Positions 1-64,000 of a stretch of DNA of 64,000 nt are shown here, one piece after another; position 1 is the first letter of the stretch; each line of letters opens with the position of its first letter. A program made the position numbers and the translations under genes. A model generated the notes under the pieces. That model saw nothing but the letters and a program-made list of their open reading frames with translations. It searched no databases and had not been told where the DNA came from. The DNA comes from a virus: positions 1 through 64,000 of IMG/VR virus record IMGVR_UViG_3300048837_001089. One strand, written 5' to 3'.

Positions 1-186
1 ATGATGGCGCACGACCTCGCGTCCGAGCCCCTGATCGCGGCCATTTGCAAGAAGTTTCCTGAAATCGCGGCTCAATGGGCCGCTTATCCCAATTCGCTCG
101 TGGTGAGCGAACCCGGCGGCAGTCATTCCCCCTTCCCCGAAACCCCGGCTGCCGCCGGTCCCCATTCAATGCGAGGTGCCGCATGA
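1..186 (+). CDS. Small hypothetical protein, possibly 5'-truncated by the window edge
   Basis: A 61-residue reading frame opens at the first base of the window with two consecutive ATG codons, so the true start may lie further upstream. No domain is recognised. The second half is rich in Pro, Ala and Gly, and the DNA at 113-158 can form a 10-bp stem. Its TGA overlaps the ATG of the next gene (ATGA at 183-186), which supports real translation and coupling. It heads a run of small + strand genes leading to the integrase, so an early accessory role is inferred only from position. Confidence 0.5.
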   Translation: MMAHDLASEPLIAAICKKFPEIAAQWAAYPNSLVVSEPGGSHSPFPETPAAAGPHSMRGAA

Positions 187-344
187 CCCGCGCCTGCAAG
201 GTGAAAGCCCACGTCCGCAAGCTTCCGGATCGCCTCGATACCGAGAAGCATCGCAAACTAGCTGCCGAGATAGGCTTTGTCCCGCGCAAGTGGGTGAAGC
301 CGATCATTCGCATCCCGGCTCGTTCTCGCACGATGGAGGGGTAG
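183..344 (+). CDS. Small basic hypothetical protein
   Basis: 53 residues with many Lys and Arg (near MTRACKVKAHVRKL and FVPRKWVKP). The start at 183 is chosen because ATGA overlaps the preceding stop; a longer frame reaching back to 75 would overlap that gene. The TAG stop abuts the ATG of the next gene at 345. The basic charge would suit nucleic acid binding, but no family is recognised. Confidence 0.5.
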   Translation: MTRACKVKAHVRKLPDRLDTEKHRKLAAEIGFVPRKWVKPIIRIPARSRTMEG

Positions 345-707
345 ATGGCCATCTCATCGATCCATGTCGACTTCTTCGAACCTGTCGAAATAACCAGAGA
401 CGAGGAAATCAAGCTTCAGGAGATCGTGACCGCAATCTGCGACCGGTACAAAGCCAAGAACCCTGGCAGGACCATGTGGCTGTTCGGCTACGGCTCGCGG
501 CCTCTCACCAACCCATTTCTGGTCGATGACGATCACCCCATGGAGTTCGACGATAGCGAACTCTATCTCGAATGCTTCGCGAGAGAGGATTTCTCGTGGC
601 CCTGCGCAAAGTGTGGCCATGAGCAGGGAGATCACAAGGGCCTGATCCTCGAACCACCAGCCGGCGATTGTGATTTTGAGCCGGTTCGTGAGCGGGGGGA
701 GTCCTGA
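345..707 (+). CDS. Hypothetical protein with a C-terminal Cys pair
   Basis: 120 residues, acidic overall. The C-terminal third contains CAKCGHEQGDHKG followed by a later Cys, which could bind zinc. No domain is assigned. It starts directly at the stop of the previous gene and overlaps the HNH gene start by one base (707), so it is part of the same coupled operon. Confidence 0.6.
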   Translation: MAISSIHVDFFEPVEITRDEEIKLQEIVTAICDRYKAKNPGRTMWLFGYGSRPLTNPFLVDDDHPMEFDDSELYLECFAREDFSWPCAKCGHEQGDHKGLILEPPAGDCDFEPVRERGES

Positions 708-1162
708 TGGCCCGCCGCGAGTTCACCCGATCCCAACGCGAGGCAATCCGCCTTCGCGCCACGAATGCGGCCGGCGAGATATGTTGCGAAGGTTGTGGCG
801 CGGTCCTCACCGGAAAGCGACGTGAGATTGATCACATCATCCCCGAGGCGCTTCGCCCGGAGGTCGACAAGAAAAATCCGCTCACGGCAGCGGATGGCCA
901 GCTTCTCGGCGAATGCTGCCATCGTGGCCCGGATGGTAAGACCCGGCACGATGTAGCCCAGATCGCCAAAGGTAAGCGCCAGAACGCCAAGCAGTTCGAT
1001 CGCCGCATCGTCCCGGACGGCCCGAAGATGCAGGGCCAGCCGTTCCCCGTCACGAAATCACGCGCCGAGAAGAAACAGCGGGCTCCGAAGCCTCCCGTCC
1101 AGAACAACAGCCCGATTTACCGGGCTTGGCTGGCCGCAAACCCCAGCGGAGAAACCGCATGA
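707..1162 (+). CDS. HNH endonuclease
   Basis: 151 residues. CEGCG (about residue 27) supplies a zinc-binding pair; DHIIPEA (about residue 43) is the first His of the beta-beta-alpha-metal motif; CCHRGPDGK then DVAQIAKGKR completes an HNH fold ending in the usual K-x-D-x3-IAKGKR pattern of phage HNH proteins. Such proteins nick or cut DNA and are often found in phages as packaging accessories or homing enzymes. Here it sits in the int-side early operon rather than beside the terminase, so a role in packaging is less likely. The N-terminus (MARREFTRSQREAI) is typical of the family. Confidence 0.85.
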   Translation: MARREFTRSQREAIRLRATNAAGEICCEGCGAVLTGKRREIDHIIPEALRPEVDKKNPLTAADGQLLGECCHRGPDGKTRHDVAQIAKGKRQNAKQFDRRIVPDGPKMQGQPFPVTKSRAEKKQRAPKPPVQNNSPIYRAWLAANPSGETA

Positions 1163-1419
1163 CCTCCACCCAGACTGTAGAAGCGCTACGCAAGCTCACC
1201 GCTGAAGTCGGCGGCCTCAAGGCATTTGAGCCAGGCGTTCGCGAAGCAATCGGCAACACGAACTGGACCGTGCTCATGCAGCGGCTAGATGAGGCCGGCG
1301 CCGCCCTATCTCGCACCGCGCTCGCTTCGGAGCGCACAGGGCGGGCGCTTATTTCAGCATACCAGGCACGGCAGGAAGCCGGCCGCGCAGCGCTCAACCA
1401 GACAGACGGAGGGGCGTGA
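1159..1419 (+). CDS. Hypothetical helical protein
   Basis: 86 residues, Ala/Leu/Glu-rich and predicted helical. The start at 1159 gives an ATGA overlap with the HNH gene stop. No domain is recognised. It is followed two bases later by the next start. Confidence 0.6.
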   Translation: MTSTQTVEALRKLTAEVGGLKAFEPGVREAIGNTNWTVLMQRLDEAGAALSRTALASERTGRALISAYQARQEAGRAALNQTDGGA

Positions 1420-1420
1420 T

Positions 1421-1711
1421 ATGGCGGATCGCTTTCCTGGCATAGCCCGCGCAGTATTCTTAATAGCACTCGACAACTGTGGCATTAATCGGAATTGCAG
1501 TGAAAAGCAGCAACGGCGCGACTTTAATCAGTTCATCGACCGCCAGCCGCCAGAAATATTGGCGGATATTGATGCATGGCTCTCCAGCCTGACCGACGAT
1601 GAACTAGAAACAGCTTGCACAGGTGAACAAACGGAGATGGACGATCTCCTTTCCGACGCGCCACCATTCACCGACAAACTTCTTACCGACTATTTCAACG
1701 AAGTCTGCTGA
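1421..1711 (+). CDS. Hypothetical acidic protein
   Basis: 96 residues. The start at 1421 is preferred over an in-frame ATG at 1289, which would overlap the preceding gene heavily; GGAGG lies about 8 bases upstream. The C-terminal half is strongly acidic (DDELET, EMDDLLSD), which could suit a DNA-mimic or a protein-binding inhibitor, but no family is recognised and that is only a thought. Confidence 0.6.
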   Translation: MADRFPGIARAVFLIALDNCGINRNCSEKQQRRDFNQFIDRQPPEILADIDAWLSSLTDDELETACTGEQTEMDDLLSDAPPFTDKLLTDYFNEVC

Positions 1712-1726
1712 CAGAAAGGAACTACA

Positions 1727-2098
1727 ATGCGAACCATTAATGATCACGTCATCAACCCGGCCAACGACAAACTGACAATTACGGTTCTGGATGAACCGGG
1801 CGCAGGCGGAGCAAACCACGTCTATCAGGTGAACGGCTACCACGCGAAAGACGTGGATGAGACTGCTGTTGTCATCCGGTTCCAGAACGGCCCGATCAAC
1901 GAAGTTGGCGTTAATGGACTGACACAAGAAGTTCTTCTCGCCATTGTTGCGGACAGGCTGCGCTCTTTTCAGTCTGGCTCATTCGCCTGCCGAGAGAATG
2001 CGCTGGCTTTGACGAAGATTGAAGAAGCTCAGCACTGGCTCCAACAGCGGACAATTGCTCGGATGCGTCGCGGTGTTGAAGGCACGAACCGTGTTTGA
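1727..2098 (+). CDS. Probable Acb2/Tad1-type cyclic-nucleotide sponge (anti-CBASS/anti-Thoeris)
   Basis: 123 residues. The C-terminal 60 or so residues match the Acb2/Tad1 hairpin pattern as I remember it: NGLTQEVLLAIVADRL, then FQSGSFACRENALALT, then a helix (KIEEAQHWLQQRT) and the hallmark ARG/RRGVEGT end. Known Acb2 and Tad1 proteins bind host immune signals (cyclic di- and trinucleotides, or gcADPR-type molecules) and so blunt CBASS and Thoeris. The N-terminal 60 residues form an extra beta-rich segment ending in RFQNGPINEVGVNG, which continues smoothly into the domain. An AAAGGAA-type RBS precedes the start. Ligand specificity cannot be read from the sequence. Confidence 0.78.
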   Translation: MRTINDHVINPANDKLTITVLDEPGAGGANHVYQVNGYHAKDVDETAVVIRFQNGPINEVGVNGLTQEVLLAIVADRLRSFQSGSFACRENALALTKIEEAQHWLQQRTIARMRRGVEGTNRV

Positions 2099-2127
2099 AA
2101 ACCGCTGCACCCTCGCAGGAGGTAGCG

Positions 2128-2301
2128 ATGCGTAAGCTGACGGAACGACAAAAGAAGATTGTCGAAGGCATTCTTGAGTCCGGCCGCGTTGAACTCTCCA
2201 AGGGCTCTGGCCCCGACTATCTCGCTGCCGCCGACTTCGTATTCACGCACAATCTTCTCACCCCCGCAGGCCGCGCCAAGCTGGCGGAGGAGCGGGGATG
2301 A
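2128..2301 (+). CDS. Small hypothetical protein
   Basis: 57 residues. The ATG at 2128 is chosen because AGGAGG ends about 6 bases upstream; an earlier in-frame ATG at 2095 has no such site. The N-terminus TERQKKIVEGILESG looks like a short helix-turn-helix-like segment. ATGA overlap with the next gene. Confidence 0.55.
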   Translation: MRKLTERQKKIVEGILESGRVELSKGSGPDYLAAADFVFTHNLLTPAGRAKLAEERG

Positions 2302-2495
2302 TCCGGCTTGTTGTCAGAATAGACGACGCGGCAATGGCTGCTCATGTCGGCGGATCGCCGCAAACGACATACCGCACATTCGACATCGAACATGCCGAGA
2401 TCGAAGCCCTGCTTCGCGGCGGCGGCAGCAACGACAGAAACGACTTCAGCTACCGCACTCTGGTCGGCGCTGAGATTATCTCGGAGGCATCATGA
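2298..2495 (+). CDS. Small hypothetical protein
   Basis: 65 residues starting within the ATGA overlap with the upstream gene. A mixed alpha/beta composition with no recognisable motif. Its stop overlaps the next start (2492), so it lies in the coupled operon. Confidence 0.5.
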   Translation: MIRLVVRIDDAAMAAHVGGSPQTTYRTFDIEHAEIEALLRGGGSNDRNDFSYRTLVGAEIISEAS

Positions 2496-2887
2496 CCATC
2501 GCCCCCGAAGCATTGGAGAAGGCGCGGATCCTCGTTGCAAACTACGGCAGTGATCCAGATGGATTGCTCGTTGGTGCAATCGCCGCCGCCCTACAGGCAG
2601 CACATGACGCAGCCGCACCGAAACTGCCGGATGATCTGGCGGGGTTGGTGAAAGAGTTGCGAGACGCGGCACATCTGAATGCAGGCCCGCTTGGACCGGA
2701 AGCGCGTGCGGAACATCGCGCCGCCACCGCCATCCAGTCGCTAGTGGCACGCATCGGCGAGCTTGAGGCGGGGTTGCACGGGCTGCTCAACTGCCCGGAC
2801 ATCGCAGACAACGATTACAAGGACGAGGAAACGCACGCCGCCGAGCGCCGCGCCCGTTCCCTCTTGAACAAGGACCGCCAGCCATGA
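2492..2887 (+). CDS. Hypothetical helical protein
   Basis: 131 residues, mostly helical and Ala-rich with a likely coiled-coil between residues 45 and 95. No domain is recognised. Overlaps both neighbours by four bases (ATGA at each end). Confidence 0.6.
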   Translation: MTIAPEALEKARILVANYGSDPDGLLVGAIAAALQAAHDAAAPKLPDDLAGLVKELRDAAHLNAGPLGPEARAEHRAATAIQSLVARIGELEAGLHGLLNCPDIADNDYKDEETHAAERRARSLLNKDRQP

Positions 2888-3738
2888 GCAACTTCGAGAT
2901 CGGTGAAACCTATTTCACCAAGCAGGGCGAGAAAGTCTATCTCGACGCGATTACGCAGGACGGCAAATTCGTTGTCTCGCAAATCATGCAGTATGTGAAC
3001 TACCACGATGATTTCTATGAGGATGTCGGGCCGTCAAAGGTCGTAGACAAGATATTCTCTCAGGCCCCGGTCGCCATTCTGGACGAAAGGTTCAAGGAAG
3101 CTCAGGCCCGCCTCGACGCGATCAACGCCGAGCATGACAAGCGGTTCGCTGAAATCACCACCGCAGAGCGCGACATTAAGAACCGGCTCGCCAAGCTGAA
3201 GAAATATCAAGGACTTGAACTGCTGGAGGACTTTATCGACGGGACGATCACCCATGTCGTCTACGCTAATGACGAAAACAGCACTGATCTCACTGTGAAG
3301 CCACTTTCCCGCGTCTTGGAGAAGGGTAGCGGCAGCAGTTACAACGATAGAGATTTGCGCCTTTTGTCACTGTTTGGGCGCTCCAATGGCGACTTAACAT
3401 GGAAGGTGAATCAATACTACGACGGTAGCGGCCACAGCAGCGGCACAATTTTCCCCTGTCGCAGCGAGGAAGACGGGCAGGAAGTCATCCGGCGCATTCA
3501 CCAGCAGCGTGTTGACGAGCAGTTCGCCCATCTCGATCCGGCGCGGCCATACTGGTTCCTTACCTATTACGAGAAGGCTCTTTCGGTCGGCCTTGAACAG
3601 AGGCCAGAAGTCACCGCCAAGTACCAGGAATTGAAGAAGGTAAACCTTCAAGAGGCTGAGAAAAAAGCTCGGGACGCACTCGCCAAGGCTCAGAAGACGT
3701 TGGATGACATCATTGCGTCACGCGAGGCCCAGCCATGA
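2884..3738 (+). CDS. Hypothetical protein with coiled-coil segments
   Basis: 284 residues. The N-terminal 60 residues are beta-rich (GETYFTKQGEKVYLDAI). A coiled coil follows at about 75-110 (many Glu, Lys and Arg) and another at the C-terminus (KKARDALAKAQKTLDD). No family is recognised. It is the longest unknown in the int-side operon and is coupled on both sides by ATGA overlaps. Confidence 0.7.
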   Translation: MSNFEIGETYFTKQGEKVYLDAITQDGKFVVSQIMQYVNYHDDFYEDVGPSKVVDKIFSQAPVAILDERFKEAQARLDAINAEHDKRFAEITTAERDIKNRLAKLKKYQGLELLEDFIDGTITHVVYANDENSTDLTVKPLSRVLEKGSGSSYNDRDLRLLSLFGRSNGDLTWKVNQYYDGSGHSSGTIFPCRSEEDGQEVIRRIHQQRVDEQFAHLDPARPYWFLTYYEKALSVGLEQRPEVTAKYQELKKVNLQEAEKKARDALAKAQKTLDDIIASREAQP

Positions 3739-4121
3739 GCACCGCACAGACAGAAGCGCGGGCGGTTGAGGCACTTACTGAGGCGTTGGTGATTTTGGCT
3801 CGCACGAACATCCCGACCGACGTTCAGGAACTGCTTGTTTCGGGCGATCCGATGCGCAGCATCCCTCCAGGCGTTCTTTCCTCTGTCCTATCCACTCTCG
3901 CCAAACAGAACGCCGAGCTACACGCACAACTAGCCGCCCTCAAGAAGGAAGCGGCTGATGTCGTGAGGCCGTTTGTCGAATACACGCCTGATCGCTGCTT
4001 CGAAGGCAATGAACGGTGGAAACCCGCCGTGTGTCGTGACCCTGGAGGTGGCTGGTATGGCGCGGAAGACTTCCGAGCCGCCCGCTCCTTCCTCGACAAG
4101 TGGGAGGGGCGAGATGGTTGA
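3735..4121 (+). CDS. Hypothetical protein
   Basis: 128 residues; residues 1-75 are helical and the C-terminal part is aromatic and Gly-rich (CRDPGGGWYGAEDF). It overlaps the next gene by eight bases (4114-4121). Function unknown. Confidence 0.6.
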   Translation: MSTAQTEARAVEALTEALVILARTNIPTDVQELLVSGDPMRSIPPGVLSSVLSTLAKQNAELHAQLAALKKEAADVVRPFVEYTPDRCFEGNERWKPAVCRDPGGGWYGAEDFRAARSFLDKWEGRDG

Positions 4122-4749
4122 GCGGTTTGACCTCGTTCAATACGAACACTTCGACCAACTCGACAGGGCAGTCAACGGCGATTGGGTCCGCTACTCCGAC
4201 CACCTAGCCATCATCGGACGGATTGAAGACGAGCACACTGACGAGCGCGTCCAATGGATGGCCGAACTCTCCGCCCTCAAGAAGCAGGTAGAGGAACTGA
4301 CGGCTGAGCGGGACGAAGAAGCCAAATGCGTTGATTACGCAGAGAAAGACTTCCTGAAGGCAATTGCCCGAGCCGAGTCCGCCGAAGCCGAAGCAGCAGC
4401 AGCGCTGCGGAAGGCGTTGCGTGAAGACTGGCATGGCGTCGTCCTTGATGGTCGCAACGAGCACGGATCGCACGTCCTGATGCTGCCGCATCGTTCTATA
4501 GAACTTGAGCAAGATGAGAATGGTGATTTTATCAAGTATCTTGCGGAGACCATATTGCAGGATGCCGAGCGGCTTGGATTCTCGATCGGTGATGCCGTAG
4601 TCGCGACGTTCGATGCGTGTACCGATGAGGGCTTCTTCAGCCACTACGAATACACAGGCGTATCCTCACTACTGACAGAGCATCTTTATGGACCGCCCGA
4701 AGAGCAACAATCCGCCCGCGCCGCCCTGTCTGCGGTAAAGGAGGTGTGA
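4114..4749 (+). CDS. Hypothetical protein with central coiled coil
   Basis: 211 residues from ATG 4114, which has GAGGGGCGAG upstream; the in-frame ATG at 3973 would overlap the previous gene by about 150 bases and is rejected. A coiled coil spans about residues 45-105. The C-terminal half is globular and acidic. No domain recognised. Confidence 0.6.
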   Translation: MVERFDLVQYEHFDQLDRAVNGDWVRYSDHLAIIGRIEDEHTDERVQWMAELSALKKQVEELTAERDEEAKCVDYAEKDFLKAIARAESAEAEAAAALRKALREDWHGVVLDGRNEHGSHVLMLPHRSIELEQDENGDFIKYLAETILQDAERLGFSIGDAVVATFDACTDEGFFSHYEYTGVSSLLTEHLYGPPEEQQSARAALSAVKEV

Positions 4750-4752
4750 GAG

Positions 4753-4980
4753 ATGACTGGCATCGACTTCGAGACCCTTCGCGGCCCAAAGGCGATCGTG
4801 GCCCATCGCCAGATCCACGGCGAGCAAGGCGGCGCGACCGTGCATTGCGTCGTTCTGGCGGACGGCTTTCTTCTGGAATGCGGCTCGGATGGGTATGCCG
4901 AGCGTCGGGCGAAGTTGCTGGCTGAGATCGTAAACGTAGCTGGACCGGCCGAATTCGACTTCAGGAGGACCCGCCCATGA
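4753..4980 (+). CDS. Small hypothetical protein
   Basis: 75 residues, beta-rich (HCVVLADGFLLECG). Starts a few bases after the previous stop with GGAGG about 12 bases upstream of the ATG, and ends in an ATGA overlap with the next gene. Function unknown. Confidence 0.55.
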   Translation: MTGIDFETLRGPKAIVAHRQIHGEQGGATVHCVVLADGFLLECGSDGYAERRAKLLAEIVNVAGPAEFDFRRTRP

Positions 4981-5180
4981 CGCCGGCTGAGATCATCGCG
5001 CGGGTGCCCAATCCCGGAACTGACGAGGCAGTCGCTCTCGGCTGCCGCTGCCCCGTCATCAAATACGGCCGTTGTCGCGGCTATATGGGCGGCGCCAAAG
5101 ACGAAAACGGCGGGACCCTGTTTGTCATCGTCGCCGACTGCCCGCTACATGCGCCGCTCGCCCTGGGGGCGAAGGGATGA
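4977..5180 (+). CDS. Small Cys-rich hypothetical protein
   Basis: 67 residues with a Cys pattern (GCRCPV, GRCRG, ADCPLH) and a final His, consistent with a small zinc-binding fold. Function unknown. ATGA overlap with the upstream gene. Confidence 0.55.
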   Translation: MTPAEIIARVPNPGTDEAVALGCRCPVIKYGRCRGYMGGAKDENGGTLFVIVADCPLHAPLALGAKG

Positions 5181-5208
5181 GCAGGGTGGCGGATAAAAGG
5201 AGGAAGAT

Positions 5209-5544
5209 GTGAAAGCTGACAACGATAACGCACGCGCGGCGTTCAAAGCCTTTGACGCCCTACCGCTGTTTGCGACCGACCGCGAGTTGGCTGTGGCGAT
5301 AGTCGGGCCAGCACGGGCGTCGGAGTGGCTGAAGAATAGCTTCCCGTCATTGGCAAACAGACCTGGCTTTCCACCGGTGGACCCGTTTCACAAGGGGCGG
5401 GCTGTGCCGCTGGTGAAGCTATTCTATGACCATTTTATAGGGATAACCAGCGCGCAGCAGTTGCTTGCTAGTGTCCCGCGCGAACGTGAGAAAGCGAATC
5501 TGGAGATATGGACAAAATCACAGCGAAGGGCCTCAAATGGGTAA
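5209..5544 (+). CDS. Putative DNA-binding partner of the integrase (excisionase position)
   Basis: 111 residues from a GTG start with AGGAGG six bases upstream. It begins with a DNDN motif shared by many proteins of this phage. The middle (DRELAVAIVGPARASEWLKN) reads like a winged-helix/excisionase-type DNA-binding segment, and a second basic region follows. It ends 36 bases inside the integrase gene. Location directly before int is where Xis proteins are found, so a directionality role is inferred, not shown. Confidence 0.5.
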   Translation: MKADNDNARAAFKAFDALPLFATDRELAVAIVGPARASEWLKNSFPSLANRPGFPPVDPFHKGRAVPLVKLFYDHFIGITSAQQLLASVPREREKANLEIWTKSQRRASNG

Positions 5545-6725
5545 CCCGCAAGCATGGAGCAGTCCCCTACTGGCGGGCCACCGAAGAGGCGGTAAACGCC
5601 GGCTATCGGCCAAAGAATGTTCCGCTGTCGGGGATGGAGGATAACCCATCTAGGCTTGTTGCCCATTGCAACTATTTGCAATCACAAATGGAATTATGGA
5701 TCGCCGAGGAGCGCGGCGAGCGTGCCGTGTTCGATGGAACGTTAAAGACCCTCATTGATCGATATACGCGCGATGCTGACAGCCCGTACCGCGCGTTGAA
5801 AGCCGGCTCGCGGCGCCCATACGACCACTACTTGCCCAAGATAGCCGGTGGCATGGGGCACATTAAGATCGACGACATTACCGGCGCAGACTTGAAGGAA
5901 TGGCATAACGCATGGTCAGCCAATGGCAAGTACCTTGCCGCAGCGGCGATGCAGCGGGCGATACTTGACGCTGTGGTGTCTTACGGAATCACGTGTCGTT
6001 TGCGCGGGTGCATTGAGCTATCGGAGGTTTTGAAGCGAGCCGGGCGGAAGCTCCCGCACCCAAGGCGGCGAGACATCGTCATTACCGCCGACCAAGTGAT
6101 CGCGGCGCGCAGGGCTGCCCATGAAGACGGCCGAGCCGCGTGGGCTCTCGCCTATGCGATAGTGTATGAGACGACGTTGCGGCTATGGGATGTAATCGGG
6201 CAGTGGGTGCCGACAGGCGATCCAGGCTTGAGCGACGTGCTGGACGTAAAGCGCGGCAAGAAATGGTTTGGCCTCCGCGTGGAGGATATCGACGCGGATA
6301 TGGTGCTGCACTACACGCCGTCCAAGACCGAGGCCAAAACCGGCAAGTCGGTGAGCTACCCGCTCTCGAAAGCCCCTATGGTTATGGAGGAAATGGGCAG
6401 CGCACCTCTGAGCGGGCCGCTAATCGTCAACCCCAAGACCGGACTCCCGCCGACTGCGCAGCAGTTTCAGGAGGGATGGCAACATGATCGTAAGAAAGCT
6501 GGCATATCAGAAAAGGCATGGGCGCGAGACCTTCGGGCAAGCGGCATCACAGAGGCGCGGGCCGGCGGCGTTGCCATGGATGACGCCGGAAAGGTCGCGG
6601 GCCATGCCGGAACGAGGACCACTTCGGAGGTGTACGACCGGGCTGTTCTTGAGGCCGCAGACAGGTTTGCGGAGGCTCGCTTGAAGGGCCGGAACAAACC
6701 GGGGCACACGCCGGGGCACGCCTGA
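5508..6725 (+). CDS. int: Tyrosine recombinase / phage integrase
   Basis: 405 residues, normal for phage integrases. The C-terminal catalytic part shows the expected landmarks: a helical block with ETTLRLWDVIG carrying the first Arg, WARDLRASGITEARAGG carrying the second Arg box, GHAGTRTTSEVYDRA with the His-x-x-(Arg) remnant and the nucleophilic Tyr. The N-terminal half has the core-binding domain (about 60-180). It catalyses site-specific integration between attP and a host attB. It is the last gene of the + strand operon and faces the candidate att region at 6726-6868. Confidence 0.92.
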   Translation: MDKITAKGLKWVTRKHGAVPYWRATEEAVNAGYRPKNVPLSGMEDNPSRLVAHCNYLQSQMELWIAEERGERAVFDGTLKTLIDRYTRDADSPYRALKAGSRRPYDHYLPKIAGGMGHIKIDDITGADLKEWHNAWSANGKYLAAAAMQRAILDAVVSYGITCRLRGCIELSEVLKRAGRKLPHPRRRDIVITADQVIAARRAAHEDGRAAWALAYAIVYETTLRLWDVIGQWVPTGDPGLSDVLDVKRGKKWFGLRVEDIDADMVLHYTPSKTEAKTGKSVSYPLSKAPMVMEEMGSAPLSGPLIVNPKTGLPPTAQQFQEGWQHDRKKAGISEKAWARDLRASGITEARAGGVAMDDAGKVAGHAGTRTTSEVYDRAVLEAADRFAEARLKGRNKPGHTPGHA

Positions 6726-6868
6726 GCACGCAGCGTAGTAAAATCAATAACTTATTAATGATTTGGTTTAACGAATCCTTAAAGCTAAGTAATTGATTTT
6801 ATTGATGAATGTGCCGGAAATGCAAATCGGCAATGCGAAAATCGCGGCGCCTTTCGACGAAAAAATTA
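6726..6868 (+). other. AT-rich intergenic zone after int; candidate attP with inverted repeats
   Basis: A clear AT-rich patch in GC-rich surroundings. AAAATCAATAACTTA (6740-6754) and TAAGTAATTGATTTT (6786-6800) are inverted repeats of 15 bp with one mismatch, separated by 31 bp. This arrangement fits integrase arm or core sites, or a bidirectional terminator after int. A nearly identical 20-bp piece (6786-6805) recurs at 45410-45429. No gene is seen here. Confidence 0.45.
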
Positions 6869-6901
6869 CGGGGTGGGGGGGGGTATCATTCCCCCACCCC
6901 G
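6869..6901. terminator. Strong GC inverted repeat (possible bidirectional terminator)
   Basis: CGGGGTGGGGG (6869-6879) pairs with CCCCCACCCCG (6891-6901) around an 11-base loop. The + strand lacks a U-tract, but AAAAAATT lies just before it (6860-6867), giving a U-run for the - strand. The stop codon of the small - strand gene (6886) lies in the loop. Confidence 0.55.
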
Positions 6902-7137
6902 TGCCCATAGGCGTTGACGATCACGTTCGCCTTGCAGATGCACGGGATGCACAGCTTGGTGCACTTGCTGTCGCAGATCATCCCGGCCACGGCATCCCGC
7001 GTCGGACGCGCATCAACAGTCATCAGCCTGAGCCCGACGATGTAGGCGGTTTCCGACGACAGCACCACCCGCTTGCGGGCGCGCGCCCTGGCAACCATCA
7101 TCTCGGCAAGCTCGGTTATGGACGACCAGTCCGGCAT
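6886..7137 (-). CDS. Small Cys-rich hypothetical protein
   Basis: 83 residues from ATG 7137 (a longer frame to 7191 would overlap the divergent gene start). The helix ELAEMMVARARARKR is followed by a Cys cluster CDSKCTKLCIPC, which could bind a metal. No recognisable RBS, so the start is uncertain. It is divergent from 7191-7496 and ends inside the hairpin loop at 6886. Function unknown. Confidence 0.45.
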   Translation of the reverse strand: MPDWSSITELAEMMVARARARKRVVLSSETAYIVGLRLMTVDARPTRDAVAGMICDSKCTKLCIPCICKANVIVNAYGHGVGE

Positions 7138-7190
7138 GACTTGACAATACGAGAACAAAACACGAACATCAACGGGAAAGGAGAGCGCCA

Positions 7191-7496
7191 ATGAACGTCA
7201 TCCCATTCCCCACATCGCGGCCGACCAGCTGGCTGCCGCTCATCATGATTGCCTTCCCCGACAATACGACAGCCGACGAGCGCGAGCGCACCGCAACCAT
7301 TATGCGGGCCGCGATCCCTGGCTTGGAGTTTCTGGTCGCCCATGGCGGCAACCGCATGTTTGCCCTGCCGCTTGGCGGCGACATTGGTGAAGGCGGTCGC
7401 ATCGTAGACCGGCCACAGCCGACCGACGCCCAGATGGACGACGTGCACGCGCTGCTTCGGGACATTTCGATTGGCGGGCTGTGGGGCGACCTGTAG
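7191..7496 (+). CDS. Hypothetical protein, lone + strand gene
   Basis: 101 residues. AAAGGAGAG lies eight bases before the ATG, and a TTGACA box sits at 7141-7146, so a promoter of its own is plausible. No domain recognised. It points towards the end of the late operon and stops six bases before that operon's terminator. Confidence 0.6.
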   Translation: MNVIPFPTSRPTSWLPLIMIAFPDNTTADERERTATIMRAAIPGLEFLVAHGGNRMFALPLGGDIGEGGRIVDRPQPTDAQMDDVHALLRDISIGGLWGDL

Positions 7497-7501
7497 CCAA
7501 C

Positions 7502-7527
7502 AAAAAAGCCCCGCACGAGGCGGGGCT
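7502..7527 (-). terminator. Rho-independent terminator of the late operon
   Basis: On the - strand AGCCCCGC / GCGGGGCT (7520-7527 with 7507-7514) forms an 8-bp GC stem with a 5-base loop, followed by six T (7502-7507). It lies 20 bases past the last - strand gene (7548-7766) and so closes the long late transcript. Confidence 0.88.
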
Positions 7528-7547
7528 GAATTAGGTGTTGCAGGCGA

Positions 7548-7766
7548 CTAGCCGGCCACCAGCCCGTAGGCCGCACACCACCTGGCCCACGCGCCTTCAA
7601 GTGCCTTGCGGGCCGCAACCGCACTCCGACACCAGCCGTAGACCTTCGTGACATGCGCGCCGCGTACGGCCTCGATATGCCACATCCAGCGTCCGCGGTC
7701 CTCGGACACGGTGCCGACCGCCTGCCCGTTGCGGCACGCGGTGTTGTCTGCCCATGTGAGCATCAC
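7548..7766 (-). CDS. Small hypothetical protein at the end of the late operon
   Basis: 72 residues, Trp-rich (RGRWMWHIEA, WARWCAAYG). It overlaps the upstream kinase gene by four bases (ATGA) and is followed by the operon terminator. Function unknown. Confidence 0.6.
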   Translation of the reverse strand: MMLTWADNTACRNGQAVGTVSEDRGRWMWHIEAVRGAHVTKVYGWCRSAVAARKALEGAWARWCAAYGLVAG

Positions 7767-8434
7767 GTCCCACCCCCTATTTGCTGATAAAGGTTGCGTG
7801 CCTGCCGGCGAAGATCGTCGACGGTCGCAGCACTTATGATGGCGTCCTCGACGATGCGCGCCTGCTCCGCGTCCGACTCCTGCCCGACCGGCCCCCTGTG
7901 TCCGGGGCGCTCAAGACGCCATATCGTGCCGCCCAGCCGCTTGAAGTAATCCGCCTCGTAGACGACGGACTCCACCACGATGGGCGCGCGCGGGTTGCGT
8001 TCGCGGGCAAGGATGATTTCCAGCCCCAAGGTCCACGCGACGCCCATTTCCTCGCCCATGAACTTGCCGAAGCGCTCAAGGAAGTGCCGCGGTGCTACGC
8101 CGCCCGGAAGGTATTCGGACGGCTGGTCTTTCAGGTCGCCCCACACCATCCGGTCGCCGTCGCCGCCGACATAATCGAACCAGGCGGCGGCAGCGTGCTT
8201 GCCAGCGTCAAACGCATGAATGCGCTCGAAGCCATATTCTTCCTCCAGCATCGCGGCCACCGTCGACTTGCCCACGTTGCGCTTGCCGGTGAGGCCGATC
8301 ATCGGCGGCCATGTGCGCGGCCTCCGGGTGTTGTCGTTGTCTGGCTGATGGCCCCATGGGCTGTAGAGTTGGTGAGGCGTAGGCTGGGGCTGCGCGCGGT
8401 TTAAGCCATAGCGGCTTGTTCCGGTGTAGGTCAT
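7763..8434 (-). CDS. Deoxynucleoside monophosphate kinase-like P-loop protein
   Basis: 223 residues. A Walker A loop GLTGKRNVGKST lies at about residue 47, after a disordered N-terminus that carries the DNDN motif. Later, ARERNPRAPIVVESVVYEAD and WRLERPGHRGPVGQESD match the lid and base-binding portion of phage dNMP kinases (T4 gp1-like). It would phosphorylate dNMPs to feed viral DNA synthesis. The location at the far end of the late operon, away from replication genes, is unusual for this function. Confidence 0.75.
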   Translation of the reverse strand: MTYTGTSRYGLNRAQPQPTPHQLYSPWGHQPDNDNTRRPRTWPPMIGLTGKRNVGKSTVAAMLEEEYGFERIHAFDAGKHAAAAWFDYVGGDGDRMVWGDLKDQPSEYLPGGVAPRHFLERFGKFMGEEMGVAWTLGLEIILARERNPRAPIVVESVVYEADYFKRLGGTIWRLERPGHRGPVGQESDAEQARIVEDAIISAATVDDLRRQARNLYQQIGGGT

Positions 8435-8670
8435 CCGGCCACCTGTTCGTTGAGGGCGGCTTGAGCGGCGGCCGAGATCGCCGCTGCCATCGTGTCATAG
8501 CCCTCGCCTATCGCGTCCCACGCAGCGTCCACCATCGCGTCTGTCGGCTCACGCATTGCCTCGACAGCAGCGCGAGCCTTGCCGCAAAACAGATTCGGCG
8601 CGTCTTCGTATGGTCTTGCGTCCGCCTTTGCGATTGCCCGCGCCACCCGCTCAATCATGCTCTCGGTCAT
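8431..8670 (-). CDS. Small conserved phage hypothetical protein
   Basis: 79 residues beginning MTESMIERVARAIAKAD, an opening common in phage proteins of this style that carry one amphipathic helix and an AMREPTDAMVDAAWDAI segment. Function unknown. Overlaps both neighbours by four bases. Confidence 0.65.
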   Translation of the reverse strand: MTESMIERVARAIAKADARPYEDAPNLFCGKARAAVEAMREPTDAMVDAAWDAIGEGYDTMAAAISAAAQAALNEQVAG

Positions 8671-9062
8671 GCGGCAATCTCCAAAACCTCAACGCCCGCA
8701 CGGCGGGACCGCTGCACCATGTCGGCCGTGCCGCGCCCGCCAGGAAAGGCAACGACAACATCGGGCTTTCCTTCGTCCAACATCTTCTGATTTCGAATAG
8801 GCCCAGCAGCGCGACCGTCCCGACGCCAGTCTGCGGGAAATTCAAGTACCGGGCACCAGTTGGTTTCCGCCCATCCACAACCGAGAGTATCCGCGCCCCT
8901 CGCCATCCCGCTGATAACAGTCACGTTAGGCAGCCAGTTTGGCTCACCGCTGGAATCGCCTCCGTGATAAAAGCCGCGCTCTTGGCAAATGCGGTCCATC
9001 TCCCGGTAAAGCTTGTCGCGGTCGGCGTAATCCCGCCCGCCGCAGATCAGCACTCGCTTCAT
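8667..9062 (-). CDS. DUF2493 / YspA-type SLOG-fold protein
   Basis: 131 residues. The N-terminus MKRVLICGGRDYADRD and the central ISGMARGADTLGCGWA are the two signature loops of DUF2493; VVVAFPGGRGTADMV completes the Rossmann-like SLOG fold. SLOG-family proteins bind nucleotides or nucleotide-derived signals, but the phage versions have no established reaction. Beside a DUF1937 protein it forms a pair of possible nucleotide-binding accessory proteins. Confidence 0.85.
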   Translation of the reverse strand: MKRVLICGGRDYADRDKLYREMDRICQERGFYHGGDSSGEPNWLPNVTVISGMARGADTLGCGWAETNWCPVLEFPADWRRDGRAAGPIRNQKMLDEGKPDVVVAFPGGRGTADMVQRSRRAGVEVLEIAA

Positions 9063-9328
9063 TCCGCCACCTCCATCACTCGCTCATTCTTCGGCGCCAC
9101 CACCGGCTTGAACCTCGATGCGCGGAACGGCAGGTCGTCGCAATAGCAGGCGGGGTCTGCGCCCCGCTGCAATTCAGCCAGCCGGACGCCGCGGTACGTG
9201 CCGTCTATCGGATGATTCCACTGGCCCACCCATGACACTGTGTAGACCTCGCCGGCTTTTATACCCTGCGGACCGACGCCGTAAGGGAATGCGTCATCGA
9301 CGCAGGCTACTTTGTCTCCGGGTTTCAT
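9059..9328 (-). CDS. Hypothetical small beta-rich protein
   Basis: 89 residues from ATG 9328; a longer frame to 9406 would cover the upstream gene and has no RBS. MKPGDKVACVDDAF and IKAGEVYTVSWVG suggest a small SH3-like barrel. Coupled by ATGA to both neighbours. Function unknown. Confidence 0.6.
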   Translation of the reverse strand: MKPGDKVACVDDAFPYGVGPQGIKAGEVYTVSWVGQWNHPIDGTYRGVRLAELQRGADPACYCDDLPFRASRFKPVVAPKNERVMEVAE

Positions 9329-9525
9329 TGTGGCACCAAGGGGCTGGTGAATGTGACACAGGAGGGCGAGCCGCCGACCGGCTCGGCGAACTCTGGTGCG
9401 TCCCACGCACGCTCGTCATCCTCCGGGATGTCGACCCACTCCTCCCATTCATGTTGCCGGGCGACTGGGATAACGTACCAGTGGCCGCATCCGTCCGTGG
9501 ACATGAAGTATCTATCTTCCATCAC
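9325..9525 (-). CDS. Small hypothetical protein
   Basis: 66 residues, Trp-rich and acidic (HEWEEWVDIPEDDERAW). ATGA overlaps on both sides. Function unknown. Confidence 0.6.
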   Translation of the reverse strand: MMEDRYFMSTDGCGHWYVIPVARQHEWEEWVDIPEDDERAWDAPEFAEPVGGSPSCVTFTSPLVPQ

Positions 9526-9731
9526 GCCGCCTCCTTCCTGTGCAGCGCGCGATGCGCCTGCACAAACTCATCCCAAAACTTCTGCGTGGTTGCGTCCGAA
9601 GAATACAGCGCGCTTCGGACAAGCTTGCCGTCGTGCTCGCCGACAGCATTAAAGGCGCGATGCGCCGCCTCCTCCATCGGCATGGGGCTAACGCCCGCCG
9701 CGATGAGGGCGTTGCTGGTGTAGGGCATCAT
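9522..9731 (-). CDS. Small hypothetical helical protein
   Basis: 69 residues, mostly helical. ATGA overlaps on both sides. Function unknown. Confidence 0.6.
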   Translation of the reverse strand: MMPYTSNALIAAGVSPMPMEEAAHRAFNAVGEHDGKLVRSALYSSDATTQKFWDEFVQAHRALHRKEAA

Positions 9732-10261
9732 GCCACCCTCCTACACGCATGGTTCAACGCTGCCGGCGTCACATAAGCGACGGGCTTGCCGGCACGCCGA
9801 AACTCCTCGATTTCGTACGTCAGCCCGACGCTTTCATCCCATCCGTCCATCTGCAAGACGATAAGCGCCGCCGCCGCGTCTATCATCGGCTGGCACTGGT
9901 CTTTCCAGAAGCTCCAGTCTTCTGGCAACTTGTGCGTCTTGGCGATATAATGCCCATGCACGATAGGGCAGTAGATTCGCAAGCCGCGCGCCATAAGCTG
10001 CCCAGCGGCACGCCCGACGACATAGGCCGCTGCGTCATGGCCAAGCTCGTATTTACTGTATGGGCTGCCGAGATAGAGATAGCCCGGCAGGCGGCCCATA
10101 TCGTCGATGGTGGGGGCGTTGTCGTTGGCAGGTCGCAGCGCGCCCTCGACATGCCAGCGGGCGGCGTCGTCTAGTTCTCCGAAGGTCGTCTCGGCCACGG
10201 TGTCGCGGAGCACATAGCGCTTCTCTATGCTGCACCAATCGAAGTGTTCAAAGCTCGACAT
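9728..10261 (-). CDS. DUF1937 protein (nucleoside 2-deoxyribosyltransferase-like fold)
   Basis: 177 residues from ATG 10261, chosen because a longer frame would run deep into the upstream gene. GYLYLGSPYSKYE opens the domain, IYCPIVHGHYIAKTH and WDESVGLTYEIEEFRRAGKPV match the DUF1937/NDT-like pattern with the Glu in the position of the catalytic residue. An ANDN linker precedes the domain. The family is predicted to act on nucleosides or NAD-like molecules, but no reaction is proven for phage members. Confidence 0.75.
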   Translation of the reverse strand: MSSFEHFDWCSIEKRYVLRDTVAETTFGELDDAARWHVEGALRPANDNAPTIDDMGRLPGYLYLGSPYSKYELGHDAAAYVVGRAAGQLMARGLRIYCPIVHGHYIAKTHKLPEDWSFWKDQCQPMIDAAAALIVLQMDGWDESVGLTYEIEEFRRAGKPVAYVTPAALNHACRRVA

Positions 10262-10880
10262 CTGCATACTCCAGTTCATTGAGGCAGCGGAACAGGGTTC
10301 GACCGGACTTGAACTGCAACGACACATGCCAGTGACCGAAGAACCATTCGCGTGGCTGGTGTAGATGGAGCATCCGCTCCAACGCCTGTCGTGTCCGACT
10401 ACCGTCCTCGATCTTTCGCCGGTTGAGCGCGGCTAGCATTTCGTTGGCAATCGACTCCGGGCAGTCGTGCGTGATGACGATTTCCGGCTTGATGGCCGCA
10501 TAACCGTCAATCATGCGCTCAAGTTCGGCGTAGCTGCATTCCTCGTCCGGCCACCAGTCCCAGCCTTCGGTGCGCCACGCCCTGTCGATGCTGATTGCCC
10601 CGCCTACGCAGTAGACGCCGTCGACAGTCGTGCCGTCCGGGATACAGTAGCGCTGCGTCTTGCACACAGACGGGTTGTCGTGATTGCCTCGGATGAACAG
10701 ATGCCTGCCTTCCGACATGGCGTCGAACGGTGGGTTGGGCATCCAGGTGAAATCTCCGTGCTGTCGCCGAAAACCGACGCCCATGTCGCCGGCCTGGATG
10801 CTGAACGGCACGCCGCGGATGATCTCGCGATACCTGCGGAATTTGCCGTGCACGTCGCCAATGATGCGAACTACGCTCAT
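10248..10880 (-). CDS. Calcineurin-like metallophosphoesterase
   Basis: 210 residues with the complete set of metal-binding motifs: IGDVHGK (residue 7), AGDMG (residue 30), FIRGNHDNP (residue 62), VITHDCP (about residue 136) and FFGHWHVS (near residue 180). This matches bacterial PrpA/phage lambda phosphatase-like enzymes. The substrate is unknown. It overlaps the next upstream phosphoesterase gene by four bases, making a tandem pair. Confidence 0.88.
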   Translation of the reverse strand: MSVVRIIGDVHGKFRRYREIIRGVPFSIQAGDMGVGFRRQHGDFTWMPNPPFDAMSEGRHLFIRGNHDNPSVCKTQRYCIPDGTTVDGVYCVGGAISIDRAWRTEGWDWWPDEECSYAELERMIDGYAAIKPEIVITHDCPESIANEMLAALNRRKIEDGSRTRQALERMLHLHQPREWFFGHWHVSLQFKSGRTLFRCLNELEYADVEL

Positions 10881-12133
10881 GCCGCCCTCACTTGCGGGGT
10901 GTTGTCGTTTGCCGCCACCGGTCCGCCGTCAAGAACGGCTACCCGAACGCGACCGTTCTCGCCGTACAGCCGGTGGTAGCTGATAGCCTGCACAGATCGG
11001 CCCGACAGGAACCCGGCGCCGTAGTGCCATGCGTCCTGCGGGATCGGCGCCTGGTGCGACTCGGCCACGACACCGCCTTCCTCCGCCACGAAACCGGACT
11101 TGTGGTGAACGTGAAACCCATGCGCATAGCGATAGCGCGTCCTACCCCACATCTCAGGGCGGCGGGTCGCCATGATCTGCGGCATGTCCCGCAGCTTCGC
11201 CGCGTGGCCGTGCGTTGCGGCAAGCATGGTCTGCCCGTGTTCATGGTACCAGAAAAGCGATTGGTCGATGTCGACGTGAACACGCGGCTCGTTGCGATAC
11301 CAAGCTTTCAGGAACCACGCGATTGACGGTGCGGTTTCGTCATCGTGATTGCCCTTGAGGTTGCGCACCAGCACGCGGCCATGCCGGTGCAACGCCGCGT
11401 CCACGGTGCGGACCATCATCTCGCCCGCCGTCTCGACAACCTTGGTATGGCGGCCATCGACGTCAAGCACATTGCCCGAGCGCTTCGTGCGATTGTCGTT
11501 GTTGTCGGCGTGGGTCAAGTCTCCCCCGCCCAGCACTATTGCCGTATGGCTGATAGGCGAGCGGGCTATCGTCTCGTCAATCGCCGCCCCGATGACGCGC
11601 GGGCCGATCTTCAAGTCCCAATTCGTCTCTGTCTCCCGCACCCACGCGAACATTCCAACATGCCAATCATTACACGGCACAAGGCAGTGCAAGTCGGCGT
11701 CGCCCAATGAAGAAAGCTTGATGGAGGGGGCGGCAGGCTCATAGTGCTGGAAGCGCTTGGCCAGAATGTCGGCAATGTCGGCGGCCGATGGCGTCTCCCG
11801 CGTTTTCACCCACTTCTGGATGACCCGCCCTTCGGCATCGACAAGTGCGCTGTAGCCCTTGGCGGTGTGCCCGTCCGGCATCTCGAACACTTCGCCCGCC
11901 GCCTTGCCCTGCCGCACCCACGCCTCGCCCTGCTTGCTGGCGATGCTCTTTATCTCGTAGCCCGGCAAGACCGGCTTTGTCCCGAGCAGGCCGCGCTCTG
12001 CGGCGCGCGTAATGCGCTTGTGCGTCGCGCCGTAGGACAGGCCAAGCAAGGCGGCGGTTTTGCGAATGCTGCCCTGCTCGCGGTATGCGACGGCAGCGGA
12101 AGCAATCTGTTCGTCGGTCAATGGAATCGTCAA
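10877..12133 (-). CDS. HTH domain fused to a metallophosphoesterase domain
   Basis: 418 residues. Residues 5-55 form a helix-turn-helix (GSIRKTAALLGLSYGATHKR). The rest is a phosphoesterase: DADLHCLVPCNDWHVG, LGGGDLTHADNND, VRNLKGNHDDE, ATHGHAAK and FHVHHKSGF provide the metal ligands in order, as in Mre11/SbcD-like proteins. It may act on DNA, because of its HTH. The C-terminus has another ANDN motif. Followed by a smaller phosphoesterase. Confidence 0.82.
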   Translation of the reverse strand: MTIPLTDEQIASAAVAYREQGSIRKTAALLGLSYGATHKRITRAAERGLLGTKPVLPGYEIKSIASKQGEAWVRQGKAAGEVFEMPDGHTAKGYSALVDAEGRVIQKWVKTRETPSAADIADILAKRFQHYEPAAPSIKLSSLGDADLHCLVPCNDWHVGMFAWVRETETNWDLKIGPRVIGAAIDETIARSPISHTAIVLGGGDLTHADNNDNRTKRSGNVLDVDGRHTKVVETAGEMMVRTVDAALHRHGRVLVRNLKGNHDDETAPSIAWFLKAWYRNEPRVHVDIDQSLFWYHEHGQTMLAATHGHAAKLRDMPQIMATRRPEMWGRTRYRYAHGFHVHHKSGFVAEEGGVVAESHQAPIPQDAWHYGAGFLSGRSVQAISYHRLYGENGRVRVAVLDGGPVAANDNTPQVRAA

Positions 12134-12180
12134 TGCGTATGTCCTTGTTTCAGACTGCGGCGTCGTTGCAGCCTGCGGTG

Positions 12181-12627
12181 TCAGCCGCCGATCGTGAAGG
12201 CAGGCTGATCCGGTTCTTTCGGCGCGTCACCGCTGACGGGCGGCTCGCCATCGTAACGGACGCCGCCGTTTTCCCCGACTGTGGCAAAGGCTTCGCCTTC
12301 TCCGTCGAGGGCGCCTTGCAGATCGCCGGCACGGGCGGGGCTGTACGGCAGGACGTAATAGATCGGCTCGCCGGAGCCGCTATCGAGCAGGACGTAGATG
12401 GCTCCGCTGTCTGTGGCCGTGGGTACGACGATCTTGGCGCCGACGACCGTATAGTTGCCGGGCGGCGGCGCGGTGAACTGCGGCTGGCCGAGCGGGACGT
12501 ACATCGCAAGCGCGGCAAGCACTGTCATCACAGGCAGCGTCAGGGCCGGGGTGCGCCGCGTCGACACCCATGCGAAGCCGCACAGGAGCAAGGCGAGCGC
12601 CAGCCAGACGGAAGCGATGAGGGTCAT
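12181..12627 (-). CDS. Membrane-anchored hypothetical protein
   Basis: 148 residues from ATG 12627 (a longer frame up to 12921 is low-complexity Arg-rich and rejected). Two hydrophobic segments (residues 2-20 and 27-43) are followed by a soluble C-terminal part with a beta character (YTVVGAKIVVPTATDSG). Function unknown. ATGA overlap with the preceding membrane gene. Part of a run of small membrane genes after the protease/channel module. Confidence 0.6.
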   Translation of the reverse strand: MTLIASVWLALALLLCGFAWVSTRRTPALTLPVMTVLAALAMYVPLGQPQFTAPPPGNYTVVGAKIVVPTATDSGAIYVLLDSGSGEPIYYVLPYSPARAGDLQGALDGEGEAFATVGENGGVRYDGEPPVSGDAPKEPDQPAFTIGG

Positions 12628-12860
12628 GTCAGCGCGCCGTAGACGTATGTTGCCCCGGCGATCCCGCCAACGAGGGCGCACCCCACGATTGAGGAAGCAA
12701 CTCCCATGGTGGCGGCTACGAAGATGCCTGGGTGCCACCACCTGTCGCCATAGTCGTCCAACCAGAGCATGAACCAGTGCATGGCGGTTATGATAACAAA
12801 CACCGCCGCCGCGAGCGTGGCACCAAACGTGGCCACCGCGGCTACCACAGCCAAGATCAT
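12624..12860 (-). CDS. Small membrane protein (two TM helices)
   Basis: 78 residues with hydrophobic stretches at 1-28 and 44-75, joined by a Trp/Asp loop (WLDDYGDRWWHPG). No family recognised. Coupled by ATGA to both neighbours. Confidence 0.6.
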   Translation of the reverse strand: MILAVVAAVATFGATLAAAVFVIITAMHWFMLWLDDYGDRWWHPGIFVAATMGVASSIVGCALVGGIAGATYVYGALT

Positions 12861-12955
12861 TCCCCGCCTCCATTGATTGCGCCGTAGGCAAGTACCCAGG
12901 CGGCCAGTAGCGTGACGCCAACGAAGGCGATGCTTGTTGTGATGAGCAGGGTCAT
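12857..12955 (-). CDS. Very small membrane protein (32 aa)
   Basis: 32 residues, MTLLITTSIAFVGVTLLAAW then a short polar tail. A single TM helix. The start and stop both show ATGA overlaps with neighbours (12952-12955 and 12857-12860), which strongly supports translation despite the size. Function unknown. Confidence 0.6.
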   Translation of the reverse strand: MTLLITTSIAFVGVTLLAAWVLAYGAINGGGE

Positions 12956-13167
12956 TGGACGCGCTCCTTCAGCATGGCGTCGGCCATTCGATAAGATGCA
13001 GTGGCGACGAGCGATGCGGATTCTTCGGGGGTCGAAACCTGCGCGGCTGCTAGTCCGCCCACGATTGCGGCGGCAGTCTGCCCCGCAAACCAGTCGCGGA
13101 GGGGCAGGCCATCAATCGCTGCTGTGCTCCCTAGCCTCAAAGTCAAATTGCCATCTACCGTGCTCAT
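12952..13167 (-). CDS. Conserved phage hypothetical protein
   Basis: 71 residues. LPLRDWFAGQTAAAIVGGL and SYRMADAMLKERV match a small phage protein pattern seen widely (xLRDYFAxxAL...YxxADAML). Function unknown. ATGA overlap with the ExbD-like gene upstream. Confidence 0.7.
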   Translation of the reverse strand: MSTVDGNLTLRLGSTAAIDGLPLRDWFAGQTAAAIVGGLAAAQVSTPEESASLVATASYRMADAMLKERVQ

Positions 13168-13742
13168 TTCCTCGAACTCCTCAAAGCCTTGAATACGTTG
13201 TTCACCGAGCCGGGCACGACCTGTCCGCGCTCGTCCAATTTAAAGCGGATGACCGTCCGTTCTTGCTGGTAGCGAAGCTCCAACTCAGTCGACACCAGGA
13301 GCTTCATGCTGTCGGCCGACCGGCCGAGAGACACTTCGACGTAGACCTTCGTCGTGCCAAACGGCAGCGAATAGCCGTGGATGTTCACGACGTACTCGCC
13401 GGCCGGCGTCGCTCGCGCGAAGGCATTCTCCATATTCAGCGGCGACATATCACCGTCGACACCGGTGTCGTCACGCAACAGGCTGAACAGCTTGCCCGCC
13501 TTGTTGCTGTAGCCAACCGCGATCGGCTCGCCCGGCCCCGAAACCCACAGGTCCACGTCTGCCGGCCCATCAGGCCACGCGATGGCAATAGCGATTGAAC
13601 CGGGCGGCTTGACCGCGTTGGTGCTTGCGACGGGCGGATTGAGGCTTGGTAGGATCAACACAGCCAAAGCCATGAACGTGAAGCTGCCAATGAGTAGTTG
13701 GTCGACGAATGCCCAAAGCCACGAATCAGATGGGCGCCGCAC
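13164..13742 (-). CDS. ExbD/MotB-like membrane partner with a periplasmic beta domain
   Basis: 192 residues. A single TM helix near the N-terminus (about 12-32) begins AFVDQLLIGSFTFMA; the Asp at position 14, just inside the helix, is where ExbD, TolR and MotB keep their proton-carrying Asp. The rest is a soluble domain with DVDLWVSGPGEPIAVGYSN, which has the look of a beta-sandwich ligand-binding domain rather than an OmpA or ExbD C-domain. It follows the ExbB/MotA-like gene by one base, so the two probably form a proton-driven complex in the inner membrane. Similarity is by topology and key residue only. Confidence 0.6.
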   Translation of the reverse strand: MRRPSDSWLWAFVDQLLIGSFTFMALAVLILPSLNPPVASTNAVKPPGSIAIAIAWPDGPADVDLWVSGPGEPIAVGYSNKAGKLFSLLRDDTGVDGDMSPLNMENAFARATPAGEYVVNIHGYSLPFGTTKVYVEVSLGRSADSMKLLVSTELELRYQQERTVIRFKLDERGQVVPGSVNNVFKALRSSRK

Positions 13743-13743
13743 G

Positions 13744-14181
13744 TCAGGCGCCCCGCAACTGAAGCGTCGTGTTGACGATCCGAACGTTGACCATCATCCA
13801 AAGCGCTAGAATCAGCCCCACAAGCGTAGAACCGAAGGCGGTCCCTGCCCCGGCAAGAAGGTTTGCGCCCGCTTCGGCCGCGCGAGCCGGTTCGCTCAAC
13901 GCCGACGGGTCAATGCCGGCGAACGCTTGCAACATCCCCCACGCATTGCCGATGATTCCGATGACGAACAGCGCCTTGACGAAATCGTCCAGATGCTCGG
14001 CTTTCAGCAGTGCGGCGGCCCCACGAGTAATAGACAAGAACGCCGACACGACGCCCGCGGCAAACACGCCGGACAGCAGCCACACTGCGCCGTGGTCGTA
14101 GAACCGGTCTAGCTGACCGAGCCACCACGCCCATGCGACGACACATGCGCCTGCGAAATTCGCTATGAAAAGGCGGATCAC
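13744..14181 (-). CDS. MotA/TolQ/ExbB-like proton channel subunit
   Basis: 145 residues from a GTG at 14181 that overlaps the protease stop (GTGA); an ATG at 14211 is the alternative. Four hydrophobic segments. The last two carry the family signature: ALFVIGIIGNAWGMLQAF, an acidic/Ala loop, then GAGTAFGSTLVGLILALW, the channel-lining pair of MotA/TolQ/ExbB proteins. In bacteria these subunits convert proton flow into work with an ExbD/MotB partner, here encoded next. It is shorter than usual, lacking the large cytoplasmic domain of MotA. Confidence 0.7.
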   Translation of the reverse strand: MIRLFIANFAGACVVAWAWWLGQLDRFYDHGAVWLLSGVFAAGVVSAFLSITRGAAALLKAEHLDDFVKALFVIGIIGNAWGMLQAFAGIDPSALSEPARAAEAGANLLAGAGTAFGSTLVGLILALWMMVNVRIVNTTLQLRGA

Positions 14182-14846
14182 GTCGTCACCGCCCGGCCAA
14201 TGAGCCCGCACACCACGCTTGCGGGGACGGCCAGCCCCAGCCCGCCACCTGGGCTCGTGCCGACGACGCCCACCGTAATGCCCACCACGTCGCCATCGGC
14301 GTCGTATACCGGCCCGCCAGACATGCCCTGCATGGTCGTAGCGTCCATGGCGAACACAGTCCGCCAGAAGCCGGTGACCTCACGCTCGCCGCCTGACACG
14401 TATCCGCGCATGGCGATGAACTCGACTCCGACCGGATTGCCTACGGCTGTAATCGCCTCCCCTACTTCCGGCGAGCGGCATTCAAGGCGCGCTTCCGCGA
14501 AACGCTTTGCGCTAGCTGGTCGGATGGCCGCGATGTCGTAAGCGGTGTTGACCCACAAGACTTCGCCGGTCTGCACGTCGCCGACATCGCTGCGCAGCTT
14601 CACCTCTCTTGCGCCGTACACGACATGCGCCGCGGTGATTATGATGCCGTTGCCGATGTAGACGCCGGAGCCCAGCCCGTCCGCCAGCTCAACGCGGACA
14701 TCCGCGGAGCCGGTGGCGGATGCCGCTGCTACGCCGATTTCGTGCGGCTTGTCTTTCGTGGAGTGTCTCGTCGGGCCGGAACAGGCGCACAGCGCGCCGA
14801 CAATAATGGCTCCGGCCGCCAGTCTGGCGGCAAGCAAAAGGCGCAT
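14178..14846 (-). CDS. Lipoprotein trypsin-like serine protease
   Basis: 222 residues. An N-terminal signal with a lipobox (GALCACSG, Cys about residue 22) implies lipid anchoring in the cell envelope. A chymotrypsin-fold catalytic triad is visible: IITAAHVVYG (His), NTAYDIAAIRP (Asp) and MQGMSGGPVYDADG (Ser), followed by VVGITVGVV. DegP/HtrA-like but without PDZ domains. It is the first gene of a separate transcription unit: a terminator lies upstream at 14993-15025 and a conserved 38-bp element at 14932-14969. It is coupled to the ExbB-like gene. Confidence 0.82.
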   Translation of the reverse strand: MRLLLAARLAAGAIIVGALCACSGPTRHSTKDKPHEIGVAAASATGSADVRVELADGLGSGVYIGNGIIITAAHVVYGAREVKLRSDVGDVQTGEVLWVNTAYDIAAIRPASAKRFAEARLECRSPEVGEAITAVGNPVGVEFIAMRGYVSGGEREVTGFWRTVFAMDATTMQGMSGGPVYDADGDVVGITVGVVGTSPGGGLGLAVPASVVCGLIGRAVTT

Positions 14847-14931
14847 GGGTTCAAGCCCTGTCCTGATAGCGTTCGGGGTTTCGTCGCCGGGTAATGGCGG
14901 AAAGGACGGTGCGTTTCGCCTGTCCTAATTA

Positions 14932-14969
14932 TGATTACGGGTAATTTGATTCTGGAACGCAAGCGGTTT
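14932..14969 (-). promoter_or_regulatory. Copy 1 of a 38-bp upstream element (candidate promoter/operator)
   Basis: Contains TGATTACGGGTAATTTGAT (14932-14950) and GCAAGCGGTTT (14959-14969) with 6 bases less conserved between. The palindrome ATTACGGGTAAT lies within. The same arrangement at the same spacing is found at 59817-59854 (34 of 38 bases identical). Both copies lie in non-coding DNA upstream of a - strand gene, here the serine protease. Confidence 0.6.
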
Positions 14970-14992
14970 CTGGCCGAGGGCGCAGAAACAAC

Positions 14993-15025
14993 AAAAAAAG
15001 CCCGCTTCCGGTTAGGGAAGCGGGC
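14993..15025 (-). terminator. Rho-independent terminator inside the late region
   Basis: GCCCGCTTCC (15000-15009) pairs with GGAAGCGGGC (15016-15025); on the - strand the stem is followed by seven T (14993-14999). It separates the lysis genes upstream from the protease/channel module downstream. Confidence 0.88.
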
Positions 15026-15100
15026 GTAAAGCACGTGCTGCATGGCCTTGAGGTCGGCGAAAGCCGGCACAGCAGGACAACAGCTATAGTGTTCTTATTA

Positions 15101-15394
15101 TTATGTCGTGCCCCGCCGGGCGGCAGGCCGTGATTCCAGTATGCGGTCGAGCCGCGTATTGATGCCGTCCACACGGTCGGCGACATGCTCGATGGACTTC
15201 ATCAGCAAGGCCGTCTGCTCCTGCATCCCGGCCTTGGTCACGTAGGTCTCGGCGGTATGGAGGCGGTGCGCGTCCAGATTGGATTGCGCAACCTCGCCCT
15301 TCTTGCCGGCCTTTTCAATCAAGTCCCACATGCGCCAGAAAGCGCCCGTGATGGCGGTCAGTACCGCCAGCGCAATGCCGATCTCGATACTCAC
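15101..15394 (-). CDS. Small membrane protein with coiled coil (phage lysis-region protein)
   Basis: 97 residues: an N-terminal TM helix (about 4-22, IALAVLTAITGAFWRMW) followed by a soluble helical tail with heptad character. XhlA-like proteins share this plan, but the match is by topology only. It follows Rz1 with an ATGA overlap and ends before the terminator. Confidence 0.65.
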   Translation of the reverse strand: MSIEIGIALAVLTAITGAFWRMWDLIEKAGKKGEVAQSNLDAHRLHTAETYVTKAGMQEQTALLMKSIEHVADRVDGINTRLDRILESRPAARRGTT

Positions 15395-15696
15395 AGCACG
15401 CGCCCTTCGCGTATCGCCTTGTCGCGCTCCTGGTAGTAATCCCGCAGCGCCTTGTGCCGCTTGCCACAGTCAATGAGCGCCTTGCGATCCGTAATCCACA
15501 ACCGCTCGACATCGCGCTGCGTCAGCGTGCCCTTCGGCAGCCGTATCGGGCCGAGGCAGTCCTTGATCACCGACAAGTCCGGCTCAAGCAATTGCGGCGG
15601 CGGCAACGGCACATACCTAATGGATGGAGTCGACACGCAGCCGGCTGTCGTCAGACAGGCAAACGCGGTCGCGATCTGGATCAGCGTCAGCCTCAT
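15391..15696 (-). CDS. Rz1: Rz1-like outer-membrane spanin lipoprotein
   Basis: 101 residues from ATG 15696, inside the 3' end of the Rz gene in another frame (80-base overlap). A lipoprotein signal with TTAGCVST at about residue 19 (Cys lipidation site) and a Pro-rich segment (PLPPPQLLEP) are typical of Rz1. The C-terminal part is longer than lambda Rz1. With Rz it would fuse inner and outer membranes in the last step of lysis. Confidence 0.8.
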   Translation of the reverse strand: MRLTLIQIATAFACLTTAGCVSTPSIRYVPLPPPQLLEPDLSVIKDCLGPIRLPKGTLTQRDVERLWITDRKALIDCGKRHKALRDYYQERDKAIREGRVL

Positions 15697-15985
15697 CCGA
15701 CAACTCCTTAATACGTTGTTCGAGGGCCGCATTCTCGGCGGCAAGTTCTGCGAGGCGCTTTGCTTCCGCAGCCTTCGCCATGGCGTTGGCCTGCTGAATG
15801 CGGTTGGTTTCTGCCGCTACGGCCTGCGCGATTTCGGCCTCGCGCTTGTTGTAGAGAGCAGACCACTCCGTCGTGGCGCGGTCGTAGCCGGCGCTGTAAA
15901 GCCACCACGCAGCTACCGCGATGGTGAGCGCGGCCAGTCCATAAAGCGCCGGCTTGACGTAGCCGCCTACAAGCCAGCCAAACAT
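15617..15985 (-). CDS. Rz: Rz-like inner-membrane spanin
   Basis: 122 residues from ATG 15985. An N-terminal TM helix (about 12-33) anchors a long periplasmic coiled coil (AEIAQAVAAETNRIQQANAM and onwards), the classic i-spanin plan. It overlaps the lysozyme 3' end by 19 bases and holds the start of Rz1. Confidence 0.8.
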   Translation of the reverse strand: MFGWLVGGYVKPALYGLAALTIAVAAWWLYSAGYDRATTEWSALYNKREAEIAQAVAAETNRIQQANAMAKAAEAKRLAELAAENAALEQRIKELSDEADADPDRDRVCLSDDSRLRVDSIH

Positions 15986-16437
15986 AGCTCGCGCTCCTTG
16001 GCCCGGCGGTTGACCAGCCCCTTCACGACCTTGCCGCCGGCTTTGTTCCACGCCAGCAGCGAGTCACATGCGGCGCGAATGTTTCCGGCATTGAGATTGC
16101 GCGCCATGGAAGACCCGCAAAAGGCGCCGACGCCGATGTTGTACACGGCGGAAACCATCGACACATATACCTTGTCGGGAAGCCCGTCTGGATTCTTGAG
16201 ACAGCGCCGCATGCCGGCTTCGTGCTTCTCAAGCGACTCGATGAACATCACGTCGCACTGCTGCTTCGTGAATTTCATGCCCGGCTTGATGCCCTTGGTT
16301 TCACCATAGCATGCCGTCCATACGCCGACGACGTCCTGGTAGGCGACGAGCCTCAGCCCCTCCCAGTTGCCCACAAAGCCGACAGCCAATGCGCCAGCAG
16401 CCGTTACGCCGAGGGCGGCCTTTTTAAGTCTACTCAT
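15967..16437 (-). CDS. Endolysin: GH24 lysozyme with N-terminal SAR-type signal
   Basis: 156 residues from ATG 16437 (ATGA overlap with the holin-like gene). The catalytic triad E-x8-D-x5-T is intact: NWEGLRLVAYQD then VVGVWT, followed by CYGETKG. A weakly hydrophobic N-terminal helix (KKAALGVTAAGALAVGFVG) resembles the signal-anchor-release segment of P21-type endolysins, which reach the periplasm by Sec and are released on membrane depolarisation. It cuts the MurNAc-GlcNAc bond of peptidoglycan. Confidence 0.9.
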   Translation of the reverse strand: MSRLKKAALGVTAAGALAVGFVGNWEGLRLVAYQDVVGVWTACYGETKGIKPGMKFTKQQCDVMFIESLEKHEAGMRRCLKNPDGLPDKVYVSMVSAVYNIGVGAFCGSSMARNLNAGNIRAACDSLLAWNKAGGKVVKGLVNRRAKERELCLAGL

Positions 16438-16643
16438 CCCTTTATATCCTTCTGCGCCATCAAGCGGGCTGCGAAGGACGCCGCGATGACAAACATCGAA
16501 AGAAGGGCGAACACGCCCGATGGTATCGGCAGCGCGCCGATATACGGCAGCACCGCCTCCAAGCCGGACAGCAGCCCGGCCAGCAGTATCAGGCGGATGC
16601 TCCACGCCTTGCGGAGCACCTCGCGCCAGTTGGCGATAAGCAT
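16434..16643 (-). CDS. Holin-like small membrane protein
   Basis: 69 residues from ATG 16643, two TM helices (about 17-34 and 40-62) and a short charged tail (RLMAQKDIKG). Position right before the SAR-type lysozyme, with which pinholins work, supports a holin role. No sequence-family signature is certain. Confidence 0.65.
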   Translation of the reverse strand: MLIANWREVLRKAWSIRLILLAGLLSGLEAVLPYIGALPIPSGVFALLSMFVIAASFAARLMAQKDIKG

Positions 16644-16663
16644 GGAATCGTCCTTACGGTGTG

Positions 16664-17836
16664 CTAGTTCGCGTCCGTGGACCCGTAGTTGCGCACGCCA
16701 TCCCACCCTGACGGAGCGCTGGTGCCACCAGCCAGCGGGCTGCTCTTGCCGCCTGCGGCGCTGCTGCCCGGCGTTGACCCGGTGCCAGCTTGCCCGGCGT
16801 TCCCGCCACCGCTACCGCCGCCACTGCCGCCCGACGAGCCGTCGTAAAGCTTCGCGCTGATTTCCGTGCGGTAGCCCGCCGTCTTGCTAAAGGTGTGCGT
16901 CGCCGTGTCGATCACATACGGCACGCCATCAAGCTGCGGGCGCACGCCGCTAAACCGCAACGGCACGCCGGCCACAATCGAAGAATCGCCCACGACAGTA
17001 ACCTTGGCGCTGCCCTCGCCACGCTTCAAATCCTTGGCCTTCGCCGCCGCGGCCTTGTCGGCTTCCTCGACGCTGGCGAATGGCTCCGGCAAGCGATAGA
17101 TCGCCTCGCCATCGGCGTCGGCGTCCTGCTCGATCTCGACGCGCTCGACCTTGTCCTTGTCCTGATGGTAGGCGACGACCTTCTTGTATTTCGTCCGGTC
17201 GTTCGCCTCGTAGGTGCAAGAGCCGAGGATAATCATCGACGGCACGACGACCACCGAGCCCATCCCGACGCCGCTCGACGACAGCCCGCTCCCGCGCTTG
17301 GCGAAAATCAGGTTGTTGCCCTTGATCGTGAACAGCCCGTTGTGACGCCGCTCAAGCCTGCTCAAGACATGGGCGTTGGTTTCGTCTTCCTGCGCGAACC
17401 ACGGATAAACATAGGCGCCGATTTCGCCGTCGACCTTCGCCGACAGCCCAAGCTCGCCCGCCAGTTGGGTTACGATGTCCTTGACGGACTTCTTGTCCCA
17501 GTGGCGCTCCTTGTTTTCCTTCAGCGTCTTGGCCCGGCCCAGGGCCGCCGCCTTGCCGGATATGCTGACGCTATAAGGAAGGCACTTGCCTGACACCTTG
17601 TCGACGACGAAGTCGCCGAGCTTGCGCACGCCGGTCTCGGCGTAGCCCATCGAGATGGACACCGCGTCGCCGGGCGTCGGCAGGTCGACAAAGTCCGGCG
17701 GGCCGTCGTTCAGCTCCATCTGGAACGTGTCCGACGTGACGCCCTCCTTGTCAGTGACGGACGCCGACACAAGCCGGCTGTAAAAGCCGGAAGACACAGT
17801 CTTGCCGGCAACCGTGATGTTGATAATCGGGTGCAT
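16664..17836 (-). CDS. Tail protein D (P2 gpD-like baseplate hub)
   Basis: 390 residues. The N-terminus (INITVAGKTVSSGFYSRL) and DTFQMELND start the gpD/late-control fold; MGYAETGVRKLGDFVVD and HWDKKSVKDIVTQLAGELG match its conserved blocks. The C-terminal 55 residues are a Gly/Ser linker absent from P2 D. In P2 the D protein forms the hub that seats the spike protein V. It follows X and U in the P2 order. Confidence 0.88.
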   Translation of the reverse strand: MHPIINITVAGKTVSSGFYSRLVSASVTDKEGVTSDTFQMELNDGPPDFVDLPTPGDAVSISMGYAETGVRKLGDFVVDKVSGKCLPYSVSISGKAAALGRAKTLKENKERHWDKKSVKDIVTQLAGELGLSAKVDGEIGAYVYPWFAQEDETNAHVLSRLERRHNGLFTIKGNNLIFAKRGSGLSSSGVGMGSVVVVPSMIILGSCTYEANDRTKYKKVVAYHQDKDKVERVEIEQDADADGEAIYRLPEPFASVEEADKAAAAKAKDLKRGEGSAKVTVVGDSSIVAGVPLRFSGVRPQLDGVPYVIDTATHTFSKTAGYRTEISAKLYDGSSGGSGGGSGGGNAGQAGTGSTPGSSAAGGKSSPLAGGTSAPSGWDGVRNYGSTDAN

Positions 17837-17868
17837 CGGTCACCTGCGACTGTGGGCTGGCGGGGCGG

Positions 17869-18081
17869 TTAGTCCCACAAACTGAGAAGCACCGGCATTT
17901 TGGTGCTGCGCGGCGCGTCCGGCATGACCAGCGCGGTGCCCATCGGCAAGACAGGACCAAGCGCAGCAACGCCCGGATTGGCGTCAAGCACCATCTCGGT
18001 AACGTCGCGGGTGCGGCCGTAGTAGCGGGCACAAATCAGGTCGACGACGTCGCCCTGTTTCGCGATGTACGTGTTTGCCAT
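17869..18081 (-). CDS. Tail protein X (P2 gpX-like, LysM-type)
   Basis: 70 residues from ATG 18081. AKQGDVVDLICARYYG and VTEMVLDANPGVAALGPVLP match the small LysM-like gpX domain. Between U and D as in P2. Confidence 0.88.
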   Translation of the reverse strand: MANTYIAKQGDVVDLICARYYGRTRDVTEMVLDANPGVAALGPVLPMGTALVMPDAPRSTKMPVLLSLWD

Positions 18082-18086
18082 AGCGC

Positions 18087-18533
18087 TCACCAAAGAAGGT
18101 TGCCGGGCGAGCCCATCAGCGAGCCGCCCGCCGATGCCGCGCCGTAGCGCTTCAGCGTGATCTGGTAGGCGTTCTTCAACGGCCGCCCGCGCTGGTCGTG
18201 AAAGCTGCGGTCTTCGGAAATGGACTGGATTGTGAACGTGCCGCGGATAATGCCCTCACCGGCATCGCCCGACACAAACATCAGAGGCGTGCCGGCATTC
18301 TGCGCGGCTATCAGCCCATTGAGCGACGACTGCCCGCCGAACTCGACTGGAAACAGCACGCCCTTGATGGTCACCTCGTCTGAGGTGGGGCCGGTCCATT
18401 GCTGTTGGTTGAGGGTCGCGGCAACAGGAATGTCAGCCCAAGGCGTGTCCACCTTGCGCCCGACGTCCTGATAGCCGAAACCCAGGGACTCGAACGCAAA
18501 TGCGCCGAGCATCATTGAAACCGGGCCGGACAT
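18087..18533 (-). CDS. Tail protein U (P2 gpU-like tail terminator)
   Basis: 148 residues. MMLGAFAFESLGFGYQDVGR, GVLFPVEFGGQSSLNGL and the RSFHDQRGRPLKNAYQITLKRYG end match gpU proteins, which cap the tail tube. It directly precedes X. Confidence 0.88.
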   Translation of the reverse strand: MSGPVSMMLGAFAFESLGFGYQDVGRKVDTPWADIPVAATLNQQQWTGPTSDEVTIKGVLFPVEFGGQSSLNGLIAAQNAGTPLMFVSGDAGEGIIRGTFTIQSISEDRSFHDQRGRPLKNAYQITLKRYGAASAGGSLMGSPGNLLW

Positions 18534-18569
18534 TTAGTATCCTGGGGAAATGGGGGTGTATTTCAGCGC

Positions 18570-18842
18570 ATGGATTTGATTGCGATCCTGGGGATGGCTG
18601 TTACGAGCTACCTGGCAGCCCGCGCCTTGGCGCGCTGGAAGGGCCTTAACGAGAACGCCTTCGGGGCCATGGGTGCCGTTCTCGGTGCCGTGTTTGTCCC
18701 TGTCGCGATAATCTGGCCGCCAAGGAAAGACCACGTGCCGCATCCTGGGTCTGGTGGCTACGCGGTCGCCACCACCCTTGTCTGGCTGGTGGCGACCTTG
18801 ATTGGCGGGTTTATCCTTGCCGCCATGTACTTGCCGCGTTAG
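18570..18842 (+). CDS. Small membrane protein on the opposite strand inside the tail operon (moron-like)
   Basis: 90 residues, + strand, between tape measure and U, both on the - strand. Hydrophobic segments at about 1-18, 32-50 and 67-88. The composition and coherent TM pattern indicate a real gene; its last bases overlap the tape measure stop. Small membrane proteins inserted in this way are often lysogenic-conversion or superinfection-exclusion genes, but there is no direct evidence of function here. Confidence 0.65.
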   Translation: MDLIAILGMAVTSYLAARALARWKGLNENAFGAMGAVLGAVFVPVAIIWPPRKDHVPHPGSGGYAVATTLVWLVATLIGGFILAAMYLPR

Positions 18843-21175
18843 GCATACCCGCCGCCCAGCGACCCCTCGACCGCGGCCTGCACTGACGCGCCGGTCGCAT
18901 CGGCAACCGCCTTTGCGGCTGCCGCCGGGGCTTGCTCCATCGTGATGTTCTGATTGACCGTAATCGGCGCCATTACTGGCGGCGGCGGATTCGTCACATT
19001 CACGTCGGAGACGCCGGTCGACCGGGTCTGCATAGTCACGGCCCGCATCGCGTCGGCATATTCAGACGGAGACGGCGCTTGCGACACAGGCTTGTCCATG
19101 CCGTTGAGCATGTTCTGTATCGTGCCGCCAGCCCCCCCTTGCGGCGCTGGTGTGGCGGGCGGCGTGCCGCGCTCTATGCGGAAGTGCTCGCGCGCGTCGA
19201 AGTCTGGGTCGGCCGCCACGCCAAACAGAAAGCGCTTTATGCGCTGCGCAATACCGTCATCGTCCTTGAACGGCTCGACCGGTTCGCGCTTGTGCTTCCG
19301 GCCGCGAGCAGACGGACCAGCACCGGGTTGTACGCCGGGAAGCGGCGTGTCTTCGCGCGGAGTGAAGTGTTCCTTAACGCGGTCCTTGAGGTACTTTTGC
19401 CGCTCCTTCTCCCACTCGGTCTTGACCTCATCAGACTGCGCGAGATTGAGCAACCCGGCCGAAAGCGCGCCAAGGGCCGCCGTCGCAAATGAGCCAATGG
19501 CAAGGAGCGGTGCGCCACTTTTTGCGGTCTCGGCGGCTGCTTTGGCCGCGCCCGCCCCGCCCCCCGCATCGGCCACCTTCGTAGCAGCCTCGCCGATCCC
19601 CGCCGCTGTCGCGGCCCACTTCCCGCCCCTGGCCAAAAGCTTCAGGATGCCGACAGCCGCCTTCGCCCCGGACAGCAGGTACATCATTGCGGCGAGCCGC
19701 CCCACGGCGCCTGCGACGAGAGAAATGCCCATTGCCGTGACGGCAAGACCGAAACCATAGCCGCCAAGCGACTTCAGGAAGCCGGAAAGCGGGCTATTCG
19801 CCACGGCGTCGTACATGCCGCGGATAGTCTCTCCGAACTCGCGGAACCTCGCCGCAATGCGGCCAAGCTGCTCACCGGCAGCGACGCCGTCCGGCCCCGC
19901 AACGCCGAATATGGCATCGCCCAAAGCCTGCAACGCTTCGGCGCCGCCCTTGAAGCCAAGGCCGCCGGCAAAGCCGTCCATCGCCGCCTTGATCTGGTCG
20001 AAGATGGTAACGCGCTTGTCGCTCGTATCGAAGATGTTGGAGAAATAATCCGCGACCTGCGCAAGCGGCTCAAGCAAGTTGGCGCCAATAACAGTACCGG
20101 CATTCTTGATACGGATTTGCAGCGCCTTCAGCCGCTCGTCCGCATTCTTCATGCGACGGGCATAAGCCTCGTCGACGGCGCCGGTTGAAGCCGCAACTTC
20201 CTCGCGAAGCTTCCGGTATTCGTCTAGCTGCTGGATAAGCGGGCGCAAGCCCTGCTGCACCTGCGCATCCTGAAACAGGTCGCCGAGCTTCGACAAGTCG
20301 CCCTTGAGCGTCTTGTCCGTGATATCCGCGATGGCCTCAATCGGGGTCATGCCCTTCTTGGAAGCCTTCGTCATCTCCTTTTCGAGATTGACGCCCATCT
20401 TCTTGAAGGCTTTGCGCGTCTGCGGCGCGTTCACCTTCTGGAGGATGTTCTGCAAGTTCGTCGCGGCGCTGGAACTGTCGCCGGTGCCTTGGCGAACAAT
20501 CTGCAATGCGGACGCAAGGTCCGTCATCGCGCCAACGCCAGTCTGGCCGAGGCCCTGGTATGAAGCGGCAAGCGACGGAATATAAGTCGCCATGTCGCGC
20601 AGCTCGAACGCGCCGGCATTACCTGCGGCGGCCATGACGTCGAGCGTCCGGGCCATTTCCTCCGGCCCGATCTTCAGGTTCTGCATCGCCGCAACGGCGG
20701 CGGCAGAGAGGTCTGCCATCGAGGCGCCGGTAGCGGTCGCAGCCTTGCCGATTGCCGGAATTGCGGCTGCCGCCTGTTCGGCGGAAAGCCCAAGGCCGAC
20801 CATAGTGTCGACGCCGGCCAAAAGGTCGGTCGTGGTCTGGTTTGTCGCGGGCGAAAGCTGCAAGACCTGCTGACGCAAACGGTCGATCTGCGCGCCCGAC
20901 AGACCTGCCTTAATACCAACCTCAGTAAGTTGGGCCTGCATGTTGCGGGCCGCGCCAATCGTGCTTTCGACGCCCTGCGTGACGCCAATATAGGCGCCCG
21001 CGTACATCAACAGCCGCGACGCGAACCCGGCCATGGGGGCGACCACGGAGCGATTGGCGGCGTTCATCCGGGCGATCTGCCCATTCAGCCGCGTCAGGCT
21101 GCCCGCAATACCACGTGACGGCCCCGAAACGCGGTCGACGAGGCTGAGAATCAGTTTGCTGGAAAGAACCGCCAC
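18839..21175 (-). CDS. Tape measure protein (P2 gpT-like)
   Basis: 778 residues. The N-terminal part is helical with the PhageMin_tail signature region (ARNMQAQLTEVGIKAGLSGA, LAGVDTMVGLGLSAEQAAAA). A hydrophobic zone lies at about 470-580 and a Pro-rich end follows. Its length would set tail length. It starts four bases after the end of the E' frameshift extension and follows the chaperone genes, as in P2. Confidence 0.93.
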   Translation of the reverse strand: MAVLSSKLILSLVDRVSGPSRGIAGSLTRLNGQIARMNAANRSVVAPMAGFASRLLMYAGAYIGVTQGVESTIGAARNMQAQLTEVGIKAGLSGAQIDRLRQQVLQLSPATNQTTTDLLAGVDTMVGLGLSAEQAAAAIPAIGKAATATGASMADLSAAAVAAMQNLKIGPEEMARTLDVMAAAGNAGAFELRDMATYIPSLAASYQGLGQTGVGAMTDLASALQIVRQGTGDSSSAATNLQNILQKVNAPQTRKAFKKMGVNLEKEMTKASKKGMTPIEAIADITDKTLKGDLSKLGDLFQDAQVQQGLRPLIQQLDEYRKLREEVAASTGAVDEAYARRMKNADERLKALQIRIKNAGTVIGANLLEPLAQVADYFSNIFDTSDKRVTIFDQIKAAMDGFAGGLGFKGGAEALQALGDAIFGVAGPDGVAAGEQLGRIAARFREFGETIRGMYDAVANSPLSGFLKSLGGYGFGLAVTAMGISLVAGAVGRLAAMMYLLSGAKAAVGILKLLARGGKWAATAAGIGEAATKVADAGGGAGAAKAAAETAKSGAPLLAIGSFATAALGALSAGLLNLAQSDEVKTEWEKERQKYLKDRVKEHFTPREDTPLPGVQPGAGPSARGRKHKREPVEPFKDDDGIAQRIKRFLFGVAADPDFDAREHFRIERGTPPATPAPQGGAGGTIQNMLNGMDKPVSQAPSPSEYADAMRAVTMQTRSTGVSDVNVTNPPPPVMAPITVNQNITMEQAPAAAAKAVADATGASVQAAVEGSLGGGYA

Positions 21176-21178
21176 GCG

Positions 21179-21349
21179 CTAATCCTCTTTCGTCGGGTCC
21201 GCATAACCGCTGCGGTTGGCCTCGCCGCGCAAATCCATGACGACCTCGAACTCCGCCAAGGCGAAGTCCGGGCTGTAGTGGTCAATGACGTTGCGCGGTG
21301 TGCTCGTCTGCTGCGCGAGGAAGACGGCTAGTCGGTGCCAGCCTCCCCC
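21179..21349 (-). CDS. E' extension of the tail assembly chaperone, read by -1 frameshift
   Basis: After the stop of the gpE-like gene the -1 frame stays open for about 50 codons, ending at 21179. It encodes FLAQQTSTPRNVIDHYSPDF and EVVMDLRGEANRSGYADPTK, plausible protein in an otherwise empty gap and in the position of P2 E'. The run GGGGG (21349-21345 on the - strand) in GAGGGGGAGG is the likely slip site. The fusion product would be the long chaperone form that binds the tape measure. Confidence 0.72.
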   Translation of the reverse strand, partial: GGGWHRLAVFLAQQTSTPRNVIDHYSPDFALAEFEVVMDLRGEANRSGYADPTKED

Positions 21350-21609
21350 TCCTCCTCGTTTCCCAGCAGCACGGCGACCTTTTCGTTGATCTTCGCGAAG
21401 TCGCGCGGCGCGATCTTCTGCGCCTCCGGGTAGGAAATGCCGGCCATCGATGCGAGCGTCGCCACGATGGTCGCGGTCTGGTTGCTCTTGCCGACCGTCT
21501 CGCCGGCAATCAGGTCGCCCATTTCCGCCTCACGAAACGTAAGCTCGGAAACCTCGGCGCCCTTGACCTTGATCGGCTTGGTCAGCGCAACAGTAACAGT
21601 GTTCGACAT
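21328..21609 (-). CDS. Tail assembly chaperone (P2 gpE-like)
   Basis: 93 residues. The pattern VSELTFREAEMGDLIAGE and ISYPEAQKIAPRDFAKI matches the Mu gp41/P2 gpE chaperone family. It ends GNEEEGEAGTD just past the G-rich slip site. Lies between tube and tape measure as expected. Confidence 0.85.
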   Translation of the reverse strand: MSNTVTVALTKPIKVKGAEVSELTFREAEMGDLIAGETVGKSNQTATIVATLASMAGISYPEAQKIAPRDFAKINEKVAVLLGNEEEGEAGTD

Positions 21610-21672
21610 GGGTTTACTCCTTTGGAAAAATAGAAGCGGCGCCGCGACGGGCGCCGCATAGGTGGCCGACTG

Positions 21673-21746
21673 CTACAGCAGCAGCGCGTTGCGACCCGCT
21701 ACAGCAGCAGCGCGTTGCGGACTGCTACAGCAGCAGGGCGTTGCGG
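21673..21746 (-). repeat. Three tandem copies (26-bp period) of the 3' end of the tube gene
   Basis: On the + strand CTACAGCAGCAGCGCGTTGC begins at 21673 and 21699, and a near-copy (one base different) at 21725, the last overlapping the tube stop codon. Each copy carries the codons for the final residues and the stop of the tube protein. The period of 26 is not a multiple of three, so only the first (21725) copy is in frame. Confidence 0.85.
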
Positions 21747-22237
21747 ATCGGTGCCCATTCGGACACGCCGCGGCGCTTCACGTCGAAGTCGTCGACTTCG
21801 AGGATTTCCTCGCCGTCAACCTCCAGCTTGTAGTAGTGGACGGCGACCTGATAGTCGTTTTCGCCCATCTCGCCGGTCTTCCATGTGCCGTTGTCGGCCT
21901 GCTTGACGTAGCCGCGCAGCGTGATGACGGCGGACGAGACAGTGCCGTCCTCATGCACCAGCGCGCCCGTAATCATGAACGGGGTTTCTTCGCCGACGCG
22001 AATGCCGAACAGCGCCATGACAGACGGGTCGAGGCCCGGCATCTTGAAGCTGAACTCGAACTTTTCGTAGCCGAGCTTGATCTCGCGCGGCTTGATCATG
22101 CCGGCGTTGCGAAGCTCTTCAACCTTCGCCTGCGGTACGGGCGGCGTGATGTCGCCGATCTGGCCGATATAATTTTCGCGGTCGACGTACAGCATGCAGT
22201 CCCGCATAAGAAAGCGGGGCAGTTCTTTCTGCGCCAT
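21725..22237 (-). CDS. Major tail tube protein (P2 FII-like)
   Basis: 170 residues. PRFLMRDCMLYVDRENYIGQ starts the domain; ALFGIRVGEETPFMITGALV and EVDDFDVKRRGVSEWAPIRN match P2 FII-type tubes. Forms the inner tube of the contractile tail. Between sheath and chaperone as in P2. Its end is repeated downstream (21673-21746). Confidence 0.92.
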   Translation of the reverse strand: MAQKELPRFLMRDCMLYVDRENYIGQIGDITPPVPQAKVEELRNAGMIKPREIKLGYEKFEFSFKMPGLDPSVMALFGIRVGEETPFMITGALVHEDGTVSSAVITLRGYVKQADNGTWKTGEMGENDYQVAVHYYKLEVDGEEILEVDDFDVKRRGVSEWAPIRNALLL

Positions 22238-22286
22238 TTTTCAATTGTCCTTGAGTGGCGGGGCGGCGCGGGCCGCCCCTGTGCTG

Positions 22287-23957
22287 TTAGGCCGCGAGGG
22301 TCAGCGGGCCGTTCTCGATGGCGCCGCGCACATCATCCAGCAGAAGCTGGTAGTAGAGGATGTTGCGGTACGTCGTGATGTGGATTTGCTCCATCAGACC
22401 GACCGGCTCGAACTCGACGTCGAGGAACACCTTGCCACCCGCATTGAGCGTCGGGGTGTTGAGGTCGGACAGCCAGACACGGCCACCCAGGATGTCGCTG
22501 TTGTTCTTGAAGACGCGCATTGCTGCGTTGCCGTCTTCGACCATCATCTTCAGATTGTGCTTGGTGAACTTGCGGTCCACGTACACGAAGTAGAGGTCTT
22601 CCAGCGCCTCGTTGATCATGTCGGCCGTGGCGCGAACGCTGTCGAAAGCCCACACCAGATCGTCGGTCGCCAGACGCGAGCCCCACGTGCGGTAGCCGCC
22701 ACGCTCATTGATGATCGTGTTGACGTGCTGCTCGTTGAGGTAGTTCGAGTCCGCCGGATACCGGATGGTCCGTGCTACTCCGTCGATGGTGCGGACGACC
22801 TTGTTGGAAACCGAACCGGACACGCCCTCGCTCGACGCCACGACACGCGCACGCACGCCGGCAAACACCGGAGCGATGGGCTTCTGTACCGGCGTGCCGT
22901 TGACGTTCTTCAGCACGGCCGGGTCAAGCGGCAGGATGCGCCCGCTGTTGATGGTGTTGCGCCACCGCACGGCCTCGGCATTCGTGGTATTCGGCCCGGC
23001 CACATAGGCACGGGCGTTGATCTGCGGGCAGACCGCGTTGAATGCCGAGATGAACGGGTTAGCCACGTCGCCGAGATTGGCAACCGCCGCACCGCCGGAG
23101 CCGCCGCCACTGGCAATAGTTACGGTCGGCGTAGACACGTAGTTCTCGCTGGGGTCCGTCACCGTAATGGCCGTCAGCGGGCCGCCAAGCGTTGCGGTAA
23201 GCGCGCCGTTGATACCGCCGCCGCCGCCCGTGAGCGTGATTGCCGGGGCCTCGGTGTAGCCGCTGCCCTTGTTGGTGATGGTGATGGCGTCGATTTCGTC
23301 ATCATCAAGCGTACACGTCGCCGTCGCCTGCACGCCGCCAGCGGGCGGCGGAGCAATCACGATGGTCGGCGCCTCGGTGTAGCCGGAGCCCGAATTCGTG
23401 ATGGCGATGGACACGACCTTGTGCTTGTTGATGGCCGCGGTCGCCGCTGCGTCGCCGGTCGAAAACGTGACGGTGGGAACGGACGTATAGTCCTGGCCGT
23501 TGTTGGTGATCGTCACCGAAACGACGCCGTCCTCGACATACGTGCCGGTATCGCCCTCCGTGACCAACACGCGCGGCTTGATGACCTGCGGCGCGACCGA
23601 AAGCAGATCCTTGGCCCGCAGCGCGGCATAGATGCCCGTCTGAAGGCTGGCGTCGCCGATAAGGTTTGCCTGCAACGTCGCGGGCGTCGCGTTGTACTCG
23701 ACGCGGTTGACGATGGCGTAAGAGCCACCCTCGCCAAAATAGGTTTCCAGCGCCGACTTGAGCCAGCTATCGCCAAGCTGCGAAGCCTGCGAAAGCGACG
23801 TGACAAGCGTCGGCGTATTGATCGGGAAGGCCGCGGCGTCGGCGTCGGGCGCGGTGCCGTTGAACATCGCGATGCCGAAGCGGTTGACGCGAAGAAGCGA
23901 CGGCGTGTCGGTGGATTCAACGACGGTCACGCCATGGCGGTACGATAGGTCGACCAA
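22287..23957 (-). CDS. Tail sheath protein (P2 FI-like) with inserted beta domain
   Basis: About 556 residues. SYRHGVTVVESTDTPSLLRV matches the sheath N-terminus; the C-terminal third (RTIRYPADSNYLNEQHVNTI, GGYRTWGSRL, FTKHNLKMMVEDGNA) is the conserved sheath domain. Residues about 150-300 hold three related Gly/Thr repeats (ITNNGQDYTSVPTVTFSTGD-like), an insertion compared with P2. The start is TTG at 23957, because GGAGGAGG ends six bases upstream; ATG at 23972 is possible. A terminator lies just upstream at 23984-24005. Confidence 0.9.
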   Translation of the reverse strand: MVDLSYRHGVTVVESTDTPSLLRVNRFGIAMFNGTAPDADAAAFPINTPTLVTSLSQASQLGDSWLKSALETYFGEGGSYAIVNRVEYNATPATLQANLIGDASLQTGIYAALRAKDLLSVAPQVIKPRVLVTEGDTGTYVEDGVVSVTITNNGQDYTSVPTVTFSTGDAAATAAINKHKVVSIAITNSGSGYTEAPTIVIAPPPAGGVQATATCTLDDDEIDAITITNKGSGYTEAPAITLTGGGGGINGALTATLGGPLTAITVTDPSENYVSTPTVTIASGGGSGGAAVANLGDVANPFISAFNAVCPQINARAYVAGPNTTNAEAVRWRNTINSGRILPLDPAVLKNVNGTPVQKPIAPVFAGVRARVVASSEGVSGSVSNKVVRTIDGVARTIRYPADSNYLNEQHVNTIINERGGYRTWGSRLATDDLVWAFDSVRATADMINEALEDLYFVYVDRKFTKHNLKMMVEDGNAAMRVFKNNSDILGGRVWLSDLNTPTLNAGGKVFLDVEFEPVGLMEQIHITTYRNILYYQLLLDDVRGAIENGPLTLAA

Positions 23958-23983
23958 GCTGGCCTCCTCCATGAATGGGTATG

Positions 23984-24005
23984 AAAAAGCCCGCGCGAAG
24001 CGGGC
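23984..24005 (-). terminator. Hairpin with T-run just before the sheath gene
   Basis: GCCCGC (23989-23994) pairs with GCGGGC (24000-24005) around a 5-base loop; on the - strand it is followed by five T (23984-23988). It looks like a rho-independent terminator, yet it sits between tail fibre genes and the sheath gene in one continuous operon, so it may be weak, an attenuator, or read through by antitermination. Confidence 0.65.
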
Positions 24006-24055
24006 GGGTTTGGTCGGTACGAAGATGCGTGCGGGCACAGCCCGCAGGGGTGGCG

Positions 24056-24256
24056 CTAAAAGTCGAGTTCGGGAGTGGTGAACTTGATCTTGTCGGCGGC
24101 GTCTGCGGAGAGCCGGAGGGTGAAAACGACCGCCTCGTCGGCGGCAAGAATGCGGATGTCCCGCAGGAATTCGCCGCCGTCCTGCTCGACTTCAGTGACG
24201 AGAACGTCAGCCACTTCGGTCACTTTGATCGTGTGTGCGATGGTGCTGATGGTCAT
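24056..24256 (-). CDS. Small hypothetical tail-region protein
   Basis: 66 residues, beta-rich (TISTIAHTIKVTEVADVLVT). Lies between the fibre accessory gene and the sheath; role unknown. Confidence 0.65.
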   Translation of the reverse strand: MTISTIAHTIKVTEVADVLVTEVEQDGGEFLRDIRILAADEAVVFTLRLSADAADKIKFTTPELDF

Positions 24257-24265
24257 GTCGGTATC

Positions 24266-24844
24266 CTATGTGGCAGCCGGAATAAGCTGCGCGGCGATGG
24301 CTTCGCATTCGGCTCGCAGTCCGGCGACGGCGGTCTCAAGCTCGGCTGGCGTCGTTACTGCGGGGTCGAGGATGACCTCGCTAATGCGCCGCCGCAGATA
24401 GACGGCTGCCCGTGCGATGGCGCGGAACGCATCGGCCTTGGCGACGACGCTCGCGGCATAGGTGGCGAGGTCTTCGTTCTTGTCCTCGGCGAGACCCGGC
24501 AGGATCGCGGACGCCGGCAGAGTGCCGCCATCCACGACGATGCGGGCTTCGGCTTCCTGCTTGTCCCAGGAGAGGATTTCAGCCTGCGCGTACGCGCCGG
24601 TGACCTGCCCGGTGATGGCGCTGCCGAAGTCCATCGCGGTCTTCACGGCTGCGGCTTTGAGCGCGTCCATGTCGTGGACGATAACCGGCGGCGCGAAGTC
24701 CTCGCCGTCATAGGTCCAGCCCGGCGCGACGATCGAGCCTTCCGGCAGGGTGATGAGCACGCGATCCGGAAGCTCGAAATCGTCGTCGGCGAGGATGACG
24801 TTTTCAACCGTGCCCGCGTTGATGACTGCCTTGCGACTTACCAT
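24266..24844 (-). CDS. Tail fibre accessory protein (DUF4376-like C-terminus)
   Basis: 192 residues from ATG 24844; the longer frame upstream is an Arg-rich shadow of the Gly-rich fibre end. The N-terminus is beta-rich (VINAGTVENVILADDDFELP); the C-terminal half is helical, in the style of DUF4376 proteins found behind phage fibres. It may help fibre folding or attach to the fibre tip. Confidence 0.6.
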   Translation of the reverse strand: MVSRKAVINAGTVENVILADDDFELPDRVLITLPEGSIVAPGWTYDGEDFAPPVIVHDMDALKAAAVKTAMDFGSAITGQVTGAYAQAEILSWDKQEAEARIVVDGGTLPASAILPGLAEDKNEDLATYAASVVAKADAFRAIARAAVYLRRRISEVILDPAVTTPAELETAVAGLRAECEAIAAQLIPAAT

Positions 24845-26655
24845 TGAATGACCCTCGCCCAGCCATCGCCGCCCGCGCCGCCCGCGCCGGAATCTCCAGT
24901 GCCGGTAGCCGCGCCACCGCCTCCGCCGCCGGATGCGCGCCCCCCATCGCCGCCGTTGCCACCATTGGTGTTCCCTGTGCCGGCGGCGCATCCGCCACCG
25001 CCCCCGCCCTCGCATCGCGTAGGATCGCCAGAAGCGCCATCGTTTACGCCAAGCGCACCGCCGGGGGGGCCGCCTCCTAATGTTGTCGTGTGAAATTCCT
25101 TTCCGCCTTCGCCGCCAACCCCACCCGCGTTGTTTGTGTCAGAGCCCGCGCCGCCTCCGCCACCTGCGCCTCCATTCTTGCTTGCTCCGCCCACAGAGCC
25201 CAAGGTGAGCCCACCATTGCCGCCGTTGCCGCCTATCGAATCGGGGTGCGCGCGGCCATCGCTGTTACGCGCGCTGCCTAGAGAAGTTTGCGATGGGCTG
25301 TTGTTGCCGCCCGCTCCCCCTTGGCCGCCCAAAGCGATTAAATGCCCACCGAATGTTGTATCACCCCCGTCACCGCCATTGTTTCCATTGGTAGCCGTAG
25401 CCGTAACGGTTGCTCCGCCAACGCCGCCCGCGCCTATCACGAGGGCTATGCTTGCATCGAGATCATCGGCGAAAAACCACCTTATCGCTCTGATCCCGCC
25501 GCCACCGCCCTTGCCGCCTGACCGGGTCGCGCCCGAAGAATTGGTTCGGCCAGAGCCACCGCCGCCTCCCGCGCCCCAAAGCTCAACGCAGACGAGCTTG
25601 GCCAATGGGTGCTTCGACCACGTTCCGGATGCGGCGAATTCATCGACCTGAAGCGCGCCGAGCAGATCGTCCACTTCTGTCTTCGTGTAAGTCGTGGCCT
25701 GCGGCGCCTTCAACGCCAGCGCATTCATCATAGTCGTCGCAAAATTCGCGTCGTCGCCGAGCGCGGCCGCAAGCTCGTTGAGCGTGTCGAGGGCGCCGGG
25801 AGCGCCGGCAAGCAGGGCGTCGACTGCATCCGCTATGGCCGCATCAACTTCCGCCTGGGTATAGGTCTCCGCCTTCGTGTAGTAGCTCGACGGGTCGAAC
25901 ATGGCGGCATCTTCAGCCGATTGCGCTGCCGCAGCAGCGCTGTCGGACGCCGCGTTCTTGAAGCCCTCAGCCTCGTTTCGGAAGCCTTCGGTTTCGTTGC
26001 GGTAGCCTAGTGCTGCCGACACATACCCGGCGAGCAAGGTCGACACGGCGGACGCCGCGTTAGCGGCGGCAGTCTGCGCGTCGTTTTTGTAGCCCAGCGT
26101 GGTCGCTTTGTCGGCGGCGACGATAGCCTTGTCTGCCGCGACAGTCGCAGCGAACGTGATGATAGATGGCGCCAGGCCGGTCGAAGCCGAAATGACCCAA
26201 TCGTCGTGCGCGCCGCTGATGCCGCTGATCGACTGCACGTCGACAACCAGCCCGCCCGTCTCCGGGTCATAGGACGTCAGGCGCGCGACAGCATACTGGC
26301 TCTCAGCGCCTTCCGCCTCGCGCGTGATCGTCAGCACAGGCGTCGGCTTGAACAAGTCGCGCTGCGCGCCCTCGGTGATTTCGAACACGGCTTCGCCGGT
26401 GGCCAAAGTCAGCGAAGTCGCCGACGTCGCCACAAGGAAGCCGAGCTCTGCCGCCTGCTCGAGTTTGGTCAGGGCGGGGCCGAGGTTTTCGTCCACACGC
26501 TGCAAGCCGAACTCGATCAGATCACGCGTCGCGGCCTGTATGAGCGCTTCCTGGTTTTCGGCGCGAGTGAGACGGCGAGCGATATCACTAAAGAACCGCT
26601 GCAACTCGTCCGCGTCGGCGAAGTCAGGATTGAGCCTGTAGTCAGCAACGCTCAT
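24838..26655 (-). CDS. Tail fibre protein with Gly-rich C-terminal domain
   Basis: 605 residues. Residues 1-200 are the virion-proximal part, then Ala-rich heptads (to about 270), then YYTKAETYTQAEVDAAIADA and TTYTKTEVDDLL, the coiled repeats typical of phage fibres. From about residue 370 the chain is extremely Gly-rich (GGGG, GGNGG and GGAGG blocks), like receptor-binding Gly-rich tips made of polyglycine-II helices. It begins DYRLNPDFADADELQRFFSD. Confidence 0.85.
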   Translation of the reverse strand: MSVADYRLNPDFADADELQRFFSDIARRLTRAENQEALIQAATRDLIEFGLQRVDENLGPALTKLEQAAELGFLVATSATSLTLATGEAVFEITEGAQRDLFKPTPVLTITREAEGAESQYAVARLTSYDPETGGLVVDVQSISGISGAHDDWVISASTGLAPSIITFAATVAADKAIVAADKATTLGYKNDAQTAAANAASAVSTLLAGYVSAALGYRNETEGFRNEAEGFKNAASDSAAAAAQSAEDAAMFDPSSYYTKAETYTQAEVDAAIADAVDALLAGAPGALDTLNELAAALGDDANFATTMMNALALKAPQATTYTKTEVDDLLGALQVDEFAASGTWSKHPLAKLVCVELWGAGGGGGSGRTNSSGATRSGGKGGGGGIRAIRWFFADDLDASIALVIGAGGVGGATVTATATNGNNGGDGGDTTFGGHLIALGGQGGAGGNNSPSQTSLGSARNSDGRAHPDSIGGNGGNGGLTLGSVGGASKNGGAGGGGGAGSDTNNAGGVGGEGGKEFHTTTLGGGPPGGALGVNDGASGDPTRCEGGGGGGCAAGTGNTNGGNGGDGGRASGGGGGGAATGTGDSGAGGAGGDGWARVIQW

Positions 26656-26836
26656 ACGAGGCGACCTTGTCCAGCAGCTTCAGGACGACGGCGCCGCGCA
26701 GCTCATACGTCTTGCCGCGCTTCAGGTCGCCCGATTTGCGCACTTCAGTCTCGGCCATGGTGGCCTTGTAGAAGGCGTCGGCGTCGATGCCGGCGATACC
26801 TTCCGCCGGCGCAGTGCTCTTCGGTTTGCGGGCCAT
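26642..26836 (-). CDS. Small hypothetical protein between fibre genes
   Basis: 64 residues, basic N-terminus (MARKPKSTAPAEG). Its end overlaps the start of the fibre gene by 14 bases. Unknown function, possibly a fibre connector. Confidence 0.6.
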   Translation of the reverse strand: MARKPKSTAPAEGIAGIDADAFYKATMAETEVRKSGDLKRGKTYELRGAVVLKLLDKVASYERC

Positions 26837-26849
26837 GCCGATTGCCTCC

Positions 26850-29114
26850 TTAGTAGGTCCAGTGCGCCACGCTGCGGGCGACCGGCTGGATCTTGCGGTC
26901 GTCCGTGGTGGTCACGATCTTCCGGCGGAACGACGGGATTGGCGCAGCCGGCGTGAAGGTCGCAATCTTGCGAACCGCGCCATCGCCCAGCGTGATCGTC
27001 TCGACGGAGTCCGCGGCCACTGGCGTGTCGGTGTTGTCGATGAGCGTGATGGTCGCCGTTTGATGCGCGCCGTCCCAGCCCTCAAGGTCGTAGCCGATCT
27101 TGATCTCGTCGGACGACGTGCCGAGCGTCTGCACCTCGGAGATGTGCGTGAAGCCCATCTTCGACCGCGACACCTCGACGACGGAGCCGGTCAGGCGCAC
27201 CATCGGCATGATGTCGTGGGTGCCGACCATCACCGCGCGCAACTGCGCCGTGGTCGGCAGCGTCGAGAACACCGCGTTGCCGCCGTCGGTCGCGATCTTC
27301 AGCCACGGGCCGGTTCCTGCCGGCTGGACCTCCCACCACAACTCGGTGCCGTCAGGCAGCACCTTATCGTAGTTCAACGAGAGGTTCTGGATGCCGCCGC
27401 TGAGATCCAGCGGGGTCATCAACACCTGCAGGTAGGTCCGCTCGAAGCGAGCGAAGTTGACCTTGAACATCAGGTCTTTCAGCAGGTCGCCCTGGAACCA
27501 GGCGTTGTCCGTGCTGTAGAAGAACGTGCCGCCGGCGTAGGTGCCCTTGTCGGACATGGCCAGGCGGTGGTCGCCCTGCGTGACGATGACGATGCCGTAG
27601 CGCTTGCCGGCCTCGAGGTGGACCGGATTGAACGCGAACTTGGTGACCTCGCGATTGCTCTTCAGGTTGGCGAAGGTGACCGTCGCCTCACCGATCGTCT
27701 TGTCATTGTCCGGCGAGCCGGCCGTCGTCTCGGTCAGGAAGACCGTCACGTCGCCGCTAGCGCCGAGCGTCGTGAAGTAGAGGTCGATCGAAGTGAGAAC
27801 CTGCGACTGCGCGTTGAGGAAGGTCTGCGAGACGATCGCGCCGGTCTTGGTCGTCTCGGTCGTGATGTACTCCCAGCGGGTGTCCTCGACCGTGTCGTAC
27901 CAGAACCAGTTGTTGCGGACGTACCAACGGGACACCGGATGCGGATCACGCACGACGCCCGTCGGCAGCAGCCACACGTCGCCGGCGCGGTAGAAAACGG
28001 ACGAAGCCCAGCCGAGAATCGTAGACGCCCACCAGCGGGTCGGCCAGCCGAGCACCCAGCGATAGCCCACGCGGAGCCGCTGACGAGTCGTGCTCTTCTT
28101 GACCCAGGTCTGCTCCTGCGCGGCGTACTGCGACACCGCGACCTCGCCCGAGTAGTCCAGCACGTTGATGCGGGATTCCTCGGTGTACTTCGGCCACATG
28201 TTGCCGCTGACCACCGACACGGTGGAGTCGATGGAGTTGAACAGGGCGAGCGACGAGGTTGCCGAACCGTCGTTGGCGCTGCGGATGCCTTCCTCGATGA
28301 TGGCGTCATAGCCAGAGTAGGCGTCGTCGGACTCGGTATCGTCGTTGAACGTGTCGGCCGCGTAGTCGACGGCCGCGTCGTCCAGGTCGAGCTTTTCGTT
28401 GATGATGGCGAGGTTGTAGAGCGCCGCGTCCATCTGGATGGCCGACGGTTTGCCCTTCATGGCCTCGCCGAGCGCCGCGAGGTCTGAACGCAGGGTCGAG
28501 ATCGCCGGCTCGGCGACAGCGCGCCAGGCTTCGATCTGCACCACGCGCGCCTCGACCTCAGAAAGAGGCTTCAGGCGCGAGCTCTCGACCATCTCGATCG
28601 CCTCGATGCCGGTCGTGTTCAGCGTGACCGTGGCGAAGTGCAACTGGCCGGCGTCGATCGTCGGAAGCTGCGGGTCAGACGAAGCCGAACCTTCGACCAC
28701 GCCAACCTGCGCCGAACGGCGGAGCATCATGGCCACGTCGTCAGGCTCCGTCGTACGCTGCACCGGATCGACGCGGAACTTGCGCTGCTGGACGTCCGTC
28801 TCTTCGGTGATGCCCCAAGCGACGATGGCGACCTTCTTCTTGGTCGCGACCGGCAGCTTCGACAGGAGGTCGATCGTCTGCGCGGCTTCCTTGATGAAGC
28901 GCTTTCCGCCTTCGTAGTAGCGGCCGGCGGCCACGTTGACTTCCGTGACGCTGGCCTGCGTGACGATGAAGCCGCTGCGATACTGCGCGCTGTCCGTGCC
29001 GGTCAGGGCGTCAACGACGATGTGATCGGCAGACTCCTCGGCATAGACCTGCTGCGCGGTGACGTCCGCCGCGAGGTACTGTTGGCGGGCGCGCGCAATG
29101 ATGCGTTTTTCCAC
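26850..29114 (-). CDS. Large tail fibre/baseplate protein (DUF4815-like N-terminus)
   Basis: 754 residues. The N-terminus (RQQYLAADVTAQQVYAEESA, AAGRYYEGGKRFIKEA) resembles DUF4815 proteins that attach fibres to baseplates. A helical middle (about 180-260) is followed by beta-rich domains with repeated VTVFLTET and GKRYGIVIVTQGDHRL-type strands. It is the largest fibre-region protein and follows gpI; likely a structural connector or receptor-binding protein. Confidence 0.72.
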   Translation of the reverse strand: MEKRIIARARQQYLAADVTAQQVYAEESADHIVVDALTGTDSAQYRSGFIVTQASVTEVNVAAGRYYEGGKRFIKEAAQTIDLLSKLPVATKKKVAIVAWGITEETDVQQRKFRVDPVQRTTEPDDVAMMLRRSAQVGVVEGSASSDPQLPTIDAGQLHFATVTLNTTGIEAIEMVESSRLKPLSEVEARVVQIEAWRAVAEPAISTLRSDLAALGEAMKGKPSAIQMDAALYNLAIINEKLDLDDAAVDYAADTFNDDTESDDAYSGYDAIIEEGIRSANDGSATSSLALFNSIDSTVSVVSGNMWPKYTEESRINVLDYSGEVAVSQYAAQEQTWVKKSTTRQRLRVGYRWVLGWPTRWWASTILGWASSVFYRAGDVWLLPTGVVRDPHPVSRWYVRNNWFWYDTVEDTRWEYITTETTKTGAIVSQTFLNAQSQVLTSIDLYFTTLGASGDVTVFLTETTAGSPDNDKTIGEATVTFANLKSNREVTKFAFNPVHLEAGKRYGIVIVTQGDHRLAMSDKGTYAGGTFFYSTDNAWFQGDLLKDLMFKVNFARFERTYLQVLMTPLDLSGGIQNLSLNYDKVLPDGTELWWEVQPAGTGPWLKIATDGGNAVFSTLPTTAQLRAVMVGTHDIMPMVRLTGSVVEVSRSKMGFTHISEVQTLGTSSDEIKIGYDLEGWDGAHQTATITLIDNTDTPVAADSVETITLGDGAVRKIATFTPAAPIPSFRRKIVTTTDDRKIQPVARSVAHWTY

Positions 29115-29117
29115 GGA

Positions 29118-30413
29118 TTACTCCTGTGTGAGTTGGTCCCACCGGAAGCCCCAAGGGAGGCGATCCGACCACCGCACCGGGCGGTAACGGGCAGTTGAGA
29201 TCAGGTACTTGTCGCGCAGCGCCTTGGCCGATACTGCGGCATCGAGAACACGCTGACGGATTTCGTAGGTCGGCTCGTCGAGCCAGGCATCGTCGAGCAC
29301 CATGTCGCCGAGAAAGCCTGCATCGACGCCGTAGATATCGAGCGCCTTGACATCGACCAGCGCATGGAACGGCTCCAACCCAAACAGGTCGGGATCGTCA
29401 AGGAAGCAGCCTTCGACAACCGCTATCGGCCCGCTGCGCTGCTCGTCGTAAACGTGCCAGCGGTTGTAAATCGCCATGTGTGCGCTGTTCTTGGCGAAGT
29501 GCCCGTCGTCCAAGCAGTCTTCGTCGAGGAATAATTCTTCTTCGAGCGTGGTTTCCCGGACAGATTCCGGTTCGACATAGACGAAACGGAAGTCCCCACG
29601 CCCATCAACGCCGACCAGCTTGAACACCGGATACGATGTATCTGCTGTGGCTTTATGGTTGAAGTGGATGACCGGAGACGGCTCGTCGAGGAATGTTTCT
29701 TCGATGCCTGCTTCATCGAAACACATTTCGTCAAGAAATGCGTCTCGGTCGACCGACTGCATGAAATAGCTTTCGACTACTGCCGTCGCGTTCTCAGTCG
29801 TTTGCACAACCACACGCTTGGTAAGGGCGGTTTCAGTGCCGTTGTCCCAAAACACAGCATCGTAGGCCGGTTCGGGCTGATACAGGCCAAGGAACGTGCC
29901 GTCATCCACAATATCGCCGTCGACGCCGCCTAAAAAGCAGCCGATATCGCCGTCGCCACCAAGGATATCTTCTTCGCTGTGCTCGGACTGCGGCGCCGTG
30001 CGCCGAATGCGGACCTGCGCGAAGCGGGACAGCCAAGCGGCTCGCTGCTCGTCTGTCGGCCCTTCGTCAAGGTAAATCCCCTCCGGGGGGACGCGCGAGC
30101 GGATAAGTTCGCCGCCCGCGAAATCGATATATTGGCGAAGACCTTCGTATGTGCCCTTGATGCGGTGCATTTCGATTGCGCGGGCAACGACCAGACGTTT
30201 GTCCGTCTCGGACATTTCGTCGTGCCAAATGTCGACCGAAAAATCGTGCGCTAGGTACGGTAACAAGTGCGCCGGGCAGCGCCACGGGTCGCGCGAGCGA
30301 CGGATGACGTCGACGTCAAGGCCGTCCCAACGCTCGCCGGACGTTCTTTCGACCACCGCTTCCTTCGGCTCTGTGTTTCGCGGCGGAAGCAATGACCAAA
30401 AATTATCCGTCAT
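29118..30413 (-). CDS. Tail protein I (P2 gpI-like), C-terminally extended
   Basis: 431 residues; P2 I is much shorter. Residues 1-100 are the gpI domain (CPAHLLPYLAHDFSVDIWHD, VVARAIEMHRIKGTYEGLRQ). The C-terminal extension contains repeated acidic motifs such as AFLDEMCFDE, EETFLDEPS, EELFLDEDCLDDG and GCFLDDPDLFG. The start overlaps gpJ end by 11 bases. Confidence 0.85.
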   Translation of the reverse strand: MTDNFWSLLPPRNTEPKEAVVERTSGERWDGLDVDVIRRSRDPWRCPAHLLPYLAHDFSVDIWHDEMSETDKRLVVARAIEMHRIKGTYEGLRQYIDFAGGELIRSRVPPEGIYLDEGPTDEQRAAWLSRFAQVRIRRTAPQSEHSEEDILGGDGDIGCFLGGVDGDIVDDGTFLGLYQPEPAYDAVFWDNGTETALTKRVVVQTTENATAVVESYFMQSVDRDAFLDEMCFDEAGIEETFLDEPSPVIHFNHKATADTSYPVFKLVGVDGRGDFRFVYVEPESVRETTLEEELFLDEDCLDDGHFAKNSAHMAIYNRWHVYDEQRSGPIAVVEGCFLDDPDLFGLEPFHALVDVKALDIYGVDAGFLGDMVLDDAWLDEPTYEIRQRVLDAAVSAKALRDKYLISTARYRPVRWSDRLPWGFRWDQLTQE

Positions 30414-31278
30414 AGACCGTAACCTTCATGTCTATGGCCGTGCACACGCCGACTTCGCCATTACCGCGGGCGATGTCTTGTGCAGGTGAATGCACGATGA
30501 CCTTGTCCATCGGGCCGACCGACGCCGCAGCGAAAACGGCCGAGCGCGGCACGTCGCGTGCCGGCGTTTTGCGATAGAGAGCCATTGCTTGAAGTGATCT
30601 CAGCGCTTCGGTCCTGACCATTTGCGGATCAGGACCGGGCAGGATATAACCGTCGGCCTTGATGGTATACGGCACGTTCACGATTGAACGGACATTGACC
30701 ATATCGGTCAGGGGCTTCACATCCTTGCGGTACAAGCGGTCGCGGACAATCGCGAGAAGGTCAGCCGACGATTGGCCGTCCCCTTCGGACGATTGCACAG
30801 CAACCTCGACGCGGCCGGCTTCCGGCGACCACACGTCCACGTTCGCGATGCGTAGTGGAGCCGCACGCCGCGCATGGAAGACGTAGGCGCCATGCGCCCC
30901 GGCCGAACCAAAGGCCTCAGGTGCGATGAGCACATCGCGCCGAAAGCTCACATCGTTTTCACCTGCTGCGCGCTCAACGCCGTAGAATGCGGCAAGATGA
31001 TCGAGATCGGAGCCGACCGCAAACGCCACCATAACCGAACGAACGGCATCGTTGATGCGCGCGAGCGTCAGCAATTCCCGATAGGCGTCAGCTTCTTCAA
31101 CGATGATGGCGGGGTCGACTTCAAGTCGGTCGACATCGAACGGAATTCCCGCTTCCGTGAGAAGCTCAAGCAAGCGCGTTTTGCGCTCCGCGAAGATGGA
31201 TTCGTAATCGATCCCGCGAATTGCTAGGGGCGGAGGGAAACGCGACAGGTCTAGCCCATCGGCAGAAAAACGTGCCAT
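30403..31278 (-). CDS. Baseplate protein J (P2 gpJ-like)
   Basis: 291 residues. SRFPPPLAIRGIDYESIFAE and VAFAVGSDLDHLAAFYGVER match gpJ/baseplate wedge proteins; AVQSSEGDGQSSADLLAIVR completes the family pattern. Sits between W and I as in P2. Confidence 0.9.
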   Translation of the reverse strand: MARFSADGLDLSRFPPPLAIRGIDYESIFAERKTRLLELLTEAGIPFDVDRLEVDPAIIVEEADAYRELLTLARINDAVRSVMVAFAVGSDLDHLAAFYGVERAAGENDVSFRRDVLIAPEAFGSAGAHGAYVFHARRAAPLRIANVDVWSPEAGRVEVAVQSSEGDGQSSADLLAIVRDRLYRKDVKPLTDMVNVRSIVNVPYTIKADGYILPGPDPQMVRTEALRSLQAMALYRKTPARDVPRSAVFAAASVGPMDKVIVHSPAQDIARGNGEVGVCTAIDMKVTVYDG

Positions 31279-31289
31279 TGTGGGGTGCC

Positions 31290-31664
31290 CTATGGGTAAA
31301 CGAGCACGCGCACCGAGGCGTCTTCGGCGATGCTGTAGTCGCCGAGGTGGCCGCGAGGGTAGTACGTGCCGAAGATGTCAAGTTGAATGACCCCGCCCGC
31401 AGTAGCCTGCGTCACGGAACCCCGCGTCATGCGATATCGCGGCTCCCAAATTTCGATGGCTTCGGCTGCTGCCGCGTACAGTCCGAGGACGTTCCGCGAG
31501 TACATCTTGGAGTCGATATAGTCGAAGACGCGGGAACCGAAATCACGGCGCATGACACGCGAGCCGATTGGGGTAAGCAGTATCTTGCGAACGGACTGCT
31601 GGGTATGCGCCCAATCGGACAGCGGCCGCATGGTGGCAGCGCTGATACCGCTTGAATCTGGCAT
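31290..31664 (-). CDS. Baseplate protein W (gpW/gp25 lysozyme-like wedge)
   Basis: 124 residues. SVRKILLTPIGSRVMRRDFG and EAIEIWEPRYRMTRG are the core of the GPW/gp25 family, which nucleates sheath polymerisation. Confidence 0.92.
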   Translation of the reverse strand: MPDSSGISAATMRPLSDWAHTQQSVRKILLTPIGSRVMRRDFGSRVFDYIDSKMYSRNVLGLYAAAAEAIEIWEPRYRMTRGSVTQATAGGVIQLDIFGTYYPRGHLGDYSIAEDASVRVLVYP

Positions 31665-31697
31665 GTGGGGAAAGCCTTACCTGCGCACGTAGGCGCG

Positions 31698-31955
31698 TCA
31701 GTTGCACAGCCACTTGGAAGCCCCGCTAACCAGCGTTGCACCGCAAGCGGTAGCATCGCCATGGCGAGCAATGTCGGCCCCTTCGCACCTCCAATTCGGA
31801 GACCCTTCGATGATTGGATTAGGGCCGTGAACAGGGCAGCCGTACGTGTCGCCCTTGCGCGCTATCAGCGCGCCTTCGCACTTCCATTTTGAGGCCGAAG
31901 AAATCACGGCGCCGCCATGGGTGCCCGCATCACCGAGCCGAACGATTAGGGGCAC
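31698..31955 (-). CDS. PAAR-domain spike tip protein
   Basis: 85 residues. A repeated pattern GDAGTHGGAVISSAS, ARKGDTYGCPVHGPNPI, EGADIARHGDATACGATLVS, with His and Cys metal ligands, matches PAAR proteins that sharpen the tail spike. Directly after gpV. Confidence 0.88.
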   Translation of the reverse strand: MPLIVRLGDAGTHGGAVISSASKWKCEGALIARKGDTYGCPVHGPNPIIEGSPNWRCEGADIARHGDATACGATLVSGASKWLCN

Positions 31956-31960
31956 CGCCG

Positions 31961-32386
31961 CTAATTAAGGTGGCCGCTACCGGTGGTGAGTATCAGTTCA
32001 CCGCCAGACATGAAGATGCGGCTCCCGCCCATCGTAATCACCGCCTCCGGGCCGTCGTGCGGGCGCGGGTTGGCGTTGGACGGCGTCGACATATGGACAA
32101 CAGCGTCCGTCATGTCCCCGTTTTCGGAGACGACGTCCACTTGCTCCCCGACAGTCGGCGGGATGTGCGATTTTATGCCACCGGACGCCACTTCCATCCA
32201 TGGCACCCAATCCGTCAGGTATGGCACGCCGCCCTGCTTCGACAACTCGACACGGGTCAGACCCTTGGCGTAATCCACCTCGGCAATCTTGCCGGTGCGC
32301 TTGCGATTGCGTGCGCGCCGCTCAAGCTCCCCAAGACGATCAATGATGTGGACCATCTGGCCCTCAAGCGTCGACGGGAAGTTCAT
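31961..32386 (-). CDS. Baseplate assembly protein V (P2 gpV-like spike)
   Basis: 141 residues. RTGKIAEVDYAKGLTRVELS, WVPWMEVASGGIKSHIPPTV and GEQVDVVSENGDM match the OB-fold of gpV; the repeated beta tail (GSRIFMSGGELILTTGSG) forms the spike. Start of the tail gene block. Confidence 0.92.
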   Translation of the reverse strand: MNFPSTLEGQMVHIIDRLGELERRARNRKRTGKIAEVDYAKGLTRVELSKQGGVPYLTDWVPWMEVASGGIKSHIPPTVGEQVDVVSENGDMTDAVVHMSTPSNANPRPHDGPEAVITMGGSRIFMSGGELILTTGSGHLN

Positions 32387-32395
32387 CGTTCACCC

Positions 32396-33253
32396 CTAGC
32401 CAACCGGCACCTCCGGCGGGTTGTTCACCTCGACCACCGCCACGTCCGCGTCTGCAATGCCGTCATGCGGCGTCAGCAACAGCGCGTCGGCCTCCGGCCG
32501 CGTCAGGCCATACCTGCGCACAGGCAACTGCCATTGATGCGTGTCGCCAGTCAGTTGCGCCTGCATCAGCGCGATTTTCTCGGCCATCGGGCTCGGCTTC
32601 GTCGGCAAGCTGTCCTCGCCCTCCGGGTCGTATTCCGGGTTTGGGACAGTCTGCGGCAACGTAGCCGCCTTCGCGAAGAACTTCACCAGCGGATGCGTCG
32701 GCGCCAGTGCCGCGCCCCTCGTAGGGTCGGCAAACAGGTTGGCGACAATCTTGATTTGCGTGGCCGCCAGCTTGGCGCCCTTCTGCTCGGCGCTGGTGCG
32801 AATGCGGTCGATGGACTCGTAGGAGTTGACAAAACCCCGGAAGATTTCCGCCCACCCATTCTCAGGGTCGGTCAGCGCATCGCCGATTTGTCGGGCCACT
32901 ACGTCCAGATAAAACTCATAGGCGTCGTCCGTCGCCGGGATGCCGGGATAGGCGACAACCTCCTCCGTGTCCGGGTCGCGGTACAGCATCGGCTGCGAAA
33001 TGCCCGCCTCGAACAGAAACTCCGTCTCGCCGTTTGGCACCAATGCCCGCAAGCCGGATATGTCGCCACTCGCCCGCGCGCCATCCGTGTAGACCGCGAT
33101 AAACGGCTTGTCCTCGTCGGTCCTCACATTGCCATCGGCGTCGACGTCGATGGCACCTATCTGGCTGTCCAGCACATTGCCGCCGACAAGCGTGTTCGCC
33201 TCGCGCAGCGCCATGACGGCAGCCAGGCGGGCCGCAATACGATTAAGCGACAT
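32396..33253 (-). CDS. Hypothetical head-tail region protein
   Basis: 285 residues; no recognised domain. The N-terminus (NRIAARLAAVMALREANTL) is helical, the middle is acidic. Location between the head-tail connector gene and gpV suggests a connector or tail-completion role. AGGAGCCGCG precedes the start. Confidence 0.7.
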   Translation of the reverse strand: MSLNRIAARLAAVMALREANTLVGGNVLDSQIGAIDVDADGNVRTDEDKPFIAVYTDGARASGDISGLRALVPNGETEFLFEAGISQPMLYRDPDTEEVVAYPGIPATDDAYEFYLDVVARQIGDALTDPENGWAEIFRGFVNSYESIDRIRTSAEQKGAKLAATQIKIVANLFADPTRGAALAPTHPLVKFFAKAATLPQTVPNPEYDPEGEDSLPTKPSPMAEKIALMQAQLTGDTHQWQLPVRRYGLTRPEADALLLTPHDGIADADVAVVEVNNPPEVPVG

Positions 33254-33261
33254 CGCGGCTC

Positions 33262-33633
33262 CTAAGTCTGCGTCAGTGAAAGCACCAGCAGGTTTGAATA
33301 CCGGTCAGACGACCCGGCGACAGTCCATGCCGGCTTACCTTCCCGGTCCATGGCGCGCACGACGTCGCCCTGCTTTACCAGCGGGCCGTCATATTCATCG
33401 CGGGTCAGGAACAACTCTGCCTGTCCAGCCATAAGCCGGCTGCGCATCACACCGCCGGCGGCCCCGTCACCAACGGCAATGGAATCATCGCCGCCAGTAT
33501 GCAGTATTGCCCGGCCAGTCCACACGACCCGCGACGGGTCAGCAGCCGCGCCCTTCATCGGCGTCAGCCGCACAGTCTCGCCGAACGTGCGTCTTTCCAG
33601 GCGGTCGACGGCGCGCTCAAGATTTCTCCACAT
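33262..33633 (-). CDS. Head-tail joining protein (candidate)
   Basis: 123 residues. Beta-rich end (KQGDVVRAMDREGKPAWTVA, RYSNLLVLSL) resembles head-tail stopper proteins of the gpFII/gp41 kind, found between capsid and tail genes. Assignment is by fold-like pattern and position. Confidence 0.6.
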   Translation of the reverse strand: MWRNLERAVDRLERRTFGETVRLTPMKGAAADPSRVVWTGRAILHTGGDDSIAVGDGAAGGVMRSRLMAGQAELFLTRDEYDGPLVKQGDVVRAMDREGKPAWTVAGSSDRYSNLLVLSLTQT

Positions 33634-33652
33634 AACGCGCCGTCTCCCTTGA

Positions 33653-34021
33653 TTAGGCGTCGCCCGTATTCATCTGCGCGACCGAGGGTGCGCTGAAGAT
33701 ACCGTTCAGGCGCACCAGGCCAGTCGCAGAAGGATTGGCCGCCGTCGCAACGTTTACGCCGATGAGCTTATTGGTGCTGGCCGTCGTCGTGGCCTCGCCC
33801 GAAGCCGCGTAGATCGCAAGTCCGACAGACGCCCACGCCTGCGCGGAAGTCTTTTTCAACTCGAAAACGCCGGTCGTCTTGATTTCAACCGACTTGCCGC
33901 TCAACGCAGAGTGCGTAGCGACGCCGACGATATCACCGACAACAACAAGGTCGCCGGAGACAACATCAGCGGGGGCGGTGACCGTCAGCACGTCGCCCGG
34001 CTGCAGGAAATTGGTAGCCAT
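33653..34021 (-). CDS. DUF2190 protein (capsid decoration candidate)
   Basis: 122 residues. NFLQPGDVLTVTAPADVVSG and GDLVVVGDIVGVATH are the DUF2190 signature; these proteins sit after capsid genes and likely decorate or stabilise the shell. Confidence 0.85.
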   Translation of the reverse strand: MATNFLQPGDVLTVTAPADVVSGDLVVVGDIVGVATHSALSGKSVEIKTTGVFELKKTSAQAWASVGLAIYAASGEATTTASTNKLIGVNVATAANPSATGLVRLNGIFSAPSVAQMNTGDA

Positions 34022-34080
34022 TCATGGCCTCCTTTGTTATGGCGGGCCACCCTTGCGAGTGGCCCCATTACCGGGTTGGA

Positions 34081-36168
34081 TTAGTCGCCCACGTTCATGT
34101 GAAAGCCGCGCCAGTCGATAACCTTTGCGCCCGCGTCGAAGCGAACCTTGACCTCGAGGCCGTCAACATCGAAGCCCGCGCGGGTCTCGGTGAACATGCC
34201 CTGCTGACCTTCAAGGTAAGCAAGCTCGACAGTGTCGATTAGTGCCGGATTGGCGATCATGTACCAGTTGTCGGCGTCCCCCAAGATAGTCGCGCCGGAC
34301 ACAGGGTTGACCAAGCCGTTGTCAAGACGGGCGTCGAATATCGGCGTAAGCGCGCGCACCGACTGAGGAACGACGTCATCCTTCTTCGCGGCGTAAACCG
34401 AGCCGTACAGAATCTTCTCGACCTCCGCAGAGACCTCCAACGGCGCAAGCAGGAATGCCGGTGTCAGGTTGAGCACGAACTGCTTGTCGATGCCAGTCTG
34501 CTTCGCCATCATCTTGCGGCCAAGCGAAATCCCCGCAGCCGCGCCGGCAGCAGAAAGCTTCACCTTGCCGGTCGTGTCGACGTAGTTGCTATGCGCCGCC
34601 GAGAACAGGTTCTGGCCGTCGCCCATCACCGGGTTGCCGAGAATCTGCGCATAGACCAGATCGGACTCAAGCTGCGCAACAGCAACACCAAACTGGCCGG
34701 GGATACGGTTAAACGCATCCATGTTGTCATTGATGATGGCCTGCCGCGACAGCGCGATGATCTTGCCATACGACGCGGCGGCGTAAATTTCCTTCGCCTC
34801 GCTGAACTTGCCGCGCTTGAACTCGCCGTGCTCGTTTACCTTTTCAAGGCGCGGGGCCTCGCCAAGCTGCGTGCGATGCACCGACTTGAAATCGGGAACC
34901 GACGTGACCCGCGTAAACGGACGCCAGGTTTGCGGGGCGGCTTCATATGCCTTACGCAGCGTGGTGTTGATCACATTGCCAAGAATAATCGGAAAGTCCG
35001 AGGTCGTCATGTAGGCGCCGGAACGCTGCGCCAGAGCGCGCGAGGCAATCTCCTCGCGAGAGAGACCCCGGACACCCTCGCCGCGATTCTCCAGCGCCTC
35101 GCGCGCGAAGTCCAGGAGCGTGTAGCCGCGATACTCGCCAACACCATCAGGGGGAGCCATGCCAGGATTGGCGCGATACTCAATCGCCGCCTCCATCAGT
35201 TTGGCGCGCTTCTCGTGATGCTCGGTGCCGACCTTGACAGTCGACTCGGTAGCCGGTGCTTCGCGCTTCATCAGTGCCTCCAGCAGGGCGGAACGGAACG
35301 CCTCGACGGTGTCGCCATTGTCGATAGCCGCGTCGGCCAGGTCCGGCTCGCCGGCTTCCTTGCCAAGCTTGCGGATTTCAGCGGCGCGCTTGCGCTCGGC
35401 AATGCCGCCGACGCGGACGGCCTCGTCCGAAATGGCGCGAACAGCGGCCTCATCAACGCCAGCCGGAGCGGCGCGGTTTTCAATCACAGTGTCGGCCACA
35501 CGGCTCTCCTGCTGGTTGTTGTCGTTGGAAGGTTCAGCCTGCACGGCTGCGGATTCGGCAGCTTCAGACAAGCCGTCCTCCTTGTGCTCAATGTCTAGTG
35601 GGTAGAGCGCAGTCGGTTCAGAACCGCGAACCTGCGCCTTCGGATCGGCGGGGACCGTCACGAAAGAGATTTCGTGAGGTGTCCACCGCTCAACAATATG
35701 CTGCTCGATCTCGCCCTTCTTTTCAGGCTCGACAATTCGCAACTTGTTGATGGTGTAGCCGACCGAAATGTTCTTGACGATGCGTTCCGACACCAGCCCG
35801 AACAGCCTGTCGGCTGCCGCGTCGATGCCTTCGGCGGGGAAGCGAATGGTCGCCCACCCCTCCCCCCTCTCGATCCACGCTCGCTCGACCACCGCAACCT
35901 GCGAAAAGGTCGACCATGTCGAGTGGCTATCAAGAACCGGCGCCCCGGCATTCATGCGGGCAAGGTCGATGGCCGAGGGCGTTACCACCAGCGTCTCATC
36001 GAACGGGACAATTGTGTCCCATCCCTCCCACCGGTGCCGGCGCACTGTCGCGCCAGTCGTCCAGACCAGCGTTACCGTGCGCGCCACCGCGTCGATGCTG
36101 TCGCTATCGACCATGGCCGCCCGCGTCTGCATCGGCAGGGCATCGGGCAGTTTACGTGTCGTCGTCAT
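34081..36168 (-). CDS. Prohead protease-major capsid protein fusion
   Basis: 695 residues from ATG 36168. Residues about 20-190 form a prohead protease domain (APVLDSHSTWSTFSQVAVVE carries the His; ISFVTVPADPKAQ the end). A linker with a NDNNQ motif follows, then scaffold-like helices (about 230-330), then the capsid domain (YMTTSDFPIILGNVINTTLR, WRPFTRVTSVPDFKSVHRTQ, and a Mu-type C-terminus). One polypeptide thus gives protease, scaffold and shell. The start overlaps the portal end by 17 bases. Confidence 0.88.
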   Translation of the reverse strand: MTTTRKLPDALPMQTRAAMVDSDSIDAVARTVTLVWTTGATVRRHRWEGWDTIVPFDETLVVTPSAIDLARMNAGAPVLDSHSTWSTFSQVAVVERAWIERGEGWATIRFPAEGIDAAADRLFGLVSERIVKNISVGYTINKLRIVEPEKKGEIEQHIVERWTPHEISFVTVPADPKAQVRGSEPTALYPLDIEHKEDGLSEAAESAAVQAEPSNDNNQQESRVADTVIENRAAPAGVDEAAVRAISDEAVRVGGIAERKRAAEIRKLGKEAGEPDLADAAIDNGDTVEAFRSALLEALMKREAPATESTVKVGTEHHEKRAKLMEAAIEYRANPGMAPPDGVGEYRGYTLLDFAREALENRGEGVRGLSREEIASRALAQRSGAYMTTSDFPIILGNVINTTLRKAYEAAPQTWRPFTRVTSVPDFKSVHRTQLGEAPRLEKVNEHGEFKRGKFSEAKEIYAAASYGKIIALSRQAIINDNMDAFNRIPGQFGVAVAQLESDLVYAQILGNPVMGDGQNLFSAAHSNYVDTTGKVKLSAAGAAAGISLGRKMMAKQTGIDKQFVLNLTPAFLLAPLEVSAEVEKILYGSVYAAKKDDVVPQSVRALTPIFDARLDNGLVNPVSGATILGDADNWYMIANPALIDTVELAYLEGQQGMFTETRAGFDVDGLEVKVRFDAGAKVIDWRGFHMNVGD

Positions 36169-37657
36169 GCAAGTCGTCCTCCGGCGGTTCTTCTGCCGCC
36201 CGCTGTTGCGTCTGACCGGCCTGCGACATTTTTCGAGGGTCCGTGTCGAACACCAGGCCATGCTTGTCCAGCAAGGCATTCCACTCGACATACCCGGCGA
36301 TCACCTCTTCCGGCGTGTAACCGGTCTCGGCTATGGCCGTCATGGGGTTGAGCAGCCCAGCCCGGATCGCGTTGACCCTCGCCGTAATGTCCTTCGCCTC
36401 GTCGGCAGACGGAAAGCGCGGCGGGGACCAATCAACCGGCACATGCCGGGTCTTGATCTTGCCGGCAAAATACGCCGCCTCGCAAAACCAGTCCCAGATA
36501 GGCTGAAGCAACATCGGGATGATGATCTTCCACTGAAGCTCATCAATCGTCCGCTTGTACGTCTCCAGGCCAAGCTTGCCGCTGGAATAGTTCACCTTCG
36601 ACAGGTTGCCGGACAGCAGCGAGTACGGCACCCGAAACCCGGCCGCTATCGTATGCAGCATCGACACTTTGTACGCATCGTAACTGCCGGTAGCCGCCGG
36701 CTGCGTGAACTTGATGTCCCGCCCGCCACGCGCATGGTACAACGCGCCGGGCTGCATCTTTTCCACGATGGCGCCGCGGACACTGTAGACGCCGGGCTGC
36801 TCATTCTCGCCGACCGGAATGCCCGTCAGCCCCTCGTCGTTGTCACCGCCAGTGACGACGCCGACAACACAGGCTTCCATCTTCTTGCGGACGATCTCCG
36901 CAAGCTCGTATTCCGCCAGATCGCGAAGCGCCGGGATTGCGGCAACACCCCACGGCTCTCCGCGAGACTGCGTCCGCTTCTTCTCGAAGCAGTGCGCAAC
37001 GTCCACCGCCGGGACGGCAGCGGACTCCATCGTCATGCCGTTCGGCGCACCCGGATGCCGTTTCAGCAGCCAGTATTCGACAACCTTGCCGATACCGTTG
37101 CGCCCGATACCCTCGAACACCTCCACGCCGCCGAACACACCGTTCTTCGTCGTGTCGATGTGGTCGACTTCCAGCACCTGTAATTGCAGCGGCACCGGCA
37201 AGCCGTCGCTCTCAGGGCGTCGACGGCGGCGCACCAACCCGTCGCCGGACTCCAGCATGCCGCGCACGGCCAGCGCCTGCAGCCCGTAAAAGTCCAGATG
37301 ACCTTCCGAGTCGCACTGCCCCGCCCACTCGGCAAACAGTTTGTTTACCTTGGGGTCTTTCGCGCGCGGCACGATTCCAGAGCCCACGGCGTGGGTCACA
37401 AGGTTGTGGATCGCGTTCGCCGCATACGGGTTGTTGCGCGTCAGATCGCGCATCACATCCCGCAGCGCACCGCCAGCCTTGCTGATCTCTGCATCCGCCG
37501 AAGTCCCGCGCGAATACCAGGGGTCGCGGCTGCGGCTCGGCTTTGCCGCGTCGTACCCGCGCGCCACCTGCATGGCGCTCCGCTGTCGTGCTCGACGCAC
37601 GCCGGCAGCCGGGTCGACCCAGCCGATGACGCGGTCGAGTATATTCACCGTCGCCAT
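36152..37657 (-). CDS. Portal protein (lambda gpB-like)
   Basis: 501 residues. RGYDAAKPSRSRDPWYSRGT, DLTRNNPYAANAIHNLVTH, GDGLVRRRR and the RVPYSLLSGNLSKVNYSSGK block are the lambda B-family signatures. Forms the dodecameric packaging vertex. Confidence 0.93.
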   Translation of the reverse strand: MATVNILDRVIGWVDPAAGVRRARQRSAMQVARGYDAAKPSRSRDPWYSRGTSADAEISKAGGALRDVMRDLTRNNPYAANAIHNLVTHAVGSGIVPRAKDPKVNKLFAEWAGQCDSEGHLDFYGLQALAVRGMLESGDGLVRRRRRPESDGLPVPLQLQVLEVDHIDTTKNGVFGGVEVFEGIGRNGIGKVVEYWLLKRHPGAPNGMTMESAAVPAVDVAHCFEKKRTQSRGEPWGVAAIPALRDLAEYELAEIVRKKMEACVVGVVTGGDNDEGLTGIPVGENEQPGVYSVRGAIVEKMQPGALYHARGGRDIKFTQPAATGSYDAYKVSMLHTIAAGFRVPYSLLSGNLSKVNYSSGKLGLETYKRTIDELQWKIIIPMLLQPIWDWFCEAAYFAGKIKTRHVPVDWSPPRFPSADEAKDITARVNAIRAGLLNPMTAIAETGYTPEEVIAGYVEWNALLDKHGLVFDTDPRKMSQAGQTQQRAAEEPPEDDLHDDDT

Positions 37658-37660
37658 CCG

Positions 37661-37864
37661 CTAACCCTTGCTGAACGCCAGATAAGACACGGCAGGCTTC
37701 GGCTCCTGCTGGCCCTCAAGCCAGGTCAGCGCCTCCCGCATGTCCTTCAGACTGTGATACTCAACCTCACGCCGCGTCCCGCCGCTGTGGAACACGATAC
37801 GGCGCGCACCGGTCGCAATCGCCGCACGAAGCGCGGCGATCTGCTCGCTATTGTCGATTGCCAT
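37661..37864 (-). CDS. gpW-like head-tail joining protein
   Basis: 67 residues from ATG 37864. EQIAALRAAIATGARRIVFH, then TRREVEYHSLKDMREALTWL matches lambda gpW, which plugs the portal and joins it to the tail. Between terminase and portal as in lambda. Confidence 0.85.
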   Translation of the reverse strand: MAIDNSEQIAALRAAIATGARRIVFHSGGTRREVEYHSLKDMREALTWLEGQQEPKPAVSYLAFSKG

Positions 37865-37889
37865 ATGTGTTCCTTGCGACCGCAACCAG

Positions 37890-39731
37890 CTAAAGCCAGT
37901 CGGACGATTCAATGACCTGTGTCGGGCGCACCGCATGCTGCACGGCCGGCGTCAACGTGTGGCCGTCAGCCAACTGGTCCCGCCGCAATTGCCAGTTCAC
38001 CGGCACAAGCTCCTTGACGGCCAGCGCGTACACTGTGCAGTCCAAAGCTTCATTGCGGCGCCCCGGCACCCGCTCCCATTTATGGACGGGCTGGCCGCGA
38101 AACATCTTCACCATCAGCCGCTCGGCAGTGAACTGCTCAAACCAGACTGGCGGCAAATCACGCGAAAACCGAAAGCGCCCGCCAGCGCGGATGCCGTTCA
38201 ATATCGACCCCTTCACGGAATCGACGCCGACGATCCACAGCGGGTCTTTCTTCTGCGTCGACTTCTTGATGAAGGGCCGCCGTCCGTCGTCGCCCTTGAT
38301 GGCGAAGACCTTCCGCCGCATACGCGGCTTGGCGAAGTCGTAGACATGCCGCATCATCGTCCCGCTGGAAGAATCCAGCGCAACCGCGTCGATGCCTATC
38401 TCGCCACCAAGTGGATGCTGCCAGCGCCGGGTTATCGCGGCGTCGATATCGATCCAGAACTCGTTCTGGTCGTACCGGCCGTAAATCACCTCATGCCCAA
38501 GAATGAACTGCTGGCCCGACTCCGCAAAGCCGACATAGGTTATTTCGCCGCGGTCCTCCTGCAGATCGCAGCCGGCAGTAACCGCAAGCACGTCAACCGG
38601 GAACGGGCTTTGCTCCGGCCCGCCAAGCCCGAACGGCTCCGCGCTTTCCTGCAGTTCGTATTCGTCAACCCGCTCGCCATCAGTCCGCCAGCCCTCGCCC
38701 AAGACGAGGTTCACGAACTCCTGCAGCATCCCCGGATCGTTCTTGGCCGCCAGAAACTCCGCGGCCAGCAGCCCCCAATCCGCAGTCGGAAGCGGGCTGG
38801 ACAGACTGTTGATCTTGAACCCGGCGTGCCCGACGACTTCAGGCCTTGTCACCCGCCATCTGCCGCGGGCAACCATCGTCGACTTGTGTTTGTGCTCGAT
38901 GGCACAGCCGCACGCCGGACAACCCCAATACGCCTTTTCCGGCTCGCCTTCAGGCCAGTGGATGTCTTTCCACTGGACCTCGTTGTACTCGTCGCACTCG
39001 ACGCACCGAACCTCGAACACGCGCTGGTCGCTCTTGGCGTACTGCGCGATGATGTTGCTGGTTTCCTCTTCGAGGGGCGTGGAACCAACAATGATCTTGC
39101 GGTCTGCAAACTGCGCTGTACGCCGGACAGCCAGTGCCAACGGGTTGCCGTCCTTCGTCAGCTTCATGCCGTCAACCTCGTCAAGGATGACGACGCGAGC
39201 ATTATGGCCGCGAAAGCTGCGCTCCGTCTCCGCCGACAGAATCTTGAGCGTGCCGCCGGTAAACTGGCGCATCAGCATGGACGTGCGCTTCTTGCCTGCC
39301 GTCTGCACCTGGTCGCCAGACAGCACGCCCTGCAATACAGGCGAGTCCTCGAACGTCGGCTCAAGGTCCGACACGACGAACGACTTCGCCATGTCCTCGT
39401 TCGGCAAATACACTAGTATCAACGATGGGTCGTTGACGACGAAATGCGCAATGGCGCCGTTCAGGATGGTGGTGTAGCCGATACGTGCCGACTTGAGCAC
39501 GGACACGCGCTCAATCGTCGGGTCGCCAATGGCGTCGGCAATGCCGCGCTGGAAAGGATAGAGCTTAATCTTGCCCGGTACCGCCGACACCGTTGCGGGC
39601 AGGCGTATTTCTCTTTCCATCCACTCGGACAGATTGATTTTCTGTGGCGGCCGAAGGGTCGCCATCACCTTCCGAAGCGTCGCCTTCGTATGGGTCGAAA
39701 TCGACATTGTAAATCTCGACTCCATCCGCAA
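37890..39731 (-). CDS. Terminase large subunit (GpA family)
   Basis: 613 residues. The N-terminal ATPase has VLKSARIGYTTILNGAIAHF (Walker A region) and ARVVILDEVDGMKL (Walker B). The nuclease part has AGCDLQEDRGEITYVGFAES, VALDSSSGTMMRHVYDF and RRNEALDCTVYALAV (GpA hallmark end). Zinc-like CPACGC near residue 270. It cuts and packages DNA; GpA-type enzymes usually make cohesive ends. The start at 39731 overlaps the small subunit end; a second ATG at 39707 is possible. Confidence 0.94.
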   Translation of the reverse strand: MRMESRFTMSISTHTKATLRKVMATLRPPQKINLSEWMEREIRLPATVSAVPGKIKLYPFQRGIADAIGDPTIERVSVLKSARIGYTTILNGAIAHFVVNDPSLILVYLPNEDMAKSFVVSDLEPTFEDSPVLQGVLSGDQVQTAGKKRTSMLMRQFTGGTLKILSAETERSFRGHNARVVILDEVDGMKLTKDGNPLALAVRRTAQFADRKIIVGSTPLEEETSNIIAQYAKSDQRVFEVRCVECDEYNEVQWKDIHWPEGEPEKAYWGCPACGCAIEHKHKSTMVARGRWRVTRPEVVGHAGFKINSLSSPLPTADWGLLAAEFLAAKNDPGMLQEFVNLVLGEGWRTDGERVDEYELQESAEPFGLGGPEQSPFPVDVLAVTAGCDLQEDRGEITYVGFAESGQQFILGHEVIYGRYDQNEFWIDIDAAITRRWQHPLGGEIGIDAVALDSSSGTMMRHVYDFAKPRMRRKVFAIKGDDGRRPFIKKSTQKKDPLWIVGVDSVKGSILNGIRAGGRFRFSRDLPPVWFEQFTAERLMVKMFRGQPVHKWERVPGRRNEALDCTVYALAVKELVPVNWQLRRDQLADGHTLTPAVQHAVRPTQVIESSDWL

Positions 39732-40152
39732 GCTTGGTCATCGCGTCGCGGATTTCCTCGTCGAGTACGACTGCGTCTTCCACCGAAAGCGATATGCGCT
39801 GGCGCACGCGGGACACGACGGCCAGAAGCCCGCTGCGAATGCTGGCGATCTGCTCCGACCAGACTCGCGTGACCTCGTCGACGGGCAGCAACTCCTTGCG
39901 CAGCTTGGCGTTCTTCAGTTCCTGCGTATCGGCCTGCTCCTTCCGAAGGCGCGCCGTCTCCCGCTCCGCGTCGAGCGCTGCTTCCTTGTCTTTGGCCTTG
40001 TTGGAGACGTGGGCGATGTACGCCTGCACGCTGGCCGGGCCATCGAATTCACCATGCGCCGAGCGCACGGTGATGCCTTCCTCCGCAAGCTGATTGACGC
40101 GCCGCGTCGTCAGGCCCAGCAGCAGGGCGAGCTGGGCTGTCTTGAGTATCAT
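39565..40152 (-). CDS. Terminase small subunit (Nu1-like)
   Basis: 195 residues. The N-terminal winged helix (KTAQLALLLGLTTRRVNQLA) and the helical middle (ARLRKEQADTQELKNAKLRK) match Nu1-type DNA recognition subunits, which bind the cos region. The 3' end overlaps the large subunit by 167 bases in another frame, more than usual. Confidence 0.85.
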   Translation of the reverse strand: MILKTAQLALLLGLTTRRVNQLAEEGITVRSAHGEFDGPASVQAYIAHVSNKAKDKEAALDAERETARLRKEQADTQELKNAKLRKELLPVDEVTRVWSEQIASIRSGLLAVVSRVRQRISLSVEDAVVLDEEIRDAMTKLADGVEIYNVDFDPYEGDASEGDGDPSAATENQSVRVDGKRNTPARNGVGGTGQD

Positions 40153-40296
40153 CAGTTTTCCTGAACGGAAGGAAGCTTTATATCAAAAAATTTGTAGCGT
40201 GCGATGACTCGGGCCGCCTACACCCGCTGGGGCGAGATATGCAAGAAGTACCTTTGGGAGGGGGATCCGCGCCGATCCATGCGATCAACGCATAGC

Positions 40297-40866
40297 TCAC
40301 GACACCACGCCCTTCGTCACCCGCCGTATCTCGTGCTCCGCCCGAGGCTGGAGGTCAGCCGCCTTGCTTTCGAACGCGCTGGCGATATGCCCCTCAACGA
40401 CCTCCGTTGGCAGGTACAGACCTGACTTGACGACAGCGAAGCCGTCACCATCTCGTCTGAACACTTGGCCATTCCAGTTAGGCTTGGTCACGCGCTTGGG
40501 CCACCAGCCGGCCCTTGTAAACGTATGAGGATATATGCGACGGCTATTCCACGGCGCAGCGCTCACGCCCTTACGGGTTTCACGCGCCTTGAAGTATTTC
40601 AGCCTGATGTCGCCACCGCTAACCGGGATTTCAAACTGCAGATTGCCTGCATTCGCCCGTATACGTCGCCTGACGGCCTTACGGCCAACCGTGGCGCTCA
40701 GGCCCGTCTGCCCTGGTATCGCCTTGGCTGTCGCTGTAGCAGCCTTGTTGCCTGTATGATTGATGGCCCGCGCGTATGCGCTGCGGGCCTTACCTTCGCC
40801 AAGGGCGCGCACCGCCTCAGCAAGGCGCTTATGGCCGCTTCCGACCACCGTAACGACGAGCGTCAT
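40297..40866 (-). CDS. Minor tail protein Z-like (GPZ family)
   Basis: 189 residues. EGKARSAYARAINHTGNKAA and RRRIRANAGNLQFEIPVSGG followed by SRRIYPHTFTRAGWWPKR match the lambda Z/tail-joining family. Unusually placed upstream of the terminase genes rather than among tail genes. Confidence 0.75.
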   Translation of the reverse strand: MTLVVTVVGSGHKRLAEAVRALGEGKARSAYARAINHTGNKAATATAKAIPGQTGLSATVGRKAVRRRIRANAGNLQFEIPVSGGDIRLKYFKARETRKGVSAAPWNSRRIYPHTFTRAGWWPKRVTKPNWNGQVFRRDGDGFAVVKSGLYLPTEVVEGHIASAFESKAADLQPRAEHEIRRVTKGVVS

Positions 40867-40911
40867 ACCGGGCTACCAGTTGCAGGGCGATGAGGATTGC
40901 ACAATGGCCGA

Positions 40912-41082
40912 CTATTCGCCGAACCAGGGCATGAGCATGTCGGCGGAGAAAGTAGCCTCCTGCAGCAGATCTCCAGCGAACCAACACACCTCTACCTTGT
41001 CGTGATAGGTATCGTGGAAAAAGACGCTCATGATCGGGCCACCCGAAGTCAACCGGACCCAGTCGCCGCGCGCAAAACACAT
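40912..41082 (-). CDS. DUF2158-like (YodC-type) small protein
   Basis: 56 residues, MCFARGDWVRLTSGGPIMSV then VEVCWFAGDLLQ and FSADMLMPW. This is the pattern of DUF2158 proteins (G-x-V-x-L-K-S-G-G-P-x-M...C-x-W-F). Function unknown. Starts in a TGATG overlap with the microgene upstream. The long Arg-rich frame on the same strand (40829-41092) is a shadow. Confidence 0.8.
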   Translation of the reverse strand: MCFARGDWVRLTSGGPIMSVFFHDTYHDKVEVCWFAGDLLQEATFSADMLMPWFGE

Positions 41083-41174
41083 CAATCAACATACCTCTTA
41101 ACGAGCGCCGCGATCTTGTCGCGATAGAAGTATGCCGCGGCCGCGATTGCCGCGATAATGATGAGCGTGGTCAT
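41082..41174 (-). CDS. Very small membrane protein (30 aa)
   Basis: 30 residues: MTTLIIIAAIAAAAYFYRDK plus a basic tail, a single TM helix. ATGA overlap with the upstream microgene and TGATG overlap with the DUF2158 gene support translation. Function unknown. Confidence 0.6.
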   Translation of the reverse strand: MTTLIIIAAIAAAAYFYRDKIAALVKRYVD

Positions 41175-41260
41175 GTGCGACCTCCTGTGTAGATGAGGCC
41201 GCCGAGGCAGCCGTCGAGGCTACCGCCGAGGCCGCCCCATCCTTCGATTGCTTTGTGCAT
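41171..41260 (-). CDS. Very small Gly-rich protein (29 aa)
   Basis: 29 residues, MHKAIEGWGGLGGSLDGCLG and a short end. GGAGGACAT lies just before the ATG (41260); its stop overlaps the next start. A small Gly-rich helix might insert in membranes. Unknown. Confidence 0.5.
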   Translation of the reverse strand: MHKAIEGWGGLGGSLDGCLGGLIYTGGRT

Positions 41261-41322
41261 GATGTCCTCCGACGTAAGCGGCCGGCGCTGTGCGCACGGC
41301 CTCGGGGCGTAGCGCCCGCGGA

Positions 41323-41398
41323 TGGAGCCGGCGGTCGGAGTCGAACCAACAACCATCGACTTACAGGGACGCTGCTCTACCAGTTGAGCTACGCCGGC
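41323..41398 (-). tRNA. tRNA-Thr (anticodon TGT), CCA encoded
   Basis: Acceptor stem GCCGGCG/CGCCGGC is perfect; D stem GCTC/GAGC; T arm GTTGG-TTCGACT-CCGAC; CCA is encoded (41323-41325). The anticodon loop reads CCTGTAA, giving TGT by standard numbering. Two oddities: position 33 is C rather than the near-universal T, and the anticodon stem has a T-T mismatch at 30-40. It may be a relaxed or decaying tRNA. It lies in the gap between early and late genes. Confidence 0.82.
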
Positions 41399-41930
41399 AA
41401 ATTACGCCGCTGTTCCCGTGCGCCATCGGCACGGAGTGGCTTCGGCGCCGTCCCCGCGCGACGCCGTAGACACCGGGTGCCATAGACGTCATGGGGCTAT
41501 CGCGCTCTCGCGGCTCTCCACAATGAATAGAAACGCGGCGGGGAGGCACGCTCCTTATCGTTGAGCACCTACAACCCGCCGCTAGAACGCCCGTCAGCGC
41601 GCCGGAGTTTACGCGCGACAGGCGTGGACCGCGCCAAGGCGCGGGATGGGAACGAAGATGGCCAGTCGCCAGTCTGGCTGTGCACCATGCTCGCGCGATG
41701 GCAGCGGCCCATTGTCTGGTTGCGCTTTCAGCTGACAGCGCCGCATCTTCGTTTTGGTGGGGCCAGGGTCCGCTATGCGGCCCGTCCTGGCGCCCGATAG
41801 TTACCCCTCACTCAGTGGCTGCAACGATGTGCAGCATGGCGAAGGGTCCGTTTCCGGAAGTAAGTGGGGCCGGTCACTTGGTGACCAACCCCTTCACTAC
41901 ACCACCACGCGAAAAGGCGGAATATGGACC
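41399..41930 (-). other. 532-bp non-coding, highly structured region (cos or ncRNA candidate)
   Basis: No convincing gene in either strand. Several inverted repeats: AGGGTCC (41842-41848) with GGACCCT (41926-41932) enclosing GGTCACTTGGTGACC (41871-41885) flanked by GGGG/CCCC; AACGAAGATG (41650-41659) with CATCTTCGTT (41744-41753); GCGGCGGG with CCCGCCGC (41536, 41575); CCATgctcgcgcgATGG. It lies 1.3 kb before the small terminase gene, where a cos site is expected, and directly after the late regulator candidate. It could also be a structured RNA at the head of the late transcript. Confidence 0.5.
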
Positions 41931-42836
41931 CTAGGCCGTGAATTTTTTTAGTTTTTCCTGCAGATTGTCATTCGCGGCCTCGACCGCCCGCTTCCCGCCC
42001 TTGCGGCGGGCGTATTCGTGCTTCATGCCTATCGTCACACCAAGGTCCGCATAATTCCGCGCCCTCCCGTGCGCCACCGCGTCCAGCACCAGCCTGTCAC
42101 GCTCGGCAAGCTCGTCAAGCGCCGCGGCCCATATCTCCCGGTCGACTATGGCGGTCGAAATGCTCTCCCATTTCGTCGCGCCGCTATCAGCGCACCGCGC
42201 TTTTTGCATGCCGAGGAAACTGTCTGCTACCTTCTGCCCGGCTGCTGGCAACCCTGGCGGGTACTTCGTCACGGGCGGCGACGGCGTATTGGCATATGCC
42301 TCGGCTAGTGCCGCCTTCCGCTGCTCATGCGTAAGGCCAGGTCCATTCCGCCGCTCCGCTGCAGCCTGCCGCCGCCGTGGCTTGACGCCAAACATATCGG
42401 CGAAATGGAGATTGCTTGCGGCCTCCTCAAACCGGTTGTTGCCGCTGCCCGCCATTCTGTCCTGTGTGTCCCTGACCCCCAGCATTGCCCCGGCCGGCAT
42501 CCGGTGCTTTACCGCAACGACTCCTCCACCGGGGGCACGCTTGTAGCCGGCCTCGTACTGCGTCCCGTCGCTAAAACGCAGCTTGCCGATACGGACGATC
42601 TGGCCATCGGCATTGCGCTCAATATTGCCATCGCGCACATTGCGCATGATTTCGGCGACAGACGGCGTCATGCGGATGATGCGCTCCGCCCTATATTCCG
42701 CCAATTCCTCGGGGGCGGCGACGGGTGGCTGTACTACCGACCAGTTTGTTTTCACAGGTATCGGGCGCCCTTCAGGGCGATTCTTGAAGGCCATAAGCGC
42801 CTTCAACTGGTCGGCCAATGATGCGTGGCGCCTCAT
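41931..42836 (-). CDS. Candidate late-gene regulator with C-terminal helix-turn-helix
   Basis: 301 residues. The last 70 residues (WAAALDELAERDRLVLDAVA, YADLGVTIGMKHEYARRKGG) look like a sigma region 4-type or Q/RinA-type HTH. The middle (MRNVRDGNIERNADGQIVRI, GTQYEAGYKRAPGG) is beta-rich. Placed between replication and terminase genes, the spot of lambda Q, and followed by the structured region. The regulator role is inferred from position and the HTH-like end. Ends with AANDN. Confidence 0.5.
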   Translation of the reverse strand: MRRHASLADQLKALMAFKNRPEGRPIPVKTNWSVVQPPVAAPEELAEYRAERIIRMTPSVAEIMRNVRDGNIERNADGQIVRIGKLRFSDGTQYEAGYKRAPGGGVVAVKHRMPAGAMLGVRDTQDRMAGSGNNRFEEAASNLHFADMFGVKPRRRQAAAERRNGPGLTHEQRKAALAEAYANTPSPPVTKYPPGLPAAGQKVADSFLGMQKARCADSGATKWESISTAIVDREIWAAALDELAERDRLVLDAVAHGRARNYADLGVTIGMKHEYARRKGGKRAVEAANDNLQEKLKKFTA

Positions 42837-43264
42837 GCCGCGGCCTCTATGCCGTCTGGGTCGTTGTCGTTGTCCGCCGGTGGGTAAAGCCGCTCCTGCT
42901 CAAGCCACCACGACAGCCCGACTGTCGCGCGCCACTCAAAATATTCCATAAGTTTCCTCGCGGCTGCCGCAGCCCCGTAGCGTGCCGCGTCTTCCGACGC
43001 CAGCTTCTTGGCCTCGGCGGCCAGGGGCTGCGTCGTTACCTCACTGTCGATTACCGAGCGCGGGGCATAGCGGACGGCGATGTCCGGGGGGATGACCGAT
43101 CCGGCTTCTCTGCGGCGAAAAACCATGCTCGGGTACATGAGGGACTTGTAATACCCTTCCGGTACCGGCTGTGTCTGCGTCCATTTCGGGTAATCATTTC
43201 CCAGCCCGTATAGACCGTAATTGTCCTCGTCCAACTTCAGATTCCCATCTTGAGGGGCGTTCAT
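42833..43264 (-). CDS. Hypothetical protein
   Basis: 143 residues. Tyr/Pro-rich N-terminus, helical C-terminus with a DNDND motif. Coupled by ATGA to the candidate late regulator. No domain recognised. Confidence 0.65.
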   Translation of the reverse strand: MNAPQDGNLKLDEDNYGLYGLGNDYPKWTQTQPVPEGYYKSLMYPSMVFRRREAGSVIPPDIAVRYAPRSVIDSEVTTQPLAAEAKKLASEDAARYGAAAAARKLMEYFEWRATVGLSWWLEQERLYPPADNDNDPDGIEAAA

Positions 43265-43314
43265 TGCTTACCACATTTAGCGACCATCTATGTCGCTACC
43301 CCAATATATAGGAT

Positions 43315-43875
43315 TTAGGCCGCTTTTCTCCCAGCCCCATTATCGTTGGCCGCCAGCCATTCGCGCACCAGCGCCACGGCTTGCGCGGCAGCGTCCTCCG
43401 GGTCCATGGACCGGATTACCTCTACCGTGTGCCCCAGCGCGCGCAATGCCGCGTGCCGGGCCACCTGGGCCGGCGACAGCCGCCCTCCCGTGCCGGTGGC
43501 GGGATTGCCGACCTTATTCTCGATAAACGCGCACCGGCCCATGCCGCCGTCGACGGCCGGCAGGAAGACGGTAAGGTCTGGATGGCCGGCCACCATGCCG
43601 GTGGCCTGCGCGATGGCCTGCGCCTTCGGGCCGCGCTTGCCGGCTTCCATGCCGGCCACAAAGAGCACGCCTGGAATAGCGCGCAGTGCGCGTACCTGCG
43701 CCGCCTGCAGGTCCGACTCGAGCGGCATGGCCGGCTTGGCCGTCACCTTGCCGTCGCGGGTGGTGAGCACGACGCGCTTGCCGTTTACGCGGACGGTCTG
43801 GCGAGTGGTCTGGCGGGTGGTCTGGCGGGTGGTGGTGGGGCGCGACGAGCGCGCCCCCGTCTTGTCGGCGGTCAC
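43315..43875 (-). CDS. VRR-NUC-type nuclease
   Basis: 186 residues from a GTG at 43875 that overlaps the upstream stop (GTGA). GVLFVAGMEAGKRGPKAQAI, GMVAGHPDLTVFLPA and CAFIENKVG give the VRR-NUC pattern (GxxDL...E-x-K), a PD-(D/E)XK nuclease acting on branched or replicating DNA. Three TRQT repeats (12-bp DNA repeats near 43797-43832) form a basic N-terminal linker. The ATG at 43947 is less likely. Confidence 0.8.
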   Translation of the reverse strand: MTADKTGARSSRPTTTRQTTRQTTRQTVRVNGKRVVLTTRDGKVTAKPAMPLESDLQAAQVRALRAIPGVLFVAGMEAGKRGPKAQAIAQATGMVAGHPDLTVFLPAVDGGMGRCAFIENKVGNPATGTGGRLSPAQVARHAALRALGHTVEVIRSMDPEDAAAQAVALVREWLAANDNGAGRKAA

Positions 43876-44255
43876 GCTGCGACCGCCGCTGTCGAGGCGT
43901 TGTTGTCGTTGCCCGCGGCGGCCTTCAAGCAGTCGGCCCAAGTCCATCCCGGATTACCATTCCAGAATGGCAAGGCTCTCGTGTAGAGATACCGGAACCG
44001 GCGCACGGATCGGGTGTCCGCAGCGACCTGTTTCTCGCGTAGTGCGATGACCCACTCAGCCTCATCGCGCGTCAGCGCCATGACTGCTTTTATCTTCCGA
44101 CCATCGATCGTGACGGGCACGGCCAACGGCATGTCTCCGAACAAGCCGACGACAGACTGGCCGTCGGCTTCAACGCCGGCATCGATTTCGCCGCCAACCA
44201 TAAGTGGCTCGATCGCGTCAGAAATAATCTGTGAGATTGACTTGAAGCTGGTCAT
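43872..44255 (-). CDS. Hypothetical protein
   Basis: 127 residues from ATG 44255. SFKSISQIISDAIEPLMVGG, then a beta-rich region and a C-terminal GNDNN motif. Resembles small phage proteins that bind transcription or replication factors only in general style; function unknown. Confidence 0.6.
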   Translation of the reverse strand: MTSFKSISQIISDAIEPLMVGGEIDAGVEADGQSVVGLFGDMPLAVPVTIDGRKIKAVMALTRDEAEWVIALREKQVAADTRSVRRFRYLYTRALPFWNGNPGWTWADCLKAAAGNDNNASTAAVAA

Positions 44256-45187
44256 GCCGCCTCCATCATCCCGGCCTCGCGGGCCGTCCATGCGGTACAG
44301 AAATCAAGGAGCCACTGCGCCGATTTGTGGATTTCGGCCACGGCGATTGCGTGCGCGAGCGACGCCGGCACGCGCCGGGCCGCACTGTTTGCATCCGGCT
44401 GCTCCGAGATGAGTTGAACGACTTCGGAGATGCGGCCGTAAATGTCGTCGTCTCCCGGCGCGCCCATCATTGCCTTGATACGCGCTGCTTCTTCCTCGGT
44501 GAAAGTTGGCGCCTCCGCCACGACCCGCTCCACCTCCTTGAGCTTGGCTTCGGCGCGCCTGTGCTCGGCTGCCGCTTTCGCAAGGTTGCCATCGGCCACG
44601 GCTTGCCGTTGTGCATCTGCGTCCATGAACCGGGTAGCCTGGGCCGCCGCGCTGACCGACACCTTGCCCTCCTCCACGGCGGCGGCAAGTTCGGGAGTGG
44701 CCGTGGCTTGGACCTGTTTGGCTGTGGCAACGGAGCGCGGAGCCACATTGAGCATTTCAGCGGCTTTGGATTGCGAAACTTGTGGCGCATCGGTTTGCAA
44801 ATTTGCAGAGCGATAAGTAGCGCCGCCCAAGGGCATATTCGCCAACCTGGCCGCCACCATTGCCCGCTGACTTTCCGACAGATGGCGACGCTTAAGGTTC
44901 AACGACACCACAAAGGCAAGCGGGTCAGGACCGGTGTAGTATTTCGTCTCGTAGGAAATGCCTGCGGCACGGGCAGCACGATGCCTGTTGCGGCCATCCA
45001 GTATCTTGCCCTGATAGAGCCAGACCGGCTCGCGCACACCGTGCGTGGCCACGTCGGCGACCAGGTCGTCAAACTCCCCGCCTTCGATAAGGGGGAAAAG
45101 GTTCGCGTATTCGTGGAACTCGTAGTCTTGCTGCACCACCATCTGCGCAGGCTCAATCGCATTCACAATTTCAGTGATAGTCGCCAC
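44252..45187 (-). CDS. ParB-like N-terminal domain protein
   Basis: 311 residues from a GTG at 45187 with TGGAGAG upstream (an ATG at 45211 is the alternative). ANLFPLIEGGEFDDLVADVA, KILDGRNRHRAARAAGI match the ParB/Srx N-terminal domain including the DGRNR motif; SQSKAAEMLNVAPRSVATAK is an HTH. Such proteins bind DNA and may hydrolyse CTP. The nine-copy iteron array lies directly upstream of this gene, so it could bind there. Confidence 0.82.
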   Translation of the reverse strand: MATITEIVNAIEPAQMVVQQDYEFHEYANLFPLIEGGEFDDLVADVATHGVREPVWLYQGKILDGRNRHRAARAAGISYETKYYTGPDPLAFVVSLNLKRRHLSESQRAMVAARLANMPLGGATYRSANLQTDAPQVSQSKAAEMLNVAPRSVATAKQVQATATPELAAAVEEGKVSVSAAAQATRFMDADAQRQAVADGNLAKAAAEHRRAEAKLKEVERVVAEAPTFTEEEAARIKAMMGAPGDDDIYGRISEVVQLISEQPDANSAARRVPASLAHAIAVAEIHKSAQWLLDFCTAWTAREAGMMEAA

Positions 45188-45317
45188 AATGGCTCTCCAT
45201 CCTGATTTCATTCCGGGGTTGCGGTGTGCTTGGCTGGCGCCTCCTGTTTTCGGGGTATGCCCATATATTGGTTTTCAGCGGCGATGCCGGAGTGGCATTC
45301 TTTTGGCCGGGCAAAAC

Positions 45318-45594
45318 CGATCGGAAATAGATTCATACCCCCCCCCTTATTTTTGGCCTGTTTTTCATAGTTTTGTTGATTCCATTTCCGATCGACATAT
45401 ATAGAAGAATAAGTAATTGATATTATTGAGTTATTCGCGAAACCGATCGGAAAAACGTCATTTCCGATCGCTAAAAACTCAATGAAATCAATGGTGTTTT
45501 TCAGGTCGATCGGAAATGAGTTTTTCCGATCGACCTCATTTTCGGGTCGATCGGAAATTTTTCGGCCCATTTTTTTCCGATCGATTTCCGATCG
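45318..45594. repeat. Nine-copy iteron array CGATCGGAAA: candidate replication origin or partition/operator site
   Basis: CGATCGGAAA occurs at 45318, 45444, 45507 and 45548; its reverse complement TTTCCGATCG at 45385, 45461, 45523, 45574 and 45585. All nine lie in 277 bp. Between them is AT-rich DNA (45395-45435), as in duplex-unwinding regions. It fills the non-coding gap between the primase-helicase gene and the ParB-like gene. Nothing else is seen in the 394-bp gap except a C-tract at 45338-45346. Confidence 0.8.
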
Positions 45595-45605
45595 ACTGCC
45601 TGTTT

Positions 45606-47951
45606 TCAGGCGGCCTCTTTGTCGCCTTCCGTTGGTGTCGGGGCGTATTTCGACAGGTACAATATGCTGCTCTTCCTGCCGCCTTTGGGGGGCGTCACAT
45701 GGACGTCGACTATCTCTTCCGCGTCGATCAGAAGGTTGATAACGTCCTCACCGCGTCGCTTGTCCAGCCGCCCATTGAGCCGTTTGAGCAGGTACGACCT
45801 CGGCATGCCGCCCCGCTTTCCTTCGCCCACGATGGCCCTCACAAGCTTGTATTCGGCCTGCCTGTCGTTGTCGGCCACGTAGCGCTCGGCTTGCTCCAGG
45901 AGCATTTTGCAGGACTGCCTGGATACGTCGGACGCCCATTGCATGATGTCGGCTGTTAACTCCGGCCTTTCGGGGTCAACGCCGACAGCCACGATGGTGG
46001 CTATGCGCATGGCATTCTCGGCGACGCGGGCATACACAGGCTCGTGCTCGGTGTCCGCATCGTCCATGATCGCGAACATCTCATTCACAAACGCATCGAA
46101 CACCTTCTGCGCGCCCCTTCCCCAAACTACGGGGACGGGGACGATGCTCTTGGTCCCGTCTGACAGCATCCCATTCAGGTCACCGCCGTTTCTGTGGTTT
46201 ACGAGAGCCTGCACCCGCTGCTTGAGGTCTCTTGGCGGCAGGCTGGTCTTTCGGGGCGGGTGCCGCGGCTTTGGGCGGCTTGTCCCCGCATCCAGCACGA
46301 TAAAGCGCGGCAGGAATCCGTCCATTATGGACCCGCTCCCCAGCGCCTTCCAAAAGGCGTCGGGGGTCGATGTACCAAAGATGCACACATTCGGGTTGTA
46401 GATCGGCTCCGCCAGGTTTTGTGCGTAGTCCGCGCCCATAAAGACAGACGCAGCCGTGCCCGTCATTTCCAGCAGGTCTTCCGCAATCTCTTTTTCATGG
46501 TTACCGGACTTGGGCGACGTGACCTTGCGCATGAAGCCGCCAAACTCGTCGATCATGTAGACAAGCGTCGGGTTGGCCTTTACGCGATTGCGCAAGCCTG
46601 ACGACGACGCGATCTTGTTACCGCCGAAGAATTTCTTGAGGGTTTCGCTCGCCCCTGCCAACGACTTGATGGCTGCGCGGGGGTGCTCCTTACCGAAACC
46701 GGACGGGGCCAACCCCACGATATAGACGTTTGTTCGCAGTCCGGTCGGGCCTTCGTACCGTCGGCCGGCGAGCGCGCCCACATAGGCCAGCGCCGCGCCG
46801 AGGTTAAGAAGTGGAGATGGATTGCGTGCGGTATCGTTTAGCCACTTGACGATATCGCCCACCAGGCCCGGAACATCCGTGAGCGTCCCGGTCGTTTTGA
46901 ATGGGACAATAGTGGTGTCTTCCTCCCCTGCCGCGTGAGCGACAACGGCGTCTTCGGACAGCTCGATCGGCGCGATGGCCGGCGGCTCACCTTTCCTGCC
47001 GTCCTTGCCCGCCGCTACCGCGCGCTCCACCATTTCCTGCAAGAGGCCTATATCTGAACTATAGGCGTCCTGCTCCACCGGCCGGTGCTTGCGCGAAATG
47101 GCGGAAAGGTCGGCCCCGCCTTGCCGGGCGAGTTCTGCCAAGGAGCCGAGATTGACGCCGCCGGTTGAGGCGAACCCCTTCCACTTCTTGGCAACCTCTC
47201 CCGGCTTGTACTTCTTCCCGCGCGAACTCCACGAGTCGGCCACGGACAGTCCATCGGCACCTAACGCCGAGTGAACGGCCATAAGGGCCGCCACCCAATC
47301 CTGGTAGGCGCAGTCCGGGCTGACATAAGAAAGCATTTCGTCGATTTCGGCTGCCGTGGCACTTTCGGCCCGCCGGTCCTGAGCGAATTGCGTGGGCGTG
47401 TGCTTGGGCTTTAGAAGCAGGTCAAGCAGCCAGCTGGGGGCGTCGGCGATCGGCTCATCGTTGAGCCATCTGTAGTTGCGGCCGTCCTCCATGACGCTGC
47501 CCGGCGCAATGTAGTACCCGCCCTCCCCCCTTGTTTCCACGCCGGACGCGATGTCTGCGTTGCGAATGCCGTGGACATGCTTGAAGAGATAATGAAGTCC
47601 ACCGCTGCCGGTCTCGGCCGATCGCGTTTTGAGTGGCCCGTACTTCTCTTCCATGGCGCGCAGCCACGGGCGGCCGTCCTCATGCTTTGGCGGCACGTCG
47701 ATATCGAGCACCCAAAATCCGCTGCGCTCTCCCGTCGGGACGCCGATCAGCGCGTTGGGGTATTTGTCCCAAAGGATTCCGATAATGCGTTCTGACGTGG
47801 TCGAGCCGCGAAACCCGTTGGACGTTAGCGGCGATTTTTCTGACAGGACCTCTCCCGTCTCTACATCAAAGTCGTCGGCCGGGCGGCACGGGAAAACCGG
47901 GATGCCCTGCTTTGCGTAAGACAGGGCGACCGAAAGCGGGGACGTGGTCAT
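45606..47951 (-). CDS. Prim-pol/primase-helicase fusion
   Basis: 781 residues from ATG 47951 (AGGAGGG upstream). Residues 1-190 are a bifunctional primase/polymerase domain (VALSYAKQGIPVFPCRP, PNALIGVPTGERSGFWVLDI, GSGGLHYLFKH). A PriCT-like segment follows (YQDWVAALMAVHSALGADGL). The C-terminal half is a helicase-like ATPase: VGLAPSGFGKEHPR (Walker A) and LVYMIDEFGGFM (Walker B). It would prime and unwind DNA at the phage origin. Confidence 0.88.
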   Translation of the reverse strand: MTTSPLSVALSYAKQGIPVFPCRPADDFDVETGEVLSEKSPLTSNGFRGSTTSERIIGILWDKYPNALIGVPTGERSGFWVLDIDVPPKHEDGRPWLRAMEEKYGPLKTRSAETGSGGLHYLFKHVHGIRNADIASGVETRGEGGYYIAPGSVMEDGRNYRWLNDEPIADAPSWLLDLLLKPKHTPTQFAQDRRAESATAAEIDEMLSYVSPDCAYQDWVAALMAVHSALGADGLSVADSWSSRGKKYKPGEVAKKWKGFASTGGVNLGSLAELARQGGADLSAISRKHRPVEQDAYSSDIGLLQEMVERAVAAGKDGRKGEPPAIAPIELSEDAVVAHAAGEEDTTIVPFKTTGTLTDVPGLVGDIVKWLNDTARNPSPLLNLGAALAYVGALAGRRYEGPTGLRTNVYIVGLAPSGFGKEHPRAAIKSLAGASETLKKFFGGNKIASSSGLRNRVKANPTLVYMIDEFGGFMRKVTSPKSGNHEKEIAEDLLEMTGTAASVFMGADYAQNLAEPIYNPNVCIFGTSTPDAFWKALGSGSIMDGFLPRFIVLDAGTSRPKPRHPPRKTSLPPRDLKQRVQALVNHRNGGDLNGMLSDGTKSIVPVPVVWGRGAQKVFDAFVNEMFAIMDDADTEHEPVYARVAENAMRIATIVAVGVDPERPELTADIMQWASDVSRQSCKMLLEQAERYVADNDRQAEYKLVRAIVGEGKRGGMPRSYLLKRLNGRLDKRRGEDVINLLIDAEEIVDVHVTPPKGGRKSSILYLSKYAPTPTEGDKEAA

Positions 47952-48418
47952 GATGCCCTCCTGGTGGCTGACATATGCGGGGTGACGACTCGGTGCCATT
48001 CCATATGACACGCACGGCAGAGATGGCTTTTGGGCCACCGCTCCGAGTCTTCAAAGAGATAAGACGGCGCCCAATGATGGACTTCAGAACCGTTCAGCGA
48101 CCCGCAGCGCTCGCACGGTACGACGTCGTGCTCTGTTATGAATGGTATGCGGGAGTCATCCAGATGCTTGACGTCGCCGTGGGGCAAATCGGAGCCCCGC
48201 CCGCCGCAATCCAGGTAATAGGCTTTGTATTGTATCGCGCCGCTGGCGCACCGCACCTTCCCGAGCGCGACAACTTCGCTGCTTTGGGTGCACTTGTATC
48301 TGTGCCGCGGTCGCTTGTTCCAGGGCAAGTCAAGGGAGGATGCGGTGTAGAGTTCAACCCCGACCGAAAGCGGGGTGGCAGAGCCGACCGCGACCGGCGC
48401 GCTGGATGTAGGCTGCAC
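47948..48418 (-). CDS. HNH-type nuclease with zinc ribbon
   Basis: 156 residues from a GTG with AGGAGG eight bases before. VPCERCGSLNGSEVHHWAPS and KSHLCRACHMEWHRVVTP give the two Cys pairs and His residues of an HNH fold. Target unknown. Overlaps the primase start. Confidence 0.72.
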   Translation of the reverse strand: MQPTSSAPVAVGSATPLSVGVELYTASSLDLPWNKRPRHRYKCTQSSEVVALGKVRCASGAIQYKAYYLDCGGRGSDLPHGDVKHLDDSRIPFITEHDVVPCERCGSLNGSEVHHWAPSYLFEDSERWPKSHLCRACHMEWHRVVTPHMSATRRAS

Positions 48419-48457
48419 GTTGGCTGCCTCCTGTTTGTATGCGTTGGGTGCGGGCGC

Positions 48458-48793
48458 CTAAAACGGTGCGCTGTCACGAATGGCTGCCCGCAGTGCGTTG
48501 CCGTAGCCTTGCACGACGGTCTTCCAGAGCATACGGCGAGTCACGTCGTCCATGGCCGCCATGTCGGTGCCGTGGTCGGCCGCGAACTCGCCGGCTATGT
48601 CGTCGACCTTATCAAGCGCGCGGAGCTGGTAGGCATCCATCCGCTTGACGCGCTTGATGTCCTCGATGATGAGGCTGCAATCGGCACATATCCAACGCGG
48701 GTCGCGGTCGCGGTTGTGCGTGAAGCCGATACCGATGCCAATGGCCTTGTCGCCACACACGTGGCAGATGTCGGGGGCGTGGGGGTCAGGCAT
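48458..48793 (-). CDS. Zinc-ribbon hypothetical protein
   Basis: 111 residues from ATG 48793. ICHVCGDKAIGIGIGFTH and WICADCSLIIEDIKR form a four-Cys ribbon, followed by helices. Similar to small phage proteins of the DUF6511 type, by memory only. Function unknown. Confidence 0.65.
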   Translation of the reverse strand: MPDPHAPDICHVCGDKAIGIGIGFTHNRDRDPRWICADCSLIIEDIKRVKRMDAYQLRALDKVDDIAGEFAADHGTDMAAMDDVTRRMLWKTVVQGYGNALRAAIRDSAPF

Positions 48794-48828
48794 TGCGACG
48801 CTCCCGTATCCTGAATCCAAATCCGCCC

Positions 48829-49104
48829 CTACCCGCCATTATTCCTCCGTCCGTTCTGGTCGGCGAAGTGGCCGTATATTTTGCGGCCTTCACCCCGTGC
48901 CCCCCCCCCCGCTTCGGCGCCGCCAAACAGCGGGAGGTTGTCGTTGTCGGCCTGCTTGATGGCTCGCGCTTTTCGAGTTGCGGGACCGGCATCGGCAAGG
49001 CGAAGCCGCTCGGCAATGTCGGCCTGGTATTCCGGTTCGCGTTCTATGAGGATACAGCGCATACCTTCCCGCCACGCAGCTTCGCCTGTGCCGCCGCCTC
49101 CCTA
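48829..49104 (-). pseudogene. 3' remnant of an N6/N4 DNA methyltransferase gene
   Basis: An ATG at 49062 opens a 77-codon frame MRCILIEREPEYQADIAERL... ending near LPLFGG, which is the standard C-terminus of phage site-specific methyltransferases. In the same frame upstream of the ATG the codons read GGGTGEAAWREG, the methyltransferase segment before it, until a TAG at about 49106. So the catalytic parts are gone and only the tail remains. An 11-G tract (48900-48910) lies near the end. It may still be translated as an orphan peptide. Confidence 0.75.
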
Positions 49105-49361
49105 TACCGCGCCGGCTGCTTCGACTGCACCAGCGCGTAAAGCGCGTCCAGATTGGCGTCGTCGAGCCGCAGTATGGCCGCGCACGGGTCGTTGAAGAAC
49201 GCAAGGCGCTGTTCCGCCGTCATGAACGGCAGGTCGCTGGTTTCGAGATTATGCAGGATCGCGAACACGTTGCGGAAGGCGTTGGGGCCGTGCGAGGGGC
49301 CGTGCGATGGGCCGTGCGTGCTGTGGGTGCTGTCCGAAGTTTGTATAACATTTATGGTCAC
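49044..49361 (-). CDS. Hypothetical protein whose C-terminus is out-of-frame methyltransferase DNA
   Basis: 105 residues from a GTG overlapping the upstream stop (GTGA). A THGPSHGPSHGP tandem repeat at about 14-26, then a helical region (MTAEQRLAFFNDPCAAILRL). The last 20 residues (REAAAQAKLRGGKVCAVSS) are the methyltransferase remnant read in the wrong frame, so this gene appears truncated and fused by a deletion. Confidence 0.6.
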   Translation of the reverse strand: MTINVIQTSDSTHSTHGPSHGPSHGPNAFRNVFAILHNLETSDLPFMTAEQRLAFFNDPCAAILRLDDANLDALYALVQSKQPARYREAAAQAKLRGGKVCAVSS

Positions 49362-49600
49362 TGCAAGACCTCCCGAAGATCGTAGCCTTCACGAAAACTG
49401 TTGTAGATGGCGCCATCACTATCCGTGAAAGTAACGGCGTCGAGTCCATCCAGCCTGCCTCGCTGGTATTCGGCGCGGGCATGGTCGAGGAGCTTGTCGA
49501 CTATGTTCAGCTTGATGGCTTCGCGGGTGACGTCGTCAAAGTCGCATTGGCTGGCGGTAGCGGCGTTATCGATCAGCCGCGCTATGTCTCTTGAGTCCAT
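49358..49600 (-). CDS. Small hypothetical protein
   Basis: 80 residues from ATG 49600, helical (ARLIDNAATASQCDFDDVTR). Overlaps both neighbours (ATGA/GTGA). Function unknown. Confidence 0.6.
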   Translation of the reverse strand: MDSRDIARLIDNAATASQCDFDDVTREAIKLNIVDKLLDHARAEYQRGRLDGLDAVTFTDSDGAIYNSFREGYDLREVLQ

Positions 49601-50322
49601 CACGCTGCCTTCCTGTCTTCCCACACCTTGAATCCCGGCACGCTTCGCGCTCCACCGCGCACGGCCTCATTCGCCATCTGCTGCACCAACTCGGTAAACC
49701 GCCCCGGCGCTCGGCCATAAGCCCAATCCAGCGCAATCTCGGCGTCTACCAGATCGGCAATCCAGTATGATCGCAGCCCCGTGCCCGTCGTGGCGGCGCG
49801 GTCTGCCCGCTTTGCAAAGCGCTCCTGCTGCTTTGCGGCGTGCGCCAGTTCCTCGGCTCGCTCTCGCGCTTCCAAGTCGCCGCGGCTCGCCTGCATGGCT
49901 GCCTGCGCCTCACGCGCGATGCGGTCGGCTTCTTCTCTGGCGGCTCTGGCTGTGGCCTCCTTCTCGGCTGCTATCTTGTTCCGCCAAGGTGTCAGCAGCG
50001 CGCCAAGCGCCTCCTTGCCAAGCACAACCTTGCCCTTCACGGACTTGGTGTTGCCAATCAGGAGATTGTATTTTTCCTGAATGGCGGCCTTGGCTTCGTC
50101 ATGCGGGCGGGCTTCTTCCTTGCGGGCTTCGTCGGCTCGCTTGCCGGCTTCATGCAGTAGGTCGTACAGCTTTTCTATTTCGTCGTGCTGCTGCTGGTTG
50201 CCGATGGGCTCTCCGTCCGCCCAATTTTTCGCCTCTCCGTAAAGGTCATCAATTTCGGTGCGGATTGTCTCGTAAGGGTCAAGTTCCGGGCCGCCGTTGT
50301 GGCCGATGTTACTGCTGGTCAT
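49600..50322 (-). CDS. Conserved phage protein with long coiled coil
   Basis: 240 residues from ATG 50322. It starts MTSSNIGHNGGP, a motif shared by many phage proteins of Rhizobiales. A coiled coil spans about 60-180 (many Glu, Ala, Arg). Located among recombination genes; perhaps a nuclease inhibitor or recombination accessory, but no family function is known to me. Confidence 0.7.
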   Translation of the reverse strand: MTSSNIGHNGGPELDPYETIRTEIDDLYGEAKNWADGEPIGNQQQHDEIEKLYDLLHEAGKRADEARKEEARPHDEAKAAIQEKYNLLIGNTKSVKGKVVLGKEALGALLTPWRNKIAAEKEATARAAREEADRIAREAQAAMQASRGDLEARERAEELAHAAKQQERFAKRADRAATTGTGLRSYWIADLVDAEIALDWAYGRAPGRFTELVQQMANEAVRGGARSVPGFKVWEDRKAA

Positions 50323-50380
50323 GTTAGTACTCCCAATCAGCGGCCTCGCCGCTGCCAATTTGCGTGTCATATCTGGCCGC

Positions 50381-50575
50381 CTACGCGGCACGCTTCAGCC
50401 CAAGGCGCACGTTTTCCAGCGCCTCGTAATAGGCGTCCTTCTGCGCCCGCTGGATTGCGTCTTCGCGCACGACGATCCAGCCTGCTGCACGCAGGGCCTT
50501 CATGGCGTCGGCGCCGATGATGGCGGCTGGCGTGCCAGGCGTGTATGCCGTGGCCGTCTCAGAATGGGATTGCAT
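50381..50575 (-). CDS. Small hypothetical protein
   Basis: 64 residues, with AAIIGADAMKALRAAGWIVV in the middle. Start overlaps the helicase end by 17 bases. Function unknown. Confidence 0.55.
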   Translation of the reverse strand: MQSHSETATAYTPGTPAAIIGADAMKALRAAGWIVVREDAIQRAQKDAYYEALENVRLGLKRAA

Positions 50576-53363
50576 CGTCTAGTTCCTTCATCCAGTCTGG
50601 TTCTGGTGTGTTGTCGTTGGTGGCCGGCGTTGCGTTGTCGTTATGGGCGGCCGGGCGGGTGTCTTTCACGTCCCAATATCGGGGGTTGGTTTGGTTGGGG
50701 GCGACCTTGATTTCCGCCGTGGGCAAAAGCTCTCTTTGCCGGTCCAAAAACTCCATTGCAGTCGTCGGAAAGGGGCGCTGCCCACCGTGCGTCAGCCACC
50801 ACTTGTTTGTTTTGGTCTTGAAGTACCCGGTATGTGCCGGGCCCAGCCAATCATTGATGCCGGTAACACCGCAGAGGTAAGCAACTTTGATGCCGTCCGG
50901 CTTGCCGGTCTTCTGGTGCAGATAGAAGTTGCGGGAGGATACGGGGCGCCATGCGGCCGCCTCCGTGCTTAGTACGGGCGCGTCTGCTGCGGTGGCCGTG
51001 ATGCTCACATTCTCGCTCGGCGGGAACACGTAGCCGCAGCAGTGGCACTCCTTGGCCGAAGCGTGGATAAGTTCGCCGCAACCGAAGCTCCCGTTCTTGT
51101 CGGCAACGTCTGGTGGGCAGACCTTACGGGGCGCCTCTCCATCGCCGCTGCCGGGGGCTTTCGGCCTGATCTGGTCGATAGGCCCGTGGTAGGCCAGGTT
51201 CTTGCCGTGGTCACTCACCAGACACTCCGTCTTGCCCGGGAAGTTTCGCGTCCCGCGACCGAGAATCTGGACCAGCTTACCGGCGCTTTTCGTGGACAGG
51301 ATAAGACTGATGAAGTCTACGAACGGGAAATTGGTGCCCGTCGTGATCATTGAGACAGACGAGATGGCCCAATATTTTCCGGCCTTGAAGCCCTCGAAAA
51401 TCTCTTTTGTCTGGTGCGCATTGTCACTGGTCAGGACGGCGCACGTCCGGCCGTGACGGCGTATGCAGTCGGCTATGTGGCGCGCATTTTCCTTGCTGGT
51501 GCTGAAGAACAGGCCTGCCCGCCTCCCCACCGACATCGCCATGTCTTCGGCGACTGCATCCTCGATGATCCTTTCGGCGGCGGCCGAAAGCTGGCCCGGA
51601 ATATACTCCCCTCCCCTACTGCCAACGCCCTTCAGGTCGATCTTGGCCGTCGTCTTGCTGCTGGTCAGCCGTGTCAGGAATCCTTGCTCGATCAAGTCGC
51701 CAATCATGGCCTCATAAACAACATCGTCAAACAACTTGAATCGAACCGGGTTGCCGTCGTCGTCAACCTCGCCATCGCTGTCTAGATCGTCAGTCAGCCG
51801 GCCCGAATCCATGCGGTAATCCGTGGCCGTAAGCCCGGCCGTTCGGCTGTCTGGATGAGCCTTGCGTACGTCGCGGAAGAACTTCCCGTATTGGGTGTTG
51901 GCGTTCCGGCTGATGGCGTGCGCCTCATCGACCAGGACAAGGTCGATTGGCCCCAGATGATCCACCTTATTCCAAATAGACTGAATGCCGCAGAACAGAA
52001 CCTGAGCGCGAGCATCGCGCCGATTGAGGCCGGCTGAGTAGATTCCTGCCGGGGCGAACGGTAGCAGCCCGATGAATTCCTTGAAGTTCTGCTCTACCAA
52101 GCTCGCGCTATGGGTAACGTTGAGAATGCGCATGTCGGGATAGTCACGCAGAAGCTCCTCAATGATCTTCGCAATCACCAAAGCCTTGCCTGAATTGTGG
52201 TGGACCGTGAAGTCGTCCGTTAGATACAGGTGATCCCCGTCAAGCTCGAAGCCGTAGAATTCACCCTCGCCAACATGTTCAATCGTGAAGCCGGTCACAA
52301 GCGGGTTCTTCTTTTGCTGCCGGGGTTGCGATCTCTGGCGCTCGACACGATTGGGAATCATGTCGGTATCGCCAGAGATCGACACGCGCCAATAGGTCCC
52401 GCCGCCCCCTGTTTGGCAGTACTTTTGACATTCGGTTAGCTGCGCAGAGAGACCGACACTTCGCGCAACAAAAACCACGTCACGCGACAGTGCTTCAGAT
52501 TTCGATATGAAGTCGAAGTGGTTACGCTTAGACAGATGCCCATCTGTATCCAAAAGCCCGGCAAGGATTTCCAGGCGGGTCTTTCTGCTGCCCGTTTTAT
52601 ACACATGTGGTATGGCCTTCTGGTCGCATACCATTCCCCACACGCCCGCCGATTCTAGTGCCGCAACGAACCTATTCCGCGTCGATCTGTTGGCTTCGGC
52701 GTCGGGGAAGAAGACACCGTAGGCACGATTCCCGGGCTTCTGAGTTATGCGCATTCCAACGCCTACGGAGGCCGCATAATCACAGACTTCACTCAGAACT
52801 TCCGGGTCCATGTTCGTCAGGCTAGCGCTTCGGGTCAGGCTCCCATCTCCGAGCATCGCGCCCACAACGTAGGCGGGCACGGGAAGGTTGTCATTTGCGG
52901 GAACATCGAACTCGACGCCCGTTCGCCATAGCTTGCGCAGGTGCTTCCAGTACTTCGCCTTACCGAGGTAGTCCTTGACGCTGATGTTCTCGATGTCGCC
53001 GCCGCGCTGAGAACAGCCGGGCCGGACCTCGTACTTCTTGCCTTCATTGGTTGTCTTCAGCGACAGTATGTGGTTTTCGTTCACCACGAACGGTTCACCA
53101 CCGCGCTTCGGCGTGATGCGATACATAGGCTCGCGTCCGGTGATGGTCCGAAGCACGCGGCGCGGTCTGCTGTCCGGCCCCATAACGTTGTCATTGGCTG
53201 CTACGAGATCGACGGGCTTTGTCGTGCCGTCGTGCATGAGGATGCGCGTCCCGGCCGCGTGGCATCCAGTGGGGAGCACGATAAGGCCGTTGCCGCCGCC
53301 ATTGCCCCAATATTCGTAGAGGGCATCCACGGCCTCACGCTGGTAGGGTCGAAGCTCCAACAT
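50559..53363 (-). CDS. SF2 (DEAD/DEAH-type) helicase interrupted by an intein
   Basis: 934 residues from ATG 53363 (TGATG overlap with the sigma-like gene). The N-extein ends IVLPTG, then the intein (residues 34-390), then SGKALVIAKIIEELL, so the Walker A motif PTGSGK is recreated by splicing. DLVLVDEAHAISR is motif II (DEAH); AGLTATDYRM is motif III-like; VQILGRGTRNFPGK is motif VI. A zinc-like FGCGELIHASAKECHCCGYV follows. The C-terminus carries two NDN motifs. It would unwind DNA or recombination intermediates. Confidence 0.9.
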   Translation of the reverse strand: MLELRPYQREAVDALYEYWGNGGGNGLIVLPTGCHAAGTRILMHDGTTKPVDLVAANDNVMGPDSRPRRVLRTITGREPMYRITPKRGGEPFVVNENHILSLKTTNEGKKYEVRPGCSQRGGDIENISVKDYLGKAKYWKHLRKLWRTGVEFDVPANDNLPVPAYVVGAMLGDGSLTRSASLTNMDPEVLSEVCDYAASVGVGMRITQKPGNRAYGVFFPDAEANRSTRNRFVAALESAGVWGMVCDQKAIPHVYKTGSRKTRLEILAGLLDTDGHLSKRNHFDFISKSEALSRDVVFVARSVGLSAQLTECQKYCQTGGGGTYWRVSISGDTDMIPNRVERQRSQPRQQKKNPLVTGFTIEHVGEGEFYGFELDGDHLYLTDDFTVHHNSGKALVIAKIIEELLRDYPDMRILNVTHSASLVEQNFKEFIGLLPFAPAGIYSAGLNRRDARAQVLFCGIQSIWNKVDHLGPIDLVLVDEAHAISRNANTQYGKFFRDVRKAHPDSRTAGLTATDYRMDSGRLTDDLDSDGEVDDDGNPVRFKLFDDVVYEAMIGDLIEQGFLTRLTSSKTTAKIDLKGVGSRGGEYIPGQLSAAAERIIEDAVAEDMAMSVGRRAGLFFSTSKENARHIADCIRRHGRTCAVLTSDNAHQTKEIFEGFKAGKYWAISSVSMITTGTNFPFVDFISLILSTKSAGKLVQILGRGTRNFPGKTECLVSDHGKNLAYHGPIDQIRPKAPGSGDGEAPRKVCPPDVADKNGSFGCGELIHASAKECHCCGYVFPPSENVSITATAADAPVLSTEAAAWRPVSSRNFYLHQKTGKPDGIKVAYLCGVTGINDWLGPAHTGYFKTKTNKWWLTHGGQRPFPTTAMEFLDRQRELLPTAEIKVAPNQTNPRYWDVKDTRPAAHNDNATPATNDNTPEPDWMKELDDAIPF
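52194..53264 (-). mobile_element. Intein with LAGLIDADG homing endonuclease
   Basis: 357 residues. Block A starts with Cys (CHAAGTRILMHDGTTKPVDL), block B is FVVNENHILSL, two LAGLIDADG motifs are YVVGAMLGDGSL and ILAGLLDTDGHLS, block F is FYGFELDGDHLYLTDDF and block G ends HHN before Ser+1 of the host protein. All residues for splicing (Cys1, His in block B, HN at the end, Ser+1) are present, so it should be active in splicing and perhaps homing. Confidence 0.92.
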
Positions 53364-53995
53364 CAAGCCGCCGCCCTTCCGCCCACGCGCCACCGCGGCT
53401 TTTCGGCGGTGGCCTGCCCGCGCGCCTTCTTCTCAAGCTGGCTTATGCGCTTGGTGTTGACGCCCATGCCTTCGCTGATCTCGTGCAATTCCTCGCCCAT
53501 GGCGCGGCGCAGAAGAATGCCGCGCAGCCGGTCGGTCTTCACCTGTCCAAGTGCGTCGGCTACGGCTACGGCGTCTTCCTGATTTGGCGCGGAGTAGCCG
53601 GGTAATTGCCAGAAGTAGTCCGCGCCGTACTTCTTCTGACGTCGGGATTCGCGACCACAGCGCCTGCGCTCGACCGTCATGGTTGACCGCACCTGCCAGC
53701 GCAGCCACGTCGTGAAATTTGCATAGTCGCCGGCAGGGTTGCGGAAGCCTTGCCAGTTGCCGAAAATGACGGTCAGGGCCTCCTGTATGAAGTCGGCGCG
53801 CTTTGGCTCATCGACATACCTGCGCGACATGACCTCTATCATAGGCATGTGCGCCATGACGCGGCGGTCAAACTCCGCGGGGCGGTCTGCTGGCGTGCTG
53901 CCTACCGGCAGGCTGTCGTTCGCGGGTGGGCCGCTGTCGGGGGCGCCGCTGTCGGGGGCGGCGCTGGCGGGTGTCATGCTTTCGGCGTGTATCAT
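53363..53995 (-). CDS. Phage-encoded sigma factor-like protein
   Basis: 210 residues. After a Pro/Ser-rich N-terminus with NDS, a sigma region 2-like part: FDRRVMAHMPMIEVMSRRYV, KRADFIQEALTVIFGNWQGF and TTWLRWQVRSTMTVERRR. A C-terminal region 4-like HTH: LRGILLRRAMGEELHEISEG then TKRISQLEKKAR. This is an ECF-type two-region plan. It may redirect host RNA polymerase to late or moron promoters. Coupled by ATGA with the nuclease gene upstream. Confidence 0.72.
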   Translation of the reverse strand: MIHAESMTPASAAPDSGAPDSGPPANDSLPVGSTPADRPAEFDRRVMAHMPMIEVMSRRYVDEPKRADFIQEALTVIFGNWQGFRNPAGDYANFTTWLRWQVRSTMTVERRRCGRESRRQKKYGADYFWQLPGYSAPNQEDAVAVADALGQVKTDRLRGILLRRAMGEELHEISEGMGVNTKRISQLEKKARGQATAEKPRWRVGGRAAA

Positions 53996-55014
53996 GTTGC
54001 TACCTCGATATTATCCGTGCGGCCGTCCACCCACGTGCTGCCGTCAGCCATGCGGTAGGTGATTGTCTCTGCGGCTTCGTCCACCTCCAGCAACTCGCCG
54101 GGGACTAGTGCGGGAATAAACAGATGGGCCGGGCAGGATGCTTTCTGCTCGTCAGTCCCGATTGGCTTCGCCCAACGGGCGCACGACCATGCGGCGTCGC
54201 CGTGCATTTCCGGCGTCGAGTGCAAGCATGTGCGGCAACTGACGCGAGCCATCGCTCCGGCGTGGCAGACGTCGCGGTGGCGACAGAATCGGCATTGGAA
54301 AAACTCCGGGTTATCCGAGATGCGTGAAGGCGGCTCGGCAGCGTTGATTATGCGCTCGGCTCGCGCCAGCGCGCGCAGCGTCCAATCGGCGTCGTAGTGG
54401 ACGCGCTCGGCGTAGAGCGTGTCGGTGTTTTTGCACGCGGCCAGATAGAGCGCGCGCGTCAGACCGAAGGCGTGCATCCCAAGCTGACACTGGCCGTAGT
54501 GCAGCGGCTTGCTGACCTTGATGCCCTGCCCCTGCTGACCGCCGACCGGCTGGCCGGCGATGGTGGTCTTCTCCGGGTATGTCTTGCGCGGGTCGTGCTT
54601 CTGAAGCTCCTTCATGCCCTTTTCATTGGTGGACTTGAACTCCAGAAGGTGCTCGGTCTTGGGCGCCTCCGGTACGCCCACCGCCTTGCCGTCGCACTTT
54701 CCGCGGACGTGGTTGCCTACGAGCCGGATACGGTCCTGCTGGCCGTAGACCTCGACGCCGATGCGCTCCAGTTCCTCGACGAGCCTGTCTTCCTCGCGGT
54801 TGCCGGTATCGAACAGCCGCAGTTTGCGGCCGTCCAGTTGCTCCGGTTGCGACGCCCACCGAAAGCCGAGCCACAGGGCTTTGTCGCACTCTGTACCGGC
54901 CTCACCGACGCTGATGCCGAGGCTGTCATAGTGACGGTGTGCGGCCTCGTATGCGGCATAGATCGCGGCGACGGTCGGCGTTTCGGCCGGCAGGTCGGTG
55001 GGGATGGTCGGCAT
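53992..55014 (-). CDS. PD-(D/E)XK nuclease with Cys cluster (Cas4/RecB-like)
   Basis: 340 residues. VRGKCDGKAVG and TEHLLEFKSTNEKGM give the D and E-x-K catalytic residues; KPLHYGQCQLGMHAFGLTRA is the QxxxY-like motif; FFQCRFCRHRDVC plus later Cys residues could hold an Fe-S cluster. Such nucleases make ssDNA for recombination. Lies among recombination genes. Confidence 0.78.
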   Translation of the reverse strand: MPTIPTDLPAETPTVAAIYAAYEAAHRHYDSLGISVGEAGTECDKALWLGFRWASQPEQLDGRKLRLFDTGNREEDRLVEELERIGVEVYGQQDRIRLVGNHVRGKCDGKAVGVPEAPKTEHLLEFKSTNEKGMKELQKHDPRKTYPEKTTIAGQPVGGQQGQGIKVSKPLHYGQCQLGMHAFGLTRALYLAACKNTDTLYAERVHYDADWTLRALARAERIINAAEPPSRISDNPEFFQCRFCRHRDVCHAGAMARVSCRTCLHSTPEMHGDAAWSCARWAKPIGTDEQKASCPAHLFIPALVPGELLEVDEAAETITYRMADGSTWVDGRTDNIEVAT

Positions 55015-55254
55015 TTAGGTGGTGGACTCCGAGTTGCTTTCGCCTTCCCAAGCTACTGAGTGACCAAGAAGCTTCAGAATGTGGAGGTACACCTGGTCAT
55101 CGGTGTAAGACTGATCGTCGTAGCAATGGGCGTGCGGCTCCAACTCAAGAACGATTTCACCGTCAATGGAAACACGAGCGCCTTCTGCGTAAGACACTCC
55201 GCAAGCTTCGCATTTGTACTCGTCTTGGAGCCTCTCGATATGGATTTTGCTCAT
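55015..55254 (-). CDS. Small zinc-binding hypothetical protein
   Basis: 79 residues; YKCEACGVSYAEG and later HAHCYDD suggest a zinc knuckle. Stop abuts the nuclease start. Function unknown. Confidence 0.6.
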   Translation of the reverse strand: MSKIHIERLQDEYKCEACGVSYAEGARVSIDGEIVLELEPHAHCYDDQSYTDDQVYLHILKLLGHSVAWEGESNSESTT

Positions 55255-55511
55255 GCTGTTGCTCCTATGGATGCTGGCGCGCCAGGCGCGTGGACCGCGA
55301 CCTGCACGCCAAGCGCGTTGGCTAGAAAGTTGCGGAAGGGGGAGATGGGCGCGTCTGGATCAAACATTCGGTACTGGCCGTCGCACTCGGTGATATCCGC
55401 CCATTTCCTGTTGACGACGCGGTCCAGCAACAGATCGGCGTCTTCGTGATTTCCGGCGCGCAGTTCGCTCAAAGCCAAGCAAATCAGGTCGTAAACATCC
55501 TCGTCCATCAC
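55251..55511 (-). CDS. Small hypothetical protein
   Basis: 86 residues, helical N-terminus (DVYDLICLALSELRAGN). ATGA overlaps on both sides. Function unknown. Confidence 0.6.
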   Translation of the reverse strand: MMDEDVYDLICLALSELRAGNHEDADLLLDRVVNRKWADITECDGQYRMFDPDAPISPFRNFLANALGVQVAVHAPGAPASIGATA

Positions 55512-56575
55512 CCCACCCTCATCGGCATGGCGACGACGCGCAGGTTGTCATTGGCGGGGCTGGTAAACAGCACGGGGCTGCCTGCATCCGCCAGCGCGAT
55601 GCGCACCTGCCCGTCCGGCATGGCCGTCAGCACGTCCGACAGGTATTGTGCGTTGAGGCCGACCTCGACAGGGTCGTTGCTATACTCGCAAGCAACGGAG
55701 TCCGACGCCTCACCAGCCCCACGTGCCGTCAGGTCGATGGAGTCGTTTGCGGCGGACAACTTTACGCTGCGCCCTCGCTCGTTGGAAATCAGCACGACGC
55801 GATTTGCGGCAGCCCGCAGGGTGCCAGCATCGACAGCGATGATCTTGTCGTTGTTTCGCGGAATGACCCGCTCATAGTCGGGGAACGTGCCATCGATAAG
55901 CTTAGACGTAATCACCACGTCGCCGGACGTCAGGCGAATCTTGGTCGACGACAACTCGACCCTGATGTCGCCGGACGGGATAAGGCCGACCGTCTTGGCC
56001 GGCACGATGACCGCCGGAAACTCGTCGGCTAGCGGCGCGCTATGCACCGACATGCGATGCCCATCCGTAGCGACCGCCACGATGTTGCCGTCCAGGGGGC
56101 GAAGATAGACGCCGTTCAGGTAGTAGCGCACCTCCTCGTCGGACATCGCGAACTTCACCGGCGCCACCAGCGCCGCCAGGTTGATGTTGAATGCAGCCGG
56201 CAAATCGCCGGCCGGCATGTCCGGGAAGTCGTCGACCGGAAGCGTCTCAAGCTTGAAGCGTGACTTGCCGGCCCGCAGCACGACACCGCCGTCTGCGTCC
56301 GCGTCAATGGACACCTCGCCGCCGGCGACCTTGTTGACGATGCCGGTAAGCAGCTTTGCGTCGATGCAGACGGCGATGTCGCCGGCTCCGCCAAGGCCGG
56401 TTTCGGCGTCGATACTGCCGGACACTTCGATGTCCAAATCTGTCGCGGTGACGGCCAGCCTGTTGTCGGCCGCGACGAGACGAACCGTCGTCAGGATGGG
56501 GATGGTGTTGCGCGCTTCGACAACCTTGGCGGTGTCGGCAAGCAGGCGCGCGAATGCATGGCGTTCTACACGCAT
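55508..56575 (-). CDS. dnaN: DNA polymerase III beta subunit (sliding clamp)
   Basis: 355 residues from ATG 56575. The three-domain clamp is visible: VEARNTIPILTTVRLVAADN, then AVATDGHRMSVHSAPLADEF in domain 2, then FPDYERVIPRNNDKIIAVDA and the C-terminal LFTSPANDNLRVVAMPMRV. This last stretch replaces the usual PMRL end with an ANDN insertion. A phage-encoded clamp that may hold host polymerase on phage DNA. Confidence 0.93.
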   Translation of the reverse strand: MRVERHAFARLLADTAKVVEARNTIPILTTVRLVAADNRLAVTATDLDIEVSGSIDAETGLGGAGDIAVCIDAKLLTGIVNKVAGGEVSIDADADGGVVLRAGKSRFKLETLPVDDFPDMPAGDLPAAFNINLAALVAPVKFAMSDEEVRYYLNGVYLRPLDGNIVAVATDGHRMSVHSAPLADEFPAVIVPAKTVGLIPSGDIRVELSSTKIRLTSGDVVITSKLIDGTFPDYERVIPRNNDKIIAVDAGTLRAAANRVVLISNERGRSVKLSAANDSIDLTARGAGEASDSVACEYSNDPVEVGLNAQYLSDVLTAMPDGQVRIALADAGSPVLFTSPANDNLRVVAMPMRVG

Positions 56576-56599
56576 GGTATAACTCCGTGTTTGGAAGGG

Positions 56600-56619
56600 T
56601 GGCGGGCCGAAGCCCGCCA
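56600..56619 (-). promoter_or_regulatory. Stable hairpin before the clamp gene
   Basis: TGGCGGGC / GCCCGCCA with a 4-base loop (on the - strand a TTCG tetraloop) lies 25 bases before the clamp ATG. No T-run follows, so it is more likely an mRNA stability or translational element than a terminator. Confidence 0.45.
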
Positions 56620-56639
56620 TAACGACCGCGTGGGGTTTG

Positions 56640-57254
56640 CTACGCCGCCCGCTTGGAGCCCCACGGCGTCTTTGCCGTGCCGCCTGCGGGTTGTGCCGTG
56701 GCCGCTGGCTGCGCCGCCTGACGGTTGTCATTGGCCGGCTTGGCGGCCTTTGCGGGCATCGTGCCGTCGCCGATGACACCAAGCTCCGGCAGTTCCTCCT
56801 TGGCGTTGTCGTCTTCGTAGAAGAAGTGCTCGATCTGGTTCTTGTCCTTGTAGTATTCGCCGCTGCCGTCGTTCTTCGGCTGGCCGGCCTGAATGCCGAT
56901 CTCAGCCACGAATGACTTGTAGAGCAGTTCGTCGTGGCTCATGCCCCGCTGGACGATCACCTGCACTGCGCGACAGAAGCGGTCGAACATGGGCTTGCCG
57001 TAGCGATACGCGCCGTTCTTGAACTCGTCCGCGTGCAACATTGTATAGTACGCCCAGAATTTCCGGCCCTTGAACTCTTCGGGCTCCTGCACCTCGAAGG
57101 TGATTGCGGCCTGCCGGCCTTTGCCGTCCTTGGTTTCCGGGAAGTCGATGGCCTCGGCCCAAATCCGCGCGTACATATGCGGGATGATGCCGCCCCCGCC
57201 CTGCTTGTCGGTGGATTCAAAGTCGTGGCTGATGTCGAAATCGATAACTGACAT
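56640..57254 (-). CDS. DUF669-type ssDNA-binding protein
   Basis: 204 residues. FDISHDFESTDKQGGGGIIP and AAITFEVQEPEEFKGRKFWA, then FDRFCRAVQVIVQRG match DUF669, a phage single-stranded-DNA-binding OB-fold family often next to recombination genes. It ends in a low-complexity tail with ANDN. Confidence 0.82.
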   Translation of the reverse strand: MSVIDFDISHDFESTDKQGGGGIIPHMYARIWAEAIDFPETKDGKGRQAAITFEVQEPEEFKGRKFWAYYTMLHADEFKNGAYRYGKPMFDRFCRAVQVIVQRGMSHDELLYKSFVAEIGIQAGQPKNDGSGEYYKDKNQIEHFFYEDDNAKEELPELGVIGDGTMPAKAAKPANDNRQAAQPAATAQPAGGTAKTPWGSKRAA

Positions 57255-57293
57255 GAATGTGTGGTCCTTTTGTTTTTCTGGTGGAGTGCCGGG

Positions 57294-57554
57294 CTAGGCG
57301 GACTTGGCGGTCCTGGCGTGAGTGACGCCGCGGAAGAACGCCCCCATGAAGCCGAGTGCCGCTCCGACCTGCCAAAGCTCAAGACCGATGGTGTTGACAC
57401 CGGCGCGGTGCAGAAAGCCGAGGATGGTTTCGGTGAAGAACAGCCCGACGACCCAGCCCGTAAACGCACCCAAGAGCGTTGTGGTCAGCGGGAGGATGAG
57501 CAGCGTGACTGCCACAAGCAGGGTAACGCCGGTCAGTTTTGTGAATGCGGTCAT
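57294..57554 (-). CDS. Small membrane protein
   Basis: 86 residues; TM helices at about 8-45 and 60-75. No family. First of a cluster of four tiny membrane genes in the replication region. Confidence 0.6.
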   Translation of the reverse strand: MTAFTKLTGVTLLVAVTLLILPLTTTLLGAFTGWVVGLFFTETILGFLHRAGVNTIGLELWQVGAALGFMGAFFRGVTHARTAKSA

Positions 57555-57560
57555 ATTCGG

Positions 57561-57728
57561 TCAGTCTCCCCAGAGAAAGTATGTGTCGCCGATGATAAGG
57601 CCGTAGAGTGCAGCCGTGGCCGCAAATACATAGATGGCCGCTGCCAGTCCGATGCCGTCGATCACAAGCCCGATGATGATAAGCGCCGCAGCAATCAGCA
57701 TTGCCGCGCCGAGGTAGACGTGGGTCAC
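57561..57728 (-). CDS. Small membrane protein (55 aa)
   Basis: 55 residues from a GTG that overlaps the ATPase stop (GTGA). Two TM helices (AAMLIAAALIIIGLVIDGIG and AAAIYVFAATAALYGLIIG). Function unknown. Confidence 0.6.
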   Translation of the reverse strand: MTHVYLGAAMLIAAALIIIGLVIDGIGLAAAIYVFAATAALYGLIIGDTYFLWGD

Positions 57729-58540
57729 GCCGCATCCGCTTCGTCGTCGTTATCGTTGTCCGCCACGACGGCATTGCGCTGGAAGTAGAAGTCCAGCGCC
57801 TTGAAGCCCTCGCCGCGCTTGAATGGCAGCGTGCCCTTTTCAATGCCGTAGCGATTACCGGCAATGAAGCCGGGCCGCTCCTGCACTGCGATCAGGATTT
57901 CACCACCACCGACGCCCCGCGTCTTCTGCTTATTGAAGCCCGCGTCCTCCTTCTTGATGCTGACGGCCTGATGCAGGAAGCCGATAAGGTCGGCTGCGTC
58001 GATAAGCACCCCGACCGCGTCATCGCGCAGGTTTGGCATGTAGCGCGGGTAACTGTCGGTCGTGACGCCGGGGACGGTCTTCGCCTTGACGTGGCAAATG
58101 ACCACCACGTAGAAGCCGGCCTCCTTCAGTTCGAGCATCTTGCCGACGAAATCATGCCAAGTTTCCAGCGCCTTGGCGTATCCCTTGCCGTATGGGATGT
58201 CCTCGATGCTGGCGACCTTCGCTTCCTCGCACACCTTGTCGTGGATTTTCTGCTCAAGCCCGTCCGCGGAATCCAGCACGAAGGTCTTGCGGTCGTGCTC
58301 GGTCTGCAGCATCCAGTCAGCCTGGTCGAGGATGTCCTGATAGGACTCCGACACGCCGAAGGATTTCATGGTCACACCGGCCGGGGCGCGCTCGCCTTTA
58401 CCGGTGCGGACGTAAAGCGGGCTGGGAAACTCGCTCGCCAGCGTGGTCTTGCCGGTTTTTGCGCCGGCATAAAGCACGCAGAAGGCCGGCTCGGTATCGG
58501 CCGTTTCCTCTGGTGATCCGTCATTCCAGTTTAGCGCCAT
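57725..58540 (-). CDS. Sak4-like RecA-fold ATPase
   Basis: 271 residues. Walker A LYAGAKTGKTTLA, Walker B-like KTFVLDSADGLEQ, and FYVVVICHVKAKT are the features of the AAA_24/Sak4 family of single-strand annealing-associated ATPases. Works with SSB-like DUF669 next to it. Ends with a DNDND acidic tail. Confidence 0.85.
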   Translation of the reverse strand: MALNWNDGSPEETADTEPAFCVLYAGAKTGKTTLASEFPSPLYVRTGKGERAPAGVTMKSFGVSESYQDILDQADWMLQTEHDRKTFVLDSADGLEQKIHDKVCEEAKVASIEDIPYGKGYAKALETWHDFVGKMLELKEAGFYVVVICHVKAKTVPGVTTDSYPRYMPNLRDDAVGVLIDAADLIGFLHQAVSIKKEDAGFNKQKTRGVGGGEILIAVQERPGFIAGNRYGIEKGTLPFKRGEGFKALDFYFQRNAVVADNDNDDEADAA

Positions 58541-58541
58541 A

Positions 58542-58628
58542 TCAGGCCACCACCTTCCACAAGATCAGAATTGCTATGGTTGCTGCGCTCGCCCAGAAGG
58601 CGAGCGGCCACGGGTCAGGCGCGGTCAC
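58542..58628 (-). CDS. Very small membrane protein (28 aa)
   Basis: 28 residues from a GTG; one TM helix (PLAFWASAATIAILILWKVV). Overlaps the upstream gene by 14 bases. Unknown; start uncertain. Confidence 0.45.
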   Translation of the reverse strand: MTAPDPWPLAFWASAATIAILILWKVVA

Positions 58629-58791
58629 GGCCGGCCCACAGTGCTGTTGCCACGCCGGCCACGAAGGCCGCCGTAATCCAGGGCGCGACCCACAGGCCGG
58701 CAATGACGCCGGCCGCTATCAGCCCCAAAACCCAATAGGGCGGTGAGGTGTGGGGCTCGTACGGCTCGCCGTCCTCGATGAGGTGTTCCAT
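58615..58791 (-). CDS. Small membrane protein (58 aa)
   Basis: 58 residues, MEHLIEDGEPYEPH then two TM helices. ATGA-type overlap with the upstream gene at 58791. Function unknown. Confidence 0.6.
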   Translation of the reverse strand: MEHLIEDGEPYEPHTSPPYWVLGLIAAGVIAGLWVAPWITAAFVAGVATALWAGRDRA

Positions 58792-59123
58792 CAGCCGGCA
58801 CCTCCAATGGCGGACTGGCGTCCGGCGGCGAAGCCCTGCGCGTAGGCGGTGCCGACCAGTAAGGCGACCTCATCCTCGCTGTCGGCGCCGAACGGGCCGT
58901 ATTCATCCCGCAGATTATCGACTTCGGCGGCGGCGCAGGCTTTGGGCGGGTCTGTCCATTCAGCCACAAGGGCCAGCCCGCTGCCACCGAGTGTGGAAAA
59001 CCCGTCGTCATCCCACGACCCGATTGGAGCGCCATTAACCCACCCGCCGCGGACTGCCCTGTACATCGGGCCGACCCTGCGCCCGTCACGGGTGACATAA
59101 TATTTCCCCTGCTCGATCTGCAT
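58791..59123 (-). CDS. Hypothetical protein
   Basis: 110 residues from ATG 59123 (a GTG at 59126 is also possible). QGKYYVTRDGRRVGPMYRAV is a beta segment common in phage early proteins; the end is helical. Function unknown. Confidence 0.6.
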   Translation of the reverse strand: MQIEQGKYYVTRDGRRVGPMYRAVRGGWVNGAPIGSWDDDGFSTLGGSGLALVAEWTDPPKACAAAEVDNLRDEYGPFGADSEDEVALLVGTAYAQGFAAGRQSAIGGAG

Positions 59124-59524
59124 CACGCGGCGCCTCGCGTTTTTGCGACACGCAGATCGCGGGCCTTTGTGAAGTCGATAAGCTCGCCGCCCGTCTTTTT
59201 GGCGTTGTCATTGGCCGCTGCGCCGTTGTCACCGGCGGCGGACTCCCCGTCGAAGGGCTCAAGCTCGGAAGGGTCAATGGGGGCCAGCGTCGCCCCGAAG
59301 AACGGCATGATTGCGCCGCTGCCGGCAAGCTGCACGTGGTACTGCAGGCCCATCACGTCGGACCCGACGACGATGCCGAAGACGTTGGTGTTGAGCTTGA
59401 ACTCCACCCAATCGCCGTAGTCGTAATATCTGTCCGGGTCGTATGCCGTCGTGCCGACCTCGGCACGGCTGTTTCCGTGGTTGCCGTGGCCTGGCCTGCT
59501 GCCGGATTTGTCGTGGTTGCTCAT
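59123..59524 (-). CDS. Hypothetical protein
   Basis: 133 residues, His/Gly-rich N-terminus, a small beta barrel-like centre (DWVEFKLNTNVFGIVVGSDV) and an ANDN linker. Function unknown. ATGA overlap with the upstream gene. Confidence 0.6.
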   Translation of the reverse strand: MSNHDKSGSRPGHGNHGNSRAEVGTTAYDPDRYYDYGDWVEFKLNTNVFGIVVGSDVMGLQYHVQLAGSGAIMPFFGATLAPIDPSELEPFDGESAAGDNGAAANDNAKKTGGELIDFTKARDLRVAKTRGAA

Positions 59525-59751
59525 GCTGCCTCCAAAAGCGAAACTGCCGGGAGTGTAACGTCGACGTAGTTGAATGTCGTGGAGCAGAAGCCGCCTTCGG
59601 ATGAGCGGTTCCAGACGCGCTTCGTCATGGTGCCCGGCCTACTGCGTCTTGGCCTTTCAAAGTAGGCCCTCGGTGCTCCGGGTGTTGATAGGTAGTAATC
59701 GGGCAAATAAGCCCCGGACGGCGCTGACGGCCGCCATGTTGCACGTGCCAT
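59521..59751 (-). CDS. Small basic hypothetical protein
   Basis: 76 residues, Arg/Pro-rich. It starts a new unit: a conserved 38-bp element lies at 59817-59854 upstream. Function unknown. Confidence 0.5.
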   Translation of the reverse strand: MARATWRPSAPSGAYLPDYYLSTPGAPRAYFERPRRSRPGTMTKRVWNRSSEGGFCSTTFNYVDVTLPAVSLLEAA

Positions 59752-59816
59752 TTGTCGTGCCTTGAACTAGTGTTCGGGGGTGGGGTTTAGCCGGCCTTGT
59801 CGGCGGGTCTTATTTT

Positions 59817-59854
59817 TGATTACGGGTAATTTGATTCAGATATGCAAGCGGTTT
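59817..59854 (-). promoter_or_regulatory. Copy 2 of the 38-bp upstream element
   Basis: TGATTACGGGTAATTTGATT (59817-59836) and GCAAGCGGTTT (59844-59854), 34 of 38 bases identical to 14932-14969. Lies in a 144-bp non-coding gap, upstream of 59521-59751. Confidence 0.6.
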
Positions 59855-59895
59855 TTTTGGTGTTGGGGTTGTTTGGCTGGCTGCTGCCCACCGGG

Positions 59896-60249
59896 CTAGC
59901 ACCAGGGCTCCCGGCGGCCCGTCCACGTGCGGGCAAGGCCGGCGGCTACTAGCTGGTCGCCTACGTCACGGCCGTCGACCGTGATAAACGCGAGCGTCCT
60001 GCGGTACTTGTCGAGCTTGTGGCGCGTGATGACCACCTTCCCGCTTGCCAGAATGGCGGCAAGACGCGCCTTGGCGCGCTGTGCCAGCCGGGTTTCGTAA
60101 TCGCACCGGCCGTTTATTTCCGGCGCGTCGATATTGGCGATGCGCACGCTTTCGGCGCCGATGCGGATGCTGTCGCCGTCCCACACCTTGACCTGCGTCG
60201 GGGTGCAAAGGTTGGCGCAAATCAGGGCTGTGATGATGGTGTGGGTCAT
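59896..60249 (-). CDS. Staphylococcal nuclease-like (SNase) protein
   Basis: 117 residues. VKVWDGDSIRIG, then IANIDAPEINGRC and QRAKARLAAILASGKVVITR, DKYRRTLAFITVDGRDVGDQ give the SNase OB-fold with Asp/Arg/Glu-type active residues. The first 18 residues (MTHTIITALICANLCTPT) look like a short signal peptide, so it may act outside the cytoplasm. Ca-dependent nuclease in known members. Confidence 0.85.
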   Translation of the reverse strand: MTHTIITALICANLCTPTQVKVWDGDSIRIGAESVRIANIDAPEINGRCDYETRLAQRAKARLAAILASGKVVITRHKLDKYRRTLAFITVDGRDVGDQLVAAGLARTWTGRREPWC

Positions 60250-60253
60250 GAGG

Positions 60254-60814
60254 TTAGGCCGGGACGACTATGTGCGCGCAGCCGCGAAACAGGTGCGAAT
60301 CCATTGGCGGCTTTTCGGACACAATAATCAGTTTGCCATCGGCCCAAGCGCGTACACGCTCGGCAGTGGCCGCGAATACCCCGCCTTCGCTCAGCCAGGT
60401 TGACCTGATGGGACCGGCGTCGTCGACTATCGCAAATTTGAAACAGGAGGCCCGCACCATCCCCAACCCTGGACGGTGTGACGAGTACGGCTGCCCTTTG
60501 CCCAGGAATCTCGTCGTGTCCACACAATCATTGAGCCCATCCCATCGGATGCTGATGTAGGGCGAGTTCGCAGTCTCGATTATGCGCTCCAGCCTGGATT
60601 TCGTCGCCCACACTGAGTTGCCATCGCGCGCTTGCACCTCTACCCATATCGGGCGTCCGCCCGGTGCAAACACAGCGTCACATGCACGCCGTATAGCCGT
60701 TTCCTGCGCGGGGATATTTGCTCCCTGCTCCGCCGCCACGGCCGTACCCGAAACGGCCGGCAAGGCCGCCATGGGCGCGAGGCCAAGTGCTGTTAGTAGT
60801 GCTCTCCGGTTCAT
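60254..60814 (-). CDS. Exported hypothetical protein
   Basis: 186 residues from ATG 60814. A signal peptide with an RR pair (MNRRALLTALGLAPMAALPA) and an AVA-AEQ cleavage site suggests Tat or Sec export. The mature part has Trp/Cys (WVEVQARDGNSVW, CAHIVV) and no recognised domain. It precedes the SNase gene with a 4-base gap, so the two may act together outside the cytoplasm. GGAGAACC is the RBS. Confidence 0.65.
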   Translation of the reverse strand: MNRRALLTALGLAPMAALPAVSGTAVAAEQGANIPAQETAIRRACDAVFAPGGRPIWVEVQARDGNSVWATKSRLERIIETANSPYISIRWDGLNDCVDTTRFLGKGQPYSSHRPGLGMVRASCFKFAIVDDAGPIRSTWLSEGGVFAATAERVRAWADGKLIIVSEKPPMDSHLFRGCAHIVVPA

Positions 60815-60839
60815 TGTCTGGTTCTCCTTTTCTGTGAGG

Positions 60840-61003
60840 TTGCCCGCCGCGCTTCCCGCATGGGTTGCGAGGTAGGGATGGCAGCGGGCAATGAGGATGC
60901 AGACCGGCGCTGGGTGGATGGGAAGCGGAGCAATCATGGCCGGTCTGCAAGCTGTCGGGGCGGCGCGTACCCACTGGGTTTCGTTGCCCGATTGGCCGCC
61001 CCG
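60840..61003 (-). repeat. Stem-loop cluster A: 3 units of the phage hairpin family
   Basis: Three hairpins at 60840-60891, 60901-60946 and 60956-61003, spaced 9 bp apart. Arms: TTGCCCGCCGC/GCAGCGGGCAA, AGACCGGC/GCCGGTCT, CGGGGCGGC/GCCGCCCCG. Interiors all read N10, then TGGGTTGCG, TGGGAAGCG or TGGGTTTCG, then N9, then TG. They fill the gap between the 212-aa gene and the exported protein gene; no other function visible. Confidence 0.9.
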
Positions 61004-61009
61004 TGCCGG

Positions 61010-61648
61010 TCACACCGGCAATTCGTCTACGTCGGCGCGCAGCTTCGCGGCCTGCGCAAGCGTCACGACCTTTGACACAATCTGTTCGGCGCGCGTGCCC
61101 TTTGCGCGAATCAACCTCAGCCACGACATCTCGCGGTACTCGCTGCCGATCCGGCCAGCCTTCTCCGCGCATATTGCGTCAAGCTGCTCCATCGTCGCGT
61201 CGCCCAGCCGGACAGTCCTGCCGTTGCCCAAGCCGTACCGAATATCGAATAGCGTCTCCTGGCTGGCGCGGCTGCCGCTTGCGTAGCTGGCACGTACCGT
61301 GGCCGTAAAGCCGGCCCCTATTTTCTGTTTGGCTTTTTCGGAAAGTTTTGCCGCGAGGCCGACCTTGGCTGCTCCGTCCGACTCCGCTGCGGCGAGGATG
61401 CGCTTGTTGTCACTCAGTCGGACGTGGGCAATCATGCTTTTTGCCTGTTCGAGCAACATGTAGTCGCGGAGAGATTCGCGGGCCAGCGCTTCGCGGTAGA
61501 GTGCCGTTGCCGCCTTGGCTTCATCGCCATTGCATGCGTCGAGTATACGGCGTGCTGTCGATGCGGGCGTCTCGTCATGCGCGCCCGTAACGCGCTGGCG
61601 ACGCGGCTTGAAGGCTTTGGTTGTTCTGGTTTCTGGTGAGATGAACAT
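61010..61648 (-). CDS. Hypothetical early protein
   Basis: 212 residues from ATG 61648 (the longer frame to 61723 would start inside hairpin cluster B). Basic N-terminus (TRTTKAFKPRRQRV), then helices (SLRDYMLLEQAKSMIAHVRL). No domain recognised. It is flanked by clusters A and B, so it could be the protein that binds them, but nothing in the sequence shows that. Confidence 0.65.
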   Translation of the reverse strand: MFISPETRTTKAFKPRRQRVTGAHDETPASTARRILDACNGDEAKAATALYREALARESLRDYMLLEQAKSMIAHVRLSDNKRILAAAESDGAAKVGLAAKLSEKAKQKIGAGFTATVRASYASGSRASQETLFDIRYGLGNGRTVRLGDATMEQLDAICAEKAGRIGSEYREMSWLRLIRAKGTRAEQIVSKVVTLAQAAKLRADVDELPV

Positions 61649-61676
61649 TTCAGTGCTCCGTTGGGTTTTGGGGTAA

Positions 61677-61969
61677 GCGACGCGGCGCCCGTAGATTGGG
61701 GTTCGCCCGCCGTATGGCCGCATCGCTATGGGTTGCCTGACCGGGCGATCGAGTACCGGGCTGCGTCACCAGTTTGGCCCGGTCAGGCGTTGGTTAAGAG
61801 GGCGGCGGCTTCATCATGAGTTTCGCAAGCAGCATGGCCGCCCTCTATTGGTTACCCCGCCGCCGCGCGTCCTCGGCCGGACTGCGGTCCTCCTCTGGCA
61901 GCGACGGGAATTGGTGTGGCGGGGCGGCGGATTCATGATGGGTTTCGCCAAAGTGGTGGCCGCCCCGCC
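61677..61969 (-). repeat. Stem-loop cluster B: 5 units of the phage hairpin family
   Basis: Units at 61677-61726, 61735-61788, 61797-61846, 61856-61908 and 61918-61969, 8-9 bp apart. Arms differ in each (for example AGAGGGCGGC/GCCGCCCTCT and GCCTGACCGGGC/GCCCGGTCAGGC) but always pair; G-U pairs on the - strand rescue mismatches in units 1 and 4. Cores TGGGGTTCG, CGGGCTGCG, TGAGTTTCG, CGGACTGCG and TGGGTTTCG. They fill the gap between two early genes. Confidence 0.92.
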
Positions 61970-61974
61970 TTCGG

Positions 61975-63213
61975 CTACGCCATAGAGCGTCGCCATTCCG
62001 AAAACAGGTCTGCGACCATGCACTTGCCGAGATATCGCAGGGCGCGGTTGGTGGCGTGCTTCTTGTACGATTCCTTGTGCTCGCCCTTGGCGTTAATCGC
62101 AGTCGTGACAGGCAGGCCCAGCTTGTCCGATTCCAGCCTTACGCGCTTCGCGAAAATGCGCTGCTGCGGCGTCAGGTCAGGATTGGCGTCAACGTCCTCG
62201 CCAAAGGCGGGCCGCCACTTGCCCATGCCGAGAATCATCGGCCCGGTCGCGTTCCACAGGACGCTTCGCCGCTTGCGGTTGTAGCCCTCGGTGACCCACG
62301 TGTCCTCCGTGGCTCCCGCACCTGGGTTGCCCTGCCTGTGGCCGTCGATAACCGCCACCCCAAGCCGCTTCCACAAGGCGGACACGGACTTGAAGTCGCC
62401 GACTACAAAAACCTCGCCGGCCTTGCCGAATTCATTATCAGTGCGGTTGACGCTGGTGGCTTCCGCGATGATGGTAGCGAGTGACACGTCGCCCAGGCCC
62501 TTCGTCTTTTTGCAGAAGTCGATGATGGGAAGTTTTCGAAGCTCGCGGATCATAACCTTCGCTCGGTGCTGGATTTCCGCCTCAAGCGGCTCCTGCGCCC
62601 GCAGGTACGGTGCGATGGCCTCGTTGAGTTCTGACGCCGGGTCCGCCAAGGCCTTCTTGTATTCGGCGTCTACAAACTTTTCGGCGGCTTTTGCTTCGGG
62701 CGAATCGCGGTCGCCGAACCTCTCGATGCCCAGAAAGCCGCGCACAATCGCCTTACACTGGTTTGTCAGCTTTGTGTTCGCAACGATGGCGCGCTGCCGT
62801 AGACGATGCGCGTGCCGGATGGCGAGGATTGCCGGCAGGTGCGCCGGGTTGGTGCGGAAGACGGGGGCGTCCTCACCTTGGGTTTCGCAGATGTTATGGC
62901 CGCCGTCTTCCGTTGGGGAACCAGCGTGCGGCGGTTCGGCAGTGGGTTTCGCCCGCTTGATGGCCGCATCGCTGGTTTGGGTGTTGCCGACCGCGTCTGG
63001 ATAATGGGTATCGACCGGTGACTGGCAGTCGGCAATAAGTGGGCTGGTGGCGTAGTCCGGGTGGGTTTCGTCGCGCCCTTGGCCGCCAGCTTTGGTGTTG
63101 CCCTTGGCGGCTGCCCCGGAGGCGCCGTCGCGGGCTTTTCGTATGCGCACTCTCGGCGCTGAATCTGTCATCGCCGCGAGTGCGGCGGGGTTCATGGGTA
63201 CGTCGTCAAACAT
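61975..63213 (-). CDS. IS110 transposase C-terminal-like early protein with a hairpin-coding linker
   Basis: 412 residues from ATG 63213 (AGGAGAC upstream). Residues 1-40 are basic; 41-120 are a low-complexity linker coded by hairpin cluster C. From 140 helices (AHRLRQRAIVANTKLTNQCK), then FCKKTKGLGDVSLATIIAEA, LWKRLGVAVIDGHRQGNP and GYNRKRRSVLWNATGPMI follow the order of the IS110 (Transposase_20) C-terminal domain. The catalytic Ser region is not preserved (RQGNPG) and no DEDD N-terminal domain is present, so it is probably a repurposed nucleic-acid-binding protein, not an active transposase. Confidence 0.62.
   Translation of the reverse strand: MFDDVPMNPAALAAMTDSAPRVRIRKARDGASGAAAKGNTKAGGQGRDETHPDYATSPLIADCQSPVDTHYPDAVGNTQTSDAAIKRAKPTAEPPHAGSPTEDGGHNICETQGEDAPVFRTNPAHLPAILAIRHAHRLRQRAIVANTKLTNQCKAIVRGFLGIERFGDRDSPEAKAAEKFVDAEYKKALADPASELNEAIAPYLRAQEPLEAEIQHRAKVMIRELRKLPIIDFCKKTKGLGDVSLATIIAEATSVNRTDNEFGKAGEVFVVGDFKSVSALWKRLGVAVIDGHRQGNPGAGATEDTWVTEGYNRKRRSVLWNATGPMILGMGKWRPAFGEDVDANPDLTPQQRIFAKRVRLESDKLGLPVTTAINAKGEHKESYKKHATNRALRYLGKCMVADLFSEWRRSMA
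62857..63090 (-). repeat. Stem-loop cluster C: 4 units inside the coding sequence
   Basis: Units at 62857-62910, 62921-62975, 62984-63035 and 63043-63090. Arms GAAGACGGGGGC/GCCGCCGTCTTC, CCAGCGTGCGGC/GCCGCATCGCTGG, TTGCCGACCGC/GCAGTCGGCAA, GCTGGTGGC/GCCGCCAGC. Cores TGGGTTTCG, TGGGTTTCG, TGGGTATCG, TGGGTTTCG. The gene stays open throughout; the encoded linker lacks order. Confidence 0.9.
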
Positions 63214-63235
63214 GCGGTGTCTCCTGTTGTGGTGG

Positions 63236-63420
63236 CGCAAGCGGCGCCCCTAGAATGGTTTTCGACGGTACGGTGGCCGCTTGCGTTTAGGGAGCCCGGT
63301 CGGCGGTGGACCAATGGATTGCGCTTGTTTTGTGGCCGGCCGGGCTGTTGGTGGATTTGGGCGGGTTGGGGGTGATGGCGCGCATTTCATGGGTCACGCG
63401 GCGGCGCTGGCCATCACCCC
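63236..63420 (-). repeat. Stem-loop cluster D: 3 units in the early leader
   Basis: Units at 63236-63285, 63294-63345 and 63369-63420, in the leader between the early promoter and the first gene. Arms CGCAAGCGGC/GCCGCTTGCG, GCCCGGTCGGC/GCCGGCCGGGC, GGGGTGATGGC/GCCATCACCCC. Cores TGGTTTTCG, TGGATTGCG, TGGGTCACG. A possible 18-codon leader frame (63464-63520, - strand) lies before them; otherwise the 434-bp stretch 63214-63647 holds only regulatory DNA. Confidence 0.9.
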
Positions 63421-63581
63421 GAACGCGCCACCGGCGTCTCAGCCGGCAGCGTCCTCTGTGCGTCTACGGCGGGTTCGGCAGGACTTCGAGGATTCTTCTC
63501 TTGCCGCTCATCTCGTTCATGACCTTCGATCCCCTGTGTTTCGGCGCGTCTTGGGAGGCGACCGCCGGGTGGTTGATTGGG

Positions 63582-63610
63582 GTTATATGCCTAACGCAGA
63601 TTATTGTCAA
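63582..63610 (-). promoter_or_regulatory. Early (PR-type) promoter
   Basis: On the - strand TTGACA (63610-63605), 17-bp spacer, TATAAC (63587-63582): near consensus. The first operator (63588-63598) lies in the spacer, so repressor binding would block RNA polymerase. It drives the - strand early genes. Confidence 0.85.
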
Positions 63611-63643
63611 CTGCCTAACGCAGATTTATATGTGCGATACGCA
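63588..63643. promoter_or_regulatory. Three repressor operators
   Basis: TGCCTAACGCA at 63588-63598 and 63612-63622, and TGCGATACGCA at 63633-63643: near-palindromes with centres 24 and 21 bp apart (about two helical turns). TGCCTAACGCAGATT is a direct repeat in the first two. The arrangement matches a three-operator lambda-type switch with the repressor gene alongside. Confidence 0.8.
63604..63631 (+). promoter_or_regulatory. Repressor (PRM-type) promoter
   Basis: TTGTCA (63604-63609), 16-bp spacer, TTATAT (63626-63631) on the + strand. The predicted start of transcription is within a few bases of the repressor ATG, so the mRNA may be leaderless. Overlaps operator 2. Confidence 0.55.
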
Positions 63644-63647
63644 GACC

Positions 63648-64000
63648 ATGATTAGGAACAACGAAGAAATAGGCGTCAGGCTGCGAGAAGCGCGCGAGGC
63701 TGCGGGGTTTAAGACCGCAAAGGATGCAGCGCAGTCTATGGGTGTCCCCTACGGAACCTACTCACTGCACGAAACTGGCGCGCGAGGCATCGCCCGCGCG
63801 GTTGAGCTGTACGCACGGCGTTTACACGTTTCTGTAGATTGGCTGCTGAGGGGAATCGGCCCTGGCCCCCGGAACAAGAAAGCCGCTGCGGTTGGCATAC
63901 CGTTGCTTTCTTGGGTTAGTGCTGGGGCTATGAGCCGGGATGATGTTGGTGACGAAGCCCTCGGCGTGCTGGATATAGGGCACCTGCCTGACGGCGACTG
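63648..64000 (+). CDS. CI/LexA-type repressor (5' part; cut by window end)
   Basis: At least 117 residues from ATG 63648 (an in-frame ATG at 63630 is possible). VRLREAREAAGFKTAKDAAQ, SMGVPYGTYSLHETGARGI is an XRE-type HTH; VGIPLLSWVSAGAMSRDD is the start of an S24 peptidase domain with the Ala-Gly-type cleavage site. It would bind the three operators and be inactivated by self-cleavage after DNA damage. Confidence 0.9.
   Translation, partial: MIRNNEEIGVRLREAREAAGFKTAKDAAQSMGVPYGTYSLHETGARGIARAVELYARRLHVSVDWLLRGIGPGPRNKKAAAVGIPLLSWVSAGAMSRDDVGDEALGVLDIGHLPDGD

What the first reader, a model, noticed from the sequence alone, without database searches (positions are those of the whole stretch)
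61975..63213. IS110-like C-terminal protein that encodes four of the hairpins inside itself
The C-terminal half follows the order of motifs of the IS110 C-terminal domain, lacks the DEDD domain and the catalytic Ser, and sits amid the hairpin clusters. Active IS110 enzymes use a structured bridge RNA whose loops have variable guide segments; here each hairpin also has two variable segments (N10, N9) around a fixed core. The parallel may be chance, but the combination of a dead transposase-like domain and a hairpin array is worth testing as an exapted RNA-protein system.
Basis: partly seen in the sequence, partly recalled or inferred. Interest (0 to 1): 0.78.

Follow-up and report, generated by a model that had tools for sequence, protein, structure and literature searches.

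The report
Phage TIGR-TasA guide array, self-overlapping
A bacteriophage carries a TIGR-TasA system, a recently discovered kind of RNA-guided DNA-binding machinery, whose guide hairpins partly lie inside the gene of their own protein and whose guide sequences differ completely between near relatives, one of which matches a rival prophage's integrase gene exactly.

Summary
On the minus strand (60840-63420) lie 14 clean units plus one degenerate unit of the form stem-CCA-N9-CG-N4-CCA-N9-CG-stem. Four lie inside the 412-aa ORF at 61975-63213. The "dead IS110 C-terminus" is a Nop-domain Tas protein, and the locus is a stem-loop-type TIGR-TasA system (Faure et al. 2025).

Relatives show four things I did not find in that paper's main text. 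(1) In 10 of 24 close relatives, guide units sit in a translated linker between a conserved N-terminal motif and the Nop domain; linker length tracks unit number (r = 0.92). (2) A ~190-aa partner gene of unknown fold accompanies tas in 31 of 34 loci. (3) In orthologous units of near-identical loci the loop interior is replaced wholesale (spacer identity ~25%, chance) while stems and flanks are kept. (4) One spacer pair matches 18/18 bases in a rival prophage's integrase gene.

Most likely function: nuclease-free, RNA-guided interference with competing temperate phages. Targets of the window's own units remain unknown; no own-genome targets exceed the null.

The parts
61975..63213 (-). tas gene, TasA type (Nop domain only), 412 aa
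   Evidence: ATG with AGGAG upstream; NCBIfam TIGR_Tas_endo E 8e-14; Foldseek to TasH-tigRNA-dsDNA complexes 21kl_B and 9w04_B, E 1e-4 and 5e-4
63160..63198 (-). conserved N-terminal Tas motif (NPAALAAMTDSA) upstream of the in-ORF units
   Evidence: motif (PA.I/L.AA) shared by relatives with and without in-ORF units
61978..62862 (-). Nop / IS110-C-terminal-like part of Tas (about residues 118-412)
   Evidence: AlphaFold2 confident mainly from residue ~118 on; profile hits to residues 199-417 of the 421-aa P0001
63369..63420 (-). TIGR stem-loop unit 1 (5' of tas)
63294..63345 (-). TIGR stem-loop unit 2 (5' of tas)
63235..63286 (-). TIGR stem-loop unit 3 (5' of tas, next to ribosome site)
63041..63092 (-). 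TIGR unit 4, inside tas ORF
62984..63035 (-). TIGR unit 5, inside tas ORF
62922..62973 (-). TIGR unit 6, inside tas ORF
62858..62909 (-). TIGR unit 7, inside tas ORF, ends where the Nop part begins
61918..61969 (-). TIGR unit 8, just after the tas stop
   Evidence: a unit 16-24 nt after the stop recurs in relatives
61857..61908 (-). degenerate TIGR unit 9
61796..61847 (-). TIGR unit 10
61736..61787 (-). TIGR unit 11
61676..61727 (-). TIGR unit 12 (5' of gene X)
61010..61648 (-). gene X, 212 aa, conserved partner of tas, no known family or fold
   Evidence: homologue in 31 of 34 tas loci; no Pfam/NCBIfam/PDB match
60954..61005 (-). TIGR unit 13 (3' of gene X)
60898..60949 (-). TIGR unit 14
60840..60891 (-). 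TIGR unit 15

Best explanation
The locus is a stem-loop-type TIGR-TasA system of a temperate phage related to phages and prophages of Rhizobiales hosts. Each minus-strand hairpin is a guide: the stem closes a loop with two box C (CCA) / box D (CG) pairs framing two 9-nt spacers. TasA, a Nop protein without nuclease, is expected to bind the processed hairpin as a dimer and hold DNA in which one strand reads spacer A followed by the reverse complement of spacer B (0-2 bp gap). Having no nuclease, it would block transcription or recombination at that site. I infer that the targets are competing temperate phages, and that guides are renewed by exchanging the whole loop interior while the stem stays. 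Four units lie inside the tas message, so guide processing and Tas synthesis probably compete, giving self-limiting Tas expression. Shown here: family, unit anatomy, evidence for translation through the units, loop replacement between relatives, one exact external target in a sister system. Inferred: binding without cutting, interference with rivals, feedback. The confidence given is mainly for family and anatomy; the competitor-phage function alone is about 0.6.
For: Family: NCBIfam TIGR_Tas_endo E 8e-14 to 5e-19 for three relatives; PDB fold hits only to TasH complexes. Anatomy: 115 units in 13 phage genomes, CG 102-103/115, second CCA 98/115, N4 loop mostly AAAC; covarying stem. Translation: conserved N-terminal motif, ribosome site, linker length vs number of in-ORF units r = 0.92, slope 24 aa per unit; 49 in-ORF units, none in frame 0. 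Loop replacement: 47 orthologous units with spacers at chance identity and stems 83-100% identical. Target: GGTGAAAGC+AATTATGAC exact in the integrase gene of a prophage in Brucella pseudintermedia, about 0.002 expected in the 5 genomes, and in a homologous prophage integrase.
Against: No unit of the window has an identified target. Across 204 units and 1.86 Mb of phage DNA there is no clear excess of paired targets once contigs chosen by the pattern are set aside, so the competitor-phage reading rests on one strong site and one weak one (an S24 repressor gene with a 2-bp gap, about 0.1 expected). Two of the four spacer pairs tried against collections or genomes gave nothing. The TIGR_Tas_endo scores are below NCBI's curated cut-off (52-69 vs 100 bits). 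Nothing here shows expression, processing or binding.
Confidence: 0.8

Rival explanations
1. It is a TIGR-TasA system that regulates the phage's own genes (for example lysogeny), not those of rivals.
For: It lies next to an XRE-type repressor gene starting at about 63650 (+), and a repressor gene also lies near tas in Rhizobium phage RHph_X2_25. TasA has no nuclease, which suits regulation.
Against: Own-genome targets are no more frequent for true spacer pairs than for mismatched pairs. Wholesale spacer change between near-identical phages does not fit fixed own targets.
Confidence: 0.08
2. TIGR-TasA aimed at host chromosomal genes.
For: Near-identical prophages in different host species carry different spacers.
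Against: The exact target found lies in a prophage integrase, and the second candidate lies in a phage repressor. The four pairs checked in 5 to 248 related genomes gave no hit outside those two prophage genes.
Confidence: 0.1
3. A decayed IS110 transposase with leftover hairpins, no longer functional.
For: IS110 profile match to the C-terminal half.
Against: Tas is conserved at codon positions 1 and 2 (88-91%) against position 3 (60%) across relatives. Hairpins, partner gene and architecture recur in dozens of loci.
Confidence: 0.01
4. The in-ORF hairpins are untranslated: Tas starts after them and the upstream frame is open by chance.
For: Out-of-ORF units are open in 61-70% of frames, so open frames are cheap.
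Against: Conserved N-terminal motif and ribosome site upstream; in the window no ATG/GTG/TTG between the last unit and deep inside the Nop part; 49 units with none in frame 0; linker length proportional to unit number.
Confidence: 0.05

Closest known systems
Stem-loop-array TIGR-TasA systems (Faure et al., Science 2025, PMC12045711), e.g. the Peromyscus gut contig locus with 13 stem-loops in three subarrays
   Same: Nop-only Tas; palindromic stems replacing edge repeats; two spacers of 8-12 nt framed by box C and box D; array split into subarrays around the gene; found in phages
   Different: Four units lie inside the translated tas ORF; conserved partner gene X; a phage/prophage clade whose named hosts are Brucella, Ochrobactrum, Falsochrobactrum, Metarhizobium and Sinorhizobium. 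Those points, loop replacement and a native target are not in the main text I read (supplements not readable)
Dual-repeat TIGR systems (TasR, TasH, TasA)
   Same: Two 9-nt spacers; CCA box C; same target geometry assumed (A then reverse complement of B)
   Different: Box D is CG instead of UG; stems replace edge repeats; no nuclease domain
IS110 / bridge RNA
   Same: Related C-terminal RNA-binding (Nop) domain; RNA loop with two guide segments aimed at opposite strands
   Different: No DEDD domain seen, many guides instead of one two-loop RNA; insertion-sequence ends were not sought
TIGR-ParB operons (tasParB, PMC12045711)
   Same: A second conserved gene next to tasA
   Different: Gene X has no ParB (or any) Pfam, NCBIfam or PDB match; its predicted fold is mostly helical with no match
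Type IV and type V-M CRISPR
   Same: Nuclease-free RNA-guided interference between mobile elements is the functional parallel drawn in PMC12045711
   Different: Unrelated proteins; guides appear renewed in place rather than added at one end

Membership tests
TIGR-Tas, stem-loop type | Tas protein with Nop domain of the TIGR family | tested here: met
   NCBIfam NF052498 E 8.3e-14, relatives to 5e-19, though below the curated cut-off; Foldseek best and only significant hits are TasH complexes
TIGR-Tas, stem-loop type | Array of palindromic stems whose loops hold two spacers of 8-12 nt | tested here: met
   14 clean units, 9-nt spacers, covarying stem
TIGR-Tas, stem-loop type | Box C and box D repeated around both spacers | tested here: met
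   CCA and CG framing each spacer in window and relatives
TIGR-Tas, stem-loop type | Array transcribed and processed into single-unit RNAs bound by Tas | not testable with these tools
   needs RNA sequencing / pull-down
TIGR-Tas, stem-loop type | Spacers in tandem pair with opposite strands of a DNA target | tested here: inconclusive
   one exact 18/18 target in a sister locus; none for the window; no overall excess
TasR / TasH | N-terminal RuvC or HNH nuclease | tested here: not met
   residues 1-117 unstructured in the model, no nuclease profile: TasA type
IS110 transposase | N-terminal DEDD (RuvC-like) domain | tested here: not met
   IS110 profile matched only at positions 116-248 of 343; N-terminal part unstructured
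IS110 transposase | Catalytic serine in the C-terminal domain | tested here: inconclusive
   read by eye as absent (GHRQGNPG region); no structural superposition made
IS110 transposase | Insertion-sequence boundaries and bridge RNA | not tested
   no search for element ends was made; Rfam search without a relevant match

The most novel reading that the evidence does not exclude
Stem-loop TIGR arrays are actively re-written in place: a dedicated process swaps the ~32-nt loop interior (both spacers, boxes and N4 loop together) while leaving each unit's own stem, even when the unit sits inside the tas coding sequence. This would give temperate phages a fast, programmable way to silence rival prophages, possibly with partner protein X involved in the exchange.
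Probability: 0.4. Interest if true: 0.93.

Novelty: new variant of a known kind. Interest (0 to 1): 0.8.

Why it matters
The paper that described TIGR-Tas left open what nuclease-less TasA does, what the natural targets are, and how spacers arise or change (PMC12045711, Discussion). This clade bears on all three: isolate prophages near enough to compare unit by unit, whole-loop replacement between them, one exact target in a rival prophage's integrase gene, and a conserved unknown partner protein. Guide units inside the gene of their own effector would also be an unusual overlap of coding sequence and guide RNA, with an obvious route to self-limitation.

Tried and rejected
Own-genome and cross-phage targets in four geometries with a mismatched-pair null: no clear excess; the single 1-mismatch hit of unit 63410 at 12463-12482 is in the other geometry with a 2-bp gap and was not counted. 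Rfam at E <= 1: nothing relevant. Single-sequence PDB and Pfam searches of Tas: nothing. A single-sequence scan for relatives failed; the alignment worked. The S24-repressor candidate (G037/L285) is one prophage seen twice, so it is not independent. Shared spacers between positions: 33 matches of 8 or more of 9 against about 13 expected; nine of them are orthologous L173/L179 and L180/L203 units, so cassette shuffling between positions has little support. Automatic grouping of in-ORF units by stem merged nearly everything and was discarded for the frame test. ParB identity of gene X: no support.

Full report
WHAT IS THERE. The ORF at 61975-63240 (-) starts best at ATG 63213 behind AGGAG and encodes 412 aa. 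On the same strand lie hairpins of the form stem-CCA-N9-CG-N4-CCA-N9-CG-stem. Read on the minus strand the unit is symmetric, 9 + 9, because the first base of each N10 is always G and completes a second CG. The 9-bp stem is 93.7% paired against 57.6% in shuffles, with two-sided changes in 8 of 9 pairs. Block-shuffled genomes gave 0-1 such units each.

WHAT IT IS. A paper search for IS110, bridge RNA, phage and hairpin led to TIGR-Tas (PMC12045711). That paper describes Nop-domain Tas proteins related to the IS110 C-terminal domain, and a second array type in which palindromic stems replace the edge repeats and the loops hold two 8-12-nt spacers framed by box C and box D, including a nuclease-less TasA with 13 stem-loops in three subarrays. 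The window matches on every anatomical point tested: NCBIfam TIGR_Tas_endo E 8e-14 (IS110 E 1.6e-6); AlphaFold2 model from five aligned relatives confident mainly from residue ~118 on; the only significant PDB fold matches are two TasH-tigRNA-dsDNA complexes. It is filed as stem-loop TIGR-TasA. It is not an IS110 transposase: the DEDD domain was looked for and is absent.

RELATIVES. An alignment search found 34 viral and 5 genome loci; the genome loci name Brucella, Ochrobactrum, Metarhizobium and Falsochrobactrum. The one relative in the annotated phage collection is Rhizobium phage RHph_X2_25. 115 units from 13 genomes share the boxes almost without exception (CG 102-103/115, second CCA 98/115).

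UNITS INSIDE THE GENE. In 10 of 24 close relatives 1-4 units lie in the tas ORF, between a short conserved N-terminal motif (P-A-x-I/L-x-A-A) and the Nop part; in the other 14 the N-terminal part before the Nop is short. The length before the Nop part rises by 24 aa per unit (r = 0.92, n = 24). All 49 in-ORF units are in reading phase 1 or 2, none in phase 0. Allowing for which phases are open, P is 6e-9 if units are independent, and 0.003 if each of the 14 loci counts once. More distant loci fit: units in L110, L077 and L058 that lie in the coding part are also phase 1 or 2 (start codons there judged by eye), and L194 carries 11 units, mostly copies of a 111-nt (37-codon) two-unit repeat. So the units are most likely both translated and read as RNA in the same direction. 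Competition between guide processing and Tas translation follows as a likely, untested consequence.

PARTNER GENE. Gene X (window 61010-61648) has a homologue in 31 of 34 tas loci, same strand, mostly 500-1500 nt upstream of tas between unit clusters; in the window and L168 it lies downstream. No Pfam, NCBIfam or PDB relative was found; one PHROG of unknown function matched one of 20 members. Its model (pLDDT 80, mostly helical) has no fold match.

LOOPS ARE REPLACED, STEMS KEPT. I aligned eight pairs of near relatives and compared units lying at the same place. Of 54 such units, 47 had both spacers at or below 5/9, 5 had both at 7/9 or more, and 2 were mixed. In the 47, spacer positions are 11-40% identical (control between different units 23-30%), and the free positions of boxes and N4 loop also sit at the control value, while stem positions are 83-100% identical (free stem positions mostly 28-40% in the control). 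Example L173/L174: 37 of 162 spacer bases identical, as chance predicts (binomial p 0.59), where intergenic sequence is 91% and fourfold sites of tas are 77% identical. L173 and L179 share four units whole or nearly so and differ at random in four others, so change is per unit and takes both spacers together. Point mutation at the background rate cannot do this. Either a dedicated exchange or recombination among a large pool of alleles is needed; the data do not separate them. Loci L173, L179, L188 and L187 are identical to loci in named isolate genomes, so this is not an assembly artefact of metagenomes.

TARGETS. From the cutting rules in PMC12045711 (8-nt 3' overhang, cut at the fifth base) the target strand should read spacer A, 0-2 bp, reverse complement of spacer B; this is my derivation. 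True pairs do no better than mismatched pairs in own genomes. I then took spacer pairs conserved between relatives. The pair GGTGAAAGC / GTCATAATT of prophages L173 and L179 has an exact, gapless 18-base target near the start of a tyrosine integrase gene in one of 5 related genomes (Brucella pseudintermedia; about 0.002 expected by chance), and in no other of 248 family members. A homologous integrase in a viral contig has the same 18 bases. A third homologue, in the TIGR-bearing prophage L180, has one mismatch. The B. pseudintermedia integrase lies at the position expected for the same prophage as tas locus L203, which is nearly identical to L180, so the target probably belongs to a TIGR-bearing prophage itself. 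A second conserved pair matches, with a 2-bp gap, an S24-type repressor gene of another prophage (about 0.1 expected). Two other pairs gave nothing. Reversed-pattern controls gave no hit in any genome. I take the integrase site as probably real (about 0.75) and the repressor site as a lead.

MECHANISM. Shown: family, unit anatomy, evidence for translation through units, loop replacement, one exact external target in a sister locus. Taken from PMC12045711: Tas dimer, box C/D contacts, dual-strand pairing, processing that needs Tas. Inferred: without a nuclease the complex blocks expression at the target; targets are competing temperate phages; in-ORF units make Tas limit itself. Nothing here shows what the window's own 14 units aim at.

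LIMITS. Supplements of the 2025 paper could not be read, so in-ORF units or gene X may be in its figures. Most subscription journals and bioRxiv preprints are not in the library. Relatives are related by descent, so counts are not independent trials.

Noticed in passing
L164, L165 (first 40 kb of the 91-kb viral contig IMGVR_UViG_3300024246_000004): About 20 TIGR-like units scattered singly over the sequence, mostly but not only on one strand, many with AAAC-type loops, instead of clustered around one gene; no Tas relative was detected in that contig.
   Followed up: partly
L173, L174, L179, L185, about 50 nt upstream of the tas start: One unit next to the ribosome site keeps nearly identical spacers (TACCAACCT / CAGCCGCAA) in prophages whose other units are mostly replaced; no own-genome target found. 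It may be a fixed regulatory unit.
   Followed up: partly
L180 versus L203, about 65 nt upstream of tas: Loci 97.7% identical overall differ in both spacers of one unit while its stem is nearly the same: a recent replacement.
   Followed up: no
L214, L215, L216 (integrase start): The integrase of the TIGR-bearing prophage L180 differs by one base, opposite the fifth base of spacer B, from the 18-base target that two homologues match exactly; it could be an escape allele.
   Followed up: no
L077, codons 194 and 214 of the Tas ORF: Two units lie inside a loop of the Nop part itself in a more distant Tas clade.
   Followed up: no
window 53992-60249 (-): Replication and recombination genes next to the system: Cas4-type exonuclease, DnaN clamp, Sak4-like annealing protein, SNase-like nuclease; several also lie near tas in Rhizobium phage RHph_X2_25.
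   Followed up: partly
window about 63650 onward (+): Start of an XRE-type repressor-like gene, divergent from tas, so a control region lies between them.
   Followed up: no
spacer positions 3 and 6 over 115 units: T is rare at positions 3 and 6 of spacer A (11 and 14 of 115) without an obvious reason.
   Followed up: no
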